Positions 1-38,179 of a DNA stretch of 38,179 nt are shown here, piece by piece. Source of the DNA: Sulfurovaceae bacterium (GTDB lineage: Bacteria > Campylobacterota > Campylobacteria > Campylobacterales > Sulfurovaceae); assembly GCA_016744315.1 (NCBI GenBank), contig JADGER010000005.1:1-38179 (forward strand). Reading direction: 5' to 3'. Numbering within the stretch: position 1 is the stretch's first letter; every line of letters starts with the position of its first letter. The notes beneath the pieces are model-generated. The model ran no database searches and was not told the origin of the DNA. It saw only the letters and a list, made by a program, of their open reading frames with translations. The position numbers were made by a program, and so were the translations under genes.

Positions 1-48
1 GAGTTTGAAGCTTTGAGGGATGTGATTGCTGGGATTAGTATTTTTTAG
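1..48 (+). CDS. 3' end of an unidentified gene (partial)
   Basis: The first 48 bases read open in one frame and end at a TAG, giving only 15 residues that finish in AGISIF. The start lies outside the window. In related genomes homoserine dehydrogenase (hom) often precedes yraN, but this tail is too short to confirm that, so I do not assign a product. Confidence 0.5.
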   Translation, partial: EFEALRDVIAGISIF

Positions 49-110
49 GGATTTTTAGGTTAAGGTTTGGGTGGTAGAGGGGGGTGAGTAGTTACTAATA
101 AGGAACAAAA

Positions 111-461
111 ATGTACAAACAACAAGGCTCTACAACAGCCAAAGGCTCTAAAGCTGAAGAGATGGCTGTAGTTTATCTTAAGGCTCATAACTTTCAGATA
201 CTAGAGCAAAACTTTTATGCTAAAAAAATGGGTGAGATTGATATTATTGCTCAAAAAGATAATCTACTTCATTTTATAGAGGTCAAAAGTGCTACTGCTA
301 ATTTTGATCCTATTTATAACTTTACAGCTAGAAAACTCAAAAAAGTAATTAATTCCTCTTATTATTATATGAAACTCAAAAATATAGATAGAGCTTTTTG
401 TATTGATGCTATTATTATACGAGGTGAAGATATAGAATTTATTGAGAATATTACAATGTAA
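111..461 (+). CDS. YraN/UPF0102 family endonuclease-like protein
   Basis: This 116-residue protein matches the UPF0102 (YraN) family, a small endonuclease-like fold related to PD-(D/E)XK nucleases and Holliday-junction resolvases. The N-terminal half shows the G-x-x-A-E helix (GSKAEEMA), then GEIDII and FIEVKS, which supply the acidic and E-x-K core residues. Its length is normal for the family. AAGGA lies 7 bases before the ATG and supports this start. Its cellular role is not established in any organism I know of. It precedes a dioxygenase and the thioredoxin genes, an arrangement seen in other Campylobacterota. Identification is firm, function is not. Confidence 0.9.
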   Translation: MYKQQGSTTAKGSKAEEMAVVYLKAHNFQILEQNFYAKKMGEIDIIAQKDNLLHFIEVKSATANFDPIYNFTARKLKKVINSSYYYMKLKNIDRAFCIDAIIIRGEDIEFIENITM

Positions 462-468
462 AATTGGA

Positions 469-474
469 TATAAT
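469..474 (+). promoter_or_regulatory. -10 box (TATAAT) for the PhyH-like gene
   Basis: A TATAAT lies 36 bases before the ATG of the dioxygenase gene at 511. No -35 is evident, as is usual in Campylobacterota sigma-70 promoters. It would give the gene its own promoter, separate from yraN. Confidence 0.5.
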
Positions 475-510
475 AATTTTTATATTATCTTATTATGCAA
501 GAGGCTATAG

Positions 511-1251
511 ATGGAATTAACAAAAGAAGAGCTAGAATCATTTAAAACACAAGGATATTTAGTATTACGAAATTTTGCTGATAGCAAACAGTGTGATGCT
601 ATTCTTGATATTGCAAAAGCCCATCTTAAGCATAAAATACCTCCCATAGAGACAGAATCAGAATATAATGATTTACTTGATTCATCTGTAGTTACAGTGC
701 GTCGATTACGACAAGTATATCAAAGAGATTCTGTCTTTAAAAAGTGGATGGAAGATAAAAAAATACGCCCTATACTCAAACAAATTTTGGGGCAATCTCC
801 TTTGATTACATTAGCACATCATAACTCAATTATGACCAAGATGCCACAATCGAGTACTCAAACATCTTGGCATCAAGATATTCGTTATTGGAACTTTAGC
901 AATGACCAACTACTCTCTGTATGGTTGGCTTTGGATGAAGAGAATGATGAAAATGGTGTATTAGAATTTATTCCACAGAGTCATACTATGAACTTTACAG
1001 CAGATCAATTTGATCAAAAAGAGTATTTTTTGAGTAATTATGCACCCAATCAAGCTTTGATTAATACCAAACAACGAAGTAAATTACAAAAAGGGGATAT
1101 TGTACTATTTCATTGCAAACTTCTTCATCGTGCCAATAAAAATAGTACTAATCAAGCTAAAATATCTTTTGTCTATACAGTTAAAAGTGCTTCTAGCAAA
1201 GCTTTGGAGGAGACAAGATCAAGTAGCTATCCTGAAATACATCTTGATTAA
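511..1251 (+). CDS. Phytanoyl-CoA dioxygenase (PhyH) family protein
   Basis: This 246-residue protein looks like a cytosolic Fe(II)/2-oxoglutarate-type dioxygenase of the PhyH superfamily. The iron ligands are visible: H121-x-D123 in SWHQDIRYW and the distal H206 in KLLHRANKN. The region LLSVWLALDEENDENGVLEFIPQSH is the typical central strand and loop. The residue 11 after the distal His, where the family usually has an Arg binding 2-oxoglutarate, is Lys217. That could mean an altered co-substrate, or the Lys may simply replace it. The substrate is unknown. The protein ends 130 bases before trxA, with its own -10 boxes in between, so it is probably not in the trx operon. Confidence 0.85.
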   Translation: MELTKEELESFKTQGYLVLRNFADSKQCDAILDIAKAHLKHKIPPIETESEYNDLLDSSVVTVRRLRQVYQRDSVFKKWMEDKKIRPILKQILGQSPLITLAHHNSIMTKMPQSSTQTSWHQDIRYWNFSNDQLLSVWLALDEENDENGVLEFIPQSHTMNFTADQFDQKEYFLSNYAPNQALINTKQRSKLQKGDIVLFHCKLLHRANKNSTNQAKISFVYTVKSASSKALEETRSSSYPEIHLD

Positions 1252-1337
1252 TAGAGCTATGTTATTTCTTTCATTGAAAAAATAAAGAAGATTAGTTATA
1301 AATATGCTTTCAAAACCATATACAAGATTTCTAAAGA

Positions 1338-1353
1338 TATAATCAAGTATAAT
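1338..1353 (+). promoter_or_regulatory. Two tandem TATAAT boxes before trxA
   Basis: TATAAT occurs at 1338-1343 and again at 1348-1353, 29 to 39 bases before the trxA ATG. Either could drive trxA. The 10-base spacing puts the two possible transcription starts one helical turn apart. Confidence 0.5.
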
Positions 1354-1381
1354 AGGTAAATTTAAAATTAGGAATAGAAAA

Positions 1382-1699
1382 ATGTCAAAATATGTTGAAT
1401 TAACTGGCGAAAACTTTGAAGCAACAATTGCAGAGGGTGTAACAATGGTAGACTTTTGGGCTCCTTGGTGTGGTCCTTGTAGAATGATTGCTCCTGTAGT
1501 AGAAGAATTAGCTGAAGATTTTGAAGGAAAAGCAACTATTGCAAAAGTAAATACAGATGAGCAACAAGAGATTTCTGTAAAATATGGTATCCGTTCAATC
1601 CCTTCAATTCTTTTCTTTAAAGATGGTGAGATGGTTGACCAAATGGTAGGTGCAGCTAGCAAAGATGCTTTTGCTGACAAAATCAACGGTCTTCTGTAA
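1382..1699 (+). CDS. trxA: Thioredoxin
   Basis: This is a full-length 105-residue thioredoxin with the active site W-C-G-P-C (Cys30 and Cys33) after VDFWAP, and the cis-proline segment SIPSILFF. It reduces disulfides in cytosolic proteins such as peroxiredoxins and ribonucleotide reductase, and is itself reduced by the trxB product encoded next. A stable hairpin follows at 1717, and trxB has its own -10 box, so the two genes can be expressed separately although adjacent. It may serve Tpx, encoded at 13327. Confidence 0.98.
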   Translation: MSKYVELTGENFEATIAEGVTMVDFWAPWCGPCRMIAPVVEELAEDFEGKATIAKVNTDEQQEISVKYGIRSIPSILFFKDGEMVDQMVGAASKDAFADKINGLL

Positions 1700-1716
1700 C
1701 AATATACTTATATACG

Positions 1717-1746
1717 CAAAACAGAGTAGAATCTTTCTCTGTTTTG
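1717..1746 (+). terminator. Hairpin terminator after trxA
   Basis: CAAAACAGAG pairs perfectly with CTCTGTTTTG (10 bp, 10-base loop) starting 17 bases after the trxA stop. A T-rich stretch follows. It is likely a factor-independent terminator, possibly leaky into trxB. Confidence 0.65.
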
Positions 1747-1769
1747 ATTCATCTTTTATCCCTTTTAGC

Positions 1770-1775
1770 TATAAT
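1770..1775 (+). promoter_or_regulatory. -10 box (TATAAT) for trxB
   Basis: TATAAT lies between the trxA terminator and trxB, in the context TTTTAGCTATAAT typical of Campylobacterota sigma-70 promoters. It would give a 5' leader of about 70 bases. Confidence 0.5.
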
Positions 1776-1852
1776 CCCCTTATTTCAACTTTTAGATAAA
1801 TTATTACAAAGATAGTTTTTTTAAAATTTTAAATTTACAAAAAGGAAATATC

Positions 1853-2791
1853 ATGTTAGATTGCGCAATTATTGGTGGAGGCCCTGCTGGACTTACTGCT
1901 GGACTCTATGCAAGCAGAGGTGGACTAAAGGATGTAGTTCTTTTTGAAAGAGGTATGCCTGGTGGACAGATTACTCAAAGTAGTGAGATAGAAAACTATC
2001 CAGGATTTTATGCTCATGGAAAAACAGGTATGGATTTTATGGATACATGGCAAGAGCAGTGTTTTGCTTTTGGTCTTAAACATAGTATGGAAGAGATTAC
2101 ATCTGTAAGAAAAGAGGGTGAACACTTTGTACTAGAGATTGCTGGTAAAGAACCACAACTAGCCAAAACAGTAATTGTAGCTACAGGAAGTACTCCAAGA
2201 AGAGCAGGTATCAAAGGTGAAGATGAACTCTTTGGTAAGGGTGTAAGTACTTGTGCTACTTGTGATGGCTTTTTTTATAAAAACAAAGAAGTAGCTGTTT
2301 TAGGTGGTGGTGATACTGCCCTAGAAGAGGCTCATTATCTTTCTAATATCTGTAGCAAAGTTTATGTTATCCATAGAAGAGATAGCTTTAGAGCATCTCC
2401 ATCTACAGTAGATAGAGTTATGCGTACACCAAATATTGAACTACTCACTGATACAACAGTAGAAGAGATAAAAGGTGATGCTATGGGTGTTATAGGTGTA
2501 ACTATTAAAGACAAAGAAGGTAACCTTAAAGAGCTAGAAGTACCTGGTATTTTTGTTTTTGTAGGTCAAAATGTAAATAATAGTATTATCAAAAACAAAG
2601 ATGATTCTTTTATTTGTGATACAAATAAACAGGGTCAAGTGATTGTAGACCTTAGCATGAGAACTTCTTTAGAGGGACTTTATGCAGCAGGTGACTTGCG
2701 TATAGAAGCACCAAAACAAGTAGTCTGTGCAGCAGGTGATGGTGCTACAGCAGCGTTACAAGTTATTTCATATATTCAGGAGCAAGCGTAA
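1853..2791 (+). CDS. trxB: Thioredoxin-disulfide reductase
   Basis: This 312-residue flavoprotein has the N-terminal FAD-binding GGGPAG motif (residues 8-13), the redox pair C134-A-T-C137, the NADPH-binding [10 protein letters not shown] segment, and the C-terminal FAD motif GLYAAGDLR. It transfers electrons from NADPH to thioredoxin (trxA, encoded upstream). AAAAAGGAAA before the ATG is a good ribosome-binding site. Its last codon is one base away from the dapB start, which implies translational coupling. Confidence 0.97.
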
Positions 2792-2792
2792 G

Positions 2793-3560
2793 ATGATAAA
2801 TGTAGGGATAGTAGGAAGTACAGGACGAGTGGGTGGACTACTTATAGATAATCTCAAAAATGATGCAACAGCAAGAGTAAGTGCTGTGCATGTTTTTGAT
2901 GATTTAGAAAAAGACCTAGATAAAAATATACTCATTACTAATAGTATGAATGAACTCTTAGAAAATTGTGATATTGTTATAGATTTTTCTGCTCCAGTGG
3001 CAACAGAAGAGTTATTAGAATCTGCTCTCAAAAATCCAAAACCACTTGTTATTGCTACAACAGGTTTTACAGTGCATCAACAAAATTTGCTTACAGAAGC
3101 ATCTGAAGAGATACCTATTTTATATTCATCTAATATGTCTGTAGGTATTGCTCTACTCAAACAATTAGTCCAAAAAGTTTCTGCAACTTTAGAAGATTTT
3201 GATATAGAAATTGTAGAACAGCACCACAAACACAAAGTAGATGCTCCTAGTGGAACAGCATTGACTCTTGGTGAATTTGCTGCAAAAGGTAGAGGCTTAG
3301 ACTTGGATGCTGTGCGTGTAAGTGGAAGAGATGGACAAATTGGTGCTAGAACCAAAGATGAAATTGCCGTTATGGCTCTTCGTGGTGGAGATATTGTAGG
3401 AAGACATACAGTTGGTTTTTATAATGATGGTGAGTTTCTAGAACTCAATCATACAGCCACTAGTCGTGATACTTTCTCCAAAGGTGCTATCCGTGCAGCC
3501 AAATGGCTTGTTAGTCAAGACAAAGGTCTCTACTCAATCAACGACTGTTTGGGAATATAA
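2793..3560 (+). CDS. dapB: 4-hydroxy-tetrahydrodipicolinate reductase
   Basis: DapB reduces the product of DapA in the diaminopimelate branch of lysine and cell-wall synthesis. I start it at the ATG one base after the trxB stop, where the protein begins MINVGIVG, giving 255 residues. The open frame continues 22 codons upstream inside trxB but has no reason to be used. The NAD(P)-binding G-x-x-G-x-x-G is GSTGRVG near residue 8. The catalytic and substrate region is EQHHKHKVDAPSGTA. Coupling trxB-dapB-purF is typical of Campylobacterota and has no obvious metabolic logic. Confidence 0.96.
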   Translation: MINVGIVGSTGRVGGLLIDNLKNDATARVSAVHVFDDLEKDLDKNILITNSMNELLENCDIVIDFSAPVATEELLESALKNPKPLVIATTGFTVHQQNLLTEASEEIPILYSSNMSVGIALLKQLVQKVSATLEDFDIEIVEQHHKHKVDAPSGTALTLGEFAAKGRGLDLDAVRVSGRDGQIGARTKDEIAVMALRGGDIVGRHTVGFYNDGEFLELNHTATSRDTFSKGAIRAAKWLVSQDKGLYSINDCLGI

Positions 3561-3569
3561 AGGAATAAT

Positions 3570-4937
3570 ATGTGTGCAATAGTTGGTATATATGGTGTAA
3601 AAGATGCTTCAACCCTAGCCTATCTCTCTTTGTTTGCGATGCAACATAGAGGGCAAGAGTCCACAGGAATTAGTGCTGCTGAGGGAGAGAAGATAACACT
3701 TGTCAAAAAAAGAGGTCTTGTTACTTCTGTTTTTGATAAAGACAACTTAAGTGTACTAAAAGGAACCTGTGCGATTGGTCACAACCGCTACTCTACCGCT
3801 GGTGCAGGATCAGTATTAGATGCACAACCAGTTTTTGCACGCTATAAATTAGGTGAAATTTCTGTTGTTCATAATGGGAACCTTGTAAATAAAACCGAGG
3901 TTCGTGAAGAACTTATAGATAATGGTGCTATATTTCAAACTCAAATGGATACAGAAAATATTGTTCATCTTATTGCCAAAAGCAAAGAAAAGAAACTTAT
4001 AGACCGTATCAAAGATATGCTCAACAAAATAGAAGGCTCATACTGCTTGGCAATTCAGAGTCGTTCAAAAATGTTTGTTATTCGTGATAGATATGGTATA
4101 CGCCCACTTAGCCTAGGTAAACTCAAAGATGGCGGATATGTTGTAGCAAGTGAAACTTGTGCATTAGATCTAGTAGGTGCTTCGTTTGAACGAGATATAC
4201 GCCCTGGAGAAATGCTTATCTTTTCAGAAAATAAAGAGCCTGAGTCTATTCAAGTTTTTGAACCTGATTTTCATCCATGTGCTTTTGAATATATCTATTT
4301 TTCTCGACCTGACTCCATTATTGATGGGAAAAATGTCTATCAAATGCGTCTTAATATGGGAAAACAATTAGCCAAAGAAAGTCCTGCTGATGTGGATTTG
4401 GTTCTTCCTGTACCTGATAGTGGTATTGCAGCAGCTAGAGGCTACGCAGAAGAGTTGGGTATTCCTTTTGAAATGGGGATTGTAAGAAACCATTATGTAG
4501 GAAGAACATTTATTGAACCAAGTCAATCTATTAGAGATTTTAAAGTCAAGAAAAAACTCTCTCCAATAAAACATCTTATTCAGGGAAAAAGAATTGCCAT
4601 TATTGATGATTCTTTAGTTCGTGGTACTACCTCTACACAGATAGTACGAATGCTCAAAGAAGCAGGTGCATTAGAAGTTCATATGCGTATTGCTGCTCCT
4701 GAGATTAAATTTCCTTGCCGTTATGGAATAGATACTCCAACCAAAAAAGAACTTATCTCTTCTTCTCATACTTGTGAAGAGATAGCTCAAAAAATCAAAG
4801 CTACATCTTTGGGCTTTTTGTCTATAGATGGACTTACAAAAGCTTTAGGGAATGAACAAAAATACTCTTTAGTAAGTTTTGATGGTAAGTATTTTGCTGG
4901 TGGAAATGCACATAGCCCTAGCTGTAGTAATGCCTAA
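3570..4937 (+). CDS. purF: Amidophosphoribosyltransferase
   Basis: PurF makes 5-phosphoribosylamine from PRPP and glutamine, the first step of purine synthesis. Cys2 directly follows the start Met (MCAIVGIYG), so the N-terminal nucleophile needs no propeptide removal beyond Met. The glutaminase domain shows HRGQESTGI and HNGNLVN. The C-terminal phosphoribosyltransferase domain has the PRPP loop IAIIDDSLVRGTTS. Length (455 residues) is normal. It starts 9 bases after dapB with an AAGGAA site and is clearly in the same transcript. Confidence 0.97.
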   Translation: MCAIVGIYGVKDASTLAYLSLFAMQHRGQESTGISAAEGEKITLVKKRGLVTSVFDKDNLSVLKGTCAIGHNRYSTAGAGSVLDAQPVFARYKLGEISVVHNGNLVNKTEVREELIDNGAIFQTQMDTENIVHLIAKSKEKKLIDRIKDMLNKIEGSYCLAIQSRSKMFVIRDRYGIRPLSLGKLKDGGYVVASETCALDLVGASFERDIRPGEMLIFSENKEPESIQVFEPDFHPCAFEYIYFSRPDSIIDGKNVYQMRLNMGKQLAKESPADVDLVLPVPDSGIAAARGYAEELGIPFEMGIVRNHYVGRTFIEPSQSIRDFKVKKKLSPIKHLIQGKRIAIIDDSLVRGTTSTQIVRMLKEAGALEVHMRIAAPEIKFPCRYGIDTPTKKELISSSHTCEEIAQKIKATSLGFLSIDGLTKALGNEQKYSLVSFDGKYFAGGNAHSPSCSNA

Positions 4938-4951
4938 GCAAAGGTAGAATT

Positions 4952-5911
4952 GTGAAACAGCTTCATACTTTTGGGACTTATCTCAAAAAAAAGTTTAAAT
5001 ATAAAGTAAGTAAAATACCTCTAGGAATTAGTGGTTTTACTTGCCCAAATATTGATGGTACAGTAGCAAAAGGCGGATGTACCTTTTGTCTCAATGACTC
5101 CTTTAGTCCCAACCTTGCCAAAAATGCAGGAAAAACTTTTTTAAACCTCCAAAGCACAAGTAATCCTATTTTAGACCAACAGATTTTGGAATTAGAAGAG
5201 CAAATCCTTGCAACTAGAAAAATGATGAAAACACAATGGGGAAGTCAAAAATTTCTTGTGTATTTTCAAGCATTTACTAATACTTATGCACCCTTTGAAA
5301 CACTTAAAGCACTCTATGACAAAGCATTAAGTTATGATGATGTGATAGGTCTTAGCATTGGTACACGCAGTGACTCTGTTACTGAAGAACTCTTAGACTA
5401 CCTTGTCGAACTAAGTAAAGAAAAAGAGATTTGGATAGAGTATGGTATTCAGTCTATTTATGATGAAACACTCGAAAAAATTAATAGAGGACATAACTCT
5501 CTTAATGTAGAAGAAGCGATAAAGCATGCCAAAGCAAAAGGCTTAAATGTTTGTGGACATCTTATTTTTGGTCTCCCAAATGAAAATCAAGAAATGATGT
5601 TAAACTCTGCAAAAGCTGCTTATGCATGGGGGATAGACTCTGTGAAATACCATCCACTCTATGTAGTCAAAAATACTCTTCTTGCCAATGATTACAAATC
5701 AGGAGCATTTGAGCCTATTTCAAAAGAAGATTATATAGATACACTTATCAAAGCCATACAGCTTAAACCAGACCATATTTCTATCCAACGCGTTACAGCA
5801 GGAATAGATGACCAAACACTCCTTGCCCCTACTTGGTGTGGATTGCCAAAAAATAATATGTTAAATTCTATAAATAAAGAGTTACAAAAAAATGGATTTT
5901 TAGCTATCTAA
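4952..5911 (+). CDS. TIGR01212-type radical SAM protein (YhcC-like)
   Basis: This 319-residue protein belongs to the YhcC/TIGR01212 radical SAM family. The iron-sulfur cluster cysteines sit in the N-terminal third (ISGFTCPNIDG followed by GGCTFC). The rest includes AFTNTYAP, GTRSDS and the GLQS-like YGIQS strand, with HLIFGLPNE further on. The family's substrate is unknown; members look related to tRNA- or metabolite-modifying Elp3-like enzymes. The start is GTG at 4952, with AAGGTAGA just upstream, 14 bases after purF. It closes the plus-strand operon; the next gene converges on it. Confidence 0.88.
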   Translation: MKQLHTFGTYLKKKFKYKVSKIPLGISGFTCPNIDGTVAKGGCTFCLNDSFSPNLAKNAGKTFLNLQSTSNPILDQQILELEEQILATRKMMKTQWGSQKFLVYFQAFTNTYAPFETLKALYDKALSYDDVIGLSIGTRSDSVTEELLDYLVELSKEKEIWIEYGIQSIYDETLEKINRGHNSLNVEEAIKHAKAKGLNVCGHLIFGLPNENQEMMLNSAKAAYAWGIDSVKYHPLYVVKNTLLANDYKSGAFEPISKEDYIDTLIKAIQLKPDHISIQRVTAGIDDQTLLAPTWCGLPKNNMLNSINKELQKNGFLAI

Positions 5912-5957
5912 ATTTTTATTTAGTAGCTTTAATATCCCAAAGTATCAACTCATACTA

Positions 5958-6392
5958 TTAAGAAAAAAGTTTCTTATATATATGATATATTTCACAACCT
6001 ACACAGTATGAAAAAACCAACTCCAAAAAAATACATAAAAATAAAATAGCACTAAATATATAAAAAGCAAATAGTAATTCTAAAATATTTAAAAATAATA
6101 TTATAATTAAAAATATTAGACCAAAAATAGCAGCTAATTTTTTAGGTGCTGCATCTACATTTATACTTTCTAGTTTTAGAACTTTTTTAGTCTGTGTAGA
6201 AAGTATAAAAATTAAACTATACTCTTTGGCAAAAAATATTCTTGTAAAAAAATCTACAATAAGAAATACTATAAGAAAAGTAAAATTACTTATAAAATAA
6301 ATACTAAAAAGTATTCCCACATAAAAAGAATTTATTCTTGCTATATTTGAGTCTACTGAAACAAGTGAAATTGGACATGATTTTTGACTCAT
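5958..6392 (-). CDS. DUF4395 family integral membrane protein
   Basis: This 144-residue protein has four strongly hydrophobic segments. It starts with S-C-P-I-S followed by VD and AR-N-S-F, the pattern I associate with DUF4395. A charged loop with an F-F-A-K-E-Y motif joins the two helix pairs. The end has C-V-G-C-E-I-Y, a C-x-x-C that is also typical of the family and may be redox active or bind metal. Function is unknown. It lies 13 bases or so after the TerB/J protein on the same strand, so the two are probably co-transcribed. It converges on the radical SAM gene without an obvious terminator between. Confidence 0.7.
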   Translation of the reverse strand: MSQKSCPISLVSVDSNIARINSFYVGILFSIYFISNFTFLIVFLIVDFFTRIFFAKEYSLIFILSTQTKKVLKLESINVDAAPKKLAAIFGLIFLIIILFLNILELLFAFYIFSAILFLCIFLELVFSYCVGCEIYHIYKKLFS

Positions 6393-6405
6393 GGTAAATC
6401 CTTTA

Positions 6406-7218
6406 TTATATATCTTTGTTTAGCTTTTTGATAATATCATATGCTTGATTTAGCTCTTGCATCTTGGCTGTTGACTCTTCTATATAGGTAGCATCTTTAT
6501 CTTGTGACGCAATAAGATCAGGATGATACTTACGAACTTGTTTCCTATAAATCTTTTTGACACTATTCATATCATCTTCTTTAGTCACACCCAAAATTTC
6601 ATAGGCTTTTTCAGGACTCATAGTCTCTTGTCTATTTTGAAGCATTGTTTCAAAACGACTTACCATAGTCTCATACTCAACAGCTGTAATATTTAATGCA
6701 TCTACAATAATGCGTAAAACTTCATCTTCATCAGAAGTAATTCCATTATCTACAAATGCTAGTTGAATTAAAAACTCTACATATTGCTTTCGTTTAAACT
6801 GACCATATCCAAGCTTTTTATTTAAAACTTCTGCTATCTCTCGAGTGTCATCACTTCTCTCTTTTTCTTCATTGAAAATCTCTTTTAAAAAATTTCTTGT
6901 TTTCTCTTTATCTGGAAAAATTCTAGAAATATCATCAAACATTATTCCAATAAGTTGTGCTTCCAACTCGTCTACTCTTCCATCTGCCTTAGCAACTTTT
7001 GCCACAAGTGCAATAAAGAGTCCTAGTTCACTCTCCCTAAATGATTCTTTAGAGCTTGCTGTCTTAAAAAGTTTATTTTTAGCATAAGCCTTATAGACTC
7101 TAAATGCTACATAAAGAGAAGCCAATATACTAAGTGTTATCAATATATTTGCAATAAATATATAATAAATTAGCACTAAAGCTACAGCAAAATATATCCA
7201 TTTTCTTAACATTTTCAT
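6406..7218 (-). CDS. DjlA-like membrane co-chaperone with TerB and J domains
   Basis: The protein has a short N-terminal hydrophobic anchor, a TerB-like helical domain (LFIALVAKVAKADGRVDELEA), and a C-terminal J domain (YEILGV through YHPDL, with the HPD that activates Hsp70 ATPase). This order matches DjlA, a membrane-anchored DnaK partner. Two starts are possible. I chose the inner ATG at 7218, which has GGAAAA 4 bases upstream and gives 270 residues. The ATG at 7233 lacks a ribosome-binding site and would add five residues. A TATAAT on this strand at 7250-7255 fits either. Confidence 0.85.
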   Translation of the reverse strand: MKMLRKWIYFAVALVLIYYIFIANILITLSILASLYVAFRVYKAYAKNKLFKTASSKESFRESELGLFIALVAKVAKADGRVDELEAQLIGIMFDDISRIFPDKEKTRNFLKEIFNEEKERSDDTREIAEVLNKKLGYGQFKRKQYVEFLIQLAFVDNGITSDEDEVLRIIVDALNITAVEYETMVSRFETMLQNRQETMSPEKAYEILGVTKEDDMNSVKKIYRKQVRKYHPDLIASQDKDATYIEESTAKMQELNQAYDIIKKLNKDI

Positions 7219-7249
7219 TTGTTTTCCATTCATTGTGAAATTTGGGCTT

Positions 7250-7255
7250 ATTATA
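7250..7255 (-). promoter_or_regulatory. -10 box for the DjlA-like gene
   Basis: The minus strand reads ACTATAATAAG here, 17 to 32 bases before the candidate starts of the DjlA-like gene. No -35 element is evident. Confidence 0.45.
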
Positions 7256-7337
7256 GTATATATTCTTTATTATCTCCCCAAAGAGAAGAATTTCATATCA
7301 AATATGATATTATATTAAAAACTTATCAAGGCAAAAG

Positions 7338-7547
7338 ATGAGAGAATCTTTAAAAAAGAAAATAATTGAAGTTTGTAATAAAAAAATTGAAGCTAAAGGC
7401 TCAAATGTAGGTTTGTCATTTTATGCCTTTTTTGCAAATAAAAATGATGAGCCTGAATTATTAATGGAGGTTGCTCAATGGTGGATAATAACAAATAAAT
7501 TAAACCATTTTGAAAAAGCAATTAAGATAAGAGAGATGGTAGAATAA
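7338..7547 (+). CDS. Small unknown protein (69 aa)
   Basis: I do not recognise this 69-residue protein. It is soluble and mostly helical, with a basic first 20 residues (MRESLKKKIIEVCNKKIEAK) and a W-W pair (VAQWWIITNKL) near residue 47. AAGGCAAAAG precedes the ATG, so translation is plausible. The gene stands alone between divergent neighbours. Its codon use looks like the surrounding genes. It could be a regulator or a small antitoxin-like protein, but nothing shows that. Confidence 0.6.
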   Translation: MRESLKKKIIEVCNKKIEAKGSNVGLSFYAFFANKNDEPELLMEVAQWWIITNKLNHFEKAIKIREMVE

Positions 7548-7618
7548 AAGTCATAGGGGTCAAAAGCAATGCTATTAAGTTAAGAATTTTTGGAAGTGCT
7601 ACTTTAGCTTTAGCATGA

Positions 7619-7624
7619 TATACT
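7619..7624 (+). promoter_or_regulatory. -10 box placing transcription start at the ATG
   Basis: TATACT is followed by six bases and then the ATG at 7631. A sigma-70 promoter here would start transcription on the first base of the coding sequence, giving a leaderless mRNA. No Shine-Dalgarno sequence is present. Confidence 0.4.
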
Positions 7625-7630
7625 TATTTA

Positions 7631-8026
7631 ATGTTAAATAAAATTGCAACTTTACTTCAATCATTAGATGGTGTCGATGTTATAGATATACAGGATACTA
7701 TACAATACCCTCATATAACACTTACTGTATCATCAGACAGTTCTCTTCTTCTATTGACTTATTGTTCAGAAGCATCTAATACACCTTTTAATAGTTGGAC
7801 ACGATATCACCCTTGTTCAAAAGAAGCTATGACAAATCCATCTACAGCACTTTTATATAACTATAGAAGTAAAGATATGGAAGGATTCAAAGACTTAGGG
7901 GCATTTATAGTTTGGAATATGTATGACCTTAAACAAATATACAAAACTGATGCAGATAAGTTATTAAAAGAATTTAATGCCATAACTATAGATAAGCGTA
8001 GGAAGTTTTTTCACTTGAGAGTTTAG
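7631..8026 (+). CDS. Unknown protein (131 aa)
   Basis: I do not recognise this 131-residue soluble protein. It has a short alpha/beta look, with an N-terminal helix (MLNKIATLLQSL), strands (ITLTVSSDSSLLLLTYC), and a central region rich in aromatic residues (SWTRYHPCSKEAM). No known catalytic motif is visible. There is no ribosome-binding site; a -10 box 6 bases upstream suggests a leaderless transcript. A fragment before it (7550-7590, TAGGGGTCAAAAG...) looks like a decayed intergenic repeat rather than coding sequence. Confidence 0.6.
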   Translation: MLNKIATLLQSLDGVDVIDIQDTIQYPHITLTVSSDSSLLLLTYCSEASNTPFNSWTRYHPCSKEAMTNPSTALLYNYRSKDMEGFKDLGAFIVWNMYDLKQIYKTDADKLLKEFNAITIDKRRKFFHLRV

Positions 8027-8098
8027 ATGAAGTAAAAAAGATAGTTTTATAATAATATATAATACATTATTAGCATGTATAAATAATAAATTATGTTC

Positions 8099-8737
8099 CT
8101 ATGATTTTCCATCAATAAGAGCCATAATAAAAGGTGCCATAACTAATAAAAATATATAAAATAATATATAAAATAAAAAAGTTTTTAAAGAACCTCGTTT
8201 ACACTCTTTCCAAAATTGCTTTGTTTTCTCATCCATATTTTCCTCAATAAAAATATCTGTATATTTTTTAATACCTTCTAAATTAGTAATCATTTGGAGT
8301 TCTTCATCCTTTGAAATAGTAATTTTTAAAGAATATTTTTTCTTTTTTATATGAATAAAGAGCATCTTATACATAATATTCAAAATTGTTCTTTTTTGAG
8401 TATAATAATAATTTTTGTACTCTATCTTATCAATCTCTGACCATTGATATATTTTTATTTTTGGGTTTAAAATACCCGGACTAGTAATTGTCAAGCCTAT
8501 TTTATAATCAAACTCTAAAAGAGTTTCTTCATATGCTTCAATAAAATTATAACTTTGTATAGAAAATTTATTATGAACAAGCAAGGGTTGTTTTTGCAAG
8601 TTTTTTTGTATTGTATCGATCTCTTCTTCTATTTGGTATGGTGTCTCTCCATTTATACCATACCGACAATTCCAACATACATCATATTCGATACTATTAC
8701 TTTTTTTACACTTATTACATATCCATATATGTTTCAT
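8099..8737 (-). CDS. Zinc-ribbon protein with C-terminal membrane segment
   Basis: This 212-residue protein starts with a zinc ribbon: C7-x-x-C10 and C21-x-x-C24. A middle region (about residues 65-170) is a run of alternating strands with tryptophan and tyrosine (KIYQWSEIDKIEYKNYYY), which resembles bacterial PH-like domains. It ends with a strong hydrophobic segment (FYILFYIFLLVMAPFIMALI). GAGGAAG precedes the ATG. It is the last gene of the luxS cluster, 9 bases after murU. Role unknown; a tail-anchored sensor or scaffold is possible. Confidence 0.65.
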   Translation of the reverse strand: MKHIWICNKCKKSNSIEYDVCWNCRYGINGETPYQIEEEIDTIQKNLQKQPLLVHNKFSIQSYNFIEAYEETLLEFDYKIGLTITSPGILNPKIKIYQWSEIDKIEYKNYYYTQKRTILNIMYKMLFIHIKKKKYSLKITISKDEELQMITNLEGIKKYTDIFIEENMDEKTKQFWKECKRGSLKTFLFYILFYIFLLVMAPFIMALIDGKS

Positions 8738-8746
8738 TATCTTCCT

Positions 8747-9394
8747 CTAGCTATCTAAATCTCTATTGAGTTGTTCTAACCTTTGGGGAGTTCCTATATC
8801 TCTCCACTCTCCTTTGTATACCTCTCTGCTTATTGTATTTGTAGCTATTCCTTCTTTTAGAAGTGGTGCTAATGACTGTTTGCCATACGGTAAATTATCA
8901 AAAAACTGTGGGCTATAATATGCGATACCTGAGAAAGTATAATAATCATTTCCATTTTCTAAAGTAAAATCACCTTTGGGATGCTGTGGAGGATTTGGGA
9001 CTAAGATAAGATGTGCTGAAGTTTCTTTGAATTGAAAGTTTGAGTTATAGGGGTAATCACACCATATATCTCCATTAATAATCAAAAATTGGCTATCTCC
9101 AAGTAATGGAAGAGCTTTGATAATTCCTCCTGCTGTCTCTAATGCTCCCTCTTTTTGTTCATCAGAATAAATAATTGAAATACCATAGTGACTCCCATCA
9201 CCTAAATACTCTTGAATCTTCCAACCTAAGTGGGCTATATTAATAATAACTTCTTTAAAACCAGCATCAACTAAGCGTTTGATATGCCATACTACCAAAG
9301 GTTCTCCTGCTACTTTGAGCAGTGGTTTTGGTGTATGTTTTGTTAGTGGTAGCATTCGATTACCTAGCCCTGCACATAAAATCATAGCTTTCAT
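8747..9394 (-). CDS. murU: MurU-like nucleotidyltransferase
   Basis: This 215-residue protein is a sugar-phosphate nucleotidyltransferase with MILCAGLGNRMLPLT at the N terminus (nucleotide-binding loop) and the lysine of KPKPLL-type sequence (TPKPLLKV), then the metal-binding ING-D strand LIINGDIW. Length and sequence fit MurU, which makes UDP-MurNAc from MurNAc-1-phosphate in cell-wall recycling. Another sugar-1-phosphate remains possible, because the kinase and phosphatase partners (AmgK, MupP) are not visible here. Its ATG overlaps the end of the MnmD-like gene by four bases (ATGA), so it is translationally coupled. Confidence 0.8.
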   Translation of the reverse strand: MKAMILCAGLGNRMLPLTKHTPKPLLKVAGEPLVVWHIKRLVDAGFKEVIINIAHLGWKIQEYLGDGSHYGISIIYSDEQKEGALETAGGIIKALPLLGDSQFLIINGDIWCDYPYNSNFQFKETSAHLILVPNPPQHPKGDFTLENGNDYYTFSGIAYYSPQFFDNLPYGKQSLAPLLKEGIATNTISREVYKGEWRDIGTPQRLEQLNRDLDS

Positions 9395-10155
9395 AGATAC
9401 TCCTCATCTCGCATACTTCTTGCTGTAGGGTTTCTTTGTTTTTTGAGTTGCATATCTATAAATTCTAACTCTAACATACTCAAAGAAGCTACCATAGATT
9501 CTCGTATTTTATCACCTTTATAGAGAAAGAGTTTAAAGCCATTTTCATCAAGTCCCATTCGTACAGATGCAGCGATAGAATAAGTAGTCAAAACCCCATC
9601 TTTTTTGATAAGAGAAGCCAAAGTAGCAAAATATTCACGCGTCCATAAGAGAGGGTTATTAGCGGGACTAAAGGCATCTTGGTAGATTATATCAAAACGA
9701 GTATTGAGTGCGGGGAGGATCTCTCTAGCATCTCCAATAAGAATTTCTATAGTAAATTGTTCATCTTGATAATAACTATTTTGACTAAGTTGTACAATAA
9801 TATTTTTGAGAAAATCAAACTCTTTTGGGTACTCAAAATCAACTAAACTTTCGATCAGACCTTTGTCAAATTCGGGAGAGATTATATGCACTTTGCTAGA
9901 TAAGTTCTTTTTTTTAATATAATAAAGTGTGGCAAATGAGTTGTAACCCAAACCAAAGCATATATCTAAAATAGTAAGAGTTTTTTGCTTTGATTTAGTT
10001 TGAAATGCTGGATATATATGTTTTTGCAGAGATTCATTTAATGCACCATCCCTATCAGAGTGATAGGGTTCATTAAATTCAGCAGAAAAAAGTGTCATAG
10101 ATCCATCTTCTGTGAGCAGAGGCTTTTTACTGCCTCTTAGAGATCTATTATACAT
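9391..10155 (-). CDS. mnmD: MnmD-like tRNA wobble-uridine methyltransferase
   Basis: The protein matches the N-terminal methyltransferase domain of MnmC, here as a stand-alone MnmD of 254 residues. The SAM-binding loop is LDICFGLGYNSFA and the family signature is IYQDAFSPANNPLLWT. MnmD adds the last methyl group to 5-aminomethyl-2-thiouridine at position 34 of tRNA. No FAD oxidoreductase half is attached. The gene ends overlapping murU by four bases and begins 6 bases after the small protein gene, so the four sit in one operon with luxS. Confidence 0.85.
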   Translation of the reverse strand: MYNRSLRGSKKPLLTEDGSMTLFSAEFNEPYHSDRDGALNESLQKHIYPAFQTKSKQKTLTILDICFGLGYNSFATLYYIKKKNLSSKVHIISPEFDKGLIESLVDFEYPKEFDFLKNIIVQLSQNSYYQDEQFTIEILIGDAREILPALNTRFDIIYQDAFSPANNPLLWTREYFATLASLIKKDGVLTTYSIAASVRMGLDENGFKLFLYKGDKIRESMVASLSMLELEFIDMQLKKQRNPTARSMRDEEYL

Positions 10156-10160
10156 AGTAT

Positions 10161-10466
10161 CTAAATTCCTGCTTCATCTAACTCTTTGAATCTAAAAGCT
10201 TCCATAATATCTTCAATGCTCTCTTCTTTGCGACGAACGAGTACCATCATGCCTTCATTCATAAAGTCTAAATAGTTCTCAAATTTATTTTCTAAAATAA
10301 TAAAATCAATCCAATCAGCTTCTATAGTAGATCTATCATCATAAAAAGCTACTTGACTAATAACACCTTCATCAAATGTGACTAATGCCCATTTCTTGAT
10401 ATTGGCAAGCGTTGTAATCTTGGATAATTTCTCATCTATACCATCAACAGGAATTAGAATTAACAT
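10161..10466 (-). CDS. Conserved small protein of unknown function (101 aa)
   Basis: This 101-residue protein is acidic and shows a beginning like [18 protein letters not shown], which resembles NifX/NafY-type proteins that open with an IPV-D strand and a conserved S. The rest alternates short strands and helices. I cannot confirm that family. Its ATG overlaps the luxS stop codon by one base (TAATG), and AAAAGGA inside luxS provides the ribosome-binding site, so it is tightly coupled to luxS. I recall similar proteins beside luxS in other Campylobacterota, which I cannot check here. Confidence 0.7.
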   Translation of the reverse strand: MLILIPVDGIDEKLSKITTLANIKKWALVTFDEGVISQVAFYDDRSTIEADWIDFIILENKFENYLDFMNEGMMVLVRRKEESIEDIMEAFRFKELDEAGI

Positions 10467-10975
10467 TAGAGTCCTTTTAATATTTTAGATGAGAGTTTAA
10501 GTTTTTTGTTACTCATTGTTCCTATCTTACGATCAAGTACAGTTTGTGCTATGGCTTTGGCATCATCAAGAGAGTGCATTTTATATGTACCACATTGATA
10601 AATATTAAGTTCAGGAATATCTGCTTGACTTTTGACTGCTAAGACATCTTGCATAGAATATTTCCATGCTTTTACAACAGCTTCTTTTTTGGGTGATCCA
10701 AGCAAAGACATATAAAACCCAGTACGACAACCCATAGGTGAAAGATCAATAATCTCTACCTTGCTACCATTGAGGTGATCACGCATAAAACCTGCAAAAA
10801 GATGTTCTAGTGTATGGATTCCTTTTACAGATAACTTCTCTTCATTTGGTACACAAAAACGCAAATCAAATACAGTAATTGCATCTCCACTAGGAGTTTG
10901 CATCTTTTTGGCAACCCGTACAGCAGGTGCATTCATCTTGGTGTGGTCTACAGTAAAACTATCTAATAATGGCAT
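10466..10975 (-). CDS. luxS: S-ribosylhomocysteine lyase
   Basis: LuxS splits S-ribosylhomocysteine into homocysteine and DPD, the precursor of AI-2. The metal ligands H54 and H58 sit in the motif H-T-L-E-H. Cys83 (in PMGCRTGFY) is the catalytic cysteine, and Cys128 in YQCGTY is the third metal ligand. Length (169 residues) is normal. It begins a cluster of luxS, a small unknown, MnmD-like, MurU-like and zinc-ribbon genes. In this phylum the activated methyl cycle role is better supported than AI-2 signalling. Confidence 0.97.
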
Positions 10976-10996
10976 ATTATTTCCTTTTTATTTAAA

Positions 10997-11533
10997 TTAC
11001 AATCGCCCAGAACGGGAACTACGCTTTTTCATTTCATAAGTACGAACACATCGTATATACAAAAATTTATCTTTATTATGACTCATAGAATACCCATCTA
11101 CTGAATATACAGACCAATAATTTCTTCCTTTGTCTGGTGTAGATGCCCAAAAATCTGCTGTTTGTGAATACTGAAGCCCTGCTTTATTTCCATAGAGATC
11201 CATTAATTCATTTAAAGTTGGTAAACGCCAATCTATAAAACCTGAATAATCTAAACTACGACAATACATCTCTGCATGATTCCAGTTTCCTGCTTTACCT
11301 AAAGATCGTCCATTTTGATATGCACCCTCTTCTTCATCAAGATATTTCTCATCTTGCCACATTAATTTTTTTGGTCTATTAATAAGCACAAGAGTATCAC
11401 TATAAGTAGTTTGTGATACATCTTCATATCCAGCACCATTTACAATATCCATATTCTCACCTGCGGGACCTATATCCCCCCCTGCGATTAGAAGTGTTCC
11501 CACTAATGCAGTTAGTACTACTACGCTCTTCAT
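10997..11533 (-). CDS. Exported DUF1566-domain protein
   Basis: This 178-residue protein has an N-terminal signal peptide (MKSVVVLTALVGTLLIAGG) without a lipobox cysteine. The rest has the DUF1566/Lcl signature: LMWQDE, WNHAEMYCRSL, GFIDWRLPTLNELMDL and a late FLYIRCVR. The C terminus is basic (KKRSSRSGRL). DUF1566 proteins are surface or periplasmic and of mostly unknown function, sometimes adhesion-related. It sits between luxS and the coiled-coil protein, separated from luxS by 21 bases. Confidence 0.8.
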   Translation of the reverse strand: MKSVVVLTALVGTLLIAGGDIGPAGENMDIVNGAGYEDVSQTTYSDTLVLINRPKKLMWQDEKYLDEEEGAYQNGRSLGKAGNWNHAEMYCRSLDYSGFIDWRLPTLNELMDLYGNKAGLQYSQTADFWASTPDKGRNYWSVYSVDGYSMSHNKDKFLYIRCVRTYEMKKRSSRSGRL

Positions 11534-11602
11534 ATTTTATACCCTTTGCTTTTCTTAATAATAATCTATTAAATATCAATACTAGCTAAAAAAGAGTTAT
11601 CT

Positions 11603-11989
11603 CTAACCCCAATCTTCATCTCTTTTTTGGTTTTTATGTTTATCTTTTTTGTAAGATACACCATTTTTTAGTTTTTGAAGACGATTAAGATCACTCATTT
11701 GTCCATCTCGCATATTATCAAACTCTTTCTCACTCATCACCTCTTCACGATTACAAGAAAAATAGAGTGTATCAATATATGCTAGTAATTGTTGATGATA
11801 CTCAGAATCCAAACGCATCTTCTCTTTTGTATCAAACTTTTTTTTGAGCTCTTGAAACTTTTTTAGAAATGCTACACTTGTAACACTCTCATCACGAAAC
11901 ATACGAAATAAATTTTTACTAATCTTTTCTAATTCTGCTATATATTTTTGTCTTTGATACTTATCAATCTGTTTTTGTGTATATCTAAT
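11603..11989 (-). CDS. Helical/coiled-coil protein, probable ATT start
   Basis: The first ATG (at 11902) would give 99 residues but has no ribosome-binding site. The frame stays open upstream for 29 more codons of coding-like, charged helix (QKQIDKYQRQKY, IAELEKISKNLF). Within that stretch there is no ATG, GTG or TTG. A strong AGAGGAGG lies just after the stop of the L,D-transpeptidase gene, and five bases later an in-frame ATT at 11989. I therefore start at ATT, giving 128 residues. The protein is lysine- and glutamate-rich, with no known domain. It is coupled to the transpeptidase gene upstream. Confidence 0.6.
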   Translation of the reverse strand: MRYTQKQIDKYQRQKYIAELEKISKNLFRMFRDESVTSVAFLKKFQELKKKFDTKEKMRLDSEYHQQLLAYIDTLYFSCNREEVMSEKEFDNMRDGQMSDLNRLQKLKNGVSYKKDKHKNQKRDEDWG

Positions 11990-12000
11990 ACTTGCCTCCT

Positions 12001-12561
12001 CTAAGGTTTAATCTCTATAGGTGTTCCTCGTGCTACACTATTCCAAAAAGTATCCATATCTTTGTTTGTAAGGGCAATACAGCCTTTTGTCCAATCTTTT
12101 GAAAGTGTATAGTTGTTGCCTTTACCATTCCCATTCCAAAAGGGTTGTGCATGAATAGTAATCCCACTCCCAGCAAAAACACCAGCTTTAGAAGCAACTC
12201 GTCTATCATCTTGATTAGGATAAGAGATACGAATCATTTTATAATATTTACTATGACATCTTCTTTGGGTTATACGATATTTCCCCTCAGGAACACGCAA
12301 ATCACCAACTTTTAGTTTTTTACCCTTTTTACGAGAAAGAGAAATTCTAAAACTATCACGAATTAATAAACCATCATACAGATACATTTTTCGTTGAGAC
12401 TTATCCACTACTATTTTATCAATAGTATAATTGATACTATCATGATTATGACACTGCGACCTTTTATATCTACCCTTTTTATATACTAACTTTTCATCTT
12501 CCCAACAACCTGAAAAAGAGAGTAAAACTATAAATGTCATCAAAAAATAAAAATATCTCAT
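12001..12561 (-). CDS. L,D-transpeptidase-like lipoprotein (copy 1)
   Basis: This 186-residue protein has a lipoprotein signal ending L-L-S-F-S-G-C19. The mature part is a YkuD (L,D-transpeptidase-like) domain: VDKSQRKMYLY, then IHAQP and the catalytic segment DWTKGCIAL with Cys161. L,D-transpeptidases form 3-3 crosslinks or attach proteins to peptidoglycan; here the catalytic Cys is present but the usual S-H-G-C is T-K-G-C, which is normal in the ErfK/YkuD subfamily. A second copy precedes it on the same strand, 8 bases away. Its last codons overlap the ribosome-binding site of the coiled-coil gene. Confidence 0.85.
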   Translation of the reverse strand: MRYFYFLMTFIVLLSFSGCWEDEKLVYKKGRYKRSQCHNHDSINYTIDKIVVDKSQRKMYLYDGLLIRDSFRISLSRKKGKKLKVGDLRVPEGKYRITQRRCHSKYYKMIRISYPNQDDRRVASKAGVFAGSGITIHAQPFWNGNGKGNNYTLSKDWTKGCIALTNKDMDTFWNSVARGTPIEIKP

Positions 12562-12569
12562 CTACTTCC

Positions 12570-13169
12570 CTACTTTTCAATCGTTATAGAGACACCTTCT
12601 CGTACCGCGTACCAGAGTCTTTGCATATCTTTATTTGATACAGCTATACATCCTTGTGTCCAATCTTTGGAAAAAGTATAATTATCACCTTTTCCTGTTG
12701 CATTCCATGTAGGCTGAGCATGTATTGTAATATCACCACCAGGATTTACTCCTTTAGCATTTGCCTTTTTGACATCATTTGGATGTGGATATGAGATACA
12801 TAAAGAACGATAATATTTTTGAGAACATAATTTGCGTTTAATCCAATATTGTCCTTCAGGAGTACGATAATCTCCTCTTTTTTCTTTATGACCCTCAGGA
12901 TTTTTACCCAAAGAGACAGGGAGTGTATCCACTAACACTCCATTACGATAAAGATTCATTTTCCGTTTGGATTTATAGATAACAATCTCATCTACCCTAC
13001 CCTCTGCTATAATATCATCTCCTATAGCCATCTCTTTATGACACTCTTGAGTTTTATAGCGTTTCCCCTGCACACTATCTTTTGGGTCAAAATCTATTTC
13101 TGGTAATGTTGGCTCACTACAGCTAGCAAAAAATAATGTTATAAAAAGTAAAAAAAATATGTTTTTCAA
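12570..13169 (-). CDS. L,D-transpeptidase-like lipoprotein (copy 2)
   Basis: A paralogue of the adjacent gene with the same layout: KRKMNLYRNG, then IHAQPTWN and DWTQGCIAV with the catalytic Cys174. I start at TTG 13169, where AAGGA sits 7 bases upstream and the encoded MKNIFFLLFITLFFASC is a compact lipoprotein signal with the lipidated Cys17. The ATG at 13211 adds 14 residues before the hydrophobic core and has no ribosome-binding site. The pair likely arose by tandem duplication. Copy 2 is probably the first gene of the minus-strand transcript that continues to luxS or beyond. Confidence 0.8.
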   Translation of the reverse strand: MKNIFFLLFITLFFASCSEPTLPEIDFDPKDSVQGKRYKTQECHKEMAIGDDIIAEGRVDEIVIYKSKRKMNLYRNGVLVDTLPVSLGKNPEGHKEKRGDYRTPEGQYWIKRKLCSQKYYRSLCISYPHPNDVKKANAKGVNPGGDITIHAQPTWNATGKGDNYTFSKDWTQGCIAVSNKDMQRLWYAVREGVSITIEK

Positions 13170-13277
13170 AAAAGAATCCTTATATATATATCTAAGAAAG
13201 AATTTTAACATAGTTAATGGGTAGAGTTATTTAAAAAATGATATGAAATAATATAAAATTGTAAAGAGGGAGAAAAT

Positions 13278-13299
13278 AAGCCCCACAAAAAGGGAGCTT
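13278..13299 (-). terminator. Hairpin terminator downstream of tpx
   Basis: AAGCCCC and GGGAGCTT form a 7-bp stem with one bulged A and an ACAAAAA loop. On the minus strand, a T-rich run (TTATTTTC) follows. It lies 27 bases after the tpx stop, which fits a factor-independent terminator for tpx. Confidence 0.55.
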
Positions 13300-13326
13300 A
13301 CATTTTAAGGAGGATATTTCTAATGA

Positions 13327-13842
13327 CTAGAGAGCTGCTTTTGCTGCTGCTAGTGCTTCTTCGTAGTTAGGTTCAGTTGTAATTTCAGGTACAACTTGCT
13401 TATAAGCAACTTTACCATCTTTACCAACAACAAAAATAACTCTTGCTGTAATTCCTGCTAAAGGACCATCTGCTAAAAGAACACCATAAGCGTTAGCAAA
13501 ATCTTTGTTTCTAAAGTCAGAACATACTTTTAAGTTTTCAATTCCAGCTGCTCCACACCATCTTGCTGCTGCAAATGGTAAATCCATAGATACTGTAATT
13601 ACTTCTACACCATCAAGAGATGCTGCTTCTGTATTAAATCTTCTAGTTTCAGCGTCACAAACACCTGTATCAAGTGATGGTACTGCAACTACTAGTTGAA
13701 CTTTACCTTCTCCACCAATTTGCTCATTTTGAAGCATTGGATCACAGTTTACTACTGTTACTACTGGTGCTGTATCACCTGTGTTTACTTCTGTTCCTGC
13801 GAGATTACATACGATGTCGTTTTTAAAAGTTACTGTTGCCAT
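13327..13842 (-). CDS. tpx: Thiol peroxidase (Tpx)
   Basis: Tpx is a 2-Cys peroxiredoxin that reduces hydrogen peroxide and alkyl peroxides in the cytosol or periplasm, with electrons from thioredoxin. The peroxidatic Cys62 sits in SLDTGVCDAET and the resolving Cys96 in RWCGAAG. A further cysteine (Cys107, KVCSDFR) follows. No signal peptide is seen, so it is probably cytosolic. Length 171 fits. Its own promoter and terminator make it a single-gene unit, and CCAAGGAAAA is the ribosome-binding site. trxA and trxB, encoded at the window start, are the likely electron source. Confidence 0.96.
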   Translation of the reverse strand: MATVTFKNDIVCNLAGTEVNTGDTAPVVTVVNCDPMLQNEQIGGEGKVQLVVAVPSLDTGVCDAETRRFNTEAASLDGVEVITVSMDLPFAAARWCGAAGIENLKVCSDFRNKDFANAYGVLLADGPLAGITARVIFVVGKDGKVAYKQVVPEITTEPNYEEALAAAKAAL

Positions 13843-13873
13843 TTTTTTTCCTTGGAATTGATTTATGTCAAGA

Positions 13874-13879
13874 ATTATA
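13874..13879 (-). promoter_or_regulatory. -10 box for tpx (extended TGTATAAT)
   Basis: The minus strand reads AGTGTATAATTC, an extended -10 element, 32 bases before the tpx ATG. No -35 is needed with this context. Confidence 0.6.
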
Positions 13880-13918
13880 CACTAATCGGATAAAATTACT
13901 CTTAAATGAATAATTTTT

Positions 13919-14329
13919 TTAAAATAATTCTTTTTTCATAGTTTTTATGACCCTTTTTAGGGCAGATACCTCATCATTTTTAAAGTCACTTTGTATACGA
14001 TAGAGCAACTTATCCCCATCTAAAACCTTCAGACGAACATAACCATTAAAGTCTACTCCCAAGCTTTTGACTTGTGGATTAGTACAAGCATCTACATGGT
14101 GTATATAACCTGTGAGACTATAACTACACTCTTTTTGCTTCGTTAGAGAAGAAAAATCTTTTGTAAGTCTACTTGTAAGTTTTGGGTCAAATGAAGCAAT
14201 CTTTATACATGAAAGTTTAGCACTATGTTCTTTAGTCATAAAACTTGAATACACAGGATAATCTTCACAGCCACTCAACAAAAATACTATACTAGCAAAA
14301 GCTACTATCTTATATATTTTTATTGGCAA
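13919..14329 (-). CDS. Small predicted lipoprotein
   Basis: The sequence IYKIVAFASIVFLLSGC gives a clear lipobox near the N terminus. The remaining 115 residues contain three cysteines (SCIKIA, ECSYSL, DACTN) and no recognised domain. The start is uncertain. TTG at 14329 has AAGG only two bases upstream, too close for good spacing. An ATA two codons later would have an eight-base spacing and give a tidy signal peptide, but ATA starts are rare. It overlaps the end of the preceding gene by about 20 bases, so translation is coupled. Confidence 0.65.
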   Translation of the reverse strand: MPIKIYKIVAFASIVFLLSGCEDYPVYSSFMTKEHSAKLSCIKIASFDPKLTSRLTKDFSSLTKQKECSYSLTGYIHHVDACTNPQVKSLGVDFNGYVRLKVLDGDKLLYRIQSDFKNDEVSALKRVIKTMKKELF

Positions 14330-14708
14330 TACCTTTTACCCACCACTCCATAGTCTCATTTGCCTGAGGGTTTGGTGCTTCAAGAAAACTTACAACAAAA
14401 GTATCTTCCATATCAGCTACACCTATGGACCTAGGTCTTACAGCTAATACTTCTGGCTTTGGCAACTCTTTACCAAAACAACAAATAATATTTTTAGCAT
14501 CTTTAATGTTATTAGATATTTTACCCTCTTCTAAGGACGAGGTGTGTGTATAATGGTCAAACTCTGCAATATATCGAGCAACAGAGTGTGCATCTATTTT
14601 TTCTTTAAGATACGCAAGTATCTCATCAACGCTTTGATATGTTGTTTCACTTTTGTCAATCTCCATTGTAAAAACTGGATATTTTTCCATAACAATAATC
14701 TGCTTCAT
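14310..14708 (-). CDS. Conserved Campylobacterota protein (DUF6858-like)
   Basis: This 132-residue soluble protein resembles a family that I know only from Campylobacterota (possibly DUF6858), with an opening of the type YPVFTMEIDKSETTYQSVDEI. It has an acidic second half (ADMEDTFVVSFLEAPNPQ) and a W-W near the C terminus (METMEWWVKG-like). One cysteine pair (IICCFG) is present. Function unknown. It precedes the small lipoprotein and overlaps it. TAAAGGAAC before the ATG supports the start. Confidence 0.65.
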   Translation of the reverse strand: MKQIIVMEKYPVFTMEIDKSETTYQSVDEILAYLKEKIDAHSVARYIAEFDHYTHTSSLEEGKISNNIKDAKNIICCFGKELPKPEVLAVRPRSIGVADMEDTFVVSFLEAPNPQANETMEWWVKGIANKNI

Positions 14709-14810
14709 AAAAATAGTTCCTTTATTTTAGTTAGTAGTTTATATTTTAGCATTTTTTACTAATAGTAGAGATTATAATTATTATAAATATAATCAAACTC
14801 CTATTTTAGG

Positions 14811-14816
14811 TATAAT
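14811..14816 (+). promoter_or_regulatory. -10 box for the RND permease gene
   Basis: TATAAT in the context TTTTAGGTATAAT lies 34 bases before the ATG of the permease gene. The intergenic region (14709-14850) holds this and a minus-strand promoter candidate; I see nothing else there. Confidence 0.55.
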
Positions 14817-14850
14817 CTTTCTAAAAAATAATTCCAAGGACTAAATAACT

Positions 14851-17800
14851 ATGTTTGCAGATATAATACGATTTTTTACTACGAATGCGAGAATGAACTA
14901 TATGCTATTTTTTCTTATTGTAGCTGTAGGTATTTACTCTTATATCAAAATACCAAAAGAGATTTTTCCCTCATTTGATTTGGATATGGTCTCAGTCTCA
15001 GGAAACTATAGTGGAGCATCATTAGATGTTATGGATAAGATGGCAGTCAAACCACTAGAAGAAGAGATAGCCAATATAGATGGTATCAAAGACCTTACAA
15101 CTATTATTAACCCTGGACGCTTTAGTATGATATTAGAGCTAGAAAAAGGTGTAGATAAATATAATACCGCAGATAAAGTCAAAGATGCTCTTTCTATTGC
15201 CAAAAGAGACCTGCCTGATGATATGGATGATCCTATAGTCAAAGTATTAGAAGTCAAAAGAGATTTGCTTAATATTGTTATATCTTCCGATACGCTGCCT
15301 CTTTCAGACCTCAAACTCAAAGCCCAAAAACTCAAAGAGCAACTGAGTACTATTAAGTATATATCAGAAGTAGAAATATATGGTGATTCGGATATTTTTT
15401 ATGATATAGAGTTAAATACCAAAAAAATTAGAGCTTTAGACCTCTCTCAGGATATGGTAGTATCTGCTTTGAGTAGACTCTCTTTTATATTTCCTTTAGG
15501 ACAATTAGAAGATGCTAAACGAGGTTTTTTCTATCTCTCTACACGCAATGGGAAAAAATCTGCCAAGGCGTGGAATGATACACGCATCACTGTAGGTGGG
15601 AAATCTCTCTATCTCAAAGATGTAGCCACTATTTCCAAACATTATGAAGATGCTACAACACTCTATCTTATGGATACAAAAACAGCTCTAAATATAGTAG
15701 TCAAACAAGATGAAAAAGGAAATGCTCTTAGATTAGCAGAAAAGATAGAAGCTGTACTCGTTATATTTCGTGAACAAAATACTCATATTAATACATTTAT
15801 TCATAATGACCGTTCAGAAAAAATAAAAGATAGACTAAATATCGTCATTTCAAATATTCTTCTTGGTATTATTGTTATCTCTTTACTTGTCGCATGGCTT
15901 ATTAATTCTAGGATGTCATTTATTATTGCCTTAGGAATACCTACCTCCTTTTTGATAGGTGCTTTTTGGCTGTATGTTTTTGGATACAGTATTAATATGA
16001 TTTCACTTATAGGTGTTTTACTTGCTCTTGGTATTATTGTAGATGATGCTATTGTAGTAAGTGAAAATATACAGCAGTATATAGAAAAAGGTTATGCAGC
16101 AAAAGAGGCGGCTATCTTAGGAGCTAAGGAGATGGCAAAACCTGTAACTATTGCCTCTTTGACCACTCTTTTTGCTTTTATTCCTGCCTTACTTATTTCT
16201 GGAAAAATGGGTGAAGTAATGAAACTTATTCCTATAGCAGTTTCTGTATTGGTCATAGCCTCACTTATAGAATCTTTTTTGTTTTTGCCAATCCACGCCT
16301 CACATACACTCAATGCCAAACAAAAGACTCGCTCTTGGGATGGGGCAAATCGTTTGTATAGTTTGATAATACACCATTTGATGAAACACAAAAAAGGCTT
16401 TTTATTTATGTTTATAATTGTTGTTCCACTTTTAACAATTTTTTCTATTAAACAAAGTAAGTTTCAGATGTTTCCCCGTTTTGATTCTACAACCATACAT
16501 ATAGCACTTAAAGCAGATGTTAATAGTAGTGTGGAGTCGATGAATGAGATATTGCGTCATATACAAAAAGACTTATATGCAAAAAAAGATGACTTTTATC
16601 TTAAGCATGTAAGTTCTGTAGCAGGCTATAGAAGAGATAGTGCTTCTAATAGTGAAACTTATCCCTATGTAGGCGATATAACCCTAGAACTCAATAAGCT
16701 TAAATCTCAAAATATAGTAGATAGCTATATTACTCCCTATCTTTCCTTTTATTATGACTCAGATGCACGAACAAGAAAACTTAAATCAAGTGAAATTTCT
16801 AAAGAACTCAAAAAGTTTTTACAAGAGAAAAACTATAAAGAAAAATTTAATTTACGAGACCTTTCTGTCGTACAACAAAAAGTAGGTCCTATTAAAGCAG
16901 ATATAAAAATCGGATTAATATCCGAAGATAATCCTACTATTATCAAAGCGATGAAAGAGTTAGAAGAAAAACTCAAAAGCATAGAGGGAGTTATAACAAT
17001 TACAGATAATGTCCAGTTTGGTATAGATGAGATAAAAATTAATATCAATAGCTACGGAGAATCATTAGGTATAGATGAAGCTACTATAGGCAAGGCTATA
17101 TCAGATCTTTACCTCTCTCGCAAAATCTCTAGTACCTTTAATACAGAAGGGCTATTGGAAGTAAAAGTACAAAGCCTAGACAAAGAGAGCCTTGATAGCC
17201 TAGAGTCTCTTCCTATATTATTGCAAGATGGAAGAAGTGTCAGTTTGCAAGAGGTTGTAGAGTTTAAATCTTTAAGAGCCTTTGAAAAAGTAACAAAAGA
17301 TAATGGAGTCAAAAACTTCTACCTCTTTGCAAATATAGACCCAAAAATAATTACAGCTGATGAGGTGCTTACTCAACTAGAACCAATACTCCAAAAGATT
17401 AGAGATAAAGGTGTACAAATAGTCCAAAAAGGAGAAAAAGAAAAAAGAGCTGAACTTAAATCAGATATGCTTTTTGCCTCTGCACTTGCTTTGGTGCTTA
17501 TTTTACTCTCTATGCTTTATCTTTTTAACTCTTTTAGGGAATCCTTTATGCTTCTTTCTGTTATTCCATTTTCACTTTTGGGTGCTATGGGAGGGCATAT
17601 TCTTCTTGATGTTAATATTGGTATGCCCTCTCTTGTAGGTATTTTAGGATTAGCAGGTGTTGTTATTAATGATGGAATTATTATGATAGTAACCCTTAAA
17701 AAAGCTACAAATATAGAAGAGATATATAAATTTTCTGCCAAACGATTCCGCCCTATTATCCTTACTTCTATTACTACACTTGTAGGTCTGGCTACACTTA

Positions 17801-17943
17801 TTTTCTTTCCTACAGGACAAGCAGTTATTTTTCAACCTTTGGCTATATCCTTAGGGTTTGGACTGGCGTGGGGTACAATACTTAACCTACTCTATCTTCC
17901 TGTACTTTATACATTTTTACAAGGAGATAAATTAAAAGGATAA
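14851..17943 (+). CDS. RND family efflux permease (HAE1/AcrB-like)
   Basis: This 1030-residue inner-membrane transporter has the RND layout: an N-terminal helix, a large periplasmic loop, helices 2-6, a second periplasmic loop and helices 8-12. GIIVDDAIVVSENI carries the paired aspartates of helix 4 used in proton transfer. The matching segment late in the protein is GVVINDGIIMI, where the usual helix-10 lysine is replaced, a pattern found in other subfamilies. The permease stands alone: no membrane-fusion protein or outer-membrane channel is next to it, so its partners must be elsewhere. Substrate cannot be told from sequence. AAGGAC precedes the ATG. Confidence 0.93.
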   Translation: MFADIIRFFTTNARMNYMLFFLIVAVGIYSYIKIPKEIFPSFDLDMVSVSGNYSGASLDVMDKMAVKPLEEEIANIDGIKDLTTIINPGRFSMILELEKGVDKYNTADKVKDALSIAKRDLPDDMDDPIVKVLEVKRDLLNIVISSDTLPLSDLKLKAQKLKEQLSTIKYISEVEIYGDSDIFYDIELNTKKIRALDLSQDMVVSALSRLSFIFPLGQLEDAKRGFFYLSTRNGKKSAKAWNDTRITVGGKSLYLKDVATISKHYEDATTLYLMDTKTALNIVVKQDEKGNALRLAEKIEAVLVIFREQNTHINTFIHNDRSEKIKDRLNIVISNILLGIIVISLLVAWLINSRMSFIIALGIPTSFLIGAFWLYVFGYSINMISLIGVLLALGIIVDDAIVVSENIQQYIEKGYAAKEAAILGAKEMAKPVTIASLTTLFAFIPALLISGKMGEVMKLIPIAVSVLVIASLIESFLFLPIHASHTLNAKQKTRSWDGANRLYSLIIHHLMKHKKGFLFMFIIVVPLLTIFSIKQSKFQMFPRFDSTTIHIALKADVNSSVESMNEILRHIQKDLYAKKDDFYLKHVSSVAGYRRDSASNSETYPYVGDITLELNKLKSQNIVDSYITPYLSFYYDSDARTRKLKSSEISKELKKFLQEKNYKEKFNLRDLSVVQQKVGPIKADIKIGLISEDNPTIIKAMKELEEKLKSIEGVITITDNVQFGIDEIKININSYGESLGIDEATIGKAISDLYLSRKISSTFNTEGLLEVKVQSLDKESLDSLESLPILLQDGRSVSLQEVVEFKSLRAFEKVTKDNGVKNFYLFANIDPKIITADEVLTQLEPILQKIRDKGVQIVQKGEKEKRAELKSDMLFASALALVLILLSMLYLFNSFRESFMLLSVIPFSLLGAMGGHILLDVNIGMPSLVGILGLAGVVINDGIIMIVTLKKATNIEEIYKFSAKRFRPIILTSITTLVGLATLIFFPTGQAVIFQPLAISLGFGLAWGTILNLLYLPVLYTFLQGDKLKG

Positions 17944-18019
17944 GAAATATAAATTTAGACAAGATAGTAGAATATTTCGATAAAATGTCTCTTATTATTT
18001 AAAGAAGGAAATACATACA

Positions 18020-19561
18020 ATGAAACAAGTTCCTATTCTAGTCTTAGATTTTGGCTCACAATATACACAACTTATCGCAAGAAAACTCAGAGAGAGTGGA
18101 GTCTACTGTGAAGTTGTCCCATATCGTGAAAATATAGCAGATATAAAAGCACGCAAACCACAAGGTATTATCCTCTCTGGAGGACCTGCTTCTGTATATG
18201 CTGAAGATGCTTACCATCCTAGTGAAGAGATTTGGGATCTTGGATTACCTATTTTGGGTATCTGTTATGGTATGCAACTTATCACGCAACATTTCGGTGG
18301 TTCTGTAGTCGCTGCTGACCATCACGAGTATGGCAAAGCCAAACTTACTATCACACAAAATAATTCACATATTTTTGATGATATGACCAATGATGAGATA
18401 GTTTGGATGAGTCATGGTGACAAGGTAGAAGCTCTTCCAGAAGGCTTTGAAGTCATTGGTACAAGCGAAAACTCTCCTTATGCAGCTATCTCTCATGATG
18501 AGAAGAAAATCTATGCATTCCAATTTCACCCAGAAGTACACCATACAGCAGAGGGTACAAGACTCCTCAAAAATTTTGCCAAACATATCTGTGGCTGTAG
18601 TAGTACATGGAATATGGGAAGCTTTGCAAAAGAGAAGATAAACGCTATCAAAGAACAAGTAGGCAAGAAAAAAGTTCTTTGTGGTGTAAGTGGTGGCGTT
18701 GATAGTTCTGTAGTAGCTGCCATGATTAATGAAGCACTACCAAAGGAACAACTCATTTGTGTCTTTGTCGACCAAGGACTACTACGAAAAGATGAAGCAA
18801 CACAAGTACAAGTGATGTTCAAGATGCTGGATATTCCTCTTATTACTATTGATGCAAAAGATGAATTTTTGCAAGCTCTTGAAGGTGTAACAGACCCAGA
18901 GGTCAAACGAAAGACTATAGGTGAAAAGTTTATCGAAGTCTTTGACAAAGAAGCAAAGAAACATACAGATGTAGCATTCTTGGCTCAGGGTACACTCTAT
19001 ACAGATGTTATTGAATCAGTATCAGTCAAAGGTCCATCTAAGACTATTAAATCACACCATAATGTTGGTGGACTCCCTGATTGGATGTCGTTTAAACTCG
19101 TAGAACCTCTTCGAGAGATATTCAAAGATGAAGTAAGAAAACTAGGGCTTGAACTAGGTCTTCCAAAAGACATGATAGGCAGACACCCATTCCCTGGACC
19201 TGGCTTGGCTATTCGTACAATGGGTGCAGTTACAGAAGAGGGACTAAGACTTATCAGAGAATCAGATGCTATTATGCAAGAAGAACTCAAAGCTACTGGT
19301 TATTATGACAAAGTATGGCAAGCATTTACCGTTCTTCTTAATGTACAATCAGTAGGTGTGATGGGTGATAACCGTACTTATGATAATACTGTATGTATCC
19401 GTATGGTAGAGTCTGTAGATGGTATGACTGCTACTTTTGCACATGTGCCTCACGATGTACTAGAAGGTATGAGTAGAAGAATTATCAATGAGATAGATGG
19501 TATCAACCGTGTTGTCTATGATATTTCATCTAAGCCACCTGCGACAATAGAGTGGGAGTAG
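18020..19561 (+). CDS. guaA: GMP synthase (glutamine-hydrolysing)
   Basis: GuaA converts XMP to GMP. The 513-residue protein has the class-I glutamine amidotransferase domain first (nucleophile in GICYGMQL, and FHPEVHHT), then the ATP pyrophosphatase PP-loop [10 protein letters not shown], and a C-terminal dimerisation domain. Length and motifs are those of the full enzyme. It has its own likely -10 (TAAAAT at 17981) and AAGAAGGAAA. The M23 peptidase gene follows 15 bases later. Confidence 0.98.
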
Positions 19562-19576
19562 AGGTTTAACAGTTTG

Positions 19577-20839
19577 ATGAAATGGTTATTTATTTGTTCT
19601 TTGTTCTTGAGTTCTCTATTTGGTGCTGTATCAGTAGAGACAAAATGGGCAGAGGGAGATACATTCTCTGATTATCTCCAAAAGCATGAAATTCCTCAAT
19701 GGCTTATCAAGAATATTGATGACGAGGACAAACAGTTTCTCTCAGAGATACAAAGTGGCATAAAAGTATTTGAACTCTATACCAAAGAGGGAGAACTTTT
19801 GCAATCTCTTATTCCTATAGGAAGAGAGATGCAAATACAAGTCTTCAAAGATGAAGAACATGATAGGTATGTTTTTGATATTATACCTATCATATATGGT
19901 ATACGAGAACATGATGTGGTAATGCCTATCACTGTTAGTCCTTACTCTGATATTGTTAATAATATTCATTATATTCCTTTGGCTACTCAAGTCAATCATC
20001 TCTTTAAAAAAAGTGTCAACTTTCGTAAACTTCATAAAGGTGATACTTTAGCTCTTATATACAAACAAAGAGAGCGTCTAGGCAAACCTTTTTTAGATCC
20101 TGAAGTATTAGTAGCAATGATAGAAACCGCAGGCAAAAAAAAGTTTATTTTTGTAGATGAAGAGGGTGTAGGATATACCAAAACCTATAAAAATGTCTCG
20201 TATGTAACAAAAGGGAAGAAAAAAGTAAAACAAGAAGTCAAAGTAAAAGGTAGTAGTTTTGGTATGCCTCTTCGTCATATTCGTATATCTTCTCGCTTTA
20301 GTTATAAAAGATGGCATCCTATACTCAAACGATATAGACCTCATCTAGGTGTAGACTTTGCAGCCAAAAGAGGAACACCCTTACTTGCTGTTGCTAGTGG
20401 AAAAATTATCTACTCTGGATGGATGGGTGGCTATGGAAGAGTTGTAAAAATAAAACATTCAAATGGTTATATCTCTTTGTATGCACATCAAAGCCGTATT
20501 CGTGTCAAAAAAGGTACTCATGTCAAAAAGGGACAGATAATAGGCTATGTAGGAAGCTCTGGTAGAAGTACAGGACCACACCTACATTTTGGTCTATACA
20601 AAAAAAATAGAGCTGTCAATCCTTTACGAATGATACATAAAAGATATAATAAACGAATAAAAATTATAACAAAAGTAGTTGATATTATCAAGAAAAAAAA
20701 GGTACCTATCAAAGGGGCTATAGAAAATAAAAAGCGTCTATTAGAGATAGTAGAAAATCCTCCAAAGCTATTTAATTGGCAAGGGACAAAAGAAAATCTT
20801 ATGTATTTTGATGATATAAAAAAGGCTAGTAAAGGATAA
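19577..20839 (+). CDS. M23 peptidase, Csd3/HdpA (Pgp3)-like cell-shape protein
   Basis: The protein starts with a signal peptide (MKWLFICSLFLSSLFG). Its M23 domain, around residues 235-355, has zinc ligands visible in HLGVD and HLHFG. The block GMPLRHIRISSRFSYKRWHPILKRYRPHLGVDF is shared with Helicobacter Csd3/HdpA and Campylobacter Pgp3, which trim peptidoglycan and help set helical or rod shape. The N-terminal region is probably the inhibitory prodomain of Csd3. A TTG one codon earlier (19574) is also possible; I prefer the ATG. It shares an operon with guaA and mgtE; mgtE follows with two bases between. Confidence 0.85.
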   Translation: MKWLFICSLFLSSLFGAVSVETKWAEGDTFSDYLQKHEIPQWLIKNIDDEDKQFLSEIQSGIKVFELYTKEGELLQSLIPIGREMQIQVFKDEEHDRYVFDIIPIIYGIREHDVVMPITVSPYSDIVNNIHYIPLATQVNHLFKKSVNFRKLHKGDTLALIYKQRERLGKPFLDPEVLVAMIETAGKKKFIFVDEEGVGYTKTYKNVSYVTKGKKKVKQEVKVKGSSFGMPLRHIRISSRFSYKRWHPILKRYRPHLGVDFAAKRGTPLLAVASGKIIYSGWMGGYGRVVKIKHSNGYISLYAHQSRIRVKKGTHVKKGQIIGYVGSSGRSTGPHLHFGLYKKNRAVNPLRMIHKRYNKRIKIITKVVDIIKKKKVPIKGAIENKKRLLEIVENPPKLFNWQGTKENLMYFDDIKKASKG

Positions 20840-20841
20840 AT

Positions 20842-22212
20842 ATGGGCTATGAGACCATACATTTAGAAGAATCAAAAGCACTATTAGATGCACTAATCCT
20901 TCAACCTGAGGGCTTTGCAGAATATCATGAATATGAGATTGCAAAAATTCTTAAAGAAGTCTATAATCAAGATGGCTCAGAGAAATTTTTGGATTATATC
21001 CGATCTATCCCTGAAGAACATCTTGGGGAAGTTCTCCTAGAACTTCCTGAAAATATCAAAGATGAAGCTATCTCAGAACTCTCTGTTTTACAACTTGTAG
21101 AGATAGTAGATGAACTAGACTCCGATGATGCTACAGACCTCTTACAAGATATAGAAGATATAGACAAAGAAAAAGAAAGAGAGATATTATCTAGCCTAGA
21201 TGATGATGATATAGAAGATATAGAACGACTCAAAAGATACGAAGATGATGAAGCAGGTGCATGGATGCAAACAGAGCTTTTTTCTGCAAGACTCTATGAA
21301 AATATCACCAATGCTATTACTCGTCTTAAAGAGATGAAAGATAAAGATAATCTAAATAATGTCCATCAAGTATTTATTGTTGATAAGTTTGGTATTCTTA
21401 TTGGTGCTATACAACTAGAAGACCTTATCACTTATAACTTTGAGTATTCTTTTAGAGACTATTTTGATAAAACTCACAAAATGATACAAACAGTCAAAGC
21501 AGGTGATAGTATTGATGAAGTTATTAAAATATTTGAAGATTATGACTTAGTTGTTCTTCCTGTAATTGATAATCAAGGCAAATTAGTAGGGCGAATTACT
21601 TCTGATGATGTCTACGATATTATAGAAGAGCGTGCAACAGATCAAATCTATAAAATGGCTGGTGTAGATGATGAGACCGAAGAAGATAAAAATATCTTCT
21701 CTATCACCAAAAAAAGAGGTACTTGGTTGGGAGTTAATCTTATTACTGCAATATTAGCATCTTTAGTTATTGCTCTTTTTGATGAAACACTCCAAAAATT
21801 TGTAGCACTTGCTATATTAATGCCTATAGTTGCGTCAATGGGTGGGAATGCTGGTATGCAATCACTTACAATTATGGTGCGTCAAATAGCTCTTGGTGAA
21901 ATGAATTGGATAGATGCCAAAGAATCCATTCGTCAAGAAATTATTGTATCACTCCTCAATGGACTTATATTTGCTTTTTTAATAGGCATAATAGCTTTTA
22001 TATGGTTTGATAGTTCACAGCTTGGTATAGTTATTGCCCTCTCTATGATTATAAATCTCCTAGCCGCGGGCTTTTTTGGTGCAGTTATACCACTTATGCT
22101 CAAAAATATAGGTATAGACCCTGCTGTAGCAAGCTCTGTATTACTCACTACAGTCACTGATGTTTTAGGCTTTTTTGCCTTTTTGGGCTTAGCCACACTT
22201 ATGTTAGTATAA
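20842..22212 (+). CDS. mgtE: Magnesium transporter MgtE
   Basis: A 456-residue Mg2+ channel. The N-terminal superhelical domain is acidic (LDSDDATDLLQDIEDID) and binds regulatory magnesium. Two CBS repeats follow (about residues 135-265), and the C-terminal 170 residues hold five membrane helices, including the family's PIVASMGGNAGMQSLTIMVR. It likely gates according to cytosolic Mg2+. It starts two bases after the M23 gene. Confidence 0.96.
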   Translation: MGYETIHLEESKALLDALILQPEGFAEYHEYEIAKILKEVYNQDGSEKFLDYIRSIPEEHLGEVLLELPENIKDEAISELSVLQLVEIVDELDSDDATDLLQDIEDIDKEKEREILSSLDDDDIEDIERLKRYEDDEAGAWMQTELFSARLYENITNAITRLKEMKDKDNLNNVHQVFIVDKFGILIGAIQLEDLITYNFEYSFRDYFDKTHKMIQTVKAGDSIDEVIKIFEDYDLVVLPVIDNQGKLVGRITSDDVYDIIEERATDQIYKMAGVDDETEEDKNIFSITKKRGTWLGVNLITAILASLVIALFDETLQKFVALAILMPIVASMGGNAGMQSLTIMVRQIALGEMNWIDAKESIRQEIIVSLLNGLIFAFLIGIIAFIWFDSSQLGIVIALSMIINLLAAGFFGAVIPLMLKNIGIDPAVASSVLLTTVTDVLGFFAFLGLATLMLV

Positions 22213-22226
22213 GAAAAAGTAAAAAT

Positions 22227-22787
22227 ATGAAAAATGAAATCACAGACTTTAGACTACAACCCTTAACAAATCCTAACTTTATCTATAGCTATTTAGCAAG
22301 ATACAAACAAAATGAAATAGAAAAAAGTTGGGAACTTATCAAAGCACATGATAGTGTAGCCATATTACTCTACCATACACAAAAAGATAGCTTTATACTC
22401 GTTGAACAGTTTCGACCTGCTGTTTATAACTCTAATAAAAATGGAATAACTTTAGAGCTTTGTGCAGGTATAGTAGATAAAGATCTTAGCCTTCAAGAGA
22501 TTGCACAAGAAGAGATAGAAGAAGAGTGTGGCTATAAAGTCCCACTAGAAAATATCAGTAAAATTACCTCTTTTTATACCTCTGTTGGATTTGCAGGGAG
22601 CAATCAAGTACTCTATTATGCCCAAGTAGATGAGAGTATGAAAGTCTCTGAAGGTGGTGGGATTGATGGAGAACTTATAGAAGTTGTTGCAATCCCTACA
22701 GCAGAAGCTAAAGAGTTTATCTATAATGAAAATATTGCCAAATCAACAGGGTTAATGTTTGCTTTTTTATGGTGGTTTGATAGATAA
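22227..22787 (+). CDS. Nudix hydrolase, UDP-sugar/ADP-ribose type
   Basis: The 186-residue protein has a Nudix box, LCAGIVDKDLSLQEIAQEEIEEECGY. It lacks the canonical first Glu (here Leu) and the Arg before the E-x-x-E-E (here Glu), though the E-E-I-E-E-E core is intact. This form resembles NUDT14/TIGR00052 enzymes, which split UDP-glucose or ADP-ribose, and differs from the MutT type. AAAAAGT before the ATG is only a weak ribosome-binding site. It is 14 bases after mgtE. Confidence 0.85.
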   Translation: MKNEITDFRLQPLTNPNFIYSYLARYKQNEIEKSWELIKAHDSVAILLYHTQKDSFILVEQFRPAVYNSNKNGITLELCAGIVDKDLSLQEIAQEEIEEECGYKVPLENISKITSFYTSVGFAGSNQVLYYAQVDESMKVSEGGGIDGELIEVVAIPTAEAKEFIYNENIAKSTGLMFAFLWWFDR

Positions 22788-22845
22788 TCTATCTTTTAGT
22801 CTATTTTTTACTTGTATTTTATTATAATTATTATAAACTGTATTT

Positions 22846-23355
22846 ATGTATAAAATTATTATTTCTCTCACTATCATTATCATTGTCTATGGATTCTATA
22901 ATAGTCAAAATAGAAGTAATAAAAAAGTAATAAAAAATATTGCCTCTGAGCATACTACAATCCCAAAAAACAATAGATTAGATATACTAAAAAATGAACT
23001 TCAAGAATTAGATAAAGTCTCTTATCTCAAAGCATATATTATTGATGTTATTAATAAAGGTTCTTATAATTTAGGATTTAAAGGAGGAGTAATGGAAGGT
23101 GGATTTGTTTCTCCTGAAGATGCCCCCAAGATAGCCTGTTTTGTAATAGAAATGTCAGGAAAAAGCTGTGAAAAATCTTATCCTAGAGATGCTCAGATGT
23201 TCTATACTAGTGTATGTGGTGGATGTCATGGTGATAATGGCAAAGGGATAGGAGGCACATATCCAGACCTTACAAAAAAGAAACTCTTAGGTATTGAAAA
23301 AAAAGAAACTTACCTAAAAACAGAGATTTTTAAAATACAAAAAATCAATAACTAG
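22846..23355 (+). CDS. Membrane-anchored short cytochrome c
   Basis: An N-terminal hydrophobic helix (IIISLTIIIIVYGF) anchors the protein outside the cytoplasm. Near the C terminus is a single haem site C124-G-G-C127-H128, with GDNGKGIGGTYPDL, typical of class I c-type cytochromes. Only about 40 residues follow and none is Met, so the usual distal Met ligand is missing. I see no frameshift that would restore it. The protein may bind haem with another ligand, or be a degraded copy. No ribosome-binding site is visible and AT-rich -10 boxes lie within 25 bases of the ATG. Confidence 0.75.
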   Translation: MYKIIISLTIIIIVYGFYNSQNRSNKKVIKNIASEHTTIPKNNRLDILKNELQELDKVSYLKAYIIDVINKGSYNLGFKGGVMEGGFVSPEDAPKIACFVIEMSGKSCEKSYPRDAQMFYTSVCGGCHGDNGKGIGGTYPDLTKKKLLGIEKKETYLKTEIFKIQKINN

Positions 23356-23421
23356 CCTCCTTTAGGTAATCTATCTCTTACCACTATTACAGTAAAATAA
23401 TGCAAAAAAGTAAAGGCTATC

Positions 23422-24717
23422 ATGCATAAGGCAGAACTACTTGCACCCGCAGGAAACTTAGAAAAACTCAAAATAGCATTAGCCTATGGTGCCGATGCCG
23501 TCTATGGTGGTACTAGTACTTTTTCATTGCGTATTCGTTCTGGTAAAGAATTTGATTTAGAATCGTATGCAGAAGGTATAGAATATGCTCACTCCTTGGG
23601 GAAAAAGGTCTACTGTACTATCAATAGTTTCCCTTTTAACTCACAGCTTAAACTTTATGAAAACCATATAGCCAAAATGGCAGAACTCAAACCTGACGCA
23701 CTTATTATTTCTAGCCCTGGAGTTGTCAAAATGGCTTCACGCATTGCTCCTAATATTCCTCTGCACCTCTCGACACAAGCGAATGTTATGAATGCACTTG
23801 ACGCAGAAGTTTATTACGATATGGGTGTAACACGCATCATCGCGGCACGAGAGATTAGCCTCAAAGATTGTGAAGCGATTAAATCTGTGATACCTGACCT
23901 TGAATTAGAAATATTTGTCCATGGTTCTATGTGTTTTGCTTATAGTGGTCGCTGTCTTGTATCTGCTTTACAAAAAGGACGCGTTCCCAACCGTGGAAGT
24001 TGTGCAAATGATTGCAGATTTCCTTATGAAATATATGCACATAACCCAGAAACAAACACTACTTTTCGCCTAGAAGAAGAGAGTGAAATAGGTACATATA
24101 TTATGAATGCCAAAGATATGAATATGGCTTCACATGTAGATAAAATACTAGCATCTGGCGTAATAGACTCTCTCAAAATAGAAGGACGAACCAAATCCCC
24201 ATATTACGCAGGAGTTGTTACAAAAGCTTATAGACATGCTATAGATGACTTCTATGCAAATGATTTTGATGAATCACGATACCAATCAGAATTAGGAACT
24301 ACACAAAATAGAGGTTTTACCGATGCGTACCTCATCTCTCGACCATTTGAGAAAAATGATACTCAATCTCACGGCTTCACTATCCAAAATGGCACACACC
24401 AAGTAGCAGCACTTGTAAGTGAAGATGGTAAAACTTGGAAATGTAAAGACAAAACTTGTCTAGGTGATAGTGTAGAAATAGTCCTCCCTGTAGGTGCTAC
24501 AGTAGAACTAGTAGATAATGAGTATGGAACCATAGAACAAAAAGACGGTGGCTACTGGCTAACATTCAAAAAACTAGAAGCTACTAGCGGAAAGATATTT
24601 GAATGTATCCATAGTGGAGATCTTAACGATATTATCCTCCCTACTACTTTACCTAGTTATACTATTTTGCGTAGAGGCATAAACGAAGCGTTAGAAAAAA
24701 AGGGTTTAGACGCATAA
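23422..24717 (+). CDS. U32 family protein (TrhP/YegQ-like)
   Basis: This 431-residue protein belongs to peptidase family U32. TrhP (YegQ) takes part in prephenate-dependent hydroxylation of tRNA uridine 34 (ho5U). LLAPAGNLEKLK and GADAVYGG mark the start of the TIM-like domain, STQANV follows, and the cysteine cluster CFAYSGRC then NRGSCANDCR is the probable iron-sulfur site. No classic protease motif is visible. In Campylobacterota this gene is often called a collagenase-like protease, but the tRNA role is better supported. It is 34 bases before purE. Confidence 0.88.
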   Translation: MHKAELLAPAGNLEKLKIALAYGADAVYGGTSTFSLRIRSGKEFDLESYAEGIEYAHSLGKKVYCTINSFPFNSQLKLYENHIAKMAELKPDALIISSPGVVKMASRIAPNIPLHLSTQANVMNALDAEVYYDMGVTRIIAAREISLKDCEAIKSVIPDLELEIFVHGSMCFAYSGRCLVSALQKGRVPNRGSCANDCRFPYEIYAHNPETNTTFRLEEESEIGTYIMNAKDMNMASHVDKILASGVIDSLKIEGRTKSPYYAGVVTKAYRHAIDDFYANDFDESRYQSELGTTQNRGFTDAYLISRPFEKNDTQSHGFTIQNGTHQVAALVSEDGKTWKCKDKTCLGDSVEIVLPVGATVELVDNEYGTIEQKDGGYWLTFKKLEATSGKIFECIHSGDLNDIILPTTLPSYTILRRGINEALEKKGLDA

Positions 24718-24750
24718 AGTTCACCCAATATCAATAAAAAAAGGAAAAAA

Positions 24751-25245
24751 ATGAAATTTGTATCAATAATTATCGGCAGTAAAAGTGACTATGCAGTAAT
24801 GAAAGAGTGTGCTACTACACTAGAAAAATTTGGTGTAGCTTATGAACTCCTTATCTCTTCTGCTCATAGAAGTCCAGAGAGAACCAAAACATATATAGCA
24901 CAAGCAGAAGCTAAAGGTGCGCAAGTTTTCATTGCAGCAGCAGGTATGGCAGCTCACTTAGCAGGAGCATTAGCAGGAACTACAATTAAACCAGTTATTG
25001 GTGTACCTATGGCAAGTGGTGAACTCCGTGGAGAAGATGCACTTTTGAGTACAGTAATGATGCCTGCTGGTATGCCTGTGGCTACTGTGGCTATTGGCAA
25101 AGCAGGTGCTATCAATTCTGCATATCTTGCTATTCAGATTATGGCATTAGGAGATGATGAAATTAGAATCAAACTTCAAGAAGATAGAATTGCTAAAGCG
25201 AAAAAAGTTGAAATAGACTCTAGTGAGATAGAAGTAATACTCTAA
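24751..25245 (+). CDS. purE: N5-carboxyaminoimidazole ribonucleotide mutase
   Basis: PurE moves the carboxyl group from N5-CAIR to CAIR in purine synthesis. The 164-residue protein has GSKSDYAVM with the phosphate-binding Ser, SAHRSPERT with the catalytic His, and the PurE-typical [14 protein letters not shown]. It is a normal class I PurE. AAAAAAGGAAAAAA precedes the ATG. A perfect short hairpin follows 10 bases after the stop. Confidence 0.97.
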
Positions 25246-25254
25246 CATCACAAT

Positions 25255-25271
25255 GGTGGGATGCTCCCACC
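25255..25271. repeat. Short perfect hairpin, copy 1 (GGTGGGA arms)
   Basis: GGTGGGA-TGC-TCCCACC is a 7-bp stem with a three-base loop, 10 bases after the purE stop. An identical-arm copy occurs after glyQ at 31304. No T-run follows on the plus strand, so it is a weaker candidate for a factor-independent terminator. It may be an mRNA-stabilising or intergenic repeat element. Confidence 0.6.
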
Positions 25272-25289
25272 CTACATTAGGGAAAAATA

Positions 25290-25535
25290 ATGGAAGAAAA
25301 AAAACAAAAATCAGTAACTCTCTATAGCTCTCCATCATGTATTTGGTGTACAAGAGCCAAAAACCATTTTAGAAAAAATGATATTAAGTTCCGCACTATA
25401 GATGTCACCAAAGACATCAAATCAGCCAACGATTGTGCCGCACAGGGTTGCCGTGGTGTCCCCGTAGTCAAAGTAGGCTCACTATGGATATGTGGTTTTG
25501 ACAAAGTCAAAATAGATAGGGCTTTGGGGATATAA
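25290..25535 (+). CDS. Glutaredoxin-like protein
   Basis: This 81-residue protein has the glutaredoxin fold: the active-site C-I-W-C after TLYSSPS, the cis-proline GVPVV and a final FDKVKIDRALGI helix. Additional cysteines (NDCAAQGC and WICG) are unusual for a classic glutaredoxin. It could be reduced by glutathione or by thioredoxin reductase; glutathione use is uncertain in this phylum. AGGGAAAAATA precedes the ATG. It lies between purE and the accessory ATPase genes; the first of these starts 11 bases after it. Confidence 0.85.
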   Translation: MEEKKQKSVTLYSSPSCIWCTRAKNHFRKNDIKFRTIDVTKDIKSANDCAAQGCRGVPVVKVGSLWICGFDKVKIDRALGI

Positions 25536-25546
25536 AGGGTAAAAAC

Positions 25547-26506
25547 ATGTCAGCAGAAATAGCACGATTTCAAAACTTCGCAAAGTTAAAAGATACGCAA
25601 ATAGCTTTTAACGATATAACTGTATTAGCTGGTAAACCTAGTACTGGCAAGAGTTATGTAATGAAATTTATGTATGCTATTGATGAAGCTAAAAAAATTA
25701 TAAGCAAAGATTCAAGCTATAATTTAACTTGGTATAACTTACTCACCTCAATATTCTCAAATATAAATCAAATTTCTTCTTATTTTAAATTTTCTAATAT
25801 AAACATTAAAATAGAAGTAATGCAAGATTTTATAACTGTTGATTCCAAAAAAGATCAGCCTAAATATATTGAAAATACCATTTTTGTTGAAACTCCTTTA
25901 ATCCTAGAATTTAAATCGTTTATGAATAGAATACAAGGAAAAACTCCTTATCATATAGAATCTTTGTTAAATATATTAGATACTGATTACTCTTTTACAG
26001 ATGAAGAACAAGATAAGTTTATTAAAGATTTTACTCAAAAATCAAAAGCTATTATTGGTGGAGATATAGAAAGTAGTGGAGATTCTTTTATCTTTAATAA
26101 AGAGGGTGGTCAAAATTATGACATTCTTAACGCCTCATCAGGCACAAAAAGCATAGGGTTACTTCAATATCTAGTTACAAATAAAGCATTAAAAAAAGGT
26201 TCTGTACTCTATTGGGAAGAGCCTGAAGTTCATCTTCATCCTGAGTGGCAACTCAAAATGGTAGATTTGTTTGTGGAGCTTATGAATGCAGGAGTGAAGA
26301 TAGTATTTTCTACGCATAGTCCTTATATGGCTGATTATCTCAATGCTATTTCTAAAAAACAAAAGTTTAGAGATAGGATTTCATTTAATGTTTTGGATGA
26401 AAAAGATGGCGTTGTGACCAATCATATTTTGGATGATGATAATTGGAATATTTTACAAAAAGAGTTAATGGATACCTTTGAGGATATTTTGTGGCAATAC
26501 CTATAA
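25547..26506 (+). CDS. AAA ATPase of pair 1 (OLD/RecF-like)
   Basis: The 319-residue protein has a Walker A of G29-x4-G34-K35-S36 (GKPSTGKS), a conserved FVETPL around 113-118, an ABC-like signature segment SSGTKSIGLLQYL, a Walker B-type strand ending Y222-W223-E224-E225-P-E, then HLHPEWQL, and a switch His257 in STHSPY. The Walker B aspartate is replaced by Glu. No TOPRIM or other nuclease domain follows; the protein ends after the ATPase. The family resembles OLD and other overcoming-lysogenisation-type ATPases. It is the most divergent of the three ATPases here. AAAGGG precedes the ATG, and the end overlaps pair 1's effector gene by 16 bases. Confidence 0.85.
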   Translation: MSAEIARFQNFAKLKDTQIAFNDITVLAGKPSTGKSYVMKFMYAIDEAKKIISKDSSYNLTWYNLLTSIFSNINQISSYFKFSNINIKIEVMQDFITVDSKKDQPKYIENTIFVETPLILEFKSFMNRIQGKTPYHIESLLNILDTDYSFTDEEQDKFIKDFTQKSKAIIGGDIESSGDSFIFNKEGGQNYDILNASSGTKSIGLLQYLVTNKALKKGSVLYWEEPEVHLHPEWQLKMVDLFVELMNAGVKIVFSTHSPYMADYLNAISKKQKFRDRISFNVLDEKDGVVTNHILDDDNWNILQKELMDTFEDILWQYL

Positions 26507-27030
26507 AATCTATCAAAGAGAAATGTTGTGATACGCATCTATCACCTTATAATATTATTGAGATGGATGATTTAGATAAAGATTCTACTTGTGATAAAGT
26601 GATAGAGTGTGAAGATAAATATATGTTAGTGGAAGAGAAGAGTATTACACTATCATTTTTAGATAACTGCTGTAGAGAATTAAATTTAAAACTTGATGAT
26701 TATAAATATACTAATGAAGAGAGTATATATCTAAAAATAAGTGAAGTAATAGAACTCATTCAGCCTATGAATATAGAAGTCAAAAGAAGAATTCTATCAG
26801 ATACTATTATAAATATGACAAATACATCAGCCAAAAAAGCAAGTAATACTACTGATATTTTAAATAAAAGATTTAATAATCAAAAAACGGCTAATATGAG
26901 TGCATTTTATCTCTATTGCAATAGTGGTACACCGATAGATGGTTTGATAAATAGATTATTAGCACTTTATAAAAAAACAATCTTTATAGAGTGTCAAACA
27001 CTCAAACGAAAATTAGAAGAAGGCTGTTAA
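26491..27030 (+). CDS. Putative PD-(D/E)XK-like effector of pair 1
   Basis: The 179-residue protein starts at GTG, 16 bases inside the upstream ATPase gene. A plausible nuclease core is C-D35-K-V-I, then V-E48-E-K50. Further on are LSDTIIN (102-109) and SAFYLYCNSG (137-146), which match segments in the other two effectors. PD is replaced by CD. I infer a divergent PD-(D/E)XK-type fold; the evidence is motif pattern only. Six cysteines, including CC pairs, are unusual. It ends at TAATG, overlapping the start of the next ATPase. Confidence 0.65.
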   Translation: MAIPIKSIKEKCCDTHLSPYNIIEMDDLDKDSTCDKVIECEDKYMLVEEKSITLSFLDNCCRELNLKLDDYKYTNEESIYLKISEVIELIQPMNIEVKRRILSDTIINMTNTSAKKASNTTDILNKRFNNQKTANMSAFYLYCNSGTPIDGLINRLLALYKKTIFIECQTLKRKLEEGC

Positions 27031-28055
27031 TGCAATTAGAGTTAAAAAATATAGGAATGATAAAAGAGGCTTCTGTAAAAATAGATGGTTTGACTGTGAT
27101 TGCTGGTGAGAATGATACTGGGAAGAGTACTTTGTCTAAGGCTCTTTATCTTATCATTAATAGTATGAGTATAGAAGAAAAAACAACTAAAGAGATATAC
27201 GAAACGAGTGATATTGTAAATTTAGGTAGAGTAAATAGTTATGGAAAAACGATTAAAAACAATATATTTTCAAAACAATCTTTTAATGAAATATCTTCTA
27301 TTAAACTCTTAGATAATGATAAAACTTTTGTCTATAAAGATAAAATGATAGAAGATACTATATATAAAAAAGATATTAAAATAGCTTCAACTTTATTTAT
27401 AGAGACTCCTTTAGTTTGGAATTTACAATATTTATTTAGAGCTTCTTCTGATATTCAATCACATCTAAAAATGGTTGGTAAAGATATAGATATTCCCTAT
27501 CCTTTCTTAATGAAAACTTTATATTTTGATCTTGTCACTAAAAATAAATTTTTAGAAGATTGGACAGATAAACATATAGAGGGTATTAAATCTCTTATAA
27601 ATGGTGAATTCAAAAAAGGTGATGATGGAATTTTTAGATTTCATCGTGAGGGTCAGAAACTTGACTTAATAGATATTGCAACAGGAATTAAGTATTTTGG
27701 AATCTTACAAGTTTTACTTAATAATAATCACTTAAATAGTTATAGCTTACTTATCTTAGACGAACCAGAAGTACATCTTCACCCAAAATGGCAGTTAGAA
27801 ATGGCTAAGATTATAGTCAATCTTGTAAAAAATGGGGTTAAAGTTGTTGTTAATTCTCATAGTCCTTATATGATAGAGGCTTTAGAACTTTATGCAAAAA
27901 AAGAAGACATAAATAGAAATTTTTATTTAGCAAAAAAAGAAGATGACTATTCTATTTTTTTAGATGTAAGTGATAATTTAGAACCTATTTATGAAACATT
28001 AGCAGAAGCTATTGAGACTTTAGAAGAACAATCTTTGGATAATTTTAAATGGTAA
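27030..28055 (+). CDS. AAA ATPase of pair 2 (OLD/RecF-like)
   Basis: I start at the ATG inside TAATG (27030), where the protein begins MQLELKNIGMIKEA; the frame upstream of it is inside the previous gene. It has 341 residues. The Walker A is G26-ENDT-G31-K32-S33, FIETPLV is at 123-129, IATGIKYFGILQVLL is the signature region, LLILDEPEVHLHPKWQL includes Walker B D244-E245, and the switch His277 is in NSHSPY. No nuclease domain is fused. The N terminus is nearly the same as that of pair 3's ATPase, including at DNA level, which points to duplication. Its stop overlaps the start of the effector gene by seven bases. Confidence 0.88.
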   Translation: MQLELKNIGMIKEASVKIDGLTVIAGENDTGKSTLSKALYLIINSMSIEEKTTKEIYETSDIVNLGRVNSYGKTIKNNIFSKQSFNEISSIKLLDNDKTFVYKDKMIEDTIYKKDIKIASTLFIETPLVWNLQYLFRASSDIQSHLKMVGKDIDIPYPFLMKTLYFDLVTKNKFLEDWTDKHIEGIKSLINGEFKKGDDGIFRFHREGQKLDLIDIATGIKYFGILQVLLNNNHLNSYSLLILDEPEVHLHPKWQLEMAKIIVNLVKNGVKVVVNSHSPYMIEALELYAKKEDINRNFYLAKKEDDYSIFLDVSDNLEPIYETLAEAIETLEEQSLDNFKW

Positions 28056-28576
28056 AATATCTTTATGATTATTTCAATCAAGATAAGTTTTTAGAAACAT
28101 TATCACAAGTAAGTGATAATATTTGTGAAGATAATGGAAAATTTTATATTAATTTTGATAAATTTAAAAAACCTTCTAATTGTTGCAATGTGACAAAAGG
28201 TATGAATAGCTTATCTAGTATAGATTCTTTATTAATTAATAAGAATGAAAATCATATTATTTTTGTAGAATTTAAAGATATGAATGATTTAGATGATATA
28301 AAAATATGGTTCAAAGACAAAGAATGTAGTATCAAAATAAAAATTCCTGATTCTATATTACTTTTAGGAACTTTTTTACAAGAAAATGGATATAGTTTTG
28401 ATGAATTTATGAAGATGAAAAAATCATTTTTTTATGTTTATAAAAATAGTAGTGCCAAACGAACTATCAATAACCATTTAAAGCATAGGTTTAGCAAATA
28501 TAATTTTTTACTAGAAAATATAAAAACGATAGAAAGTCAAGCTTATAGAAATAAATTTTTAGAGGACAACTCATGA
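28049..28576 (+). CDS. Putative PD-(D/E)XK-like effector of pair 2
   Basis: The 175-residue protein overlaps the upstream ATPase gene by seven bases (ATGGTAA). The proposed core is S-I-D59-S-L-L, then F-V-E74-F-K76. PDSILLLGTF (100-109) and SFFYVYKNSS (126-135) parallel the other two effectors. The tail is basic (RTINNHLKHRFSKYNF), as would suit nucleic-acid contact. No membrane segment or known toxin domain is seen. The gene is more AT-rich than glyQ or purE, as expected of an accessory gene. Confidence 0.68.
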   Translation: MVKYLYDYFNQDKFLETLSQVSDNICEDNGKFYINFDKFKKPSNCCNVTKGMNSLSSIDSLLINKNENHIIFVEFKDMNDLDDIKIWFKDKECSIKIKIPDSILLLGTFLQENGYSFDEFMKMKKSFFYVYKNSSAKRTINNHLKHRFSKYNFLLENIKTIESQAYRNKFLEDNS

Positions 28577-28600
28577 GCCAAATAATAAAGGTATTTTAAG

Positions 28601-29893
28601 ATGCAAATTCAACTAAAAAACATAGGAATGATAAAAGAAGCCAATGTCAAGATAGATGGCTTGACTGTGATTGCTGGAGAGAATAGTACAGGTAAAAGCA
28701 CGGTTGGTAAATTACTTTTTGCTATTATTAAATCTAGTAGTCGTTATAATGAAGATTTAGAAGAGAAAAAAGAAGATAGAATTATCTCGTTAGTAAGAGA
28801 AAACTATTTTGCAGTAAGAGAAGAGGTTGATTTTTCTGAAAATAGAGAATATCAACAACTTTTTTCTTCACATTCTTTTAGTAGAGATATTAGGCGAAAT
28901 GGAGAAGTTGCTATTGATGAAAGATTAGCATTTATCAAGGATAGCTCTTTATCAAAGATAGAAAAAAATCTACAAGAGATAAAAAATCTACTATTAGAAG
29001 ATTCTAATATAGAAGAGGCACAAGAAAGAGCCTTTAAAAAAGCATTGGTATCTGAATTTAAAGGTCAAATATCTACTCAAAATGATTTAGGTGAAATGAC
29101 ATCAATTAAAATTATTGAGGGAAAAAATAAAGTATTAGATATAGAACTATTAAATGATAAAGTTCAAAATTTCAATCTTTTAGATGAATTATCTTTTTCT
29201 GATGCTACCTTTATTGAAACACCTATTGTTATTCAATTAGCCAAAGCAATAGACTCTTCAAAAACATATTTTGAAGAGTCTAACCTTGATGATAGAATGC
29301 GTTCAATGAGCAGACCTGATGTACCTTTACATATTAAAGATTTAGATACCAAAATAAAGCTCTCAACTGATATAGCTGATTTGTTTGATGAGAGTGAAAA
29401 TATTCAAAAAATATTGGAAAATATATATTCAATCATAGATGGAGAGTTTAAATATAATAGAAAAGAGAGAGATTTTCAATATATTTCAAAAGACGGTAAA
29501 TCTTTTCCCAGTCTTAATACAGCTACAGGAATGAAAGCATTTGGTGTCATTCAATTACTTTTGCAAAATGCTATTATAAATAAAGACTTTTTATTAATTT
29601 TAGATGAACCAGAAGTACATTTACACCCAAAGTGGCAATTGAAATATGCTGAAATTATTGTTAAATTAGTTGAAAATAATATTAATGTTTTGGTTACTTC
29701 TCATAGTCCTTATATGATAGAGGCTTTAAAACGACATAGTGATAAAGAAAAATTACAACATAAAACTAATTTTTATTTGGCAGAAAACGGATATATAGAA
29801 GATAAAAATAAACTTCAAGAAATATATGAAAAACTTTCAGAGCCTTTTGATGAATTTGATAAAATGGATAGTGATATTTTAAATGGGATATAA
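28601..29893 (+). CDS. AAA ATPase of pair 3 (OLD/RecF-like, with insert)
   Basis: At 430 residues it is 90 longer than pair 2's ATPase. The N terminus (MQIQLKNIGMIKEANVKIDG) and Walker A (GENSTGKS, residues 26-33) are close to pair 2. The extra length lies between about 45 and 195, a charged helical region (DLEEKKEDR, LQEIKNLLLEDS) that is a likely coiled coil. FIETPIV is at 204-210, NTATGMKAFGVIQLLL is the signature, Walker B is D335-E336, and the switch His is in TSHSPY. AAAGGTATTTTAAG precedes the ATG, 24 bases after the previous effector. It overlaps its own effector gene by 11 bases. Confidence 0.88.
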   Translation: MQIQLKNIGMIKEANVKIDGLTVIAGENSTGKSTVGKLLFAIIKSSSRYNEDLEEKKEDRIISLVRENYFAVREEVDFSENREYQQLFSSHSFSRDIRRNGEVAIDERLAFIKDSSLSKIEKNLQEIKNLLLEDSNIEEAQERAFKKALVSEFKGQISTQNDLGEMTSIKIIEGKNKVLDIELLNDKVQNFNLLDELSFSDATFIETPIVIQLAKAIDSSKTYFEESNLDDRMRSMSRPDVPLHIKDLDTKIKLSTDIADLFDESENIQKILENIYSIIDGEFKYNRKERDFQYISKDGKSFPSLNTATGMKAFGVIQLLLQNAIINKDFLLILDEPEVHLHPKWQLKYAEIIVKLVENNINVLVTSHSPYMIEALKRHSDKEKLQHKTNFYLAENGYIEDKNKLQEIYEKLSEPFDEFDKMDSDILNGI

Positions 29894-30413
29894 ATATAAT
29901 TTAGAGTCTATTCTTTATACTGATTATCTTGATTGTAAATCTACATTGAAAACAACAAGTTTAGATGATAGAAATACGAGTACAAATTATTATTTATGCA
30001 ATGATGATAAACTGGAGGTTTTTGATTTTGATGATATTAAAGATAAGATAAATAAAGATAGTAAATCTCCTGATGCTATATATATACGAGATAAAAGTTT
30101 GTATATAGTTGAGTTTAAGAATCAAGACCCTTGTGCTATAGATTGCGAAGATTTAAGAGAAAAGTTTACTTTTGCAATAGATTTTTTTACGAATACCATT
30201 CAAAATATAAATGACTATAATTTTATTATTTGTTTAGTATATAAAAATCAAGGAGAACATAAACATTCTCAAAGGTATAAACAAGGTATTGGAAATAAAG
30301 CTTGTTGTACTTTAGAGGATGCAAATAAAAATGAATATAATAATTTTTATAGTCATATAATTACAAAAGATGTAAATTTTTATAAAAATAACTTTAAGGA
30401 ATTAAAATGCTAA
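29883..30413 (+). CDS. Putative PD-(D/E)XK-like effector of pair 3
   Basis: The 176-residue protein has the clearest nuclease-like core of the three: S-P63-D64-A-I-Y, then I-V-E77-F-K79-N. The later [12 protein letters not shown] and [12 protein letters not shown] segments match the other two effectors, and [14 protein letters not shown] supplies basic residues. Metal-dependent nucleases of this fold use the D and E-x-K to bind Mg2+. No experimental support is available here. The glyQ start codon and its ribosome-binding site (AAGGA) lie within the last codons of this gene. Confidence 0.72.
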
Positions 30414-31288
30414 CATTCAGTCAAATACTACTAAAACTACAACAATACTGGGCAGACCAAGGCTGTAATATCGTACAACCGTATGATATTCCAGCAGGGG
30501 CAGGGACTTTTCATCCTGCTACACTTTTACGCTCTCTTGATGCTAAGCCTTGGAGTACTGCTTATGTGGCTCCATCTAGAAGACCAACAGATGGACGATA
30601 TGGGGAAAATCCTAATAGATTAGGAGCGTATTATCAATTTCAGGCTCTTATCAAACCAAGTCCTGATAATATTCAAGAGCTTTATTTGAAATCTTTAGAA
30701 TATTTGGGTCTTAATCTTCAAGAACACGATATTCGTTTTGTAGAAGATAACTGGGAATCTCCAACACTTGGTGCTTGGGGACTTGGTTGGGAAGTTTGGC
30801 TTGATGGAATGGAAGTGACTCAATTTACATATTTTCAACAAGTTGGAGGTATTGCTTGTGACCCTGTAGCTGTGGAGATTACTTATGGTACAGAGAGATT
30901 GGCGATGTATCTTCAAGGTGTGGAGAGTGTCTTTGATATTGTGTGGAATGAGCATAATGGCAAAGTGACAACTTATGCAGATGTACACAAAGAGAGTGAG
31001 TATGAGTTTAGTAAATATCACTTTGAGGTAGCTACTGTGGAGAAACTTTTAAAAGACTTTGAAGATGCTTCTAATGAGTGTAAGCTTTGTATAGAAAATG
31101 AATTACCACTTCCTGCGTATGACCAGTGTATGATGGCTTCTCATGCGTTTAATGTATTGGATGCTCGAAAGGCTATATCTCAAGCTCAGAGACAAAATTA
31201 TATATTGAAAGTAAGAGAGTTATCTATAGGGTGTGCAAAGCTTTATAAAGCCCAAGAAGAGCAGAGAAATCATAGAGTTAAGGGCTAA
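30407..31288 (+). CDS. glyQ: Glycyl-tRNA synthetase alpha subunit
   Basis: GlyQ is the catalytic half of the heterotetrameric bacterial glycyl-tRNA synthetase; GlyS (beta) is not in the window. The 293-residue protein has the N-terminal [17 protein letters not shown] and [11 protein letters not shown], and the motif-2-like [12 protein letters not shown], typical of the family. It starts seven bases inside the last accessory gene, with AAGGA at 30396-30400, so its translation is probably coupled to the accessory genes. A perfect hairpin follows at 31304. It is essential in bacteria. Confidence 0.97.
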
Positions 31289-31303
31289 AATACTCTATGA
31301 ATT

Positions 31304-31320
31304 GGTGGGATATTCCCACC
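31304..31320. terminator. Hairpin copy 2 (GGTGGGA arms), between glyQ and nhaD
   Basis: GGTGGGA-TAT-TCCCACC has the same 7-bp arms as the copy at 25255. It lies between the convergent ends of glyQ and nhaD, and could act as a shared bidirectional terminator. The nhaD stop is 7 bases away. Confidence 0.55.
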
Positions 31321-31326
31321 ATACTC

Positions 31327-32682
31327 CTAATAAATTCCTAATATTTGAAATTGTACATACCAAATTGCTACAGATACTATGTATCCAATCAAAACAGTCC
31401 ATGCCAATTTCATATGTGCCCCAAAGGTATAAATACCATGGAGTTTACCCATAACACCAACACCTGCTGCTGAACCAAATGAGATAAGTGATCCACCAAC
31501 ACCTGCTGTAAGTGTTACAAGCATCCATTGTGAATGAGCATCAACACCCATATCAGGACTAGATTTAAGAACTGCCGACATTACAGGAACATTATCTACA
31601 ATAGCTGATAAGAATCCAACTCCAATATTTACAGTTGTTGCACCAAATTGACTATAAAGTGCTGTAAAGTACTCCAAGAATCCAAGGAAATGAAGCCCAC
31701 CAACAGCAGCAAGGATACCAAAGAAGAAGAGTAAAGTATCATTTTCTATCTTTGATATAAAAGAAAATACATTTACTTCAGGACACTCTACGCCTTCATT
31801 ATCATATCGAGTCTTTTTACTCATTTGATACACATAGAGCTTAAGTATTGCTAAACCAAACATCATACCCCACATAGCTGGAAGATGAAGGACTTGATGA
31901 GACATTACTGCTGAAAAGATAGTAAATCCAAAGAGACCCATAATTACTTTACCACCAGGAGCTATAGCAACTTTTTCTTCATTATCTGCAAATGGTGGAT
32001 TCCCCTCAGGGATAAAACGACTAAGAAAGAATGCTGTTACAATCCAACCTAAAAAAGATGCAGGAAAGAGATAAAGAAAATCAACAAAAGATCCTTTACC
32101 ATCAACCCATACCATAAGCGTTGTAATATCTCCAAATGGACTCCAAGCACCACCTGCATTTGCTGCAACTACTATATTAACTGCTGAAGGAACAATAAAA
32201 GCTTTATTTGTCTTATCAATAGTAATAAGTACTGTTGACAAAATAAGAGCTGTTGTTAAATTATCTGCTATAGGAGAGATAAAAAAGGCTAATAAACCTG
32301 TTATCCAAAAAAGCTTTTTATAATCATAGCCTTTAGAAACAAGATTATATCTTAGAGCAGAAAATACCTGACGGTCTATCATTGCTTCTATATATGTCAT
32401 TGCGACAAATAAGAAGAAGAAGATACCTGCAATTTCAATAATAAGTATCTCTATTTCATGATGAAGATGCGTCTGTTCTGCTGAGGCAACACCATCTATT
32501 GCGGGATATGTAACAGCAATAAAGAAACCTATAAGCATAAAAATAAGCGTACCTGCAAAAAGTGCTGGTTTGGCTTTATTAATATGGTACTTATCTTCCA
32601 TTGCTATAAAGTAATATGCTACTACAAATATAACCAGAGAGGCAAGACCCACCCAAGTCATTGTTAAATCTAATCCATGCAT
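31327..32682 (-). CDS. nhaD: NhaD-type Na+/H+ antiporter
   Basis: This 451-residue inner-membrane protein has about 11-12 hydrophobic segments and belongs to the ion-transporter (IT) superfamily, NhaD group. The family's conserved ADNLTTALI segment (ISPIADNLTTALILS) and DNVPVM (AIVDNVPVMSAVL) are present, as are NAGGAWSPFGDITTLMVW near the centre. It exchanges Na+ for H+. It ends convergently with glyQ. AAAAAGGA precedes the ATG; a 52-base gap separates it from nadB upstream. Confidence 0.93.
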   Translation of the reverse strand: MHGLDLTMTWVGLASLVIFVVAYYFIAMEDKYHINKAKPALFAGTLIFMLIGFFIAVTYPAIDGVASAEQTHLHHEIEILIIEIAGIFFFLFVAMTYIEAMIDRQVFSALRYNLVSKGYDYKKLFWITGLLAFFISPIADNLTTALILSTVLITIDKTNKAFIVPSAVNIVVAANAGGAWSPFGDITTLMVWVDGKGSFVDFLYLFPASFLGWIVTAFFLSRFIPEGNPPFADNEEKVAIAPGGKVIMGLFGFTIFSAVMSHQVLHLPAMWGMMFGLAILKLYVYQMSKKTRYDNEGVECPEVNVFSFISKIENDTLLFFFGILAAVGGLHFLGFLEYFTALYSQFGATTVNIGVGFLSAIVDNVPVMSAVLKSSPDMGVDAHSQWMLVTLTAGVGGSLISFGSAAGVGVMGKLHGIYTFGAHMKLAWTVLIGYIVSVAIWYVQFQILGIY

Positions 32683-32734
32683 TCTAAAACCATCCTTTTT
32701 ATTGTGTTTTGTTGTCTACTTCATAAGACAAATT

Positions 32735-34183
32735 TTACTCTATATAATGTGTACCCAAAGAGTCTGATCTAGCTAATGCTGCCTCTACGATAGCACTTGC
32801 TGTATTCAAACGAAGTTCCAAAAGTCGTCCAATCTCTCTATTTTTCATATCATAGATAAGATTTTTTGCCTCATGAAGTCCCTCTTTGGTACGAATAATA
32901 CCAATATCATCCCACATTATTTTCCGTAATCTCTGCTTATAACTTTTATCATTTTCTTTGTGGAGTATATTACCGTAATCTTTATCAAAATTTGGTACTT
33001 TATAGACCTGCTCTGTTTGATTTAAAATAAAATCTACAGTTCGTTTTGCAAAAACAACTCCCTCAAGTAGAGAATTAGATGCCAAACGGTTGGCTCCATG
33101 TACACCTGTAGAAGCTGCTTCACCTATAACAAAAAGTCCTTGCATACCTTCTATTCTTCCATAAGTATCACTTTTGATACCTCCTACAGCATAATGAAAT
33201 GCTGGAGAAATAGGAACTTTATCTTGTGGAAAATAATAGCCAAGAGCTTCAAAAGTTTGTGTAATATTAGGAAATCTTTGTTGGAATATTTTTTCATCAA
33301 ACATAGAAAAATCCAAATATACTTCTTCGCCTTTATGCTTTCGTTTATAATCAAAAATTGCTCTTGATACAATATCACGACTTGCTAATTCACCTCTAGG
33401 GTCATAATCAAACAAAAATCGTTCCCCTTGCTTATTCACAATATGGGCACCTTCACCACGCAGTGCTTCTGTGAGAAGTAATTTTCTTGCATAGGGTGTT
33501 TTAACAAATACTGTTGGATGAAATTGCATCATTTCCATATCAGCTAATGCTATTCCTTTTTCTACACAGATTCCATGAATATCCGCACTAATTGTTCGTG
33601 AGTTTGTATTAAACTGATAAAGTGAGCCTACACCACCAGAAGCAATAATCACATTATCTGCCAAAATAGTGGTAGGTTTGTAGTTTACTGTAGCTTTCAC
33701 CCCATAACATCTACCATTTTGAATAAGTAAATCATACACAAGCGTATTTCTTTGGAGTCTATGCTTGTTTTGTACCATCATAAAATAGTGCATATACCGT
33801 CCTGTAGCATCACCACCTGCATGGATAATACGCGGTGAAGAGTGAGCAGCCTCTTTGGTATAAAGGATATTCCCTGCACTATCTTTATCAAACTCCATTC
33901 CCATAGAGATAATATTATCTGTTGTCTCTATGCTTGTACGACTCATAATCTCTACAGCTTTAGGATCATTATGAAAAGAACCTGCAATCATTGTGTCTTG
34001 AACATGCAGAGGAATATCTGCTTCATCAAGTGCTGTAACCATACCACCTTGAGCATAAAAGGAATTACATTCCCAAGGAACATCTTTACAAACAACCAAG
34101 ACTTTTTTACTAGAGGGCAGATTCATAGCTGCATAAAGACCTGCTACACCTGCACCAATAATAAGTACATCATATTTTTCCAA
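32735..34183 (-). CDS. nadB: L-aspartate oxidase
   Basis: NadB oxidises aspartate to iminoaspartate for quinolinate and NAD synthesis. The 482-residue protein has FAD motif GAGVAGLYAA near the N terminus, SFYAQGGMVTAL, and HGANRLASNSLLE (substrate and FAD region) near residue 360. The start is a TTG at 34183 with AAGG seven bases upstream, overlapping the stop of the small lipoprotein gene. Coupling with that lipoprotein is likely. Confidence 0.96.
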   Translation of the reverse strand: MEKYDVLIIGAGVAGLYAAMNLPSSKKVLVVCKDVPWECNSFYAQGGMVTALDEADIPLHVQDTMIAGSFHNDPKAVEIMSRTSIETTDNIISMGMEFDKDSAGNILYTKEAAHSSPRIIHAGGDATGRYMHYFMMVQNKHRLQRNTLVYDLLIQNGRCYGVKATVNYKPTTILADNVIIASGGVGSLYQFNTNSRTISADIHGICVEKGIALADMEMMQFHPTVFVKTPYARKLLLTEALRGEGAHIVNKQGERFLFDYDPRGELASRDIVSRAIFDYKRKHKGEEVYLDFSMFDEKIFQQRFPNITQTFEALGYYFPQDKVPISPAFHYAVGGIKSDTYGRIEGMQGLFVIGEAASTGVHGANRLASNSLLEGVVFAKRTVDFILNQTEQVYKVPNFDKDYGNILHKENDKSYKQRLRKIMWDDIGIIRTKEGLHEAKNLIYDMKNREIGRLLELRLNTASAIVEAALARSDSLGTHYIE

Positions 34184-34187
34184 ATAT

Positions 34188-34322
34188 TTACCTTATCTTT
34201 ACTTGATCAGAACTATTCTCAACATATATAGGAGCTGTTTTATGTCCACATCCTACTAAAACTATACAGCAAATAGATGCTATAATTATTTTATGGAAAA
34301 AGTTTCTTCTATTTTGTCTCAT
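34188..34322 (-). CDS. Small lipoprotein (44 aa), LptM-like
   Basis: The minus strand reads MRQNRRNFFHKIII, then ASICCIVLVGCGHKTAPIYV, and stops 44 residues from the ATG. The lipobox LVGC (Cys25) is followed by GHKTAPIY, which resembles the start of LptM/YifL-type lipoproteins (CGLKGPLY). The stop codon lies four bases before the nadB start and carries part of nadB's ribosome-binding site, which argues for translation. The 5' end overlaps the opposite-strand gene at 34293 by 30 bases. No strong ribosome-binding site is seen. Confidence 0.65.
   Translation of the reverse strand: MRQNRRNFFHKIIIASICCIVLVGCGHKTAPIYVENSSDQVKIR
34281..34286 (+). promoter_or_regulatory. -10 box placing transcription start at the ATG of 34293
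   Basis: TATAAT, six bases, then the ATG: a transcript would begin on the start codon. No Shine-Dalgarno sequence is present. This is inside the coding sequence of the opposite-strand lipoprotein. Confidence 0.45.
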
Positions 34323-34739
34323 CTTACACACCAACCTCAGTTTAAATTTCTTCTTAAGCATACATGCTATCAGAAGTTTATCCAGATTTTACCAACTAAG
34401 TTTAAAAAGGCTATTGCTTTTGTCTATATTGATAATAATACACTTTTTGTAGCACTCTCTCACCCTGGCTACAAAATGGAACTAAATTATAATAAAGATT
34501 TATTAAAGAGTTTATTAAACATGATGGGAACTCACAATCCTGACTGTAAACAACTTTCTGCCAATAGCGTTATAATATTTAATTCTAAGTTCCATAATTC
34601 AACACCTAAAGCCACAAAACCTACAGATCCTAAATATAGAGAACTCTCATCAGGTGAATTTAAAATTCATTCAGATGATACACAACTTATAGATAAATTT
34701 AAACAAATCAAAGAAACAATTATGGAAAATAGAAACTAA
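34293..34739 (+). CDS. DUF721/DciA-like protein
   Basis: The 148-residue protein has the DUF721 layout: an N-terminal helix pair, then the strand-turn FVYIDNNTLFVALSHPGYKMELNYNK. DciA of other bacteria is a loader of the replicative helicase DnaB and shares this domain. The long flexible C terminus (NSTPKATKPTDPKYRE) has no clear function. Likely a leaderless transcript. It ends four bases before uvrC, with a possible coupled translation. Confidence 0.7.
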   Translation: MEKVSSILSHLTHQPQFKFLLKHTCYQKFIQILPTKFKKAIAFVYIDNNTLFVALSHPGYKMELNYNKDLLKSLLNMMGTHNPDCKQLSANSVIIFNSKFHNSTPKATKPTDPKYRELSSGEFKIHSDDTQLIDKFKQIKETIMENRN

Positions 34740-34743
34740 AATA

Positions 34744-36543
34744 ATGAAACAAGCACTCTTAGATACAATTTTGCAATTACCTACTACTTCAGGGGTATAC
34801 CAATATTTTGATCATAAAGGAAGAATTCTATATATCGGGAAGGCAAAAAATCTTAAAAACCGTATACGGAGTTACTTTCGTTTCCAACCTGAGTTTAAAC
34901 CTAACCCAACGCTCTCTTTACGAATTCTTACAATGCTTACACAAGCTATTTCAATAGAATATATTGTAGTAGCAAGTGAAGAAGATGCCCTTATTCTTGA
35001 AAATTCACTTATTAAGCAACTAGCTCCAAAATATAATATATTATTAAGAGATGATAAAACCTATCCATACATTTATATTGATGAAGCAGAAGATTTTCCA
35101 AGATTTGAACTAACACGGAAAGTAATTAAAGGCAAAAATATTAGCTATTATGGACCATTCCCTTCAGGTGGCAAAGCCCTTATAGATGCTATTTATGAAA
35201 TATATCCTTTAGTACAAAAGAAAAGTTGCCTCAAAGGTAAAGAAGCCTGTCTTTTTTATCAAATAAAAAAATGTTACGCACCCTGTGAAGGGAAGATAAC
35301 AACACAAGAGTACAAAAAGATTATCCAAGAAGTAAAACAGGCTATAACAAAACGCAAAAAACTTACCTCAGCACTAGAAAAAAGAATGTTTGTATTAGCT
35401 GAGCAAGAACGCTATGAAGATGCAGGAAAAATGCGTGATATGATAACAACTATAGAAGGACTTTCACTCACTACAACCACAGACTTAGCTGAAGATACAA
35501 ACCTTGATATTTTTGCTATACTCAATGGAGATGAAAGAGGTGTGGTAGTAAAGCTATTTATGCGTAAAGGAAAGATTATTTCTTCTTCTTTTAATTATTT
35601 TCGTCATACTCATATCTATGATGAAAATGAAGCCTATAGACAAGCATTATTAGAATTTTATTCTATTGACTCACCTCATACTACGCAAACTATTCTTACA
35701 GCTCACTCCTTTGAAGAGAGCAAAAATATAGCCTTTAGTCTTTCTAATCGCTTTGGACGAAAAATGAGTATAAGTACGCCACAGAGAGGTGCAAAAGCAA
35801 AACTCATAACCCTAGCCTTGCAAAATGCCCATGAACTTTTACGAAAACAAACGAGCCATAACTATCAAGAACAGTATATCGCAGATCTTTTTGACCTCTC
35901 CAAAATACCCTATCGTATTGAAAGTTTTGATAATTCTCATCTTATGGGTGTTGCAACTGTGGGAGCGATGGTAGTATGGGACGAAGAAAAATGGGATAAA
36001 CAAAGCTATCGTCGCTACGAACTCCATCAGCCAGATGAAGTAGGACAAATGAGAGAAATGCTCACTCGCCGTATAGCAGACTTTAAACAAACTCCTATTC
36101 CAGATTTATGGATACTTGATGGGGGACAAGCAAATCTAAATCTAGCAAAAAAACTTTTAAAAGAAGCAAAAGTAAACTTAGATGTTATTGCCATAGCCAA
36201 AGAAAAACTAGATGCCAAAGCTCATAGAGCGAAAGGATCTGCTAAAGATTTAGTCTATTGTAATAATGGTCTTATTCAACTTCAAGCAAATGATAAAAGG
36301 CTCCATTGGATACAACGGCAAAGAGATGAATCCCACCGTTTTGCTATAACCTATCACCAAAACAAAAAACGCCGTGAAGATACACAAATATCATTACTCA
36401 ACAAAAAAGGCATTGGAAAAGCTACTGTTAAGAAATTAATAGACTATTTTGGCTCTTTTCAAGCGATAGATGAAGCGTCTGTCGATGATATTTCAAATAT
36501 AATTGGAAAGAGGCTTTCTAGTATAATAAAAAGTAATAATTAA
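34744..36543 (+). CDS. uvrC: Excinuclease ABC subunit C
   Basis: UvrC makes the two cuts in nucleotide-excision repair. The 599-residue protein has the N-terminal GIY-YIG domain (SGVYQYFDHKGRILYIGKAK), the UVR helix pair (LAEQERYEDAGKMRD), the RNase H-like C-terminal nuclease (SFDNSHLMGV, LWILDGGQANL), and helix-hairpin-helix motifs (KKGIGKATVKKLIDYFGSF). Full length. The start is an ATG, four bases after the DUF721-like gene, with no strong ribosome-binding site of its own. Confidence 0.97.
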   Translation: MKQALLDTILQLPTTSGVYQYFDHKGRILYIGKAKNLKNRIRSYFRFQPEFKPNPTLSLRILTMLTQAISIEYIVVASEEDALILENSLIKQLAPKYNILLRDDKTYPYIYIDEAEDFPRFELTRKVIKGKNISYYGPFPSGGKALIDAIYEIYPLVQKKSCLKGKEACLFYQIKKCYAPCEGKITTQEYKKIIQEVKQAITKRKKLTSALEKRMFVLAEQERYEDAGKMRDMITTIEGLSLTTTTDLAEDTNLDIFAILNGDERGVVVKLFMRKGKIISSSFNYFRHTHIYDENEAYRQALLEFYSIDSPHTTQTILTAHSFEESKNIAFSLSNRFGRKMSISTPQRGAKAKLITLALQNAHELLRKQTSHNYQEQYIADLFDLSKIPYRIESFDNSHLMGVATVGAMVVWDEEKWDKQSYRRYELHQPDEVGQMREMLTRRIADFKQTPIPDLWILDGGQANLNLAKKLLKEAKVNLDVIAIAKEKLDAKAHRAKGSAKDLVYCNNGLIQLQANDKRLHWIQRQRDESHRFAITYHQNKKRREDTQISLLNKKGIGKATVKKLIDYFGSFQAIDEASVDDISNIIGKRLSSIIKSNN

Positions 36544-36650
36544 CTAATGTTCAATAAACACGCATTTATTGTCCGTTTAAGAAAAAAAAATCAATTTTTA
36601 AATCTTCTTTTAGTCTTCTTATTATAAAGTATAGTATATCATTGTCTTAA

Positions 36651-36656
36651 TATAAT
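36651..36656 (+). promoter_or_regulatory. -10 box for the PAS gene
   Basis: TATAAT lies 48 bases before the ATG of the PAS gene. Between them is a near-palindromic pair (36667-36689), described separately. Confidence 0.45.
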
Positions 36657-36666
36657 CTATAAATGA

Positions 36667-36689
36667 TTATCAAGTTAATATTTTGATAA
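36667..36689 (+). promoter_or_regulatory. Inverted repeat TTATCAA-N9-TTGATAA
   Basis: The arms match perfectly around a 9-base AT-rich spacer, 14 bases before the PAS ATG and just downstream of the likely transcription start. It could be a regulator-binding site or a leader hairpin. The ribosome-binding site AAAGGA lies immediately after it. Confidence 0.4.
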
Positions 36690-36703
36690 AAAAAGGAATT
36701 TAA

Positions 36704-37099
36704 ATGGAAAAAATTACACCTCTTGATGAAGAGTATGCTTTTGTAGATGGTGTGATTATGAGTGAAACTGACCTCAAAGGTATTATTACTTATGCAAATC
36801 GAAAGTTTTGTGAAGTCGCAGGATATGACAAAAAAGAGCTTAAAGGTAAAAATCATAATATCATTAGGCATCCAGATATGCCAAAGGCTGCATTTAAACA
36901 ACTATGGGATACTATCAAGAAAGGTCAAGATTGGACAGGTATAGTTAAGAATCTGCGAAAAGATGGAAAATATTATTGGGTACATAGTTTTGTCTCCCCT
37001 ATCGTCAAAAATGATACTATTACAGGCTATAGTGCAGCAAGAAGACAGGCTACTAAACTAGAAATAGAAGAAGCAAAAGAAAATTATAACTTACCATAA
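36704..37099 (+). CDS. PAS domain sensor protein (Aer-like)
   Basis: The 131-residue protein is one PAS domain: SETDLKGIITYANRKFCEVAGYDKKELKGK, RHPDMPKAAF and DWTGIVKNLRKDGKYYWV. It resembles the flavin-binding PAS of Aer-type aerotaxis receptors, but has no attached transmembrane or signalling domain. It presumably works through a partner; the acidic repeat protein follows within 60 bases, and may be that partner. AAAAAAAGGAATTTAA precedes the ATG. Confidence 0.88.
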   Translation: MEKITPLDEEYAFVDGVIMSETDLKGIITYANRKFCEVAGYDKKELKGKNHNIIRHPDMPKAAFKQLWDTIKKGQDWTGIVKNLRKDGKYYWVHSFVSPIVKNDTITGYSAARRQATKLEIEEAKENYNLP

Positions 37100-37154
37100 A
37101 ATTCAAATAAAGAATTATAGATAAAAAATTATACTTGAAGGAGTAAAAGCAAAT

Positions 37155-38179
37155 ATGTATTATATTATTAATATAGATAAACAGGTTATAGCAGCGGATG
37201 ATGAATTTTTGAATTTATTAGGTATGGATACTATACAAGATTTATTTCTAGGGCTAAACCAAAAAAAGATTATATTAGATACTAATTTAGAATATGATAA
37301 ACTCAAGGTTAAAACTTCACAACAAGATATAAGCCTCAATACAGAAACTTACCAACTTATGACTCTTATTGGCAAAGCTACACTTATAAAAGTAAACCAA
37401 GAAAACACTCATCCAAAGCAAGATACTATGACTATAGGTGAGAATATAGTAGCAAAAAAGTCTATATACAAAGAAGAAACTCATAAAAGTAACTTAGATA
37501 CTCTCCTTGAACAAATAACTCCTTTAGATATAAAAGACCATACGGATGAAGAAAGTATACAAGAAAAACAAACAATTATTACAAAAGAACCAGAAGTAAC
37601 AAATGATGATTTACTTTTTGAAGAGGTTGAAAATCTTCTCATGAAGGAAGAAAAAATTATAACCCCTGCTCCTGTAAGTAAAGCACCTGAAACAATCAAT
37701 GATGATTTACTTTTTGAAGATGATGATCTTCTTTTTGAGGAAGAAGAGAAGAAAGAGGAAGAAATTCTAGCTCCTGCTCCTGCAACTAAAGAACCTGAAG
37801 CAACAAATGATGATTTACTTTTTGATGATGATGATCTCCTTTTTGACGAAGAGGAAGAAGTTGTAGTTCCTGCTCCTGCGATTAAAGAACCTGAAGCAAC
37901 AAATGATGATTTACTTTTTGAGGATGATGATGATCTTCTTTTTGAAGAAGAGGAAGAAGTTGTAGCTCCTGCTCCTGTAACTAAAGAACCTGAAGCAACA
38001 AATGATGATTTACTTTTTGAAGAGGATGATGATCTTCTTTTTGAAGAAGAGGAAGAAGTTGTAGCTCCTACTCCTGTAACTAAAGAACCTGAAGCAACAA
38101 ATGATGATTTACTTTTTGAGGATGATGATGATCTTCTTTTTGAAGAAGAGGAAGAAGTTGTAGCTCCTGCTCCTGTAAC
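37155..38179 (+). CDS. Acidic repeat protein with N-terminal PAS-like region (partial)
   Basis: The reading frame starts at ATG 37155 (AAGGAG 11 bases upstream) and stays open to the window end, 341 codons. The first 35 residues (YYIINIDKQVIAADDEFLNLLG) look like the start of a PAS-type domain. From about residue 150 it is a series of acidic repeats with DDLLF twice per unit and P-A-P spacers. The C terminus is outside the window. Related Campylobacterota proteins may carry a phosphotransfer (HPt) domain there; I cannot see it. It follows the PAS gene closely. Confidence 0.8.
   Translation, partial: MYYIINIDKQVIAADDEFLNLLGMDTIQDLFLGLNQKKIILDTNLEYDKLKVKTSQQDISLNTETYQLMTLIGKATLIKVNQENTHPKQDTMTIGENIVAKKSIYKEETHKSNLDTLLEQITPLDIKDHTDEESIQEKQTIITKEPEVTNDDLLFEEVENLLMKEEKIITPAPVSKAPETINDDLLFEDDDLLFEEEEKKEEEILAPAPATKEPEATNDDLLFDDDDLLFDEEEEVVVPAPAIKEPEATNDDLLFEDDDDLLFEEEEEVVAPAPVTKEPEATNDDLLFEEDDDLLFEEEEEVVAPTPVTKEPEATNDDLLFEDDDDLLFEEEEEVVAPAPV
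37602..38179 (+). repeat. Tandem DDLLF repeat array inside the acidic protein
   Basis: The motif N-D-D-L-L-F recurs at 37602, 37698, 37806, 37902, 38001 and 38100, spaced 96, 108, 96, 99 and 99 bases, all multiples of three. The consensus unit is about 33 residues: NDDLLFEDDDDLLF, an E-rich stretch, then V-V-A-P-A-P-V-T-K-E-P-E-A-T. Later units are nearly identical at DNA level, so recent expansion or copy-number change is likely. The array runs past the window edge. Confidence 0.9.

Follow-up and report, generated by a model that had tools for sequence, protein, structure and literature searches.

The window analysed in this work, a stretch of 38,179 nucleotides from a Sulfurovaceae bacterium, is the entire contig C271 of its genome, and its end falls within a tandem repeat that encodes DDLLF motifs. 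The question is which protein carries these repeats and what role they may have in it.

The repeat array and its gene

The DDLLF array announced in the original prediction was recovered by TRF and by dissection into units, which yielded 11 motifs, that is, 11 of the 16 matches to this pattern in the whole genome. TRF reported one tandem array at 37584-38179, with a period of 99 and about 6 copies, and its score of 701-825 compares with 52-70 for the TRF rows elsewhere in the window. The array had been predicted to start at 37602, whereas its true start lies 18 bases further upstream, at 37584. The features of this end of the window are:

36704 to 37099, plus strand: gene of a PAS-domain protein of 131 aa (Pfam PAS_3, 1.8e-19), whose place is kept in strain BB14 and many relatives
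37155 to 38179, plus strand: front part of the HPt-protein gene, 341 codons, with the frame open at the contig end; the BB14 version reaches the HPt domain
37155 to 37400, plus strand: PAS-like N-terminal domain, about residues 1-82, from alignment A2 and the confident model of the relative L022
37401 to 37583, plus strand: linker segment without repeats, assumed to be disordered, since the matching L022 region (residues 90-182) has pLDDT <50
37584 to 37679, plus strand: repeat unit 1, 96 bases, one DDLLF and a degenerate ENLLM
37680 to 37787, plus strand: repeat unit 2, 108 bases, two DDLLF
37788 to 37883, plus strand: repeat unit 3, 96 bases, two DDLLF
37884 to 37982, plus strand: repeat unit 4, 99 bases, two DDLLF, same sequence as unit 6 across 32 codons
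37983 to 38081, plus strand: repeat unit 5, 99 bases, two DDLLF
38082 to 38179, plus strand: repeat unit 6, two DDLLF, at least 96 bases (38082-38177), cut by the contig end

The claim of two DDLLF motifs per unit stands for units 2-6 and fails for unit 1, while the near identity of the last units is evident, as nucleotide identity between units is 0.76-1.00 over all six and 0.92-1.00 among units 3-6, with no difference between units 4 and 6 in the 32 codons compared. Because the contig ends within the array, six units are a lower bound, and since the final 99 bases of the contig are present twice in the window, the repeat probably ended the contig. An open frame on the minus strand at 37481-38179 was regarded as a repeat shadow and set aside.

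By its sequence, the window gene is the front of a protein composed of a PAS-like domain, a disordered acidic linker, a degenerate HPt domain and an HPt domain, calls that are based on VIA-align, weaker Foldseek hits and Pfam. The preceding gene does encode a PAS protein, as had been stated; the PAS-like N-terminal segment of the repeat protein, also proposed at that time, finds its support in fold and not in family matches. In the model of L022, an array-free relative, residues 1-82 are confident and are followed by a linker with pLDDT <50 at residues 90-182, a helical segment (192-278) and an HPt bundle (326-429). The N terminus of this model aligned with a PAS domain at Z 8.3 over 77 residues with an rmsd of 2.6 (VIA-align), and residues 1-82 matched PAS in Foldseek with a probability of 1.00 at E 0.18, both being middling scores. 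Pfam returned no PAS match for the window protein P0001 at E up to 0.1 or for L022 at E up to 1, no PAS family was among the 25 families listed for 43 relatives, and the whole L022 model had no Foldseek match at E up to 0.001.

For the C terminus, which lies beyond the window, the original prediction had proposed a look for an HPt or other domain, and an HPt domain was indeed found. Pfam Hpt (PF01627) matched the C terminus of BB14 at 7.9e-7 and all 43 of the 43 relatives at E up to 1, and residues 320-431 of L022 are predicted to form a four-helix bundle, which aligns with solved HPt domains at Z up to 14.0. HxLKG, the motif with the phospho-accepting histidine, occurs in 140 of the 145 HPt proteins, the fragment from the window's own genome included, and is missing in four loci of genus g3 and in one protein cut by a contig end; the window itself ends upstream of the HPt domain and hence of this motif. 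None of 120 degenerate HPt segments holds HxLKG, although these are BLAST-aligned segments that may not span the whole domain. In the clade of the window, the sequence that connects the degenerate HPt with the HPt domain contains another acidic stretch, one with abundant Glu accompanied by Tyr or Phe (L014 9562-10545, L021 4977-5660, L058 5474-6808, L020 1-423); in L021 the frame changes inside this stretch, perhaps through an assembly error.

The locus and its predicted phosphorelay

Among named relatives, Sulfurovaceae bacterium BB14 (L014) is the nearest, and its copy of the region lies on a single scaffold that is interrupted by 100 bases of N at 8649-8748. The BB14 gene starts with a PAS-like part and continues through DDLLF and YDDFL repeats, the degenerate HPt and a stretch rich in E and Y to the C-terminal HPt. 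The window's genome has the HPt end of the gene at the start of another contig, C242, with 94% identity to BB14, where it is followed by a kinase of 1136 residues and a receiver of 121 residues, with a lon-like gene on the opposite strand (lon and uvrC are the names that we presume for these genes throughout). No degenerate HPt segment was detected in this genome, so the join of C271 to C242 rests on the BB14 gene order. Pfam assigns NIT, HisKA, HATPase and receiver domains to the BB14 kinase, and the modelled C terminus of the own-genome kinase consists of a receiver (8-130), a low-confidence linker with basic repeats and a receiver-like domain (266-352). A hybrid kinase with a receiver, an HPt protein and a further receiver are encoded together, both on C242 and in BB14, and the Asp motif of the kinase receiver is present in 128 of 132 complete kinases. 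Judged by architecture, the HPt protein, the NIT hybrid kinase and the stand-alone receiver would form a His-Asp-His-Asp phosphorelay.

This arrangement is widely kept. With a limit of E up to 1e-10, 159 of 175 Sulfurovaceae genomes yielded a relative, and the loci examined were taken from part of these 159, most of genus g2 being left out. The HPt gene was found in 145 of the 147 loci (two of the 147 being the window's own two contigs) and adjoins the kinase in 141 of the 142 that hold both, while the stand-alone receiver is encoded beside the kinase in most loci listed. The order uvrC-PAS-HPt-kinase-REC, in many cases with lon, recurs among 20 further loci, of which 18 belong to other families of the order, and some of the 20 encode two or three HPt-like domains. 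In family f4 (L204-L211) about 410 bases separate the HPt gene from the kinase, a gap that holds a small gene of about 130 codons in L204 and L209. These observations give a frame for a cluster of PAS protein, HPt protein, NIT hybrid kinase and REC that is kept across Sulfurovaceae and in further families of the order.

A deviation was observed in four of the 11 g3 loci fetched (L127, L128, L130 and L173). In these the HPt histidine is replaced by Arg, the kinases of the same loci have 529-609 residues with no receiver found, and the stand-alone REC was not found; the HPt-like protein and the kinase are still adjacent. This coupled loss suggests that the HPt histidine, the kinase receiver and the stand-alone REC act together, and the fact that the two large proteins persist without the relay parts is a hint of an additional role, perhaps a structural one.

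Arrays in other species and the linker of the partner kinase

An array was scored where at least 80 residues fall within repeated 6-mers, and L060 and L061 were added by judgement, since an N gap or a contig end interrupts an array built of the L059 unit. By this count 16 of the 120 species analysed carry an array, in seven clades of the kinase tree, and the other 104 have none; L057, whose kinase is cut, has one in addition. The 16 arrays of the core tests include L057 and not L061, and the 16 of the regression include L061 and not L057.

Unit sequences differ strongly between clades. A core of the form acidic-(x)-hydrophobic-pair was present within the repeated 9-mers of 16 of 16 array linkers, compared with an expectation of 9.2 from shuffled units. 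With each repeat counted once, and with counts that include related species and are not independent, the pair preceded by acid-x was enriched over shuffles (98 vs 62.6, z=5.1), while neither an acid directly before the pair (z=0.6) nor K/R-x-pair (z=0.1) was enriched. In an earlier data cut, D-(x)-pair reached z=6.7 in 13 array and 8.6 in 59 non-array linkers, K/R-(x)-pair gave z=-1.6 and -3.6, respectively, and 30 randomly chosen non-array linkers had z=2.2. The suggestion that the repeats could serve as docking sites is supported in part, by the recurring core and by the spaced acid-x-pair, though not by the acid-adjacent pair.

Repeat unit turnover is supported indirectly by the sequences. 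BB14 units are 0.96-0.99 alike among themselves, whereas window and BB14 units in the same register (6 pairs) share 0.83 of nucleotides and 0.71 of amino acids, compared with 0.94 and 0.89 for the N-terminal domain, a pattern that unit turnover and homogenisation would leave. The truncation of array genes at contig ends (L058, L061, L063, L074 and L106) and the N gaps in the loci of two others (L060 and L108) lend further indirect support.

The linker of the partner kinase is a basic repeat in the window's genome and in BB14, with net charges of +24 and +27, respectively, or +25 and +28 when the linker was delimited by the later cut. In a phylogenetic regression with GC over 120 species, the charge density of this linker was higher where the HPt protein carries an array (t=5.87, p=4.2e-8). 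The shift was maintained at array thresholds from 40 to 120 (p 3.8e-6 to 4.2e-8), without the window's own clade (p=7.4e-6), without the two largest clades (p=2.4e-5) and with L060 and L061 as non-arrays (p=9.4e-6), and no single clade's omission removed it. It is composed of both more K/R and fewer D/E. Comparison with the non-array sisters shows a more positive kinase linker in all seven array clades (sign test p=0.016), with positive values in five of them and still slightly negative ones in the two g10 clades. Charge did not shift with arrays in the stand-alone REC (p=0.98, n=114), in the PAS protein (p=0.34, n=89, 5 arrays) or in UvrC (p=0.99, n=91, 9 arrays). Within the kinase, the portion before the linker gave p=0.099, and the receiver (p=0.019) and the C-terminal domain (p=2.6e-3) also shifted slightly. 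The 120 rows derive from 147 loci, of which 132 have a complete kinase; five were dropped for lacking a receiver by pattern (L127, L128, L130, L132, L173) and seven for having no separable C-terminal domain or an HPt linker of <150 residues (L109, L113, L145, L169, L176, L190, L195). The kinase linkers of L025, L064, L106 and L164 were delimited by hand.

Net charge, as distinct from density, was related to arrays weakly in the first array set (p=0.031; 0.099 with GC) and at 5.4e-4 when L060 and L061 were counted as arrays. Whole-linker charge matching was also considered as a general rule and was rejected, the Spearman coefficient between HPt and kinase linkers being -0.04 (n=103). Of 10 long acidic HPt linkers that lack repeats, only one is partnered by a positive kinase linker. 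The kinase linkers are acidic too in L223 (HPt protein net -153, with imperfect repeats) and in L220 (-96).

Some loci carry expansions on the kinase side. In L102 (G123) an acidic tandem repeat with a DLIDL-like core lies on the kinase linker and the HPt linker has no array, and L107 and L149 have long acidic linkers on the kinase. The kinase linker of L172 (genus g3) has a repeat of its own, with 95 repeated residues and net +6, and the HPt linker has no repeat.

Possible roles of the array and known systems

The explanation that we favour, with a confidence just short of even, is that the array linker acts as a multivalent tether that holds the HPt protein to the adjacent kinase in the phosphorelay. 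The array would be a repeat-expanded part of the disordered acidic linker, in a protein that runs from the PAS-like domain through this linker and a degenerate HPt domain lacking the histidine motif to the HPt domain, and this protein would work with a neighbouring kinase composed of NIT sensor, HisKA, HATPase, receiver, linker and degenerate receiver, and with the stand-alone receiver. Each DDLLF-like block may be a weak linear docking motif, and tandem copies would make the linker multivalent and keep the HPt domain close to its own kinase, possibly raising relay flux and limiting cross-talk. Contact would be made through the kinase linker, which is the most likely site because it shifts most with arrays and which adjoins the receiver that must meet the HPt domain, and perhaps also through the degenerate C-terminal receiver of the kinase. 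Unit number would tune avidity and could change by repeat slippage or recombination. The HPt C terminus, the predicted disorder, the adjacency of HPt and kinase genes, the seven array clades with a shared core, the kinase-linker shift and the coupled loss in four g3 loci all support the tether, and the charge covariation may point to binding between the two linkers. Against it stand the 104 array-free species, the uncorrelated bulk charge, the weak net-charge relation in the first array set, the mostly non-positive partners of long acidic non-repeat linkers, the slightly negative g10 linkers, the acidic kinases of L102, L107 and L149, the acidity of both partners in L223 and L220, and the small shifts of kinase receiver and C-terminal domain.

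A real rival is a neutral spacer, a linker that need only be long, soluble and disordered, lengthened by tandem slippage, with repeats that have no binding partner and in which acidic residues and a few hydrophobic ones are tolerated. Most species manage without an array, units are very different between clades, linkers are generally acidic and variable, and in L223 and L220 the acidic expansion has no basic kinase linker. We nevertheless consider this account rather unlikely, since the acidic-hydrophobic core recurs in every array linker tested, more often than shuffled units would give, and since the kinase linker shifts with arrays, whichever clade is omitted, while stand-alone REC, PAS and UvrC do not. 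In a second real rival the partner is the stand-alone receiver of the operon, which the motifs could bind much as peptides of FliM and CheZ bind CheY, so that the last receiver would be kept near the HPt domain. Its gene lies beside the kinase in most loci, many units of other species have an acidic paired-leucine core, and acidic repeats that sit on the kinase instead, as in L102, would fit a third partner. This is improbable, however, as the charge of this receiver shows no shift with arrays, the FliM/CheZ-like spacing HAxHH is only mildly enriched (z=2.7 in arrays, 0.1 in non-arrays), and the window's own units have no hydrophobic residue at -3. The original prediction had suggested a chemotaxis or signalling protein as a possible partner, and acidic-LL motifs do resemble CheY-binding peptides. 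For this genus docking of a chemotaxis protein is very hard to sustain: CheW and FliM were found in 0 of 10 genomes, with positive control genomes, an absence that is not absolute because six of the 10 fall below the bar (≥90% complete and ≤5% contaminated) that four pass, and the locus itself encodes a complete relay.

Returning to the multivalent tether, a broader form of it is possible, if doubtful: matching disordered tethers on two consecutive members of a relay, tandem acidic-hydrophobic motifs on the HPt protein and a kinase linker becoming less acidic or basic alongside them, would have arisen about seven times in Sulfurovaceae by amplification of acidic-hydrophobic docking motifs, with repeat number setting the strength of the complex and perhaps condensation. 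If this were true, repeat number would be an evolvable dial on signalling gain and insulation.

Previous knowledge of phosphorelays places these proteins among familiar types. In the ArcB, BarA and TorS relays, as here, a receiver-bearing hybrid kinase is combined with an HPt domain; the kinase matches the NCBIfam models of BarA, TorS and ArcB, far below their cut-offs, and the modelled HPt fold compares with the ArcB and BarA HPt domains at Z 12.6-12.7. Unlike those systems, the HPt domain here lies on a separate protein with a PAS-like domain, a degenerate HPt and a repeat linker, while the kinase carries a NIT sensor and ends in a degenerate receiver. HptB and Ypd1 are separate HPt proteins of the same fold (Z 13.6 and 11.2-11.5, respectively), to which the protein described here adds the PAS-like domain, the degenerate HPt and the long disordered acidic linker. 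Disordered regions of PopZ, PodJ and SpmX bring kinases together with partners (PMC11326607). These are dedicated scaffolds or regulators, whereas the putative tether, as read from sequence, would be part of a relay protein. In the open-access literature searched by titles and abstract starts, outside which most subscription papers lie, neither a separate HPt protein with an array linker and a correlated kinase linker nor oppositely charged, motif-repeat or condensate-forming kinase/HPt pairs were described. HPt, NIT hybrid kinase and receiver are known parts; the array linker on a separate HPt protein and the correlated kinase linker appear to be new. The CheY-binding peptides of FliM and CheZ are short and acidic with a paired-leucine core, but they are single peptides, unlike the tandem arrays of this genus, in which no FliM or CheW was found. 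Pairing in phosphorelays is usually explained by the specificity of folded surfaces, and the seven array clades, set beside sisters that lack arrays, suggest that fast-evolving disordered tethers on both partners may have a part in setting pairing or gain as well.
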